A DNA stretch of 44,591 nucleotides from Candidatus Moraniibacteriota bacterium (GTDB lineage Bacteria > Patescibacteriota > Minisyncoccia > Moranbacterales > UBA2206): assembly GCA_026396175.1 (NCBI GenBank), contig JAPLXG010000006.1, forward strand, positions 140,492 through 185,082. Direction: 5' to 3'. Made by a program: the position numbers and the translations under genes. How positions within the stretch are numbered: position 1 is the stretch's first letter; each line of letters begins with the position of its first letter. Below the pieces are notes generated by a model. That model worked only from the letters and a program-made list of their open reading frames with translations, searched no databases and was not told the origin of the DNA. Shown piece by piece: positions 1-44,591 of this stretch.

Positions 1-1
1 G

Positions 2-1141
2 ATGTTTTTTGAGAGCAATCAACTATTTGGACTTCTGAACCTTTTTTCCGGTCGCGGGCTATCAAGCATTTCACTTGTGATGCTTGGTGTTGGGCCATAT
101 ATTACCGCTTCGATTATTATGCAGTTGCTCACCATGATTGTGCCGTCACTCGAGAAAATCTATAAAGAAGAAGGCGAGGCAGGACGACAAAAATTCAATC
201 AATGGACCCGTTGGGCAACTGTTCCTCTCGCTGCGATGCAGACTTTTGGGATGATTGCGCTTTTCCGTTCGCAGGGGATTATTGCCGCGACTGGAGCGAC
301 GAGTGTGATTTCAATGATGGTGATTGCGACGGCCGGAACGATATTTTTGATGTGGCTGGGCGAACTGATTACGGAAAAAGGTGTGGGCAATGGCGTGTCG
401 CTGATCATCTTTGCCGGAATTGTTTCGGGAATCCCTTCGACTGTGGCGAAAACTTATGCGACAGCGGACTCATCGCAAATTTTTACCTATTTGATTTTGG
501 GTGTGATTTTAATCGCGGCGATTGCGGCGGTGGTGTTTATGACTGAAGGTCAGCGCAATATGCCGGTTTCCTATGCCAAAAGAATCAAGGGCAACAAAAT
601 GTATGGCGGAACCTCGACGCATTTGCCACTGCGTATCAATCAAGCTGGTGTGATTCCAATTATCTTTGCCCTTTCTATTATGCTTTTTCCAGGAATGATT
701 GCCAACTTCCTCACCAAAAGTCCCAATGTGATGCTGGCCAATATTGCAGTCAAGGTGAGCGCGCTGTTTTCTCCGAGTAATTGGTTTTATTGGATGTTCT
801 ATTTCATTCTCGTAGTGGCTTTTACCTATTTTTACACCGCGGTTGTGTTTGATCCGAACAAAATTGCCGAAAGTTTGCAAAAACAAGGCGGGTACATCCT
901 GGGCATCCGTCCAGGCAAAAATACGGCCGATTATCTCTATCGCATTATGAATCGCATCACCCTTTCCGGCGCGGTCTTCTTGGGGCTTATCGCAATTCTG
1001 CCATTCTTTGTGCAGAGCTTTACCAGTATCGGTTCCGTTTCCATCGGTGGAACAGGACTACTCATCGTTGTTTCGGTGGTGATTGAAACAATCAAGCAAG
1101 TGCAAGGGCAACTGGCGATGCGGGATTATGAGGGATTCTAA
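2..1141 (+). CDS. secY: Protein translocase subunit SecY (5' end probably outside window)
   Basis: Multi-TM protein with SecY-like segments (GVGPYITASIIMQLL, GNGVSLIIFAGIVSGIP, GIRPGKNTADYL, QLAMRDYEGF C-terminus); followed by adk and map as in bacterial spc-type operons. Confidence 0.95.
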   Translation: MFFESNQLFGLLNLFSGRGLSSISLVMLGVGPYITASIIMQLLTMIVPSLEKIYKEEGEAGRQKFNQWTRWATVPLAAMQTFGMIALFRSQGIIAATGATSVISMMVIATAGTIFLMWLGELITEKGVGNGVSLIIFAGIVSGIPSTVAKTYATADSSQIFTYLILGVILIAAIAAVVFMTEGQRNMPVSYAKRIKGNKMYGGTSTHLPLRINQAGVIPIIFALSIMLFPGMIANFLTKSPNVMLANIAVKVSALFSPSNWFYWMFYFILVVAFTYFYTAVVFDPNKIAESLQKQGGYILGIRPGKNTADYLYRIMNRITLSGAVFLGLIAILPFFVQSFTSIGSVSIGGTGLLIVVSVVIETIKQVQGQLAMRDYEGF

Positions 1142-1319
1142 ATGCCTCGCTATGCTCGAATTTTCAATTTGAAATTTAAAATTTGAAATGAATTTTAAAC
1201 GACAAAATTTAGAATTTAGTAATTGAAATTTGATTTTAAATTTCTAATTTAAAATTTCAAATTTTGGAAAAAGTCATCTCAAAAAAAGAGGGTGGTTGAA
1301 TAAATAAGGCTTGTAAAAT

Positions 1320-1964
1320 ATGAACATAGTTATTCTCGGTCCCCAAGGCTCAGGCAAGGGGACGCAGGCAAAACTTTTGGCGGAAAAATTTAATCTTGAT
1401 CATTTTGATACGGGTAAAGCTTTGCGTCAGGTGGCGCTACTGGATACTCCGCTTGGTCGTGAAGTGCATGAGATTATTATGGTGAAAAAAGAGTTGGTTC
1501 CCAGTCGATTGCTTCGGGAAGTTTTGCACATTCGCCTCAATGATCTTGGGCGCGAGCAAGGGATTGTTTTTGACGGCGTACCAAGAAATGTTGAGCAGGC
1601 AGGATATTTCGAGGAAGCACTGCAAGAATTTGGCCGAAAAGTTGACCGAGTGATTTTTGTGGATATTTCAAAGGAGGAATCGCTAAAAAGAATCGGCAAA
1701 AGATTTTCTTGCGAAGATTGCAAAGAAGCGGTAATCTTGAAGGAAGGTGAGGCGGAGGTTTGTGTCAAATGCGGGGGTAGATTAGCTCAAAGAGCGGATG
1801 ACACGAAGGAAGGCATTGAAAAAAGACTCTCAATTTTCAGGGAAGAAACGATGCCAGTGATTGAATATTTTGAAAAAAAGAATTTGGTTTCACGGATTGA
1901 TGGGGCGCAGAGCATAGAAAAAGTTTTTGGGGATGTTTTGGTGAGCCTTGGGGATATTGCTTAG
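1320..1964 (+). CDS. adk: Adenylate kinase (zinc-lid type)
   Basis: P-loop GPQGSGKGTQA, FDGVPRN, lid cysteines CEDC...CVKCGG. Confidence 0.93.
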   Translation: MNIVILGPQGSGKGTQAKLLAEKFNLDHFDTGKALRQVALLDTPLGREVHEIIMVKKELVPSRLLREVLHIRLNDLGREQGIVFDGVPRNVEQAGYFEEALQEFGRKVDRVIFVDISKEESLKRIGKRFSCEDCKEAVILKEGEAEVCVKCGGRLAQRADDTKEGIEKRLSIFREETMPVIEYFEKKNLVSRIDGAQSIEKVFGDVLVSLGDIA

Positions 1965-2117
1965 TTGGGTATCTTTACTAATTACGAATCAAGTACGAAT
2001 ATACTAATGTGAATTAAATTTAGATTATCATTAAAGCAGGAGTGCTGTGTTTTTATTCGTATATTAGTATTCGATTCGTAATTAGTAAAGTAAGGCAGGA
2101 TTTGTAATTTGTAGTGT

Positions 2118-2879
2118 ATGATTATCATCAAATCAAAAAAAGAAATAGAACTGATGCGGGAAGGTGGACAGCTTCTGGGTCAAATTATGGAGCGCTTAGG
2201 CGAGATAATTGTGCCTGGGCAAAATACTCTTGAGATTAACAAGCTGGCGAGAAAGCTTGTTTTTGATATGGGAGGAACGCCGATTTTCGAAGGCTATGGT
2301 GAGCCAAAAAATCCTTACCCGGCGGCGGTTTGTGCTTCACTTAATAATGAAATTGTGCACGGTATTCCCAATAAAGACAGGATTATTCGTGAAGGAGATT
2401 TGGTGAAGATTGATATCGGAATGAAATACAAAGGGATGATTACTGATATGGCGCGGACATTTCCCGCTGGTAAGATTTCAAGTGAGGCGCAGAAATTATT
2501 GGATACGACAAAAAGATGTTTGGACGAAGGGATAAAAACAATCCAAGTCGGAGCAAAATTGAGTGATTATGGCAAAGCGGTTGAGAGTTGTGCTAAGGCG
2601 CAGGGGTTTTCGGTTGTGCGCGACCTGGTGGGACACGGCGTGGGCAAGGAATTGCATGAAGATCCGCAAATTCCCAATTACGCTTCCGGGATGCGGGAAA
2701 TTATTTTGCAAGAAGGTATGACGCTGGCGCTTGAGCCGATGATCAATGCCGGAACGCATTATGTGAAAGTGCTTCAAGATGGTTGGACATATGCGACGAA
2801 AGACGGAAAACTCAGCGCGCATTTTGAGGATACAGTTGTGGTGACGAAGAGTGGGGTGGAAATACTAACGAGAATTTGA
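2118..2879 (+). CDS. map: Methionine aminopeptidase type I
   Basis: NNEIVHGIP, KIDIGMKYKGMITDMARTF, GHGVGKELHEDPQIPNY, LEPMI motifs. Confidence 0.96.
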   Translation: MIIIKSKKEIELMREGGQLLGQIMERLGEIIVPGQNTLEINKLARKLVFDMGGTPIFEGYGEPKNPYPAAVCASLNNEIVHGIPNKDRIIREGDLVKIDIGMKYKGMITDMARTFPAGKISSEAQKLLDTTKRCLDEGIKTIQVGAKLSDYGKAVESCAKAQGFSVVRDLVGHGVGKELHEDPQIPNYASGMREIILQEGMTLALEPMINAGTHYVKVLQDGWTYATKDGKLSAHFEDTVVVTKSGVEILTRI

Positions 2880-2908
2880 AATTTGAAATTGTGTGTAAGG
2901 ATTTATTT

Positions 2909-3325
2909 ATGCCAAAAGATCCAACCAAAACAAAATATTTTCTCGGCGTCGATTATGGTGAGTCGAAGATAGGTCTCGCGATTGCGGATAGCGAAACGCG
3001 GATTGCTTTTGTCTATGGCACAATCAAAAATGACAAAGAATTGCTCCAAAATATTTTAGCGATCATAAAAAAAGAGAGCATTGGGACTGTGGTGATTGGC
3101 GTGCCCAAAAGAATGGGGGATAAAAAAATAATTTATGCTGGAGAGAAGTTGGGCAAGAGTCTCGAAGAAAATGGAATTAACATTACCTATCAAGACGAAA
3201 TATATTCGACCAAAATTGCTCGGGAGAATTTGAAAGAAAAAGAGCTTCGGGACATTAATCGTTTCGACGACGCCGAAGCGGCGCGGATAATTTTGGATAG
3301 CTTTTTGCAAAAAAAGGCTTTGTAG
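2909..3325 (+). CDS. ruvX: Putative pre-16S rRNA nuclease / Holliday junction resolvase-like (YqgF/RuvX); start likely ATG 2909 rather than 2876
   Basis: FLGVDYGESKIGLAIAD, VVIGVPKRMG, DEIYSTKIA, DDAEAARIILDSFL. Confidence 0.85.
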   Translation: MPKDPTKTKYFLGVDYGESKIGLAIADSETRIAFVYGTIKNDKELLQNILAIIKKESIGTVVIGVPKRMGDKKIIYAGEKLGKSLEENGINITYQDEIYSTKIARENLKEKELRDINRFDDAEAARIILDSFLQKKAL

Positions 3326-3335
3326 GGTATATTAG

Positions 3336-4922
3336 GTGTATATGCGAGAATTACTCATCGAAAAATTACGAAACGTTTTTGGCCGGGTTTTCCCGGATTT
3401 TTCGCTTTCCAACACGGAAATTGAAATTAACTATCCGCCGGAAGAGTTTGGAGATTATTCGACTAATTTAGCGCTCAAGGTGGCAAAAGAGCTCAAGAAA
3501 AATCCGCGCGAAATTGCGGAGCTCGTGAAAAGTGAGCTGGAGAAAGAGGACGTAAAAGATAAAATATTTTCCCAAATTGAAGTGGCCGGCGCGGGTTTTT
3601 TGAATTTTAGTCTTTCAGCCGGGGCGCGCGGAAGTGAAATTGAAAAAATCAATTCTGTTGGCGAGCATTATGGTGATAGTAAAATTGGAAAAGGCAAAAA
3701 AATTCACCTGGATTTTGTCAGTGCCAATCCGACCGGGCCGATTCATCTAGGTAATGGTCGTGGCGGTCCGCTTGGGGACACACTGGCTAATATTCTCATA
3801 AAAAATGATTTTTCCGTTTGGCGGGAATTTTATGTTAATGATTTTGGTAATCAAATCAGAATTTTGGGGCACTCAATCTTGAAAGACGACGAGGCGCAGT
3901 ATCGGGGAAAATATATTGATGATTTAGCGAAAAAGAACACAGAACCAGATCCCTTTTTAGTCGGGCAAATGGCAACGGAAACAATTTTGGATCAGATGAT
4001 TCGACCAGCGATGGAATCTCTCGGAATATTTTTCAATGATTATTTTCGCGAAAGTTCACTGCATAAAAATGGGGAAGTGGAAAAGGCCTTTGAGGAGCTA
4101 AAAAAGAAAGATTTGCTCTATGAAAAAGACGGCGCTTTGTGGTTTCGCGCGGAAAAATTCGGCGATGAAAAAGATCGCGTGGTGAAAAAAACAACCGGCG
4201 AGATTACTTATTTCGGCGGAGACGTTGCCTATCATTTGAATAAACTGCAAAAGCGAAAATTTGATTTGGCGATTGACATTTGGGGCGCCGATCATCACGG
4301 GGATGTCGCGCGGGTGCAGGGCGTTATGGATGCGCTGGGTTATCCTGGAAAAGTGAAAGTACTGCTCACACAAAATCTGACCGTGCTCAAAAATGGCGAA
4401 GAATTCAAAATGTCTAAACGCAAGGGGCAATACATCTGCCTTGAAGATCTGATTGATGAAGTGGGGAAAGACGCTGTGCGGTTTATTTTTCTGGCCTACT
4501 CGGCCAATTCGCCGATGATTTTTGATATTGACTTGGCACGCGAAAAATCGAACAAAAATCCAGTTTATTATGTTCAGTATGCTTATGCCAGGATGGCAGG
4601 AATTTTGCGAAAAACGGAAAAAGAAGCGGAAGGTAAGGCGGATTTTTCACTGCTGACAAATGAAAAAGAAATTGAACTTGCGAGGCATTTGATGCGTTTT
4701 CCCGATTTAATTTTGGAAATTGCCGAGAACTACGAAGTGCATCGAATCACGCATTATGCCATTAAACTGGCGGATAAATTTCATAGCTTCTATCACACTT
4801 CACGTATTTTAGACGAAGAAAAAGCGCTTGCCTCGGCAAGAAGAGAATTGGTCAGCGCGACCAAAGTGGTTTTGGGCGAGACTTTGCGCTTGGTGGGAAT
4901 CGGTGCACCAGATAAGATGTAG
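3336..4922 (+). CDS. argS: Arginyl-tRNA synthetase
   Basis: SANPTGPIHLGNGRGG (HIGH-type), MSKRKGQY, DALRM-type C-terminal domain. Confidence 0.95.
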   Translation: MYMRELLIEKLRNVFGRVFPDFSLSNTEIEINYPPEEFGDYSTNLALKVAKELKKNPREIAELVKSELEKEDVKDKIFSQIEVAGAGFLNFSLSAGARGSEIEKINSVGEHYGDSKIGKGKKIHLDFVSANPTGPIHLGNGRGGPLGDTLANILIKNDFSVWREFYVNDFGNQIRILGHSILKDDEAQYRGKYIDDLAKKNTEPDPFLVGQMATETILDQMIRPAMESLGIFFNDYFRESSLHKNGEVEKAFEELKKKDLLYEKDGALWFRAEKFGDEKDRVVKKTTGEITYFGGDVAYHLNKLQKRKFDLAIDIWGADHHGDVARVQGVMDALGYPGKVKVLLTQNLTVLKNGEEFKMSKRKGQYICLEDLIDEVGKDAVRFIFLAYSANSPMIFDIDLAREKSNKNPVYYVQYAYARMAGILRKTEKEAEGKADFSLLTNEKEIELARHLMRFPDLILEIAENYEVHRITHYAIKLADKFHSFYHTSRILDEEKALASARRELVSATKVVLGETLRLVGIGAPDKM

Positions 4923-4960
4923 TTTGAGGCTTAATATTCAAATAAAAAACAAACCCTTCC

Positions 4961-5099
4961 TGTCATTCTGAGCGTAGCGCAGCGGAGTCGAAGAATCTAC
5001 TATGGGTTATTGTAAGCTTTGCTATATTGTAAAAAACTTGAGGTAATGGATGGCAGATCCTTCGGCTTCGTCCGAGTACGGACTTCGCTCAGGATGACA
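4961..5099. repeat. TIR element of the TGTCATYCTGAGCG family, copy 1
   Basis: Begins tgtcattctgagcg, ends cgctcaggatgaca; similar copies at 25041 and 37179. Confidence 0.85.
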
Positions 5100-5127
5100 A
5101 TTTAAATTTAAATCCAAGGTCCTACCT

Positions 5128-5835
5128 ATGTCAATCTTAAAAAACTTGCTAACTGACTTAGAAAAATTGAAAAATCCCGCAAAGGCGAAAGTTTTGGCGG
5201 GATTTTTCAAAACGGACAAGGGTGAATATGGCGAGGGGGATGTGTTTTGGGGGATTACTGTTCCCAAGCAGAGAATTGTTGTGCGAAAATATTTTCAGCA
5301 AATTAGCTTTGAAGATCTACAGTATTTACTAAGACAAAATGTCCACGAGTTGCGTTTTTCGGCCGTAGCTACATTAGTTCTGAAATATCAAAAAGGCGAC
5401 CTGAAGGAAAAAGAGCGTGTGGCGAAATTTTATCTGCGCAATTCAAAAGGCATCAATAATTGGGACCTGGTGGATTTGTCGGCGCCGCAAATTTTGGGCG
5501 ATTATTTTTTTGCTAAAGACAAAACTATTTTGTATAAATTAGCCAAATCAAAAAATTTATGGGAAAGGCGTATTGCGGTGCTGGCGACATTTTGGTTTAT
5601 TAAGAACAAGGATTTTAGCGATTCCTTAAAAATTGCCGAGATGTTGCTTTTTGACAAGCATGACTTAATTCACAAAGCGGTTGGCTGGATGCTGCGAGAA
5701 ATTGGGAAGCGGGACAAAAAAGTTGAGACAAAATTTTTGGATAAATTCGCCAAAAAAATGCCCCGGACCGCTTTGCGTTACGCGATTGAAAAATTTTCCA
5801 AAGAGGAACGGGAAAAATATTTGAAAATGTGCTAG
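5128..5835 (+). CDS. DNA alkylation repair (AlkD-like HEAT repeat) protein
   Basis: AKVLAGFFKTDKGEYGEGDVFWGITVPKQR, NWDLVDLSAPQILG, RRIAVLATFWFI, RTALRYAIEKF typical of the AlkD family. Confidence 0.88.
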   Translation: MSILKNLLTDLEKLKNPAKAKVLAGFFKTDKGEYGEGDVFWGITVPKQRIVVRKYFQQISFEDLQYLLRQNVHELRFSAVATLVLKYQKGDLKEKERVAKFYLRNSKGINNWDLVDLSAPQILGDYFFAKDKTILYKLAKSKNLWERRIAVLATFWFIKNKDFSDSLKIAEMLLFDKHDLIHKAVGWMLREIGKRDKKVETKFLDKFAKKMPRTALRYAIEKFSKEEREKYLKMC

Positions 5836-5844
5836 AATAGGAGC

Positions 5845-5976
5845 ATCCCCCACCACTTTTTTACTTTTATTTTATATCCAAGGTGGGTATCGTAGCGTTT
5901 AGTAAAAATTGTAAAATAATTTAATTAAAACATGCCCCAATTGCGCCATAGGCGTGAGTAAAAAAGTGGTGGGGGA
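5845..5976. repeat. 132-bp MITE-like element with perfect 20-bp TIR
   Basis: atcccccaccacttttttac ... gtaaaaaagtggtgggggat. Confidence 0.88.
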
Positions 5977-5984
5977 TAAACAAA

Positions 5985-8381
5985 ATGGAAACACAAAATA
6001 ATTTGGAAAACGAAACTGCTCCAGTTGAGATAAAAAAGGATCATCGGATAAGGATAATCTTGCCAGCTTTGGCGGTTTTATTTTTCGTTCTTTTAATTGC
6101 GCAAAACTATTTCTACGCGAAAAACGGTGGATGGCTAAAAAAACCTAATTTTGCAAATAATTCAAGCGGGCAAGACATTACGCTTACGCAAAAACTGCAA
6201 AACGAATCTAAGATTAAGAAATTTTCCAACTATCAAGAGTTGCAAGATTTTGTGGAAAATAATTCTCCTAGTAACAATTTCGGCAGAATGACACTTGATA
6301 GCGCGGTAGGTAATGCCGCTATGCCGATGGCAGAAAAAGGCGCCGGGTCTGCGGCGGGGATGGGCGGAGCCGATTATTCCCAGACAAATGTTCAGGTGGC
6401 AGGAGTGGATGAGGCGGATTTGGTGAAAACAGATGGGGAATATATCTATTCCGTGGCGGATAAAACCTTGTTTATCACGCGGGCTAATCCTGTGGACAAC
6501 GCTAGCGTGGAAGCAAAAATTGAATTCAAATCAACCCCGCAAAGTATCTATCTTAAAGGCAATCGCCTGGTGATTTTCGGCGGAGATCAAGAAATTTTCG
6601 GGCTGGACTCCTATCATCAGTTTAAGCGTAAATCGCCCTATTCTTTTTTCAAAGTTTTTGATATCACAGACAAGAAAAATCCCAAACAGATCAGGGACCT
6701 GGATTTTGAAGGCAGCTACTTGAATTCGAGAATGATTGGTAACTATGTCTATTTCCTCACTTCGACCTACACGCAATATTACGAGGGAGAAATGCCTGTG
6801 CCGAGAATTTTGAATGGCGGAAAAGAAATCTATGCCAGCACGGATTTGGCCAAATGTCCCAATTGTCCACCAGTCTATTATTTCGATATGCCCTATGAAT
6901 CGATGAATATGGTGAATGTGGCGGCAATCAACATCGATGATGAAACGGAAAACTTGACCAATCAGGTTTATCTGCTATCCGGCGAGCAAAATTTTTATGC
7001 TTCGCAAAATAATTTGTATATCACTTACACTAAACACTTGAGCGAGTATGATCTGTTTATGGGCGTAGCGAAAGACCTACTTTTCTCTCGCCTTAGTGAA
7101 AAAGATCAGGCGCGGATTTCCAAAATTGAGGCAGTGGATAATTCCATTCTCAGTGAACAGGAGAAAATGAGTAAAATTAGCGTCGTTATCGAGCACTACA
7201 TAGATTCGCTTTCGGACGATGAAGGCAAGAAAGCGGAAAAAGAATTGTCGGATGAAATGCAAAAAAAATACACGGACATTTCCAAGGAGCTGGAAAAAAC
7301 AGTGATTCATAAAATTGCCATCAATGGAAACAAACTTGAATACCAGAATTTCGGAGAAGTGACTGGTGCGGTGCTCAATCAGTTTTCGATGGATGAAGAT
7401 GCGGTGGGTAACTTCCGGATTGCGACGACCAAAAATCAAGATTTTTCCCCGCTCTATTTTTTCAATAATTTTGGAATCAGTGGAACGGAAAAAATAGTAG
7501 CGAATGGAGGTCAAGGAATAGATACTACTCAAAACCAATCTTACAGTAACCTCTATGTGCTGGATAATAACTTGAAAGTGATTGGGGCAGTGGAAGATCT
7601 GGCGAAAGGCGAACGCATTTATTCAGCCAGATTTATGCAAAATCGGGCTTACCTTGTGACCTACAAACAAACCGATCCGCTATTTGTGATTGATCTCCGT
7701 GACGCCAGAAATCCCAAGGTTTTGGGCGAACTCAAGGTGCCAGGATTTTCGAGTTATTTGCATCCCTATGATGACACAACGCTCATTGGTCTGGGAAAGG
7801 AGACGACAGAAAGTACCTCTGGCGCGGTATCAACCGGAGGACTTAAACTCTCGCTATTTGATGTGAGTGATGTGGCCAACCCGAAAGAGATTGATAAATA
7901 TGATTTGGGTTCGGCGGGTAGCGATTCTTTAGCTCTCAATGAGCACAAGGCCTTCCTTTTCTCGCGTGAGAAAAATTTATTAGTGATTCCTGTAACCTTG
8001 ACGGATAGCGTAATTAGGACATCAGCGCCTTGGCAGGAAATATTTAATGGCGTGGCGGTTTTTAATATTGATAAAAATGGCTTTAAATTAAAAGGAAAAA
8101 TCAGTCAAGATATCAAAAACAATTCGACTTCTGGCTATTATGATTATTATAGCAATGGCCTAAAGCGAGCGTTGTATATTGGAGACAATCTTTACACCGT
8201 TTCAAATCAATATTTACAAATTAATAAATTGGATAATTTAGATCTTGTGAAAAGAATTTCGCTCAAGGGTGAGGAGGATTTTCGGGTGGTTGTGCCAACC
8301 CAAACTCCAACTCCAATGCCAATGCCAACCGCGGGCACTGCGAGCAACACTTCAATTTTTGGTGGTTCACCAGCAGAATAA
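5985..8381 (+). CDS. Membrane-anchored/secreted beta-propeller domain protein
   Basis: N-terminal TM segment, TNVQVAGVDEADLVKTDGEYIYSV motif, repeated LYVLDNNLKVIG / FDVSDVANPKEI strands; resembles the secreted C-terminal beta-propeller family. Confidence 0.8.
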   Translation: METQNNLENETAPVEIKKDHRIRIILPALAVLFFVLLIAQNYFYAKNGGWLKKPNFANNSSGQDITLTQKLQNESKIKKFSNYQELQDFVENNSPSNNFGRMTLDSAVGNAAMPMAEKGAGSAAGMGGADYSQTNVQVAGVDEADLVKTDGEYIYSVADKTLFITRANPVDNASVEAKIEFKSTPQSIYLKGNRLVIFGGDQEIFGLDSYHQFKRKSPYSFFKVFDITDKKNPKQIRDLDFEGSYLNSRMIGNYVYFLTSTYTQYYEGEMPVPRILNGGKEIYASTDLAKCPNCPPVYYFDMPYESMNMVNVAAINIDDETENLTNQVYLLSGEQNFYASQNNLYITYTKHLSEYDLFMGVAKDLLFSRLSEKDQARISKIEAVDNSILSEQEKMSKISVVIEHYIDSLSDDEGKKAEKELSDEMQKKYTDISKELEKTVIHKIAINGNKLEYQNFGEVTGAVLNQFSMDEDAVGNFRIATTKNQDFSPLYFFNNFGISGTEKIVANGGQGIDTTQNQSYSNLYVLDNNLKVIGAVEDLAKGERIYSARFMQNRAYLVTYKQTDPLFVIDLRDARNPKVLGELKVPGFSSYLHPYDDTTLIGLGKETTESTSGAVSTGGLKLSLFDVSDVANPKEIDKYDLGSAGSDSLALNEHKAFLFSREKNLLVIPVTLTDSVIRTSAPWQEIFNGVAVFNIDKNGFKLKGKISQDIKNNSTSGYYDYYSNGLKRALYIGDNLYTVSNQYLQINKLDNLDLVKRISLKGEEDFRVVVPTQTPTPMPMPTAGTASNTSIFGGSPAE

Positions 8382-8474
8382 TACTGGCGGGACAGCCAGA
8401 TGGCCATTTCGCTCTTTTGAGCTTTTTGTGCTACAATGAAAAAAGTAGATAAGCATTAACTTTAAACAAAAGAA

Positions 8475-9248
8475 ATGGAACAAAAACCTTTTATATCGGT
8501 TATTATCCCCACCTATAACGAAGCGGTGAAAGAAAAAGACATGGAGGATCATTTAAATTCCATCAAGGCATATTTTGAAAAAATAGGCAGGAGCTACGAA
8601 GTCATCATCGCGCTAGACGGTCCGACTGACAATACTCCGGATCTGGTTGAAGAGAAGATTAAGGATAAGCCTAATTTTAAAGTACTTCATCGAAAAGAGA
8701 ACAGGGGCAAGGGCTACACTATTCGAGAAGGTTTTGCAGCGGCGCGAGGAGAGTGGCAACTCTGGACTGATATGGATGGGGCAACACCGATCAGCAATCT
8801 GGATAATTTCATTCCAAAATTCAGCGAAGCGGATATTGTGATCGGTTCGAGAGATTTGAAAAATTCTAACATTCAAAAGCATCAGCCAAAATGGAAGGAG
8901 CTTTTGGGAGATGGCGGAAATTTTTTGATCCAGTTCATGATGGGACTCCGGGGGATCTACGATACGCAATGTGGCTTCAAAGCTTTCAAGGAAGAGTTCG
9001 TGAAGGAGGTTTTTCCTCGAACGAAAGTTGACCGCTGGGGGATCGATTTTGAAATTCTAATGATAGCAAAAAAACTGAATTATAAGATCATTGAAGTACC
9101 GGTGATTTGGTTGGATATGGGGTATAGCCTGGTCGGCATTAAGGGTTATCTCATTACTCTGCGAGAATTATTTAAAGTCTGGTGGAATAATCTGAGAGGG
9201 GTGTATCAACTCAAAAAGAAAATGAGTGAGATCAAAGGAGAAAAATAA
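8475..9248 (+). CDS. Glycosyltransferase family 2 (dolichyl-phosphate glucose/mannose synthase-like)
   Basis: ISVIIPTYNEA, ALDGPTDNTPDLVE, NRGKGYTIREGF, MDGATPI, DTQCGFKAF. Confidence 0.92.
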   Translation: MEQKPFISVIIPTYNEAVKEKDMEDHLNSIKAYFEKIGRSYEVIIALDGPTDNTPDLVEEKIKDKPNFKVLHRKENRGKGYTIREGFAAARGEWQLWTDMDGATPISNLDNFIPKFSEADIVIGSRDLKNSNIQKHQPKWKELLGDGGNFLIQFMMGLRGIYDTQCGFKAFKEEFVKEVFPRTKVDRWGIDFEILMIAKKLNYKIIEVPVIWLDMGYSLVGIKGYLITLRELFKVWWNNLRGVYQLKKKMSEIKGEK

Positions 9249-9269
9249 AAAGTTTCCAAAATAAAATAA

Positions 9270-10289
9270 GTGGAAAAAGAAAAAAACAAAACAAAACCAA
9301 CAGAGTTGCGCCAAGACTTGATCACCGGGGATTGGGTGGTTGTTTCGACTGTCCGCGCGAAAAGGCCGGATGAATTTGCTAAAAAAGAAACAGAGGAGGA
9401 GCATCAAATCGTTGCTCCGGATTGTCTTTTTTGTGATCCGATAGCCTCGGGACAAGAAAAAGATGTTCTTCTTTATGGCACGGGCGATGACGATTGGAGT
9501 CTGCGTGTTTTTCCCAACAAATATCCGGCGTTTTCTCGACCGACCGGCGGGCAAATCACGCACAAAGAAGAAGGGCCATATTTTTGGATGGATAGTATTG
9601 GATATCACGAACTGATTGTGACGAGAGATCATAGCAAGCACATCGGGAGAATGGATCCGATTATGGTAGCGGAAGTGCTGGATGCCTACCAGTCGCGCTA
9701 TATTGATTTGATGAATAAAAAATCCGTGAATTACATCGACATTTTTCACAATCACGGAAAAAATGCCGGGGCATCAATCCCACATCCACATTCGCAACTG
9801 ATGGCCATTCCTGTGGTTTCTCCCTATGTTCAGTCGGAATTGGACGGCGCGGAAAAATATCATCGGATGAATAAGCACTGCGTCTATTGCGCGATGTTGG
9901 AATGGGAAAAAGAAGCGCAGAAAAGGATTGTATTTGAAAATGATGAATTTGTGGTATTTTGTCCCTTTGCCTCGCGCGCTAATTTTGAAATGTGGCTGAT
10001 GCCAAAAAAACACAAACCATATTTTGAAAGAATGACGGACGACGAAAAAATAGCGGGAGGAGAAGCTTTGCAGTCGGCAATTGCCAAATTGGACAAAGGG
10101 CTCAATAATCCTGATTTTAATTTTTATCTGCACACTTCGCCCTGTGACGGAAAGGATTATCCGCATTATCATTGGCACATTGAGATACTTCCTAAGCTGA
10201 ACATTTGGGCAGGATTTGAGATATCGACTGGAATCGAAATCATCACTATTACTCCGGAAGATGCGGCAGAGTATTTGAGGGAGATTTGA
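9270..10289 (+). CDS. galT: Galactose-1-phosphate uridylyltransferase (GTG start)
   Basis: HNHGKNAGASIPHPHSQLMAIP active-site region, CLFC, HYHWHIEILPK. Confidence 0.9.
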   Translation: MEKEKNKTKPTELRQDLITGDWVVVSTVRAKRPDEFAKKETEEEHQIVAPDCLFCDPIASGQEKDVLLYGTGDDDWSLRVFPNKYPAFSRPTGGQITHKEEGPYFWMDSIGYHELIVTRDHSKHIGRMDPIMVAEVLDAYQSRYIDLMNKKSVNYIDIFHNHGKNAGASIPHPHSQLMAIPVVSPYVQSELDGAEKYHRMNKHCVYCAMLEWEKEAQKRIVFENDEFVVFCPFASRANFEMWLMPKKHKPYFERMTDDEKIAGGEALQSAIAKLDKGLNNPDFNFYLHTSPCDGKDYPHYHWHIEILPKLNIWAGFEISTGIEIITITPEDAAEYLREI

Positions 10290-10446
10290 AAAATAAATAG
10301 TTTTTAAAAAACCAAGAAACAAGAAACAAGAAACAAATAATTCCCAAATTACAATAATTCAATATCCAAAAGTTTAATTATTGTAAGTTGATGATTGTGA
10401 TTTGTTTGTATCTTGTATCTTGGCGCTTGGTAATTAATTTTGCTGT

Positions 10447-10929
10447 ATGCACGAAATGATTATTGGCTGGTTTACCGGCTTTCCAAAAGAACTGGCAATA
10501 TTTTTAATCTCGGCTATTCCGGTCACTGAACTCCGTGCGGCGTTGCCACTGGCGTACAGTGTCTATGGGATGAGTGCTTTTTGGTCTTGGTTCTATTCCG
10601 TTGCCGGCACTTTTTTCACGATGGTGATTATCGTATTTTTGATTGAGCCGATCGCGAAATTATTATCACATTACATTAGATTGTTTGAAAATTTTTTTGA
10701 GTGGTTATTTTCTCATACGCGAGAGAAAGCAGGTGGAAAAATGGAAAAGTATGGCGTCTGGGCGATTTTTATCCTGGCGGCCACGCCAATTCCGCTTGTG
10801 GGCGGAATGACGGGAGCCCTAGCCGCGTTTATTTTTAATGTTCCATTGAAAAAATCTTTGCCACTTCTTCTGTTTGGCACGATGGTTTCGGGATGGATTG
10901 TTTTAGGTATAACCGTTTATTTTAACTAA
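10447..10929 (+). CDS. Small multidrug export-like membrane protein
   Basis: ISAIPVTELRAALPLAYSVYGM; TM segments; GVWAIFILAATPIPLVGGMTGALAAFIF. Confidence 0.8.
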   Translation: MHEMIIGWFTGFPKELAIFLISAIPVTELRAALPLAYSVYGMSAFWSWFYSVAGTFFTMVIIVFLIEPIAKLLSHYIRLFENFFEWLFSHTREKAGGKMEKYGVWAIFILAATPIPLVGGMTGALAAFIFNVPLKKSLPLLLFGTMVSGWIVLGITVYFN

Positions 10930-10930
10930 T

Positions 10931-11689
10931 ATGAAAAAAATTATAATTGGAAACTTAAAGATGAATTTACTTTCTCCATCAGAAAGAGAGCAATATTTGA
11001 AAACGTTTAGCAAGGAATTAGTTGGCAAAAAACTGGCTAATGCGGAGATTGTGCTTTGTCCGCCGGCAATCCATTTGGAAAATTTTGAAAAAGTTTTGCG
11101 CAAAAAAGTATCTTTCGGTGGACAGAATTGCTTTTGGGAAGAAAAAGGCTCCTATACGGGAGAAATTTCACCTTTGATGCTCAAGAATTTCGGTTGTGAG
11201 TATGTGATTATTGGGCACAGTGAACGACGCAAATATTTCGAAGAAAATGATCAATCGATCAATCAAAAAATCCTCGCTAGTCTCAAAAGTGGGCTAAGTC
11301 CAATAATCTGTGTTGGTGAAACGAAGGAAGAAAGGCGATCAGGCGAAACGATGCGCGTCATCACCAGGCAAGTTAAAGAAGCCTTCTTGGGAGTTACTGC
11401 GGGAAAATTGGAAAAAATAGTGGTGGCCTATGAGCCGATTTGGTCAGTGGGGTCGGATAGTATTCCAACAGCCAATGAAACAATGGAAGCAAAAGTGCTC
11501 ATCCAAAAAATACTTTCCCAAAGTTTTCCCAAAAAATATGTCGAGAAAATGCGCATAATCTATGGTGGATCGGTCAGTATGAAAACAGTAAAACTTGCCT
11601 GCGTAGATAGCGGGATGGAAGGAGCGCTGATTGGGAGAGAATCGCTAGTGCCAAGAGAATTTATCAAAATTGCCAGCCTGATGGGTTAG
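10931..11689 (+). CDS. tpiA: Triosephosphate isomerase
   Basis: IGNLKMN, YVIIGHSERRKYF, VAYEPIWSVGS, IIYGGSV. Confidence 0.97.
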   Translation: MKKIIIGNLKMNLLSPSEREQYLKTFSKELVGKKLANAEIVLCPPAIHLENFEKVLRKKVSFGGQNCFWEEKGSYTGEISPLMLKNFGCEYVIIGHSERRKYFEENDQSINQKILASLKSGLSPIICVGETKEERRSGETMRVITRQVKEAFLGVTAGKLEKIVVAYEPIWSVGSDSIPTANETMEAKVLIQKILSQSFPKKYVEKMRIIYGGSVSMKTVKLACVDSGMEGALIGRESLVPREFIKIASLMG

Positions 11690-11827
11690 TAGATAACAGA
11701 TTCTTGAAGATAATTTCTAATTATCAATTTCTAATTTCTAAACAATTTCCAATGAGCTAATTTCTCGATTCTTTAAATTAAGACATTGTTTGAAAATTGA
11801 AAATTATAAATTGAAAATTTATTTTAT

Positions 11828-12721
11828 ATGATTACATCAGTCAAAGAAATTCTAACCAAAGCCAAGGAAGGTGGGTATGCCGTGGGAGCGTTTAACACGG
11901 TAAATTTGGAAACAACGCGGGCAATTGTGGAAGCGGCTCAGGAAATGCGTTCGCCGGTGATTATTCAAGTGACGGAAAAAACGATGGAATATTCCGGCGG
12001 GAGACTGATCTATAACTTGGTGAAAAACGACGCGGAGTTTTATGCGCCGGAGATTCCAGTCGGAATTCATCTCGATCATGGACATAGTCTTGAGATAATT
12101 CAGCGGGCTGTCGCCATTGGTTTTACCTCTGTGATGTATGACGGATCGCGCAAGAGCTTTGCGGATAACATGGAGATTACCAAAAAAGTGGTGGAATTTT
12201 GTCATGAAAAAGGCGTTGATGTTCAAGGAGAATTGGGTAACGTCCCGTACCTCGGAGAAGCACAGATGGGAGACATTGATTGGGACAAATATATGACTGA
12301 TCCCACTAGAGCCAAGACTTTTGTTGAGGAAACAGGAATTGATGCTCTCGCTGTGGCGATTGGTAACGCGCACGGATTTCTCAAAGAAAGAGCTCAGCCG
12401 GACTTTGAGCGAATGGCGTTAATCAATAAAAATTGCGCCCTTCCTTTCGTGCTTCATGGCGCATCAGATTGGGAAAATGGACGGGTAGTGGATGCGATTA
12501 AAAATGGTGTCAGTTGTTTCAATGTGGACACGGCAATTCGCATCGCTTTTGTGAATAATTTGATTAATTCAGTTGGTAGTCAAGGCGAATTGGGATTTGA
12601 CTTGCGAAAACTTTTGGGCGGAGCGCGCGACGCGGTCAAAGAAACTGTAAAAGCCAAGATTAAAATATTTGGCAGTGTTGGGAAAGCTTGCGCGGAAGAA
12701 AAGGTGTGTGATATAGCATAA
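11828..12721 (+). CDS. fba: Class II fructose-bisphosphate (ketose-bisphosphate) aldolase
   Basis: GAFNTVNLETTRAIVEAA, HLDHGHS, MYDGS, VQGELG, IGNAHG, LHGASD. Confidence 0.94.
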   Translation: MITSVKEILTKAKEGGYAVGAFNTVNLETTRAIVEAAQEMRSPVIIQVTEKTMEYSGGRLIYNLVKNDAEFYAPEIPVGIHLDHGHSLEIIQRAVAIGFTSVMYDGSRKSFADNMEITKKVVEFCHEKGVDVQGELGNVPYLGEAQMGDIDWDKYMTDPTRAKTFVEETGIDALAVAIGNAHGFLKERAQPDFERMALINKNCALPFVLHGASDWENGRVVDAIKNGVSCFNVDTAIRIAFVNNLINSVGSQGELGFDLRKLLGGARDAVKETVKAKIKIFGSVGKACAEEKVCDIA

Positions 12722-12772
12722 GGCAAGAAACAAGAAACAAGAAACAAGGGGATATAATAGTGAGGTAAAGAA

Positions 12773-12808
12773 ACTGAAGTCGTGTGGCTTCAGTTTTTGT
12801 TTTTTACG
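12773..12808 (+). terminator. Rho-independent terminator downstream of fba
   Basis: ctgaagtcgtgtggcttcag followed by tttttgtttttt. Confidence 0.8.
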
Positions 12809-12811
12809 TGG

Positions 12812-12823
12812 TATAATGGCTGT
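12812..12823 (+). promoter_or_regulatory. Candidate -10 element 6 nt before the ATG of the NuoE-like subunit
   Basis: tataat at 12812-12817, ATG at 12824. Confidence 0.5.
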
Positions 12824-13276
12824 ATGCAAAAAAGCTCGACGACATCAAAAATTCTGCTAGACTTCGATCCGGAAGCAGCAAATTTACTTCCCGCACTGAA
12901 AAAAATCAATGTTGCTTTTAGGTATATTTCAGAAGTAGACGCGGAAAAAGTCGCTGAATATTTTGAGTTGCCGTTGGCCAAGGTCTATGAAACGGCCAGT
13001 TTTTATGATTTACTCGAGACGAAAAAACCGGCGATTTTGGAAATTGAAGTTTGCTCGGGAGGAGATTGCACGCTGGGCGAATCAGCCGGAATTATCAAAG
13101 AAATTGAAAATCGCTATCGAATTAAAACTGGAGATGAGTTCAATCCAAAAGTGCGTCTGAAAAAAATCAGTTGCCTTGGACGATGCTCCGAAGGGCCGAT
13201 AATGATTGTAAACGGAAAGGTCTACGAAAAAATGACGGCGAGCGGGGTGCACAAAATTCTTGGGGAATGGGGATAG
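12824..13276 (+). CDS. hoxE: NuoE/HoxE-like [2Fe-2S] subunit of NAD(P)-linked hydrogenase
   Basis: EVCSGGDCTLGES ... KISCLGRCSEGPIMIVNGKVYEKM, thioredoxin-like ferredoxin motifs of NuoE. Confidence 0.88.
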   Translation: MQKSSTTSKILLDFDPEAANLLPALKKINVAFRYISEVDAEKVAEYFELPLAKVYETASFYDLLETKKPAILEIEVCSGGDCTLGESAGIIKEIENRYRIKTGDEFNPKVRLKKISCLGRCSEGPIMIVNGKVYEKMTASGVHKILGEWG

Positions 13277-13396
13277 ACATAATTTCTAATTTTCAATTTC
13301 TAATTTCTAAACAATTTCTAATTTTCCAATGACAAAATTTTGAAATTGAATTATTGAAAATTGTTTGAAAATTTAAAATTAGAAATTGAAAATTCA

Positions 13397-14587
13397 ATGC
13401 GTAATCCAAAAATCATCACCGAACATTGGGGCAAAATTGATCCGCTTAAAATCGAGGATTATTTAAACGTCGGCGGTTATGCCGCGCTTAAAAAATTTAT
13501 TGCAAAAATGGATCCGCAAAAAGCCTTGGATGAGGTTAAGATTTCAGGATTATCCGGCAAAGGCGGCGCGGGATTTTTGACTGGGGCGAAATGGGAAATT
13601 GTTGCCAAGCAGAAGGGCGAGAAATATTTTATTTGTAATCTAGATGAGTCGGAGCCGGGGACATATAAGGATCGCTTGATTGCGGAAAATAATCCGCAGA
13701 TATTACTAGAGGGGATAATTTTGGCTGCCCTTACGGTGGGAGCGAAAAAAAGCTATATCTACCTCAATGGCAATTTTGAAAAAGCGAGAGAAATTTTGGA
13801 GCGAGCAATTGAACAAGCGAAAGAAAATAAATTTTTAGGATCTAAGATTTTAGGTTCGAAATATTTGCTGGAGATTGAAATTTTTTCTGGCGCGGGAGCC
13901 TATATCTGCGGAGAAGAAACGGCGCTGATTAACTCGATCGAAGGCAATCGGGGTGAGCCGAAAATTCGTCCGCCCTATCCGACCGAAGCGGGACTTTTCG
14001 GAAAGCCAACCGTGGTGAATAACGCCGAAACGATCGCTAACGTTCCGTGGATAATTCAAAATGGCGGGGGAAGATACAGCGAATGCGCCACAAAATTATT
14101 TGTACTTGGCGGAGCAGTGAAAAAGCGAGGGGTAGCTGAAGCGCCAATCGGCACAACAATGAAAAAAGCAATTGAAGAGTTGGGCGGAGGAATGCAGAGA
14201 GGAAAAGATTTTTGGTTCGCGCAAGTCGGCGGTGCGGCAGGAAGGCTGTATCTGGAAAAAGAATTGGACGCGCCCATCACAGGATCAGGCGCAATCTTGG
14301 TGGTTGATAAAACCGCTAATCTCTATGATTTATTATTATCCTGGACGGGATTTTTCCGAAGAGAATCTTGCGGAAAATGCGTGCCATGTCGTGAAGGCAC
14401 ATTTCGGCTCAATGAAATCGTCGAGCGTTTAGCGGATGGTGAAATTTCCGATCGGGACAAAGAGGCAATGTTGGATATTTTGTGGACATTGGAAAACACG
14501 ACTTTTTGTCCATTGGGAAAATTCGCGGCGACGGCTGTGCGTGATGCGGTTGATAAGCTAGGGGTGGTCTCTACGAACTACGAATAA
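13397..14587 (+). CDS. hoxF: NuoF/HoxF-like NAD(P)H/FMN-binding subunit (start probably ATG 13397)
   Basis: GLSGKGGAGFLTGAKW, CNLDESEPGTYKDR, GAGAYICGEETALINSIEG, ESCGKCVPCREGT, FCPLGKFA. Confidence 0.93.
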   Translation: MRNPKIITEHWGKIDPLKIEDYLNVGGYAALKKFIAKMDPQKALDEVKISGLSGKGGAGFLTGAKWEIVAKQKGEKYFICNLDESEPGTYKDRLIAENNPQILLEGIILAALTVGAKKSYIYLNGNFEKAREILERAIEQAKENKFLGSKILGSKYLLEIEIFSGAGAYICGEETALINSIEGNRGEPKIRPPYPTEAGLFGKPTVVNNAETIANVPWIIQNGGGRYSECATKLFVLGGAVKKRGVAEAPIGTTMKKAIEELGGGMQRGKDFWFAQVGGAAGRLYLEKELDAPITGSGAILVVDKTANLYDLLLSWTGFFRRESCGKCVPCREGTFRLNEIVERLADGEISDRDKEAMLDILWTLENTTFCPLGKFAATAVRDAVDKLGVVSTNYE

Positions 14588-14616
14588 GTACGAATATACG
14601 AATAACTTTTTGTTTT

Positions 14617-15651
14617 ATGAAAATTATAATAAACAACAAGAAATATACGGCGAAAGTGGGGGAAACGATTTTTCAGGTTTGTATGCGTAGTGGGATAAAA
14701 ATCCCGACACTTTGTGGGGCGAAATATTTTCATGAGGGTTTGTGTCGAGTGTGCGTGGTGGAAAGTGGCGGGCGTCTTATTACTTCTTGCAATACTAAGG
14801 TCGCAAAAGATATGGAGATTGTCACGGAAAGTGAAAAAATTTCCAAGGCGCGTCGGATTAATCTCGAGTTGTTGTGGGCGGATCACGCGGGGAAATGTGC
14901 GACTTGCAAAAAAAATCGGATGTGTAATTTGCAAAAATTGGCCGAGGAATACAAGATTGAAAATTTCCATTTTGTGCCAAGAAAAGGCGAGATGACCAAT
15001 AGCGAAGAGCAAAAGCTTTTGCGGGATAATTGGTCACGAGTTGTCGTGGAAAATGAAAATCCTTGCATTTCGCGTAACTCTGAGTTTTGCGTGGAATGCC
15101 GCAGATGCGTGAGTGTTTGTCCGGAGCATAAATTCGGCTTTAATCATCGGGCGGGGGATGTGGTTGTTGGAACTGCGTATGAGAAAGTGCTCGACTGCAG
15201 TTTTTGCGGAAAGTGTGTCGAGGTTTGTCCGGTAGCGTCGCTGACCGATCAAAATGATTATGCCAAAATTATTGAAGACCTGGATGATTTGAAAAGGTTT
15301 TCTGTGGCGGTCGTTGATCTTGGAACTCCCGAAAAAATAAAAGAACAGCTAAAAAATATAACTCCCGAGCAAAATTTAGAAAAAATATTTCTTGAGCTAG
15401 GTTTTGAAAAAATCATAAATCTTGGAGAAAAAGAGCAAAATCGAGAAGATGAAATCATAGAAAACATCAAAACTGATTATGCGCGAAAAGAAAAAATTGA
15501 TCCAAAAAATATCCGCACGTTTTTTGTTTCTTCCAAGATTTACAAAAAAGCCAAAAAGAGCGAATATCTGGACTATGTCCTCTCGGAGCGGGAAGTGGCG
15601 CGGTTAGTGCGGGATAAAGGGAAGATGGTGGCGGGGAAGATAAAAAGGTAG
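14617..15651 (+). CDS. hoxU: NuoG/HoxU-like iron-sulfur subunit with C-terminal H-domain-like tail lacking cluster cysteines
   Basis: CMRSGIKIPTLCGAKYFHEGLCRVC (2Fe-2S), HAGKCATCKKNRMCNLQ (His/Cys3 4Fe-4S), CVECRRCVSVCP and CSFCGKCVEVCP (2x 4Fe-4S). Confidence 0.88.
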   Translation: MKIIINNKKYTAKVGETIFQVCMRSGIKIPTLCGAKYFHEGLCRVCVVESGGRLITSCNTKVAKDMEIVTESEKISKARRINLELLWADHAGKCATCKKNRMCNLQKLAEEYKIENFHFVPRKGEMTNSEEQKLLRDNWSRVVVENENPCISRNSEFCVECRRCVSVCPEHKFGFNHRAGDVVVGTAYEKVLDCSFCGKCVEVCPVASLTDQNDYAKIIEDLDDLKRFSVAVVDLGTPEKIKEQLKNITPEQNLEKIFLELGFEKIINLGEKEQNREDEIIENIKTDYARKEKIDPKNIRTFFVSSKIYKKAKKSEYLDYVLSEREVARLVRDKGKMVAGKIKR

Positions 15652-15801
15652 ATCAGTTGGTCTTAGGTAAAAAGGGCATTAGCAGTAGGAATAGTTTTTG
15701 GTCGGAGGTCTTAGGAAATCTTTTATTGATGTAGATCAATGACGAAAGACTCATGCCTAATCTTATCGCTAATGACTTAGCTACTAATAACTAGAAAAAG
15801 T

Positions 15802-16017
15802 ATGTGTTTGACTATTCCCAAAAAAGTTATTGAAATTCAAGAAAATGGACAAGTCGTTCTGGAGCTTCTTGATGGCACTAGACAGACGATGAAAACTATT
15901 GTAGGATTAGAAATCGGCGATTTTTGCAAAACATTGCAAGATGTCGTAATTGAAAAAATCGCGTCTAAAGACGCTAAAAAGATCTTTAAAATCCTGAAAG
16001 GAGAGGTGGGGTCATGA
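15802..16017 (+). CDS. hypC: Hydrogenase maturation factor HypC/HupF family
   Basis: N-terminal MCLTIPKKVIEI, DGTRQTMKTIVGLEIGDF. Confidence 0.9.
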   Translation: MCLTIPKKVIEIQENGQVVLELLDGTRQTMKTIVGLEIGDFCKTLQDVVIEKIASKDAKKIFKILKGEVGS

Positions 16018-16649
16018 AACTGACAAAAAACGGATTGGCGCTCCTGTCCGGTATCGTGAGGAGCTGCATGGCGAAAAGAGCGGAAGAATTCAGTTGCGAG
16101 CAACTGGAGCTTTCTGATAATCCAAAAATGCTTTCTCTGGAAAAATTCAAACAGATTTTCCCGCTGGAGATGGGAACAGCAGACCGTCTTTCTGTTTTTG
16201 CTAAAACCCTAGAGAAAGAAAACATCGACGAGCAGACAATAGCGCTCTTTTTTGGAGGAGAGGAACATATTAGATACGCCATTGAGGATATTCGCGATAA
16301 GGGTATCAGAAATGGAATGGCCAAGCTTCTCTTGGTTTTTCATATGCTTTTGCCACTACGAATTACCAAGAGCAAAGAAGGGTCATATTTCGGTTTGTAC
16401 TCTAACCAAGGATTGGAAATTATTTTCAAAAATATCCAATCCGTTCTTTGTGGGGATGAGCAGATCGAAGTTGGTCAGCTAGCATTTGTGCATTATGGAT
16501 ATATTGTGCAATCGGCAGGCAAAAAACTTTGCGAGGCTGTGCTTGAGGAGCAGTCGAATAACGGGAAGCTCATTGATGCTTGTATGCGCACGGCGACGAT
16601 TGATTGCGGAAAGTTGCTTTCTGCTTTCTATCTGATGAAAAAGCGGTAA
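16014..16649 (+). CDS. Uncharacterised 211-aa protein overlapping hypC by ATGA
   Basis: Intact ORF, 4-nt overlap with hypC, upstream gaaaggagaggtgg SD-like sequence. Confidence 0.85.
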   Translation: MKLTKNGLALLSGIVRSCMAKRAEEFSCEQLELSDNPKMLSLEKFKQIFPLEMGTADRLSVFAKTLEKENIDEQTIALFFGGEEHIRYAIEDIRDKGIRNGMAKLLLVFHMLLPLRITKSKEGSYFGLYSNQGLEIIFKNIQSVLCGDEQIEVGQLAFVHYGYIVQSAGKKLCEAVLEEQSNNGKLIDACMRTATIDCGKLLSAFYLMKKR

Positions 16650-16763
16650 AACCTTTAATCGACAGGCTGGCAAAATATTTGTTGGCCTGTTTTCATTTAT
16701 TCTTTTCTCTAATTTATGTTAGAATATAGAGGCGGGAAAACATAATTTATTCATACCAAGATA

Positions 16764-17597
16764 ATGGTCATCAAAAATAAACCAGAAACAAAAAAATTAA
16801 AGGTGGTGAAAAAAGCTGCTAGTGGAAAACAGCGGGTGGCGATTATTAGTCTGACTTCTTGCGAAGGCTGTCAATTTGTCCTTCTTGACCTTGGCGCGCG
16901 CTTTTTGGCGTTGACCGAACTAATCGAACTGGTGGATTTTCGCTTGATCGAAGACATGGAAGATGACGGCGGAATGCTCGATCTAGTCCTTGTCGAAGGC
17001 AATCCGGTAACCAAAGAAAATGAGAAAACCTTGCTCGAAGCGCGCAAAAGAGCCAAGGTGCTGGTGGCGCTCGGGAATTGCGCAGCTATGGGGGGAATTC
17101 CGGAGATGAAAAATTATCATGAAGGCGTGAGTACGATTAAGCACGTCTATAAGTATCTCCAAGGCATCAATAATCCGGCCATACGCGAACTGGATAATTT
17201 CGTGAAAGTGGATTTTGTTTTTCCGGGCTGTCCGATTAATGGAGAAGAGTTTTTAGCGTATATCCCAGAACTACTCAAGGGCAATATCCCGGTCATTCCT
17301 GATCGGCCGGTTTGTGTAGAATGCCGGAAGGCGGGCAATCGCTGTCTACTTCTTGATAAAACACCTTGTTTTGGTCCGATGATTTTGGGCGGTTGTGGTG
17401 CAGTCTGTCCCAGCTCTCGCTCGCAATGTCAAGGTTGCCGGGGACTGCGCCCAACGGGCAATGTGAAGGCAATGCGCACGATGCTCAAAACCATGATGAG
17501 CGATGAGCAATTTCAAAATATGACGGAAATTTTTGGGTTGAGGGATGATCTGGAGGAAAGGGAGAGGAAGGATAGGTCTCTACGAATTACGAATTAG
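16764..17597 (+). CDS. hoxY: [NiFe]-hydrogenase small subunit (group 3-like)
   Basis: SLTSCEGCQFVLLDL, LVALGNCAAMGGIP, FPGCPINGEEF, GGCGAVCPSSRSQCQGCRGLRP. Confidence 0.93.
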   Translation: MVIKNKPETKKLKVVKKAASGKQRVAIISLTSCEGCQFVLLDLGARFLALTELIELVDFRLIEDMEDDGGMLDLVLVEGNPVTKENEKTLLEARKRAKVLVALGNCAAMGGIPEMKNYHEGVSTIKHVYKYLQGINNPAIRELDNFVKVDFVFPGCPINGEEFLAYIPELLKGNIPVIPDRPVCVECRKAGNRCLLLDKTPCFGPMILGGCGAVCPSSRSQCQGCRGLRPTGNVKAMRTMLKTMMSDEQFQNMTEIFGLRDDLEERERKDRSLRITN

Positions 17598-17602
17598 TAC
17601 CT

Positions 17603-17619
17603 GCCTACCGGCAGGCAGG
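17603..17619 (+). repeat. 17-nt palindromic repeat GCCTACCGGCAGGCAGG
   Basis: Identical 17-mer at 17603, 25166, 38001, 38149, 44553 and inverted at 43938. Confidence 0.95.
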
Positions 17620-17798
17620 CAATTTTTAAAATAATTTCAAAATGACTTAATTTTTTAAACATTAAAAATTGAGATATTATTCAAAAATTCAAAAATTACA
17701 AAATTGTTTTTGCTTATTTTAACCCCTAAAATCATTAGCGTCTTTTCAGATTAACCCTGGCTATAGAAAAGCTTATTTTTGGGGCAGGCGTAAGTCTC

Positions 17799-18743
17799 GT
17801 GTTTATTAAGAAGATGAAAAAATTTTTTCAATATCTAGTCATAATAATTTTCTTTTCCATTTGGGGGATAATCTTGCGAAATTATACAATTGTGCGAGAT
17901 AAGGTCCAGGAAATTACGGGAATAAATTTGCCGTGTGCAAAGCCTTTACAATATGCGATTGGGACGGTTGACCCGCGATTTAATTTGAGTGCAGGTGACT
18001 TTCTGGCGGACGCTCAGGACGCGGAAAAAATTTGGGAGACGCAATCGGGTAAAAATTTATTCGAATATAATCCGAACGCGCAGTTTAAGATCAATTTAAT
18101 TTTTGACTCGCGGCAGCTGCAATCGAATGAAGCAGACGCGCTGACGAAAAATCTTGATCAATTAGAAGTAGCGCACAATCAAATTGTGACACAATATAAA
18201 AATCTTAGCGGAACTTACGCGCAAAGTGTGGCGAAGTATAACGCGGACGCGGCGGATTATCAGAAAAAGTTGGATGACTATAATCAAGCTGTCGCTGATT
18301 GGAACAAAAATGGCGGGTCGCAGGACGAGTACGATAAGCTCAAAAATAAAAAGAAAGATTTGGAGGATTTATATACTCAGCTGGAAAAAGAAAGGCTGGC
18401 CGTCAATGCTTTAGTCGGGAAGACGAATAACTTAGCTTCCAAAGAGCAGGGCGTCGTCAATGAATATAATGCCAATGTTTCAACCTACAAAAATAAATAC
18501 GGCGGCGGACGGGAATTTGAAAAAGGGCTCTACGATGGTACCGAAATTAATATCTATCAGTTCAAACAACCAGCTGATCTGCGTTTGACGCTGGTGCATG
18601 AATTAGGGCACGCGCTGGGCATCGGGCACGTTGATGATCCAAGCTCCATTATGTATTATTTACTTTCCGATCAAGATATGGAGCACCCGACTCTTTCGGC
18701 GGAAGATCTGGGAGCACTGAAAACTGTCTGTAAGTTCAAATAA
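17799..18743 (+). CDS. Metzincin/matrixin-type zinc metalloprotease with N-terminal TM and coiled-coil insert
   Basis: HELGHALGIGH zinc motif followed by SIMYYL Met-turn; hydrophobic N-terminus; long K/D/N/Q-rich helix. Confidence 0.85.
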   Translation: MFIKKMKKFFQYLVIIIFFSIWGIILRNYTIVRDKVQEITGINLPCAKPLQYAIGTVDPRFNLSAGDFLADAQDAEKIWETQSGKNLFEYNPNAQFKINLIFDSRQLQSNEADALTKNLDQLEVAHNQIVTQYKNLSGTYAQSVAKYNADAADYQKKLDDYNQAVADWNKNGGSQDEYDKLKNKKKDLEDLYTQLEKERLAVNALVGKTNNLASKEQGVVNEYNANVSTYKNKYGGGREFEKGLYDGTEINIYQFKQPADLRLTLVHELGHALGIGHVDDPSSIMYYLLSDQDMEHPTLSAEDLGALKTVCKFK

Positions 18744-18895
18744 CTACAAAGCCACTACGAAATTACAAAATTTTACAAAAATACAAAAGTACAAAAAATA
18801 TAAAACGCATCTTTTATGAGCAAGAAATTGGCTATATTTATTCGCACTTTTGTAGTATAATTGAGCTATCGAATAATTTTTCAAAAAGTATCATT

Positions 18896-18937
18896 CGTAT
18901 GTCCCGCATTCGTAGCGCGGGTTCGCGAAGCGAATAA
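18896..18937. repeat. Nested hairpin repeat directly before hoxH
   Basis: attcgtatgtcccgcattcgtagcgcgggttcgcgaagcgaataac, near-identical to 40423-40465. Confidence 0.9.
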
Positions 18938-18939
18938 CT

Positions 18940-20199
18940 ATGAATATCAAAATCAATCATATTGCAAAAATGGAAGGGCACACCGGCTTTATGGCGAGTG
19001 TGCTAAATGGTGACGTGAAATCGGCCAAGCTCGAAGTGCAGGAAGGGATACGTCTCATCGAGGGGGTGCTGATTGGGCGAGAATATAAAGATATGTCGCT
19101 TATTGCGCAACGCATTTGCGGAATTTGTCCGGTGGTGCATAATCTCACTTCAATTAAAGCCTTGGAAAATGCCATGGGTGTCACTGTAACTTCGGAGACG
19201 AAAAAATTGCGCGCGCTTTTGGAATACGCGCAGTTTATCCATTCACACGCCTTGCATTTGTTTTTTTTATCGCTCGCAGATTTTTTGGATATGGACAATG
19301 ACATCGAACTGATTAATAAGTATCCGGAGGAAGCGAAAAAAGCCATTCGGATTCGTGAATATGGGATGGAAATTGTGAAAGTGGTGGGTGGTCGGGTGGT
19401 GCATCCACTGACCAATGAAGTGGGCGGGTTTAAAAAGGCACCGGACCGTGAGGCTTTGAAAAAGTTAGTGCAAGATTCTGACGAGATTCTGAAAATTGCG
19501 CTTGAGCTGGGAGAAGTTTTTCGGGGAATCAAAATTCCGGATTTTTCGCGTGAGACGGAATATGTTTGTCTCGACAAAAAAGGTGAATATGCGATTTATG
19601 ATGGTGACGTGATTTCGAACAAGGGACTCAAAATTCCGGTGGAAAAGTTTGAGGCGAATTTCAAGGAACTTCAAAAACAAAATGAAGTAATCAAAAGAGT
19701 GGAGCATGATGGCAAAAGCTATATGATCGGAGCGATCGCGCGAGTGAATAATAACCGCGCCAAATTGAGAGAAAAGGCGGCGGAATATTTGCGCAGTCTC
19801 GGCTGGTCTTTTCCTGATTATAATCCTTTTCACAATATCTTGGCGCAAATGGTGGAAGTGATCCATTCAGTGGAAGAGTCGCGAAGAATCATGCTGGAAC
19901 TTTTGAATAGTAATTTAGATGAAGTTGTGACCAAGGAATACGCGATTCGTGAAGGCGTCGGTGTGGCGGCGGTGGAAGCGCCGCGCGGAACGCTCTACTA
20001 TCACGTGGAGGTGGATGCCAAAGGCTACATAAAAAATGTCAACATTATTACTCCAACGGCACAATTCTTGTCGAACCTAGAAGACGATATCGCCGTGTAT
20101 ATCCCCCAGATCCTAAAACTAAGTGACAAGGAAAAAGAAAAAAAATTACGTGCGTTCATTCGCGCTTATGATCCGTGCATAAGTTGCGCTGTGCATTAA
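18940..20199 (+). CDS. hoxH: [NiFe]-hydrogenase large subunit (group 3-like), no C-terminal extension
   Basis: HIAKMEGH, L1 motif RICGICPVVHN, L2 motif DPCISCAVH at the very C-terminus. Confidence 0.94.
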   Translation: MNIKINHIAKMEGHTGFMASVLNGDVKSAKLEVQEGIRLIEGVLIGREYKDMSLIAQRICGICPVVHNLTSIKALENAMGVTVTSETKKLRALLEYAQFIHSHALHLFFLSLADFLDMDNDIELINKYPEEAKKAIRIREYGMEIVKVVGGRVVHPLTNEVGGFKKAPDREALKKLVQDSDEILKIALELGEVFRGIKIPDFSRETEYVCLDKKGEYAIYDGDVISNKGLKIPVEKFEANFKELQKQNEVIKRVEHDGKSYMIGAIARVNNNRAKLREKAAEYLRSLGWSFPDYNPFHNILAQMVEVIHSVEESRRIMLELLNSNLDEVVTKEYAIREGVGVAAVEAPRGTLYYHVEVDAKGYIKNVNIITPTAQFLSNLEDDIAVYIPQILKLSDKEKEKKLRAFIRAYDPCISCAVH

Positions 20200-20290
20200 G
20201 GTGGTATATGGTATCTTGTATTTGGTATCTAGTATAAATTCAAAATACTAAATACCAGATACTAAATACTAACTACTAACTACTAAATTT

Positions 20291-20668
20291 ATGACCGAAC
20301 TAAATCAAATCTACAAATGCAATGTTTGTGGTAATATTGTCGAGGTTATGCATAGTGGAGCGGGCGAGCTGGTGTGCTGTGGAGCGCCGATGGAGCTAAA
20401 AGTGGAAAAAACAGAAGATGTGGGAACGGAAAAACACAAGCCGGTGATTGAAAAGACGGCTACCGGCGTGATTGTGCGCGTTGGAGAAGTCGCGCATCCA
20501 ATGGAAAAGGAGCACTACATTGAATGGATCGAAGTAATCACAGACAACAAAATCTATCGCAAATTTCTAGCGCCCGGAGCTGAGCCATATGCCGAGTTTT
20601 GTCTAGAAGCCGAGCAGATCACGGCGCGCGCTTATTGCAATGTGCATGGGCTATGGAAAAATGTTTAG
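20291..20668 (+). CDS. dfx: Desulfoferrodoxin / superoxide reductase
   Basis: [12 protein letters not shown]...CCGAPM desulforedoxin domain; [11 protein letters not shown] and [11 protein letters not shown] site. Confidence 0.94.
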
Positions 20669-20680
20669 TATTGATGGGCT

Positions 20681-20792
20681 ATCCCGCACCAATTCCGACT
20701 GAGCCTTATTTTAGTGTATATTTTGTAGTGCGATTCGCCTAACGGCTTAAGAAAACGATAATCAAAGTTAATATTGTGAATTGGTGAGGGAT
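20681..20792. repeat. 112-bp MITE-like element with TIR related to the 5845 element
   Basis: atcccgcaccaattc ... gaattggtgagggat. Confidence 0.75.
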
Positions 20793-20836
20793 GCTCAATT
20801 TTGTTTCTCCTCACTTCGTTCAGAGACAAAATTGGC

Positions 20837-21109
20837 ATGCACGACTTTATTTTAGCTAAAGAAATAATTGACGAATTGAAAACAATTGTGGCGGAAAAAA
20901 AATTAGATCAGGTTAAAAAGGTCAATGTGGAAATTGGGATGATACATCTCGCGCATGATGGGCACCCGGAACATACGGAAGACATCAGTGTGGAGAATTT
21001 GCAGTTTGGCCTTGCGAGTATCGCTAAAAATACTGCGTTTGAAAAGGTAGAATTTGCAATTAAGAAAATGGCGGGGGAACATTGGAAAATAACGGATATT
21101 GAGGTATAA
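20837..21109 (+). CDS. HypA-like nickel insertion protein lacking the zinc-ribbon domain (start likely ATG 20837)
   Basis: MHDFILAKEIIDEL...VNVEIGMIHL...ENLQFGLASIAKNTAFEKVEFAI...HWKITDIEV; follows the HypA fold order but has no cysteines. Confidence 0.7.
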   Translation: MHDFILAKEIIDELKTIVAEKKLDQVKKVNVEIGMIHLAHDGHPEHTEDISVENLQFGLASIAKNTAFEKVEFAIKKMAGEHWKITDIEV

Positions 21110-21110
21110 T
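21087..21110 (+). repeat. 24-bp direct repeat, copy 1
   Basis: aaataacggatattgaggtataat, identical at 22075-22098. Confidence 0.95.
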
Positions 21111-21166
21111 CTAAATATGCATAATTAATTCAAAGTGCTTGGTTAAACTGAATAAAAAAGAAAGCT

Positions 21167-21658
21167 ATGCATAAAAAAATGGAAAGAAGTTTTGGTGAGG
21201 GATTCACACTAATTGAACTTTTAGTTGTGATTGCTATCATTGGAATTCTAGCTTCGGTCGTTCTTGTCAGCTTAAGTGGTGCGAGGACAAAAGCCAAGGA
21301 TGCAGCAGCTCTTTCTACCGGAATGTCAATATCGATGGTTATTTCAATGTGTGATATCGATGGCGGAAAGGCAAACGCTCCCGCTACAGGAGGAAATATC
21401 TGTAATTTAGGTGCTAGCTATGGCACTTATCCCGCTCCTCCTAGTGGGTGGTCATGGTATAATTATGTTTGGGCAAATGTTACGCCAGGGGACGATCTGA
21501 TTTATTTGACAAGTACATATAATACTAGTTTGATGTATTGCGGTATTTATCCTAGCTGGAGTGGTACTTGTGGCAATCCTGCGTATGTTGGGCTATGTCG
21601 GTTAATTACGAATTTCGGTTGCACCTTATCCACTGATGGCGGGTCTACTTTCAAGTAA
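21167..21658 (+). CDS. Type IV pilin-like prepilin
   Basis: [36 protein letters not shown] class III signal/N-methylation motif. Confidence 0.92.
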
Positions 21659-21779
21659 TAGGAATATAGATATTTAGCGCATTCTCAAGTAATTTCTTTA
21701 GGACGTGAAGTCGTGTGAAGTAGCACAATCTTCTTCCAGTGGTTATTTGCAAGATAGCACCGCTGAAATATGGGGATAA

Positions 21780-22067
21780 TTGTTCAAAACAACTCTTATG
21801 ATTGAAAAGATACAAGACTGGCTATTTTTCAAGTATAGCATTCAAGTTGAGACTAAGCATATCTGGATGTTTTTGATTTTAGTCGGTTCTATCATGCTGT
21901 TGTTGGTTACACTGATAATTAACGGCGGGTCAGATAAAAAAGTTGATCCGAAAAGTATGCCTATTTTGCCAGGGATGTCAGGTGGTGTGCCGAGCAGACA
22001 AATGTCTAGTCCAGGAGCAGCGCCAGGTGTTATGCAAGCAGTTCCCCAAGCTCCAATTGCGAGATAG
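21780..22067 (+). CDS. Small single-TM protein of unknown function
   Basis: ORF with IWMFLILVGSIMLLLVTLII TM helix and Pro/Gly/Met-rich tail. Confidence 0.6.
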   Translation: MFKTTLMIEKIQDWLFFKYSIQVETKHIWMFLILVGSIMLLLVTLIINGGSDKKVDPKSMPILPGMSGGVPSRQMSSPGAAPGVMQAVPQAPIAR

Positions 22068-22074
22068 AAGAGGT

Positions 22075-22098
22075 AAATAACGGATATTGAGGTATAAT
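22075..22098 (+). repeat. 24-bp direct repeat, copy 2
   Basis: aaataacggatattgaggtataat. Confidence 0.95.
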
Positions 22099-22208
22099 AG
22101 TGCCAGAGGTCAATGAGCAAGAATCAGTGACCAGCGGGGGTAATTATTTATGCAAGTGGCTTGAGTAGTGAGTTATGTTCACTGTTCACTGTTCACTGAT
22201 TGTTGTGT

Positions 22209-23213
22209 ATGACCAAGATCGCAATTAATGGCTTTGGCCGCATTGGCCGGCTGAGTCTCAAAATCGCTTTTGAAAAAGAAGGGTTGGAAGTGGTGGCAAT
22301 TAATGATCTGACTGATCTCAAAACCGCCGCGCATCTTTTGAAATATGATTCCAGCTATGGGCGCTACGGACACGAAGTGAATGTGGATGAAGAAAATTCG
22401 GAAATTATTATCGATGGAACACGGATTAAATTCTTTTCGCAGGCTGATCCAGAAAAATTACCTTGGGGAGAATTGGGAATTGATATTGTGCTTGAATGCA
22501 CTGGTGTTTTTCAAAATCGAGAAAAAGCCGGGAAGCACATTGCGGCGGGAGCGAAGAAAGTAATTCTGAGCGCGCCACCGAAAGATGATATCCCGGTCTA
22601 TCTTTTGGGAGTGAACGAAAATGAATATGATCCGAGCGAAGACATTATTTCCAACGGCTCTTGCACGACCAATTGTTTGGCGCCGATGATTAAGATTTTG
22701 GACGACAAGTTTGGCGTGGAAAAAGGTTTTATGACCACAACGCATTCCTACACCAACGATCAGAGAATCCTAGACCTGCCACACAAAGATTTGCGCCGAG
22801 CCAGAGCGGCGGCGCTCAGCATTATTCCAACCACGACCGGAGCGGCCAAAACTGTGGGAAAGGTCTTGAAACACTTGGAAGGAAAACTGGACGGCATCTC
22901 TCTTCGCGTTCCAACTCCTGTTGTTTCAATCGTGGATTTTATCTGTAACCTAAAAAAGGAAGCGACCGCGGAAGAGATAAATGAAGCTTTCCGCGAAGCG
23001 GCGGGAAATGGGATGAGTGGAATTTTAGCCGTAAGCGATGAAGGTTTGGTCTCAATGGATTTCAAGGGCGACGCTCACAGCGCGATTGTCGACACGCCAC
23101 TCACAATGGCGAAAGGCGACTTGGTGAAAGTGGTCGGTTGGTATGACAACGAATGGGCTTACTCCAATCGGTTTGTGGAAATGGCGGAATATATTAGCAA
23201 CAAGCAGGGTTGA
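22209..23213 (+). CDS. gap: Glyceraldehyde-3-phosphate dehydrogenase
   Basis: INGFGRIGRL, SNGSCTTNCLAP, THSYTNDQ, RRARAAALSIIPTTTGAAK, WYDNEWAYSNR. Confidence 0.97.
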   Translation: MTKIAINGFGRIGRLSLKIAFEKEGLEVVAINDLTDLKTAAHLLKYDSSYGRYGHEVNVDEENSEIIIDGTRIKFFSQADPEKLPWGELGIDIVLECTGVFQNREKAGKHIAAGAKKVILSAPPKDDIPVYLLGVNENEYDPSEDIISNGSCTTNCLAPMIKILDDKFGVEKGFMTTTHSYTNDQRILDLPHKDLRRARAAALSIIPTTTGAAKTVGKVLKHLEGKLDGISLRVPTPVVSIVDFICNLKKEATAEEINEAFREAAGNGMSGILAVSDEGLVSMDFKGDAHSAIVDTPLTMAKGDLVKVVGWYDNEWAYSNRFVEMAEYISNKQG

Positions 23214-23346
23214 GTTTATAGTTAAATTTTTTCATGTATAATTTGAAATTTACAATTTGAAATTTACAATGAATTTTCAATGACTAAATTTAGAAATTGA
23301 AAATTGTGAATTAAATGAAAATTGAAAATTGAAAATTGAAAATTTT

Positions 23347-24918
23347 GTGCTTGATATTATCATCAAAAACGCCAATATTATCGATGGAACCGGGATGCCG
23401 GCGTATCGGGCTGACATTGGCATCAAAGAGGACGAGATAAAAAAAATCGGCGCGCTTCGCGATGAGCGGGCGAGCGTGGAGATTGATGCAGAAGGGAAAA
23501 TAGTTTGCCCGGGTTTTATCGATGTTAATAATCATAGTGACACCTATTGGCGCATATTTCTCGATCCGCACTTGGAGAGCCTCATCTATCAAGGAATCAC
23601 GACAATTATCGGTGGAAATTGTGGAACGTCACTGGCGCCGTTGGCAAATCCGGGAACGATTGACGCGATTCAAAAATGGGTCGATGTCAAAAAAATAAAT
23701 GTCAGCTGGCTGAAAGTCAAAGAATTTTTGGCGTTTTTGGGTGAAAAGAAAATTTCTCCCAATTTTGCCACATTAGTGGGACACGCGACACTGCGGCGGG
23801 GAATTATTGGCGACGAAGTGCGCAGTATGGTGCCAAAAGAAATTGAGGCCTTAAAAAAAGCACTGGAGAAATCGATGAAAGAAGGAGCGCTGGGAATGTC
23901 CACGGGTCTCATCTATTCTCACGCGCGTCTTGCGCCCTATGACGAATTGTTGGCGCTGGCCAAAATTGTCAAAAAATATGACGGAGTTTACGCGACGCAC
24001 ATTCGCTCGGAGCAAAAAGAAATTGTGGAAGCGGTTGAGGAGGCACTGCGTATTGCCAGAGACTCCGGCGCAAAATTGCAAATCTCGCACTTGAAAGTTA
24101 TCGGCGAAAAAAATTGGCCTAAGATGAAGGATGTTTTAGCGTTGATTGCCAACGCGAAAGAAGAAGGGATTGATGTGACATTTGATGTCTATCCCTATAC
24201 CGCAACCGGATCGGTGCTCTATTCATTTCTTCCAGCTTGGATTTCGGAAGGCGGAAAAAGAATTATGCTGCATCGCTTGAAGGATCCAGTCATTCGGGCG
24301 AAAGTAATTTCGGAAATGCGCGAGTCGGAGTTTGATTATTCCAAGATTGAAATTGCCATCTCGCCACTCAACAAAACCTTGGCGCGTCACAGCATTTCTG
24401 AGATTGCGCTCAGTCAAGAAAAATCAGTGGAAGACGCGGTTATCGATATCTTGATTGCCTCGGAAGGAATGGTGGTGACTTCGATGGAAGTGTTAAGCGA
24501 AGATAATGTCCAACAAGCGATTGCTAGTCCATTATCTTTCATTGCGACCAACGGCGCGGGCTATGATATTTTCCACGCCAAAACAGGCGAACGAGTGCAT
24601 CCGCGTAATTTCGGATCGTTTATTAAAGTTTTGGAAAAATATGTCAAAAAAGAACGGCTTTTAAGCTGGGAAGTGGCGATCAATAAGATGACCCAAGCCC
24701 CGGCCGAAAAGTTTGGTTTGAAAAATAGAGGGGCCTTGAAAAAGGGTTACTTTGCTGATATAGTGATGCTTGATCCGGATAAGTTGAAAAGCCCCGCCAC
24801 GGTGGAAAATCCCTATCAATATTCGAAAGGGGTTGAGCTGGTTATCATAAACGGTGAGATTGTACTCTCAGATGGCGCGTATAATGGCAATCGGAATGGG
24901 CGGGTGATTAAACGATAA
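23347..24918 (+). CDS. N-acyl-D-amino-acid deacylase / amidohydrolase family (start uncertain, TTG 23329 or GTG 23347)
   Basis: IIKNANIIDGTGMPAYRADIGIK, CPGFIDVNNHSD, GNCGTSLAP, GALGMSTGLIY, THIRSE, ISHLKVIGEKNW. Confidence 0.85.
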   Translation: MLDIIIKNANIIDGTGMPAYRADIGIKEDEIKKIGALRDERASVEIDAEGKIVCPGFIDVNNHSDTYWRIFLDPHLESLIYQGITTIIGGNCGTSLAPLANPGTIDAIQKWVDVKKINVSWLKVKEFLAFLGEKKISPNFATLVGHATLRRGIIGDEVRSMVPKEIEALKKALEKSMKEGALGMSTGLIYSHARLAPYDELLALAKIVKKYDGVYATHIRSEQKEIVEAVEEALRIARDSGAKLQISHLKVIGEKNWPKMKDVLALIANAKEEGIDVTFDVYPYTATGSVLYSFLPAWISEGGKRIMLHRLKDPVIRAKVISEMRESEFDYSKIEIAISPLNKTLARHSISEIALSQEKSVEDAVIDILIASEGMVVTSMEVLSEDNVQQAIASPLSFIATNGAGYDIFHAKTGERVHPRNFGSFIKVLEKYVKKERLLSWEVAINKMTQAPAEKFGLKNRGALKKGYFADIVMLDPDKLKSPATVENPYQYSKGVELVIINGEIVLSDGAYNGNRNGRVIKR

Positions 24919-24967
24919 AACTTGTGAGTAAGATTATTCTAAAAACCGTTGAGTTTAAAAACTATAC

Positions 24968-24998
24968 TCTGGAGCTAAAAAGCCAGAGTTGTTTTTGA
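24968..24998 (+). terminator. Rho-independent terminator
   Basis: actctggagctaaaaagccagagttgttttt. Confidence 0.65.
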
Positions 24999-25040
24999 TT
25001 GTAGTGTGACTTACGCGTTTGCCAAAAAAACAAAAAAATA

Positions 25041-25230
25041 TGTCATCCCTTCGATAAACTCAGGACAAGCCTGAGCGTAGCGCAGCGGAGTCGAAGGATC
25101 TGCTTTCCATTTTCACTAGCTTTACTATAGTTCAGTGAGCCTCGGGTTATGGGCAGTAGATCCCTGCCTACCGGCAGGCAGGCTTCGACTACGTTCCGAT
25201 GAGTACATCTTCACTCCGCTCAGGATGACA
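25041..25230. repeat. TIR element of the TGTCATYCTGAGCG family, copy 2, carrying a 17-nt GCCTACCGG repeat
   Basis: tgtcatccc...gctcaggatgaca; 17-mer at 25166-25182. Confidence 0.85.
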
Positions 25231-25272
25231 AGCTTAATTCAATTGCGTAAGTCTCGCGTTATAAATTCAAAT

Positions 25273-26655
25273 ATGGAAATGAGTGATTTTAGAAAAAAGA
25301 AGATAACAGTGATGGGACTGGGATTGCATGGCGGCGGAATCGGCGTGATCCGATTTTTGTTTGAAGCGGGAGCAACGCTTTCCGTGACTGATTTGAAATC
25401 CGAGCAGGAACTGGAAGCATCTTTGGTTAAGCTGAAAGATCTGCCGGGAATTAAATATGTCCTGGGGCAGCATCAAGAGGACGATTTCACAAAGGCGGAT
25501 ATGGTGGTCAAAAATCCAGCTGTGCCTTGGACGAATAAATATATTCAATTGGCGCTAAAAAATGATGTTCCCGTCGAAATTGATTCCAGTCTCTTTTTTA
25601 AATTGTGTAAAAATAAAATAATCGGCGTGACCGGAACGAGAGGAAAGACCACCACCGCTTCTTTGATCTTCGAGATATTGCGCGCTGCCGGGATGAGTCC
25701 GGTCAAAGTGGGAATTGGGCAGGTTTCTGTTTTGGATAAGTTGAAAGAATTAGAAAAGGATTCCGTGGTTGTTTTTGAGCTTTCCAGTTGGAGACTGAGT
25801 GCGCTCGGGAGAGCTGGGTTGAGTCCGGAAATCGCTGTTTTGACAAATATATTTCAAGATCACCTGAATTATTATCCCGATATGGCAGAATATCTCGCGG
25901 ATAAAAAATATATTTTTTCCCAGCAAAAAAAATCTGACTTTTGTGTTCTGAATTGGGACGATGAAAAATTGAGAGAGTTGGAAAAGGAAATCAATTCTCA
26001 GCTTGTGCGATTTTCCCAAAATAAAATTGCGGAGGAAAAATCGGTGTATGTTTCAAATAATGCTATCTATGCAAAATGGGAAAATGTTGAAGAAAGAGTT
26101 ATGGATGTAAGTGAGGTAACCTTAAAAGGCGCGCATAATCTAGCTAATATTTTGGCGAGCATCGCAGTGGGAAAAGCGCTGAATATCGAGGCAGAAATAA
26201 TTAAAAAGGGCATTCTATCATTTTCCGGATTGCCACATCGCTTGGAATTTGTGCGAGAACTAGATGGAGTGAGATATTATAACGATACGGCCGCTACTTC
26301 TCCCGATGGCGCGATTTCCAGCTTGAATTCTTTTGTGGAACCGATTGTTTTGATTGCGGGCGGCTCGGATAAAAATCTGGATATGCGGGACTTAGCCGAG
26401 GCGATTAGAAATGCAACCGATAGAGTGGTTTTTTTGCCAGGGGTTGGAACGGATAAAATAATCAAGGAATGGCAAGATAGCGATAAGAAATACGCAGTAG
26501 CTAATTCGATGGATTCGGCTGTGTCGCTGGCGAAAAATTTGGCCAAGAAGGGAGATGTTGTTTTGCTTTCTCCCGGTACGGCTAGCTTTGGTCTATTTGT
26601 CAACGAGTTTGATCGCGGGGATAAATTCAAATTGGCAGTGAATAGTTTGGTTTAA
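25273..26655 (+). CDS. murD: UDP-N-acetylmuramoylalanine--D-glutamate ligase (start likely ATG 25273)
   Basis: GVTGTRGKTTTASL, NIFQDHLNYY, YYNDTAATSPDGAISSL, LIAGGSDKNLD, LLSPGTASFGLFVNEFDRGD. Confidence 0.93.
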   Translation: MEMSDFRKKKITVMGLGLHGGGIGVIRFLFEAGATLSVTDLKSEQELEASLVKLKDLPGIKYVLGQHQEDDFTKADMVVKNPAVPWTNKYIQLALKNDVPVEIDSSLFFKLCKNKIIGVTGTRGKTTTASLIFEILRAAGMSPVKVGIGQVSVLDKLKELEKDSVVVFELSSWRLSALGRAGLSPEIAVLTNIFQDHLNYYPDMAEYLADKKYIFSQQKKSDFCVLNWDDEKLRELEKEINSQLVRFSQNKIAEEKSVYVSNNAIYAKWENVEERVMDVSEVTLKGAHNLANILASIAVGKALNIEAEIIKKGILSFSGLPHRLEFVRELDGVRYYNDTAATSPDGAISSLNSFVEPIVLIAGGSDKNLDMRDLAEAIRNATDRVVFLPGVGTDKIIKEWQDSDKKYAVANSMDSAVSLAKNLAKKGDVVLLSPGTASFGLFVNEFDRGDKFKLAVNSLV

Positions 26656-26661
26656 GTTTGC

Positions 26662-26806
26662 GACTTATGCCAACCCCAAAAACAAACTTCAAAGCGCAGG
26701 TTTTTCTAGGGGCGGTCTCTGTTTTTTCAGTCTTCAAAATAACTAAAAATTTTCCAGGTCAACCCTGGCTATAGATAAGTTTATTTTTGGGGTTGGCATA
26801 AGTCTT
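26662..26806. repeat. 145-bp TIR element (ACTTATGCCAACCCCAAAAA family)
   Basis: gacttatgccaaccccaaaaa ... tttttggggttggcataagtc; partial relative at 17720-17796. Confidence 0.88.
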
Positions 26807-26818
26807 AAAATTAAAAAT

Positions 26819-27655
26819 TTGAAAAATAACACAGGAAAAATTGGCATATTCGATTCTGGTTTAGGAGGCCTCACTATTTTGAGAGAAGTGGTGAGGCTTT
26901 TGCCGCAGCGGGAGTACCTCTATTTGGGCGATAATTTGCGCGCGCCCTATGGCAACAGATCGGAGCAGAAAATATTTGAGTACACTTTGGCTGGCGTGGA
27001 GTGGCTATTTGGGCACGGCGCGGAAATTGTAATCTTGGCTTGCAACACAGCTTCGGCCAATGCTCTGCGAAAAATTCAGCGGGAGGTTTTGCCACTCAAA
27101 TATCCGAGCAAAAGAGTCTTGGGCATTATCATTCCCACGGCGGAGGATATTGGACAGTTTAGTAAAGCTGGTCACGTCGGAGTGCTGGCGACAGTCGCGA
27201 CGGTGAGATCTAAAACATTCGAAAAAGAAATAAAAAAATGTAACTCACACATAAGGATAGTTTGCCAATCAGGCGGAAGGCTGGTCGAATTGATTGAGAA
27301 TGGCGGGAATGAGAAATTATTGCAGGCAGAAATTGAAAAAGTTACTCGGCGGTTAATTTCCAAAGATAAATTGATCGATGCGGTTATCCTCGGTTGTACG
27401 CATTATGCCCTGATTAAAAATCAAATAAAAAATAGCTTGCCAAAAGATATTGGCGTGATTGACCAAGGCGAGATAGTCGCCCTAAAATTGGCGGATTATC
27501 TCAGGCGGCATAAGGAGATTGGCAAAAAGTTAAGCAAAGAATCCGCGGTCTGTTTTTATACTACGTCAGACAAAGTTGTGGTGAAAAAAATGATGGCGCA
27601 ATTTTATGGGAAGAAGATTTCCATTAGCACGGTTAGCTATAAAATCGGAGCTTAG
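26819..27655 (+). CDS. murI: Glutamate racemase (TTG start)
   Basis: IGIFDSGLGGLTILREV, YLGDNLRAPYGNRS, LACNTASANALR, GVLATVATV, LGCTHYALI. Confidence 0.94.
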   Translation: MKNNTGKIGIFDSGLGGLTILREVVRLLPQREYLYLGDNLRAPYGNRSEQKIFEYTLAGVEWLFGHGAEIVILACNTASANALRKIQREVLPLKYPSKRVLGIIIPTAEDIGQFSKAGHVGVLATVATVRSKTFEKEIKKCNSHIRIVCQSGGRLVELIENGGNEKLLQAEIEKVTRRLISKDKLIDAVILGCTHYALIKNQIKNSLPKDIGVIDQGEIVALKLADYLRRHKEIGKKLSKESAVCFYTTSDKVVVKKMMAQFYGKKISISTVSYKIGA

Positions 27656-27675
27656 CTCCAATTCGCCTTCATCGC

Positions 27676-27704
27676 TGGACAAATTATTTTTTATTGGCTA
27701 TAAT
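27676..27704 (+). promoter_or_regulatory. Sigma70-like promoter of the tRNA cluster
   Basis: TGGACA - 17 nt - TATAAT, 17 nt before the first tRNA-like element. Confidence 0.6.
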
Positions 27705-27721
27705 GGCAATTAGTTGTTTTT

Positions 27722-27851
27722 GGGCCATTAGCTTCCTCCAAAGGCGGACAAGCAGTTTCAGCCCAAGGCTGATCCGCCTCGGGCGGAGGTTAGAGCGCGC
27801 CCGCCACGGCGGGTAATGACGAGGTCGGAGATTCGAGTTCTCCATCGCCCA
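27722..27851 (+). pseudogene. tRNA-Ile-like gene interrupted by palindromes in D-loop and anticodon arm
   Basis: gggccattagctt[cctcc...ggagg]ttagagcgcg[cccgccacggcggg]taatgacgaggtcggagattcgagttctccatcgccca. Confidence 0.75.
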
Positions 27852-27916
27852 CATAGCACAAGATACAAGATACAAAATACAAAATACAAAATACAAAATA
27901 CAAGATACAAACTTTA

Positions 27917-27989
27917 GGGCCCTTAGCTCATTTGGTAGAGCACCTGCTTTGCAAGCAGGGGGTGATCGGTTCGAGCCCGATAGGGTCCA
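27917..27989 (+). tRNA. tRNA-Ala(TGC)
   Basis: Complete cloverleaf; anticodon stem-loop cctgctttgcaagcagg; TTCGAGC T-loop. Confidence 0.95.
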
Positions 27990-28043
27990 CGTTTCAAAAT
28001 CAAAAAGTAAAAATCAAAATGCAAAAATAATTTTTGAATATAC

Positions 28044-28111
28044 GGGCGATTAGCTCAGTTGATCAGAGTGGACATTTGCTCAGTCGCAAATATCCTGATT
28101 ATGACGAGGCC
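28044..28111 (+). pseudogene. tRNA-Ile 5' remnant with hairpin at anticodon arm and no T-arm
   Basis: gggcgattagctcagttgatcagagt[ggacatttgc-tcagtc-gcaaatatcc]tgattatgacgaggcc. Confidence 0.75.
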
Positions 28112-28142
28112 TGTTTAAAATAAAAATATCCGTAGCATATAC

Positions 28143-28374
28143 GGGCGATTAGCTCAGTTGGTTAGAGCGTTCACCCCGCACCAAATTTTAATTAAGTAAG
28201 CCCGAAATGCAATAAGGGCGTATAGCTCAGTTGGTTAGAGCGCGTCACTGATAATGACGAGGTCTCTGGTTCGAGTCCAGATATGCCCACAAAGCTGAAT
28301 CATTGAAAAATTGAAATTTGGTGCGGGGCGAGCTGATAATGACGAGGTCCGAGGTTCGAGTCCCCGATCGCCCA
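28143..28374 (+). pseudogene. tRNA-Ile gene split at anticodon arm by about 155-bp insert with 15-bp perfect TIR
   Basis: 5' part 28143-28173, ccccgcaccaaattt 28174-28188, aaatttggtgcgggg 28314-28328, 3' part 28329-28374 ending gatcgccca. Confidence 0.75.
28216..28289 (+). tRNA. tRNA-Ile(GAT), intact, nested inside the split tRNA-Ile
   Basis: gggcgtatagctcagttggttagagcgcgtcactgataatgacgaggtctctggttcgagtccagatatgccca; complete cloverleaf. Confidence 0.95.
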
Positions 28375-28412
28375 CATCGCAAGTTTTCTTTTTAGGGAAG
28401 GATTAAAAAACG

Positions 28413-28444
28413 CTTGACAGAAGCGTTTTTTTGTGCTACAATCT
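28413..28444 (+). promoter_or_regulatory. Sigma70-like promoter overlapping a hairpin
   Basis: TTGACA - 17 nt (gaagcgtttttttgtgc) - TACAAT inside aacgcttgacagaagcgttttttt. Confidence 0.6.
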
Positions 28445-28706
28445 TAGGTTAGTAAAAAGTTAGCAAAAAGGCTTGCAAGATATTGTTTTCTAGTATAAAA
28501 TGTGAAAATCAATAAGATGTTTTTTAAAAAATAGAATCAGCAGAAATGTTATTTTGTAAATAAGATTTATTGAATAATATTTCTGGTGATGGGCACTTGC
28601 AATGACAAGTTGCTCACCGGAGCAGTTCTTTATTTTCAATGTAGGAAGCGCCTCGTTGGGAGGCGTTAGGAGGTAAATTCTAAAAGGGGTAAGGAGGTAC
28701 GACAGG

Positions 28707-28991
28707 ATGTTGAGTGACCGTGTTTTCGATTTAGACGCATGCGTTTTATTTCATCGGATAAAAAACCTAAAAGACGAAGATGAAATAAAAAAAGTTATTG
28801 CCTCTTTTCTGCAGGAGTCTAACATTTCTCCGCGCAGGATGACGTGCATGTTTCATCCAACTTTTATGGCGCATTGCGTCGCTTGTCGCTGTGATATCGG
28901 TTCAGCGGCGACAAGTCTCCTTCTTCCCGGTTCAGAATGGAATGGGAAACCGTTGTACGCTGAACCCGGGCAGTGCCAGCTTTTGCAGTAG
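28707..28991 (+). CDS. Uncharacterised 94-aa cysteine-containing protein
   Basis: ORF preceded by aaggaggtacgacagg SD; followed by strong terminator. Confidence 0.6.
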   Translation: MLSDRVFDLDACVLFHRIKNLKDEDEIKKVIASFLQESNISPRRMTCMFHPTFMAHCVACRCDIGSAATSLLLPGSEWNGKPLYAEPGQCQLLQ

Positions 28992-29001
28992 TCCGAAAAA
29001 A

Positions 29002-29039
29002 GAAGGCAGAAAACCAATCATCGGTTTTCTGCCTTTCAT
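29002..29039 (+). terminator. Rho-independent terminator
   Basis: aggcagaaaaccaatcatcggttttctgccttt. Confidence 0.85.
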
Positions 29040-29249
29040 CATTTTTGGGCTGCATTCTATTTTGCAGGAGCGGGTTTGTAACCCGCTCCTTTTAGTTTAC
29101 AGGTTAAATGATTTTGTAAGTTTGATTTTATGATACCGGCTCCTGGTTTATGAATTAGTAAACTATGCGAAACGGGTTACAAACCCGTTCCTGCGAAAAG
29201 GTGAATTATGCGGAACCCCGTCTGGGCGCGGTTTCTGCGGAATATTCTA

Positions 29250-32200
29250 CTAATAATTTTCAACAACCGCTCCCGGAATCAATTCTAAGATTTCACTTTC
29301 CAGGTCATAACTTTTCGTGATGCAATAGGGGGTTTCTAATTTTGTGTTATTAATTTTGAGGTAGACTTTTGTGTCGCCAATCTTGCATTTTCCGAAATGA
29401 GCGGAAAGGGTGCGGAGGGTTTCTTGATCAGATGCCGTGGGGAGGGTGACAATAATTTTTGATGCCTCTTCGACATCTTTTTTTTGCGGTGAAGCTCCAG
29501 GCTCTAAGAGCCCGTTGGGCGGGCTCTTAGAGCCTATGACGGAGTAAGAAACGGTGGTGCCGTTATTTTTTTGTGTCGCCATAATTCTGGCGCGCTCATT
29601 CATTTCCTCTTGATTGATTACTTTGGCGCTGTCGACGAGAAGCTTGAAGCTACCGTCTTTGTCGGAGATTTTTCCGGAGGCCAAAATAATTTTGTCTTCT
29701 TCCCAGAGTGAGCCGGTGGCTTCGAGCGTTTTGGGGAAAACGATAAATTCAATATTGGAGTACATATCTTCGATGGTAGCGAAAAGCATCGTCTTTTGAT
29801 TTTTGAGAAAAATCTTTTTGACTTTGGAAATCACTCCGCCCAAAGTGATTTCTTGCCCTACCAAATCTTTCCCCACATTGCGAATCGGCACGCCGACCGA
29901 ATCGATGTAGGCCTGAAAATCGGCGGCGGGGTGGCCGCTGATGTAGAGGCCGATCAGTTCTTTTTCCCAAGCTAGTTGTTGTTTTTTGGTGGCGGGGAAA
30001 GTGGGGAGGAGTTGGATTTCCGGTTCGGCGAGTTCCATTGCGCCGAAAAGACTAACTTGATTGGAGTTTTTGTTTTTTTGAAAATTCTTGGAATGCGCCA
30101 GAATATTTTCAATCGAAGCGACGATTTGATTTCTCTCGCCCAAATCTTCCAGCGCGCCGACTTTTGCGAGCGCTTCGATAGATTTTTTATTCAGATCTTT
30201 GGATTCGACGCGTTCAATGAAATTAGCCAGGCTCGTGAAACGACCATTGCGTTTTCTTTCCTCGACAATGATGTGGGCAACATTGTGTCCAACATTTTTC
30301 ACGGCGTTGAGGCCAAAACGGATTTTCTCTGATTTATTTTCCAAATCAACCCCAGCACCAAAATTTTCTTTATTTGCATTTTCAATATTTAAATCGCCAG
30401 TGTCATTTTGGGAAGTTATTTTGGTGACGGGGCGAGCGATAACTGAAAATTCTTCAAAACTTTCATTGACATTCGGGGGCATTACTTTGATACCCATTTC
30501 GCGACATTCCGTGACTTCAATGGCGACGCGATCAATGTCATCTTGATCGGAAGTGAGCAGTGCCGCCATAAATTCCGCCGGGTAATGCGCTTTGAGGTAA
30601 GCCGTTTGGTAGCCGATCATCGCGTAACAAGCGGCGTGCGAACGATTGAAACCATAGCCGGCGAACGGTTCGATGTATGCAAAAACTTTTTCCGCCACTC
30701 TTCTGTCGGTGCCGAGCTTGACGCAACTTTCAATAAATTTAATTTTCTGCTCGGCAATGAGGGCAAAGATTTTTTTGCCCATTGCTTTTCGCAGCACGTC
30801 CGCTTCGCCCAAGGTGAAACCGGCCAAGGCTTGGGCGATTTGCATCACTTGTTCTTGATAGACAGCAACGCCATAGGTTTTTTCCAAAATCGGTTTTAGT
30901 TTTGGGTGGAGATATTGGATTGATTTTTCACCGTGCTTGCGGGAAATGAAATCGGGAATCCAGTCCATCGGCCCCGGGCGATAAAGCGCGACCATCGCGA
31001 TGATATCTTCAAAAACCGAAGGCTGAAGCAATTTCAAATAGCGTTTCATTCCGGAACTTTCCAATTGAAAGACACCGGTGGTTTGCGCTTTTTGCAAAAG
31101 CTTAAACGTCTGCGGATCTTCCTCGGGAATGTCATCAATATTCAGGTCATTTTTTTTAGTTTTCTTGAGGATGCGCAAAGTGTTTTGCATGATGGTGAGA
31201 TTTTTCAAGCCCAAAAAGTCCATTTTCAGTAGGCCAATCTTTTCCACATAACTGGACTTGGTGGAAGAAGAATATTGCGTCACCGAACCTTCTTTTTTGC
31301 CTTGCATCTTTTGGAGCGGAGTATATTCCGTCACTGGTTCGCGCGTGATGACCACGCCGCAAGCATGCATTGAGGCGTGACGCACGACGCCTTCCAAGCG
31401 TTTGGCGCTATCGACTAATTTTTTGGCGTCTCCGCCGGAAGCATAGAAATCTTTGAACTCTTTGACGTTTTCCAGCGCGTCGGCAATAGTGGAAAACATC
31501 GGAATGAGTTTCGCCGTTTTGTCACAAAAGTCATAGGGAAAGCCAAGGGCGCGTCCGGCATCGCGGATGGCGGCGCGGGCGGCCATTGTTCCGAAAGTAA
31601 TAATTTGCGCGACGTGGTCATTGCCATACTTTCCGCGCACATAGTCCAAAACTTCATCACGGCGGTCGTCGGCAAAGTCCATATCGATATCAGGCATCGA
31701 GATTCTTTCCGGATTTAAAAAGCGCTCAAAAAGTAAATCATATTTGATCGGATCAAGATTGGTGATTCCGATGAGATAGGACACAAAACTGCCGGCGGCG
31801 CTACCACGGCCCGGACCAACCACGATGCCTTGATCTTTGGCCCAGTTGATCATATCTTGCACGATGAGAAAGTAGGAGGCGAAGCCGGTTTTTTCGATAA
31901 TCGAAAGTTCATACTCCATTCGATCTCTGTGTACTTGCAAAATATCATCTGGCTTAAATCTTTTACTCAGACCTTCCTCGGTCAGTTTACGCAAGAATGT
32001 TTCCGTCGTTTCACCTTCCGGCACATCAAAATGAGGGAGTTGGGTTTCGCCTAATTTTATTTCCAGATTACACTTGTCTACAATTTCTTGAGTATTAGAA
32101 AGCGCTTCCGGTGTCGCAGAAAAATGCTCAGCCATTTCTTCAGGGCTCTTGAGGTAGAGTTTGAAATCCATCATATTCATCCGATCTTTTTCTTCTACTT

Positions 32201-32888
32201 TGCGGTTGGTTTGGATGCAAAGAAGAATATCTTGCACTGACGCATCATCTTCATTGACATAATGAATGTCGTTCGTGGCAACGAGGGGAATATTATATTT
32301 TTTGGAAATAGCAATCAGCGCATCGTTAGCAATTTGTTGTGGAGCAAATTTAGGATGATGTTGGATTTCCAAATAGAAATTACCAGCGCCAAAAATATCT
32401 TGATATTCCAACGCTAATCTTTCCGCTTTTTCCATGTTCCCCGAAATGGCGGCGGACGGTACTTCGCCTTCAGCGCAAGCACTAAGGCCGATGAGACCTT
32501 CGGCATGAGAACGCAAAACGGTTTTGTCGATGCGTGGTTTGTAGTAAAAACCTTCAAGGTGCGCGATAGTGATGAGGCGCATCAAGTTTTTGTAGCCCGC
32601 TTCATTTTTAGCCAGGAGAATGAGATGATGGCGCTTGCGATCAGCCGAGTCGGGGTTTTTGCTGTGCAGATCAGTCGGCGTGATATACATCTCGCAACCG
32701 ATGATTGGTTTTATCCCACGCGCCTTGGCTTTGATATAGAATTCAATCGCGCCGTACAGTACACCGTGATCAGTAATCGCTAGTGAATCCATTCCCAGTT
32801 CTTTGGCGCGGTCCAAAATATCATCGACTTTGGCGAGGCCGTCGAGGAGAGAGAAATGGGTGTGGACGTGGAGATGGGTAAACTTCAT
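29250..32888 (-). CDS. dnaE: DNA polymerase III subunit alpha
   Basis: THLHVHTHFSLLDGL PHP domain, VGPGRGSAAGSFVSYLIGIT, PDIDMDFADDRRDEV, YQEQVMQIAQALAGFTLGEADVLRKAMGKK. Confidence 0.97.
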   Translation of the reverse strand: MKFTHLHVHTHFSLLDGLAKVDDILDRAKELGMDSLAITDHGVLYGAIEFYIKAKARGIKPIIGCEMYITPTDLHSKNPDSADRKRHHLILLAKNEAGYKNLMRLITIAHLEGFYYKPRIDKTVLRSHAEGLIGLSACAEGEVPSAAISGNMEKAERLALEYQDIFGAGNFYLEIQHHPKFAPQQIANDALIAISKKYNIPLVATNDIHYVNEDDASVQDILLCIQTNRKVEEKDRMNMMDFKLYLKSPEEMAEHFSATPEALSNTQEIVDKCNLEIKLGETQLPHFDVPEGETTETFLRKLTEEGLSKRFKPDDILQVHRDRMEYELSIIEKTGFASYFLIVQDMINWAKDQGIVVGPGRGSAAGSFVSYLIGITNLDPIKYDLLFERFLNPERISMPDIDMDFADDRRDEVLDYVRGKYGNDHVAQIITFGTMAARAAIRDAGRALGFPYDFCDKTAKLIPMFSTIADALENVKEFKDFYASGGDAKKLVDSAKRLEGVVRHASMHACGVVITREPVTEYTPLQKMQGKKEGSVTQYSSSTKSSYVEKIGLLKMDFLGLKNLTIMQNTLRILKKTKKNDLNIDDIPEEDPQTFKLLQKAQTTGVFQLESSGMKRYLKLLQPSVFEDIIAMVALYRPGPMDWIPDFISRKHGEKSIQYLHPKLKPILEKTYGVAVYQEQVMQIAQALAGFTLGEADVLRKAMGKKIFALIAEQKIKFIESCVKLGTDRRVAEKVFAYIEPFAGYGFNRSHAACYAMIGYQTAYLKAHYPAEFMAALLTSDQDDIDRVAIEVTECREMGIKVMPPNVNESFEEFSVIARPVTKITSQNDTGDLNIENANKENFGAGVDLENKSEKIRFGLNAVKNVGHNVAHIIVEERKRNGRFTSLANFIERVESKDLNKKSIEALAKVGALEDLGERNQIVASIENILAHSKNFQKNKNSNQVSLFGAMELAEPEIQLLPTFPATKKQQLAWEKELIGLYISGHPAADFQAYIDSVGVPIRNVGKDLVGQEITLGGVISKVKKIFLKNQKTMLFATIEDMYSNIEFIVFPKTLEATGSLWEEDKIILASGKISDKDGSFKLLVDSAKVINQEEMNERARIMATQKNNGTTVSYSVIGSKSPPNGLLEPGASPQKKDVEEASKIIVTLPTASDQETLRTLSAHFGKCKIGDTKVYLKINNTKLETPYCITKSYDLESEILELIPGAVVENY
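29499..29535. repeat. Palindromic repeat inside dnaE
   Basis: aggctctaagagcccgttgggcgggctcttagagcct; sister copy at 33419-33456. Confidence 0.95.
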
Positions 32889-33004
32889 AGAATTTCTAAT
32901 TTCTAATTTTCAATTTCTAAACAAGGCATAATTTCTTAATGACTAAATTTTAAAATTGGATAATTGGAAATTGTTTGAAAATTGAAAATTGTGAATTGAA
33001 AATT
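32889..33004. repeat. AT-rich inverted-repeat spacer element
   Basis: aatttctaatttctaattttcaatttctaaacaa ... ttgtttgaaaattgaaaattgtgaattgaaaatt; relatives at 1158, 11712, 13280, 23235. Confidence 0.8.
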
Positions 33005-33270
33005 AAGAGACAAAATAAAACCACTATCTAAAAAATAGGGGTCGTCAATATAGTATCAAAAAATTCTTTTAGCATGTTGTTTGTGCTATCTTCATCGCCC
33101 GGACGGATCCTTGGGGTTTGCAAGATAGGGTATTCTCTACGAATTACGAATTTGTACGAATATACGAATGTACAAATCTCAGCAAATACAGTTTAGCATA
33201 GTTTTGGAAAATAAAAAATTGGTCGAAATGTTGGTAAATTAACTAGAAATACGCTAGAATAAACATAATT

Positions 33271-34134
33271 ATGAAAACTACCATTGCTACATTTGAACAA
33301 GAAGAACAGCTTTTGGCTTCAGGCTTTGATTTTGTTTTGGGGATTGATGAGGCGGGGCGGGGGCCGTTGGCGGGGCCGGTGGTGGCGAGCGTTTGCGTAT
33401 TAAAACCAGAAGCAGTGCAGGCTCTAAGAGCCCGTAGCAACGGGCTCTTAGAGCCTGAGTCTACGGATAAAAAATGGAATTTTATTCGTGATTCAAAGAC
33501 GCTTAGCGAAAAGCAACGTGAGGCGATGTTTGATTTTGTCCATGAGCATTTTTTTGTTGGTGTGGGAATTTGTGATCACAAAACGATTGATCGGATGAAT
33601 ATTTTGGAGGCGACATATTTGGCGATGAAAAAAGCGATAAACTCTTTGACAAGAGAAATTTCTAATTCACCTAATTACCTAATTTCTAATAAAAATTCCA
33701 ATGTTGAAATTCCAAAGCCAAGCCTCAAGTCTGATGGGTCGCCTTGCCGAATCGAGGCAAGCGAGCAGGAAATCCAAAATTCTAAATTTCAGACTGCTCG
33801 GAAAATTATATTAGTGGACGGAAATAAAACCATACCAAGTTTATCTATGGAACAGCTGGCGATTGTTAGTGGGGACAAGCTTGTGAAATCAATTGCGGCG
33901 GCGTCAATCATCGCCAAAGTGACGCGGGACAGAATGATTTGCGAGGCGGACAAATTATATCCCGAGTATGGCCTAGCTAAGCATAAAGGTTATGGCACGA
34001 AAATGCATATGGAAGCGCTCAAAAAATATGGCCCTTCGGCGATTCACAGGCTTAGTTTTGAGCCAATGAAAGGCTGGACGAAGCGGGCCGAAGGGTGCTA
34101 TTATAAAGGTGTAAAGTATCAGATTAATCCTTAA
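33271..34134 (+). CDS. rnhB: Ribonuclease HII with two in-frame insertions
   Basis: VLGIDEAGRGPLAGPVVAS, RDSKTLSEKQRE, ILVDGNKTIP, KSIAAASIIAKVTRDR, YGLAKHKGYGTKMH. Confidence 0.95.
   Translation: MKTTIATFEQEEQLLASGFDFVLGIDEAGRGPLAGPVVASVCVLKPEAVQALRARSNGLLEPESTDKKWNFIRDSKTLSEKQREAMFDFVHEHFFVGVGICDHKTIDRMNILEATYLAMKKAINSLTREISNSPNYLISNKNSNVEIPKPSLKSDGSPCRIEASEQEIQNSKFQTARKIILVDGNKTIPSLSMEQLAIVSGDKLVKSIAAASIIAKVTRDRMICEADKLYPEYGLAKHKGYGTKMHMEALKKYGPSAIHRLSFEPMKGWTKRAEGCYYKGVKYQINP
33419..33456. repeat. Palindromic repeat inside rnhB
   Basis: aggctctaagagcccgtagcaacgggctcttagagcct. Confidence 0.95.
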
Positions 34135-34135
34135 C

Positions 34136-35320
34136 GTGAGTACAAAAAAACATATGAAAATAGGAATTGACGCACGAACAATACTAAATCCAGAAAGAGG
34201 CGAGGAGATTGGCGCGGGGCATTATGCCTATCAGCTAATCCGCCATCTTTTGGAAATTGACAAGGAAAATGAGTATGTTTTGTTTTTTGATTTTCGCGTG
34301 CGGGAAAAAGACGTCGCGAAATTTTCGCGGGAGAATGTCAAGATAAAATTTTATCCTTTTTCCGATTACAAAAAATATCTGCCGGGAGCGTACAGCGAAA
34401 TTTTGGGCACAGCGACTCTCGCAAAAGAAAAATTAGACATCTTGCACACAACTTCTCCGATGAGCAGAATTCCGAGTAGCTACTCCGGAAAAACGATTGT
34501 GACGATTTATGATTTGGCAGTGGTAAAAGTGCCGGATGTTTTTCCGATTCTCTCTCGCACGAAAACCAAAACAATGCTCTCGATGGCGATTAGCAAAGCG
34601 GACAAATTGATTGCCGTTTCCAACTCGACCAAAAAAGATATTTGCGAACTTTTCAAATGTCCCGAGGATAAAGTGCAAGTGATTTATAGTGGATTTGATA
34701 AACGCCTAGAAGAAAGATCCACTTCATTGCGGATGAATGTGCTCAAGCGCTATGGAATGGAAGCGGGCGACAAGTATATGCTATTTCTAGGAACGATTGA
34801 GCCAATCAAAAACATCACACGCCTATTTGAAGCTTTCGCGGATTTCAAAAAACGTTTTGCAACAGCCGGCAAAAATTTTAATCACAAGTTGGTTATGGCG
34901 GGGAAGCGTGGTTGGCTGGCTGGGGAGTATAAGCGCTTGGCGAAAGATTTGGGAATCGACAAAGAAGTGATTTTCACTGGCTACATCATTGGTGACAATT
35001 TGGCGCCACTGTTTGCTCAGGCGGATTTTTTCGTGATGCCTTCGCTCTATGAAGGTTTCGGCACGACTGTGCTTGAAGCATTAGTGACCGGCGTGCCGGT
35101 AATTTCGTCCAATGTTTCTTCTATTCCGGAAATCGCTGGAGACGCGGCGAAACTGGTAAATCCCTTGAACACAAAAGAAATCGCCGACGCGATGTTTGAG
35201 TTTTCGCAAAACGAAGCATTGAAAGACAGCTATCGCGAGAAAGGCAAGGCACAAGTTGAGAAATTCAATTGGGAAAAATGCGCGAGAGAGACTTTGGAAT
35301 TGTATAAAAGCTTAGGATAG
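34136..35320 (+). CDS. Glycosyltransferase family 1/4 (GT-B)
   Basis: IGIDARTI, FLGTIEPIKNITRLFEAF, FVMPSLYEGFGTTVLEALVTGVPVISSNVSSIPEIAGDAA. Confidence 0.93.
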   Translation: MSTKKHMKIGIDARTILNPERGEEIGAGHYAYQLIRHLLEIDKENEYVLFFDFRVREKDVAKFSRENVKIKFYPFSDYKKYLPGAYSEILGTATLAKEKLDILHTTSPMSRIPSSYSGKTIVTIYDLAVVKVPDVFPILSRTKTKTMLSMAISKADKLIAVSNSTKKDICELFKCPEDKVQVIYSGFDKRLEERSTSLRMNVLKRYGMEAGDKYMLFLGTIEPIKNITRLFEAFADFKKRFATAGKNFNHKLVMAGKRGWLAGEYKRLAKDLGIDKEVIFTGYIIGDNLAPLFAQADFFVMPSLYEGFGTTVLEALVTGVPVISSNVSSIPEIAGDAAKLVNPLNTKEIADAMFEFSQNEALKDSYREKGKAQVEKFNWEKCARETLELYKSLG

Positions 35321-35343
35321 AATTTATCAAACTTTTCTTTTTG

Positions 35344-35464
35344 TGTCATCCCCGAGTAGTCGGGGATCCAGTGGGTAGGCTTTGTTTAAATAGCTAATCT
35401 AACTACTAGGCCAATCCTGCTAATTTAGTTTTTACACTAGATTCCCGCCTTCGCGGGAATGACA
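35344..35464. repeat. Divergent TGTCATCC...GGAATGACA element
   Basis: tgtcatccccgagtagtcggggatcc ... gattcccgccttcgcgggaatgaca. Confidence 0.7.
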
Positions 35465-35471
35465 ATATCTG

Positions 35472-35783
35472 ATGCAAAAATTTTGGAAATCAATTTCGGC
35501 CATTGAGGCGAAAGAACTGCTCAAACAAAAATCCCACGACGGGGATTTTTGTGTTTTAGACGTGCGGACAGAAAAAGAATTTTTGAGCGGCGCAATTCCT
35601 GGTGCGCTTGATTTAGATTTTTACGCGGCGGATTTTTCGCAAAAATTAGATGCGCTCAATAAGAATAAAATTTATTTAATTTATTGCCGCACTGGCAGTC
35701 GGAGCAAGGCCGTGTTGTCTATGATGAAGCAGTTGGGTTTCCGGTATGTTTACGAATTAGATGGCGGGTATATCAGTTTATAG
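35472..35783 (+). CDS. Rhodanese-like domain protein
   Basis: VLDVRTEKEFLSGAIPGA, YLIYCRTGSRSKAVLSMMKQLGF. Confidence 0.92.
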   Translation: MQKFWKSISAIEAKELLKQKSHDGDFCVLDVRTEKEFLSGAIPGALDLDFYAADFSQKLDALNKNKIYLIYCRTGSRSKAVLSMMKQLGFRYVYELDGGYISL

Positions 35784-35902
35784 CTTGCCCGGCGCCAGGG
35801 GGTTGCCAAATTAGGAATATTCCGCTACAATAGTTATCTATTGGCAGATTGTGGCTAATAGATTTTTTTCTTTTCAAATCTAAAAAACGGGGGAATTTGG
35901 CG

Positions 35903-36748
35903 ATGAAGACAAAAGTATTCTTTGTGGTGCTGATCAGTATTTTGTCGATGTGTGCTTCGGCTGTGGCGGGCAACTTTTGGATCGGGAAAATTCCCGAGCC
36001 TGGCAGTAGTGAGGCCTTATTTTCGCAATCTGCCGAAGCTGGCAAGATTTGGATTGGGGATATACCTGGCTCCGGAAGCAAAGAGGGAGAAATGTTGGCC
36101 AATGAAAGGAACAGCGACCCCTGCGGATTTTTGGCCAAATGGGGGCTTGTCCTGACTGTGTGGCAGGGCGGTAATGCTGAACATGGCATGACATCTGCCG
36201 AAATTATTGTCTTTGCCACGGAGGAAAACGATGGAAACGTCGTTGCCATGTTGACAGGGGCGCAAAAACTCATCATTGCCAGACAGGGATGGAGCAGCGA
36301 TTTTGAGTACAGATTATTGGAGTCAATGGGTTATGGCTCAGGTCAGAGTAACCGCTGCAAGTGGTATGGAAATAGTCCTAACTATATTGGTACATCGTAT
36401 CAATACGCCTTAGAGAAAAGTCGCGGGCTAACTTTCGAAGAGGCATTTTTGAAATTTACTTATGGCCAAGGGAATTGGAAGGAATTTCAGGATATATATG
36501 CCGCTTACGCCCGGTTTATAAATGAACATCTTGGGCTAAACACGTCATATTCTCCAAGGCCTGGCTCCAGCGGGTACTATCACGACTTCTCGGTGACACC
36601 GGAAAATCGTGACAAGTATATCGCGGCCGTCCAGCTCTTGCTTGAAAAAGCCAACTCACCGTTGGCAGACAAGGAATTGTTCACAAAATCCGGCACTCCC
36701 AGCATCATAAACTATGATGCGCCGGAAAAGTTTTGCCAGTGCCAGTAA
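35903..36748 (+). CDS. Predicted secreted protein of unknown function
   Basis: Signal peptide MKTKVFFVVLISILSMCASAVAG; internal repeat WIGKIPEPGS / WIGDIPGSGS. Confidence 0.7.
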   Translation: MKTKVFFVVLISILSMCASAVAGNFWIGKIPEPGSSEALFSQSAEAGKIWIGDIPGSGSKEGEMLANERNSDPCGFLAKWGLVLTVWQGGNAEHGMTSAEIIVFATEENDGNVVAMLTGAQKLIIARQGWSSDFEYRLLESMGYGSGQSNRCKWYGNSPNYIGTSYQYALEKSRGLTFEEAFLKFTYGQGNWKEFQDIYAAYARFINEHLGLNTSYSPRPGSSGYYHDFSVTPENRDKYIAAVQLLLEKANSPLADKELFTKSGTPSIINYDAPEKFCQCQ

Positions 36749-36919
36749 GGCAAGGCAGAAGAAAATGGGATAAAAGGTCATGATTATCAATCGTGGCCTT
36801 TTGTATTTTTATGATAATTCAGTGCCATCTTAAAGAGGCTCAACCTCCATAAGGGAGGTTGAGCCTCCAGCAGCTGGGTCTATTGTTGCCAAAAGGTCAA
36901 AATTAAGCTAGAATTATTT

Positions 36920-37172
36920 TACAACTAAAAAGACGTTTGAGGAACTATCAATTCCGAGTCTCGAAGAAAGAACTTTCGCAGTTTTGCGCGAAAAAGTAGA
37001 CTCTTCCGGGTAAGCCCGTCATAGCCAGAATAAGGGTTTATTAGTTAAGTAGTTTATTAGTTAATTAGGCGTAAAACCAATTAACTATTCGACTAAGTAA
37101 CTAATTAACTAAATTAAGGTGGTACCACGATTTATTCGTCCTTAACGCTATGTTAAGGATTTTTATTTTTAA
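36920..37172 (+). promoter_or_regulatory. T-box riboswitch leader of ileS with terminator
   Basis: T-box sequence aaggtggtaccacg (37116-37129), terminator ccttaacgctatgttaaggatttttattttt, upstream stem-loop containing ATC. Confidence 0.88.
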
Positions 37173-37178
37173 TTTTTC

Positions 37179-37335
37179 TGTCATCCTGAGCGAAGTCCGT
37201 ACTCGGACGAAGTCGAAGGATCTGCTTGCGGTTATCGTTAGGCTTTCTAATTTATTGCAGAGCTAGCGATTATGCATAGTAGATCCTTCGACTGCATAAA
37301 TTTTCTATCGAAAATTTATTCCGCTCAGGATGACA
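37179..37335. repeat. TIR element of the TGTCATYCTGAGCG family, copy 3, between T-box terminator and ileS start
   Basis: tgtcatcctgagcg ... ccgctcaggatgaca. Confidence 0.88.
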
Positions 37336-37338
37336 ACT

Positions 37339-40300
37339 ATGAATATGTTTAAGAAAATTGATTCAAGAAAAAAGTATTCTGAGATGGAGCGTGAAATTAT
37401 CCAGTTTTGGAAAGAAGACGGCACTTTTCGAAAATCAGTGGAGCAGAGGAGTAAGGATAAGTATTATAGTTTCTATGATGGGCCGCCGTTTATTACCGGC
37501 GTGCCGCATTATGGCACTTTGCTTTCTTCGATCGTGAAAGACGCCGTGCCGAGGTATTGGACGATGAAGGGATTTCGTGTTGAGCGGCGTTGGGGCTGGG
37601 ATTGTCATGGACTGCCGGCGGAAAATATGGTGGAGAAAAAATTGGGACTCAAAAGCAAGCGAGATATTGAAGAAAAAATCGGTATCGCCGCTTTCAATGA
37701 AGCCTGTCTTCGTGAAACTTCGCAAATCGCCAGTGAGTGGGAAGATGTGATTGATCGCGTTGGTCGTTGGGTGGAATTTAAAGGAGCGTATAAAACAATG
37801 GACAAGGGTTATATGGAATCGGTTTGGTGGGCGTTTTCGGAGCTGCACAAAAAGGGACTGATTTATGAAGATGTGCGCGTGTCGCTCTATTGCCCACGCT
37901 GTTCGACGCCGCTATCAAACTTTGAAATCGCGATGGACAATTCCTACGAGATGGATAGTGATCCGTCGGCCTTCGTAAAATTAAAAATCAAAAATCCCAT
38001 GCCTACCGGCAGGCAGGAAAAATCAAAATTAGAGAATGAAAATAGTTATTTTCTGGTATGGACAACTACGCCATGGACATTGCTTGCTAACGTTGCGCTA
38101 GCTATTGGAAAAGACATTGATTATGTTAAAGTCAGAACCACTGACCTTGCCTACCGGCAGGCAGGTTCTCACGTGAGCGCACATGATTTCACTGAATATT
38201 ATATCTTAGCCAAAGAAAGATTGGAAAAAGTTTTTGATAATGACAAATATGAAATTATAAAAGAGATGAAAGGTAAAGACTTGGTCGGGATGGAATATGA
38301 ACCAATTTTTCCACACGACATTGAAAAGGGTTATCGAGTAATCGCGGGGGATTTTGTGACGACAGAAGACGGCTCGGGCATAGTTCACCTTGCGCCAGCT
38401 TTTGGTGAGGATGACTTCCAAGCCAGAAAACCAAACAATTTGCCGATTATCATGAACGTGGATGAAGAAGGACAGTTCACAGAAGGGGAGTGGCAGGGGC
38501 AAAAAGTTTGGGATGCGAACAATGATATTGTGAAATGGCTGAAAGTTAATAATTTTCTTTTCAAGCGCGAACAAATTACGCACAGCTATCCGCATTGTCA
38601 CAGATGCCACACAAAGTTAATCTATAAAGCTCAGCCAGCCTGGTATGTGAACGTGGACAATATTCGCAAAGACTTGGTGAGCGAGAATGAAAAAATAAAT
38701 TGGTACCCGGAATTTTTGAAGCACGGCCGATTTCAAAATGGAATTGAAAGCGCGCCGGATTGGAACATTTCGCGTGACCGCTATTTTGGCACGGCCATTC
38801 CGGTTTGGAAATGCTCATCAGGAGACAGCGAACAAAAGTCAGTGAACAGTAATCAGGAAGGAAAATGCGGGAATATAAAAGTTGTTGGGTCTTATGAGGA
38901 GCTTAAGGCGTTATCAGGAGTGGAGTTGGATGATTATCACCGGCCAGGGGTGGATAATATCACTTTCAAATGTGAGAAGTGCGGAGGTGAGATGAAGCGG
39001 ATTCCACAAGTATTTGATTCTTGGATCGAAGCCGGTTCGATGCCGTTTGCGCAATTTCACTATCCCTTTGAAAACAAGGAAGTGTTTGAAAAAAGTTTTC
39101 CGACCGATTTTATCTCGGAATACATCGCGCAAACTAGGGCTTGGTTCTATGTACTCCACGTTCTCTCGGTGGGAATTTTTGGCAAAATCAGTTTCAAAAA
39201 TGTTGTGACGACCGGAACAATTGCCGGATCAGATGGAAAGAAGATGTCAAAGTCTTTGGGAAATTATCCTGATTCAAATGTTGTCTTGGAAAAATACAGC
39301 GCTGATGCTCTGCGATTCTATCTCTTGTCTTCGCCACTTCTCAACGCGCAAAATATCAGTTTTTCCGAAAAAGCGATTCAAGATATTCAGCGAAAAGTTT
39401 TGGCAACACTTTGGAACAGTTATTCTTTTTTCACGCTTTATGCCAATGTGGATAAATTCGTTCCAAAAGACATAAACGTGGCAAATCAAGACGCGATGAA
39501 TCGAGATACGATAAACCAAGACGCGATGAATCGCGTCTCTACGAAGACAAATCTTTTGGATCGTTGGATTATTTCCGAGTTGCATAAATTAATCGGAGAA
39601 GTGGACACAAATATGCAAGGCTATGACCTTGTTAAAGCGACCAGGCCGTTCGAACTTTTTGTGGACAATCTTTCTAACTGGTACATCAGAAGAAGCCGCA
39701 AACGTTTTTGGAAAAGTGAAAATGACGGCGACAAAAACAGCGCCTATGAGACTTTGCACTACGTCCTTGTGATGCTGGCCAAAACAATGGCACCGTTCAC
39801 ACCGTTTATTGCGGAGGAGATGTACAAAAATCTCACCGGAGAAGAATCTGTACATTTAGTTGAATTTCCCGTGAGTGATGAAAAAATGATTGACGAAAAA
39901 TTAAATGCCGAGATGAAAAAAGTGCGGGATGTGATTTCTGAAGGACTGCAACAGCGGGCGCTCAATCGAATTAAAGTTCGCCAACCATTGCAAGTAGCTA
40001 GTATTAAGTATGTGGTAGATAGTATGGAGCTTAGAGAGATAATCAAAGAGGAGCTTAATATAAAAGAGCTGAACATTGACGAGAAGCAAGAAGAGAATAT
40101 CAAACTCGATACCGAAATCACCCCAGAGCTGCGACTCGAAGGTACAGCGCGCGAGTTGGTGCGGGCGATTCAGGAGATGCGCAAAGAGGCGGGTTATGAA
40201 GTGGATAATCACATTAAAGTTGGCTATGTTGGCGCTGAGGAAGTTTTCGCGAAATTTGGCGATTTGATTGCCAAAGAAACTTTAGCCAATAATATTTCCG

Positions 40301-40386
40301 CCGGAGAATTGGCATCGGCTGATCTGCAAAAAGAGGTTTTGATTGATGAGGTGAAATATGTTATTTTTATTAAGAAGGATAACTAG
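37339..40386 (+). CDS. ileS: Isoleucyl-tRNA synthetase (start likely ATG 37339)
   Basis: PPFITGVPHYGTLLSSIVKD, GWDCHGLPAE, DGKKMSKSLGNYPD, T-box leader. Confidence 0.96.
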   Translation: MNMFKKIDSRKKYSEMEREIIQFWKEDGTFRKSVEQRSKDKYYSFYDGPPFITGVPHYGTLLSSIVKDAVPRYWTMKGFRVERRWGWDCHGLPAENMVEKKLGLKSKRDIEEKIGIAAFNEACLRETSQIASEWEDVIDRVGRWVEFKGAYKTMDKGYMESVWWAFSELHKKGLIYEDVRVSLYCPRCSTPLSNFEIAMDNSYEMDSDPSAFVKLKIKNPMPTGRQEKSKLENENSYFLVWTTTPWTLLANVALAIGKDIDYVKVRTTDLAYRQAGSHVSAHDFTEYYILAKERLEKVFDNDKYEIIKEMKGKDLVGMEYEPIFPHDIEKGYRVIAGDFVTTEDGSGIVHLAPAFGEDDFQARKPNNLPIIMNVDEEGQFTEGEWQGQKVWDANNDIVKWLKVNNFLFKREQITHSYPHCHRCHTKLIYKAQPAWYVNVDNIRKDLVSENEKINWYPEFLKHGRFQNGIESAPDWNISRDRYFGTAIPVWKCSSGDSEQKSVNSNQEGKCGNIKVVGSYEELKALSGVELDDYHRPGVDNITFKCEKCGGEMKRIPQVFDSWIEAGSMPFAQFHYPFENKEVFEKSFPTDFISEYIAQTRAWFYVLHVLSVGIFGKISFKNVVTTGTIAGSDGKKMSKSLGNYPDSNVVLEKYSADALRFYLLSSPLLNAQNISFSEKAIQDIQRKVLATLWNSYSFFTLYANVDKFVPKDINVANQDAMNRDTINQDAMNRVSTKTNLLDRWIISELHKLIGEVDTNMQGYDLVKATRPFELFVDNLSNWYIRRSRKRFWKSENDGDKNSAYETLHYVLVMLAKTMAPFTPFIAEEMYKNLTGEESVHLVEFPVSDEKMIDEKLNAEMKKVRDVISEGLQQRALNRIKVRQPLQVASIKYVVDSMELREIIKEELNIKELNIDEKQEENIKLDTEITPELRLEGTARELVRAIQEMRKEAGYEVDNHIKVGYVGAEEVFAKFGDLIAKETLANNISAGELASADLQKEVLIDEVKYVIFIKKDN

Positions 40387-40422
40387 AAGGAGCAGGGTGC
40401 AACCCTGCTCCTGCGAAATATT

Positions 40423-40465
40423 CGCATGTCCCGCATTCGTAGCGCGGGTTCGCGAAGCGAATAAC
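40423..40465. repeat. Nested hairpin repeat directly before rfbC
   Basis: cgcatgtcccgcattcgtagcgcgggttcgcgaagcgaataac. Confidence 0.9.
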
Positions 40466-40467
40466 AT

Positions 40468-41022
40468 ATGCTCGAATTTCAAAAAACTAAAATCGAAGGA
40501 GTGTTTTTAATTAAACCAAAAGTGAACGGCGATCATCGCGGGTTCTTTTTGGAGACTTACCGCGAAGAAGAATTTTTGGCGGCGGGAATTGACGTGAAGT
40601 TTGTCCAAGACAATCATTCTTTTTCCGCTGAAAAAGGAGTTCTGCGCGGACTGCATTTTCAATGGCCACCGTTTGCGCAAGCGAAATTAGTGCGGGTGGT
40701 CAAAGGAAAACTGCTGGATGTGGTGGTGGATTTGCGCAAAGACAGTCCAACTTTTGGGCAATGGGAAAGCTTTGAGCTTTCGGAAGAAAATTTTCAAATG
40801 CTTTTTGTTCCGCGGGGAATGGCACATGGTTTTTGTGTGCTGGAAACTGATACGCATTTTCTCTACAAGACCGATAACTATTACAACGCCGAGAGCGACG
40901 CGGGAATTGCTTGGAATGATCCGGAATTGAAAATCACTTGGCCAATTGCCAGTCCGATTCTTTCCGAGAAAGATCAAAAACAACAAAGTTGGCAAGAGTT
41001 TTTGAAAAATAATCCGTTTTAA
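40468..41022 (+). CDS. rfbC: dTDP-4-dehydrorhamnose 3,5-epimerase
   Basis: DHRGFFLETYREEEF, VQDNHSFS, GVLRGLHFQ, VVDLRKDSPTFG, FVPRGMAHGFCVL. Confidence 0.95.
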   Translation: MLEFQKTKIEGVFLIKPKVNGDHRGFFLETYREEEFLAAGIDVKFVQDNHSFSAEKGVLRGLHFQWPPFAQAKLVRVVKGKLLDVVVDLRKDSPTFGQWESFELSEENFQMLFVPRGMAHGFCVLETDTHFLYKTDNYYNAESDAGIAWNDPELKITWPIASPILSEKDQKQQSWQEFLKNNPF

Positions 41023-41034
41023 AACTTAAAATTT

Positions 41035-41481
41035 ATGCCAAAACCAACGAATCTCGAAAAACAAAAGTACATGTTTACGGATGATATAAAATTTCTGCAA
41101 AAAGCAGTTGTATTTCATCCTGAAAAAGCTGGGCAGTTTTTGGTACTAAAGCGTCCAGCCGATGCTTTTTCGCGACCGAATGATTGGGATTTGCCTGGTG
41201 GCAATGTGCTATTTGGCGAACTTCATGAGGATTCGCTTCACAAAGAAATTAGCGAAGAAGCTAACTTGGAGGTTGGCGACCTTACGCCCATACAAATTGT
41301 AACAAAGTATGATGGAGAAAAAGAAGTATATTTTATTTTTAATGGATTCTCTTGTGTGGCAAAAGGTAGTGATGTAAAAATATCTCAAGAGCACACTGAA
41401 TATCGCTGGGTGAATAAAAAAGAATTCATCGAATTAAAACCCGCGCAATTTTTAATTGATCTTGTCGAAACAATAAAATAA
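41035..41481 (+). CDS. NUDIX hydrolase
   Basis: GGNVLFGELHEDSLHKEISEEANLEV Nudix box. Confidence 0.85.
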   Translation: MPKPTNLEKQKYMFTDDIKFLQKAVVFHPEKAGQFLVLKRPADAFSRPNDWDLPGGNVLFGELHEDSLHKEISEEANLEVGDLTPIQIVTKYDGEKEVYFIFNGFSCVAKGSDVKISQEHTEYRWVNKKEFIELKPAQFLIDLVETIK

Positions 41482-41498
41482 TTATTAAGAAAATTCAA

Positions 41499-41969
41499 AT
41501 GAAAATTCTAATTGCCTATTATTCCCGCACGGGAACAACCAAGAAAATTGCGGAAAGTTTAGCGGAAAAATTGGGAGCGGACGTTGAGGAAATCAAAGAC
41601 ACCGTTAATCGAAACGGAATCAAGGGTTATTTACTTTCCGGTCGCGACGCGATGAAAAAGAATTTGACTAAACTGGAAGCTTCGAAATTTAGTCCCAAAG
41701 AATATGACTTAGTCATCATTGGCACGCCGATTTGGAGCTGGAATTTGTCAGTGCCAATTCGGACATATCTTACTGATAACAATGACCAGTTTTCCAAAGT
41801 AGCCTTTTTTTGCACGATGGGCGGATCAGGTGACGAGAAGGCTTTCGCGGAAATGGCAGAAATCACCAACCAAAAACCGCTGGCAACTTTGGGACTAAAA
41901 ACTAGGGAAGTGGTGAAGGATAATTTTTTGGAGAAGCTGGAAGAATTTGTGGAGAAATTAAATTCTTAA
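41499..41969 (+). CDS. Flavodoxin family protein
   Basis: ILIAYYSRTGTTKKIAESLAEKL; VIIGTPIWSWNLSVPIRTYL. Confidence 0.9.
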   Translation: MKILIAYYSRTGTTKKIAESLAEKLGADVEEIKDTVNRNGIKGYLLSGRDAMKKNLTKLEASKFSPKEYDLVIIGTPIWSWNLSVPIRTYLTDNNDQFSKVAFFCTMGGSGDEKAFAEMAEITNQKPLATLGLKTREVVKDNFLEKLEEFVEKLNS

Positions 41970-41985
41970 GTGGTAGAAAAAAAGC

Positions 41986-42993
41986 ATGAAATTATTAGTA
42001 ACCGGCGGAGCAGGTTTTATTGGCTCAAACTTTATCCATTATTGGACAAAGAAATATCCCGAGGATGTTATTGTAAATTTAGACAAGTTAACCTATGCGG
42101 GGAATTTGGAAAATTTGCGCGCAGTGGAAAATTCTCCGAACTATAAATTTGTCCAAAGCGATATTGCCGACGAGAAACCGGTGGAAAAATTATTCGCTTC
42201 GGAAAAGTTTGATTTGGTTGTGCATTTTGCGGCGGAGAGTCATGTTGATCGTTCCATTTTAGAGTCGGACGTTTTTTTGCAAACTAATATTATCGGTACG
42301 CATAATCTTTTGCGTGCGGCGCTGAAAAGCAAAACCCGCTTTCATCATGTCTCGACAGATGAAGTTTTTGGGTCACTGGAAAAAACTGATCCAGCCTTCA
42401 ATGAAAAAACGCCCTATGACCCGCGCAGTCCCTATTCCGCGTCAAAAGCGGCGGCTGATCACTTGGTGCGCGCCTATTTTCACACCTATGGCTTGCCAGT
42501 GACGATTTCTAATTGTTCCAATAACTATGGACCATATCATTTTCCTGAAAAAATCTTTCCGCTATTTATCACCAACCTTTTGGAAGGTAAAAAAATTCCA
42601 CTCTATGGCGATGGCGAAGCAGTGCGTGATTGGCTCTATGTTGAAGATCATTGCAGCGCAATTGATGCAATTATCAAAAGTGGAAAAATAGGTGAGACAT
42701 ATTGCGTTGGAGGAAACAGTGAAAAGAGCAATCGGGAAGCGACTGATCGGATTTTGGAACTCTTGGGCAAAGGCGAAGAGATGATTGAATACGTAGCTGA
42801 TCGTCCCGGGCATGATCGTCGTTATGCCATCGACGCGACGAAAATTAAAAACGAGTTAGGCTGGGAACCGGCCGTTTCTTTTGAGGAAGGTTTGAAAAAA
42901 ACCGTCGAGTGGTTTCAAAATAATGAAGCGTGGTGGAAAAATATCAAGAGCGGGGAGTATCAGGATTACTACCAAAAGCAATATGGAAAATAA
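41986..42993 (+). CDS. rfbB: dTDP-glucose 4,6-dehydratase
   Basis: LLVTGGAGFIGSNFIHYW, HFAAESHVDRSI, HVSTDEVFG, YSASKAAADHLVRAY, NCSNNYGPYHFPEK. Confidence 0.96.
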   Translation: MKLLVTGGAGFIGSNFIHYWTKKYPEDVIVNLDKLTYAGNLENLRAVENSPNYKFVQSDIADEKPVEKLFASEKFDLVVHFAAESHVDRSILESDVFLQTNIIGTHNLLRAALKSKTRFHHVSTDEVFGSLEKTDPAFNEKTPYDPRSPYSASKAAADHLVRAYFHTYGLPVTISNCSNNYGPYHFPEKIFPLFITNLLEGKKIPLYGDGEAVRDWLYVEDHCSAIDAIIKSGKIGETYCVGGNSEKSNREATDRILELLGKGEEMIEYVADRPGHDRRYAIDATKIKNELGWEPAVSFEEGLKKTVEWFQNNEAWWKNIKSGEYQDYYQKQYGK

Positions 42994-43849
42994 AAAAACT
43001 AAAGTGATCATTATCGGCGCCAAAGGTATGCTTGGGCGAGCATTAGCTGATGTTTTTGCTGGTGAGAATTATGAGACACTACTTTGGGATCGGGAGCAGA
43101 TTGATATTTCCAATGGTGAAATGGTTGCAGAGCTGATTGAAAAAGAGAAACCCGATTTAGTGATTAACACTGCGGCGCATAATGCGGTGGACAAAATTGA
43201 AGAAGATGACGCGACATTCGAATTGGCCAAAAAAATCAACGGCGAAGGGCCGTTGAATTTAGCCCTTGCTTGCAACCAAGGCGGGGCGGTACTGGCGCAT
43301 TTCGTGTCTGATTATGTCTTTGATGGTGAAAAAGGTGAATATGTAGAAACAGATTTGCCCCATCCAATTTCTCGTTATGGCGAAACGAAACTGATGGGCG
43401 AGGAAAACGTGGCAAAAAATTGTGAAAAATATTATCTCATTCGCACGTCCAAGCTATTTGGTCCGCCAGCAATCTCCAAAGGCGCAAAGAAAAGTTTTTT
43501 TGAAACGATGTTGGAACTGGCGAAGAAAGATATAAGTCTCAAGGTGGTGGACGCCGAAATTTCTTGTTTTGCCTACTCCAAAGATCTTGCGGAGGCGGTG
43601 AAAAAACTGTGGGAAGAAAAGTTTCCTTTTGGCATCTATCACCTTGTAAATGAAGGGCCGGAAACGTGGTACACCGGCCTCAAGAAAGTTTTTGCGATTG
43701 TCGGCATAACCGATGTGGAAATCGTTCCCGTTTCGAGCGATACATTCCCGCGGCCAGCCAAACGCCCGGCATCAGCGATTCTCAAAAATACGAAATTTCC
43801 GCAGCTCCGGGATTGGGAGGCGGCGGCGAGGGAGTGGATGGGGAAATAA
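42983..43849 (+). CDS. rfbD: dTDP-4-dehydrorhamnose reductase-like (start likely ATG 42983, overlapping rfbB)
   Basis: VIIIGAKGMLGRALADVF, NTAAHNAVDKIEED, SDYVFDGEKGEY, YGETKLMGEENV. Confidence 0.88.
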   Translation: MENKKTKVIIIGAKGMLGRALADVFAGENYETLLWDREQIDISNGEMVAELIEKEKPDLVINTAAHNAVDKIEEDDATFELAKKINGEGPLNLALACNQGGAVLAHFVSDYVFDGEKGEYVETDLPHPISRYGETKLMGEENVAKNCEKYYLIRTSKLFGPPAISKGAKKSFFETMLELAKKDISLKVVDAEISCFAYSKDLAEAVKKLWEEKFPFGIYHLVNEGPETWYTGLKKVFAIVGITDVEIVPVSSDTFPRPAKRPASAILKNTKFPQLRDWEAAAREWMGK

Positions 43850-44165
43850 ATTTCTAAGTCCTAATTTCTAATTTCTAAACAAGTTCAAATTTCTAATGAT
43901 TAATAATACAATAATTCCTCCTCTCCCTTAGGGAGAGCCTGCCTGCCGGTAGGCAGGGATGTCACGTACTCGTGACAGGTGAGGCTATGGAATAGTCCCT
44001 TCAACTCCTCTTCTCCCCTCGGGAGAGGATGTCACGAGCACGTGACAGGTGAGGGCACGGAACAAGCGTTATACTATAGAGCGATAAATTTTTTCAAACG
44101 CCCTTGCCCTCATCCGCCCTTCGGGCACCTTCTCCCGAGGGGAGAAGGGGTATAAAACAAAACCA

Positions 44166-44591
44166 ATGAAACTCAGGATAAAATTAACAGCCAAAGCGTT
44201 ACAACGAAGCAGAAAACTAAGAAAAGAAGCCACTCCGCAAGAAATAATTCTCTGGTCTAGAATTAAAAATAGACAATTCAAGAACTTAAAATTCAAAAGA
44301 CAAAATCAAGTTGGAACATACATTGTGGATTTTATCTGCGAAGAAAAGAAGCTGATTATAGAACTAGACGGTTGGCAACACAGCGAACAAGAAAGCTATG
44401 ATACCGAACGAACTGAATATTTGGAAAGGCAAGGCTACAAAGTAATTAGAATTTGGAATGGAGAAATTAATTCTAATCTAACTGGAGTGTTTCTAAAATT
44501 GGATGAGTATTGTGAGCCTTCTCCCTCATCCCCGCCGCGGCGGGGCCACCCTGCCTACCGGCAGGCAGGCTTCTCCCTAAGGGAGAAGGGG
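44166..44591 (+). CDS. DUF559-type (Vsr-like endonuclease fold) protein, runs off the window end
   Basis: Open frame without stop: LRKEATPQEIILWSRIKNRQFKNLKFKRQNQVGTYIVDFICEEKKLIIELDGWQH...RTEYLERQGYKVIRIWNGEI. Confidence 0.85.
   Translation, partial: MKLRIKLTAKALQRSRKLRKEATPQEIILWSRIKNRQFKNLKFKRQNQVGTYIVDFICEEKKLIIELDGWQHSEQESYDTERTEYLERQGYKVIRIWNGEINSNLTGVFLKLDEYCEPSPSSPPRRGHPAYRQAGFSLREKG

Follow-up and report, generated by a model that had tools for sequence, protein, structure and literature searches.

How does a complete tRNA gene come to lie within a broken gene for the same tRNA, and what becomes of the broken one? This question is raised by a locus in the window, i.e., the whole stretch of 44,591 nucleotides that was analyzed (G000:C16:140492-185082), which is part of a 976-kb draft genome of 16 contigs, here called G000. 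The named records of close relatives that carry the same right junction of the locus are Moranbacteria, phylum Patescibacteria.

A tRNA-Ile gene within a tRNA-Ile gene

Direct reading of the sequence revealed a split tRNA-Ile at positions 28143-28375, which is interrupted by an insert with the inverted repeats CCCCGCACCAAATTT/AAATTTGGTGCGGGG (Table 1). As the first-pass annotation had stated, these repeats are perfect over 15 bp (28174-28188 and 28314-28328); they extend imperfectly to 23 nt, with 91% complementarity. A complete tRNA-Ile(GAT) had been noticed within the insert, and this inner gene was called both by ARAGORN and in the proposed covariance search with cmscan, which gave it 72.6 bits. 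The outer split gene was called by neither program. Cmscan reported two tRNAs and nothing else in the window, and the inner gene is the only tRNA-Ile(GAT) among the 43 tRNA genes called in G000. The split of the outer gene was correctly described earlier, but the edges of its halves were not, since TTCA (28170-28173) and CGAG (28329-28332) are part of the insert; the order at the right junction is the arm AAATTTGGTGCGGGG, CGAG, and then CTGATAATGACGAGGTCCGAGGTTCGAGTCCCCGATCGCCCAC. The 5' part of the outer gene (28143-28169) matches the uninterrupted tRNA-Ile of the congeners G005 (L016) and G002 (L015). Compared with such uninterrupted relatives, the outer gene lacks CGTCA, the five nucleotides of the 5' anticodon-stem strand.

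Dead tRNA-Ile copies lie upstream, at 27722-27852 and 28044-28115, and several relatives have similar ones beside their tRNA-Ile. A truncated copy like that at 28044-28115 is also present in the congener G003 (L010).

Table 1. Features of the nested tRNA-Ile locus and of related elements. Positions are those in the window, except where a locus of a relative (L) is named.
Feature	Position	Strand	Remarks
tRNA-less element	5846..5976	.	related arms TCCCCCACC...GGTGGGGGA
tRNA-less element	20682..20791	.	110-bp repeat family, TCCCGCACC...GGTGAGGGA
Degenerate tRNA-Ile copy	27722..27852	+	palindrome in D loop; CCCGCCACGGCGGG in anticodon arm
Older truncated tRNA-Ile copy	28044..28115	+	hairpin GGACATTTGC/GCAAATATCC replaces CGTCA
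Outer (resident) tRNA-Ile, 5' part	28143..28169	+	GGGCGATTAGCTCAGTTGGTTAGAGCG; acceptor strand, D arm, base 26
TTCA tail	28170..28173	+	outside left arm; common to cassettes of other genomes
Left inverted-repeat arm	28174..28193	+	first 15 nt perfect (CCCCGCACCAAATTT), rest imperfect
Inner tRNA-Ile(GAT), intact	28216..28290	+	carried in cassette; ARAGORN; cmscan 72.6 bits
Right inverted-repeat arm	28309..28328	+	perfect part AAATTTGGTGCGGGG at 28314-28328
CGAG tail	28329..28332	+	outside right arm; CAAG or CNNG in other cassettes
Outer tRNA-Ile, 3' part	28333..28375	+	CTGATAATGACGAGGTC...CGCCCAC; anticodon loop, 3' anticodon-stem strand, T arm, acceptor strand
GIY-YIG genes at tRNA-Ile loci	L064 1557-1808; L084 ~1640-1906; L121 580-840; L016/L132

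Recurrence of the locus and fate of the interrupted gene

The right junction (arm, CRAG, and CTGATAATGACGAGG) was found in 4 of the 133 genomes of the order, i.e., G000, G008, G030, and G041. It is also present in a Kuenenbacteria and a Doudnabacteria genome and in three more genomes of the class (G248, G331, and G161), and it had no match in viral contigs. A nested tRNA-Ile is found in seven other species, i.e., G030, G041, G008, G248, G161, the Kuenenbacteria, and the Doudnabacteria. In the Kuenenbacteria locus, the arms directly abut the inner tRNA, and in G248 and G161 the insertion looks nearly clean, just before base 32. At least two layers of nesting are present in G248, with a tRNA-Ile in a tRNA-Ile that itself lies in the D loop of a third; in the D-loop layer, the cassette ends are in the inverse orientation (CTTG...TGAA). 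A rearranged nested version was observed in G331 (C8, near 55769; L140), as a tangle of at least three tRNA-Ile pieces with halves swapped between cassettes. The sole tRNA that ARAGORN calls in L140 looks abnormal.

Two tRNA copies could have been wrongly merged during assembly, and the draft status of the genome, with its 16 contigs, as well as the repeated tRNA fragments near the locus could be taken to point in that direction. However, the same architecture recurs in many independent assemblies across phyla, with differing sequences and complementary arms, and for many different tRNAs (see below). Because of this recurrence, mis-assembly was rejected, and its probability is considered negligible. 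Thus, the concern voiced in the first-pass annotation that the arrangement might be absent from every independent assembly has been settled.

The survey of relatives that had been recommended uncovered empty sites in congeners as well as other tRNA-carrying cassettes. In most relatives, an uninterrupted tRNA-Ile lies beside tRNA-Ala. The outer tRNA-Ile halves of G000 match the uninterrupted gene of the congener G005. Those of G030 match its own congener G029; another congener of G030, G031, has an uninterrupted tRNA-Ile that matches the inner tRNA of G030. Since the outer halves carry the allele of the congeners and the inner gene differs, the outer gene is the resident one and the inner gene a different allele. 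The genes for tRNA-Tyr and tRNA-Glu are nested in G000 and G005 and intact, with the same neighbors, in G002. For tRNA-Arg(GCG), the outer halves of G000 are identical to the intact gene of G001, G002, and G004, and the inner gene is identical to that of G005. In the latter genome, the outer 5' half is gone, and replacement is thus nearly complete.

The outer genes decay. The outer tRNA-Ile copies contain palindromes in the D loop in G030 and G041 and in the T arm in the Kuenenbacteria and the Doudnabacteria, and the copy in G008 has lost most of its 5' half. In G035, the tRNA of the cassette is itself disrupted, and a third, intact tRNA follows.

This decay bears on a second possibility mentioned in the first-pass annotation, i.e., that the stem pairs the two halves of an interrupted tRNA. 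The outer halves would then form a working gene: RNase P and 3' end-processing enzymes would excise the inner tRNA from the transcript, and the stem would align the halves for joining, as in archaeal split tRNAs. The arms indeed pair perfectly and co-vary. Across eight independent loci, 12 pairs were compared, and 96 of 96 cells were paired despite the differing sequences; 7 of the 12 pairs had changed on both sides, and none of 500 shuffles scored as high. Moreover, the transcript is predicted to fold as a long stem holding the inner tRNA, far better than shuffled sequences do (z = -4.8), and neither the acceptor nor the D stem of the outer gene is damaged in the window or in L141. However, terminal inverted repeats are expected to co-vary too, so that the covariation demonstrates maintenance of the palindrome and not of an RNA stem. 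Furthermore, the outer gene in the window has no 5' anticodon-stem strand, the outer D or T arms have received the further inserts described above in G030, G041, the Kuenenbacteria, and the Doudnabacteria, G008 and, for Arg, G005 have lost one half, and cassettes also exist in D and T loops. A split or intron-containing tRNA was rejected because the outer halves, with extra palindromes or a lost half in several genomes, are not kept functional; a working interrupted tRNA is, therefore, very improbable.

Cassettes around other tRNAs and cassettes without a tRNA

A search with the left junction revealed the same arms around other tRNAs. Arms with the consensus YCCCRCACC...GGTGYGGGR surround a complete tRNA, with a broken tRNA gene of matching identity outside them, and this cognate nesting was also found for Val, Glu, Arg, Gln, Met, Tyr, Thr, Pro, Ala, Gly, Leu, and Phe. 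Eight of the 43 tRNA genes of G000 are clear cases, i.e., Ile(GAT), Glu(TTC), Arg(GCG), Val(GAC), Met(CAT), Gln(CTG), Tyr(GTA), and Thr(TGT). Lys(TTT) and Leu(GAG), the latter with a decayed outer gene, are probably two further nested cases, which would make ten in total. The tRNA-Lys(TTT) (G000:C7:70362-70436; L247) lies in a split tRNA-Lys with a different inverted repeat, CGCCGGCTGGCGGA/TCCGCCAGCCGGCG. Since this repeat differs from the cassette arms, more than one repeat family may nest tRNAs.

The gapped pattern CCCGCACC...GGTGCGGG, with the two parts 61-121 bases apart, was detected in 43 of the 133 genomes of the order, as compared with one for the reversed-pattern control. Phylum-wide, it was present in 7 of 148 genomes, which, taken alone, is a weak count since it nearly equals that of the control (4 genomes). 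Several of the phylum-level matches hold tRNAs, one being a Leu(CAG) in a split Leu(CAG) in another family; the outer gene was absent in two of the five phylum-level matches examined.

Flanking repeats scoring at least 12 were present at 37 of 324 distinct tRNAs, vs. 0.2 expected from shuffled flanks, in a set that is enriched for repeats as many loci were fetched by the repeat itself. In nearly all of these 37 cases, the outer halves best matched a tRNA for the same amino acid. When the flanks were rejoined by a script, a tRNA was called across the junction in 21 of the 37 repeat-flanked cases and in 3 of 40 controls, which were neighboring tRNA genes. Wherever the insertion had spared the anticodon and the rejoined outer gene was called, its anticodon equaled that of the inner gene, i.e., in six D- or T-loop cases (Val(GAC), Arg(GCG), Met(CAT), Pro(TGG), Arg(TCT), and Gln(CTG)), and the same applies to the Leu(CAG) in another family. 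Insertion in the anticodon loop, by its nature, scrambles the anticodon of the rejoined gene.

Insertion sites were determined by reading the junctions against the inner tRNA, and a few are ambiguous because bases are missing. The first-pass annotation located the insertion in the anticodon arm, which is correct for the window; across the cassettes, the D and T loops are targets as well. The anticodon loop, or a position at its edge, was entered in Ile, Glu, Val(TAC), Val(GAC) of G044, Ala, Pro, and Thr, the D loop in Val(GAC) of G000, Met, Gln, and one layer in G248, and the T loop in Arg, Gly, Pro(TGG), and Tyr. Since the outer gene is dead anyway, selection is a less likely cause of the loop preference than the mode of insertion itself; entry into a folded single strand would be consistent with such a preference. 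Outside the arms, the cassettes have short tails, one of them being TTCA and the opposite one mostly CAAG, CGTG, or a similar sequence. In anticodon-loop cassettes, TTCA is mostly on the left; in D- and T-loop cassettes, it is inverted and on the right. The flanks of 108 elements contained TTCA/CAAG-type tails and no consistent target-site duplication.

The same arms also bound many elements of 65-130 bp without a tRNA, among which a type with CGGAATCGCCTGCGGCTTAG as its core and TGCTCATTTTTGTA as its flank is common. The resemblance of the insert to two such elements in the window (Table 1), which had been pointed out before, was borne out, as their arms are of the same family. One exact arm pattern alone has 5 dispersed copies in G000 and 17 in G008. 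Members of the dispersed palindromic family of ~110 bp with the above core and flank were seen in L164, L191, L228, L230, L231, and other loci, as well as at 20682-20791 in the window. Cmscan yielded no Rfam match besides tRNA in the window or in eight element loci. Another repeat, of ~50 bases around CTTCTCCCGGAGGGAGAAG, has some thirty copies in G000 (e.g., C7:13779-13832 and C14:34063-34113).

Origin of the cassettes and relation to known elements

The anatomy of the locus, its recurrence, the empty sites, the cognate match, the loop preference, and the decay of the old gene are probably best explained by a mobile palindromic cassette that kills the resident tRNA gene and supplies its substitute. 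A palindrome-bounded cassette of ~160 bp with a complete tRNA-Ile(GAT) would enter the resident tRNA-Ile at the edge of the anticodon loop. We infer that the cassette moves and that the enzyme responsible is encoded elsewhere: it would travel as a non-autonomous element able to form a hairpin, akin to the tRNA-less repeats with the same arms, and be mobilized in trans. Insertion would kill the resident gene, and the cell would survive because the cassette brings the same tRNA; the outer halves would subsequently decay. The original proposal of a terminal-inverted-repeat element that supplies a replacement tRNA is thus supported by the recurrence, the empty sites, the matching tRNA-less elements, and the many other tRNAs, movement being presumed.

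The match between cargo and target could result from selection against every other combination, from recombination in which the halves of the split tRNA serve as homology arms, or from copying of the target gene during insertion. Cargo and target have the same identity in nearly all cases with an identifiable outer gene, the insertion is nearly always in a tRNA loop, and few tRNA cassettes lie outside broken tRNA genes. Random transposition filtered by viability should leave many cassettes elsewhere; the fact that few are seen suggests targeting or copying in place. In the latter case, insertion or repair of a palindrome at a tRNA loop would copy the whole gene into the hairpin, and the cassette would never travel with its cargo. 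Such a process would agree with the identity of cargo and target and with the fact that hardly any tRNA cassettes lie outside broken tRNA genes, and the near identity of the inner and outer Glu(TTC) and Tyr(GTA) genes of G000 leaves room for it. In contrast, neither the inner Arg(GCG) allele nor the inner Ile(GAT) allele equals that of the resident gene, two species have the same inner Arg allele, and the arm family is common to different families and phyla. Copying in place is, on the whole, unlikely, though it retains some weight beside the favored mobile cassette. A more far-reaching version of the latter, which is offered tentatively and is rather doubtful, holds that Patescibacterial cassettes recognize folded tRNA-gene loops, enter the cargo-cognate gene, and take over essential tRNAs successively, with repeated rounds leading to multilayer nesting.

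Several candidate movers were considered. No transposase was linked to the arms. Genes for Y1_Tnp (IS200-type) exist, but not beside the elements, and the arms were only sporadic near the 29 Y1_Tnp loci of seven genomes; a Y1 (IS200-type) transposase was rejected because its genes are not adjacent to the elements. An integrase-mediated element at a tRNA site was dismissed as well, since the cassette is too small for an integrase gene and has a whole tRNA inside and both old halves outside, and so was a group I or II intron, as cmscan matched no intron core RNA in the window. Small GIY-YIG genes (Pfam PF01541, E 1e-11 to 3e-16) are found in the tRNA-Ile loci of four relatives. They start at or near the 3' end of tRNA-Ile and precede a hairpin and the displaced 3' half of a tRNA-Ile. 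The reading frame of those in L084 and L121 extends into the hairpin and has the TAA of the tRNA as its stop. The type of hairpin present in the anticodon arm of the copy at 27722-27852 also flanks the GIY-YIG genes in L064, L084, and L121. These genes are probably endonuclease elements that regenerate the tRNA entered. As the mover of the cassettes, the GIY-YIG endonuclease was rejected, since it adjoins a different hairpin (CCCGCC...GGCGGG) in a different layout.

MITEs and Rickettsia palindromic elements are short, non-coding, dispersed sequences bounded by inverted repeats, which are found within and between genes. The cassettes are likewise short, non-coding, and dispersed, lie in genes as well, and, as a family, have terminal inverted repeats and several dispersed copies per genome. 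They differ from MITEs by their tRNA cargo in a cognate tRNA gene, and no clear target-site duplication was seen in the 108 flanks; to our knowledge, neither tRNA cargo nor insertion in the cargo-cognate tRNA gene is known for MITEs or Rickettsia palindromic elements. Integrative elements with attachment sites in tRNA genes depend on an integrase, and their tRNA portion is usually limited to the 3' end. Cassettes share with them the targeting of tRNA genes and the working tRNA left to the cell; however, they measure ~105-165 bp, carry a whole tRNA and no integrase, and are flanked by both old halves. IS200/IS605 elements and the REP elements moved by RAYT have hairpin-forming ends and short conserved tails. 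The cassettes resemble them in these features, and the loop preference would agree with entry into single-stranded loops, but the cassette arms extend over the entire element, in place of a separate hairpin at either end, and the Y1 genes are non-adjacent. GTAG-tagged repeats offer a comparison of the REP/RAYT type (PMC3733652). In archaeal split and intron-containing tRNAs, the halves are separated by an insert with complementary ends (PMC4390854, PMC3218864), as they are around the cassettes; unlike in archaea, the insert contains a complete tRNA, the outer halves decay, and D and T loops are used as well. Mobile group I and II introns with endonucleases reside in rRNA genes of CPR bacteria (PMC10714607). 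These, too, are mobile inserts in RNA genes of the same bacteria, but the cassette contains no endonuclease and matches no intron family in cmscan.

No earlier description of a tRNA nested in a tRNA was found in the open-access papers that were searched. Palindromic elements and tRNA-restoring integrative elements are known kinds. The comparison suggests that a non-coding cassette carrying the whole gene that it destroys is new as far as found; on a stricter grading, the cassettes might be classed with palindromic mobile elements.

Mobile elements can normally not settle in an essential single-copy gene. By bringing along the gene that it destroys, a cassette would be freed from this limit and could spread through the tRNA genes of a genome. 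Destruction of a target would here be coupled with its rescue in a natural setting. If true, this would explain the replacement of tRNA alleles in reduced genomes. Whether insertion occurs into folded single-stranded tRNA genes and what causes the match between cargo and target have become directly testable questions. The finding is also of practical importance, since broken outer tRNAs, hidden from annotation, surround many working tRNA genes in these bacteria. Together, the data suggest an undescribed route of tRNA gene replacement, which recurs for many tRNAs across related bacteria.
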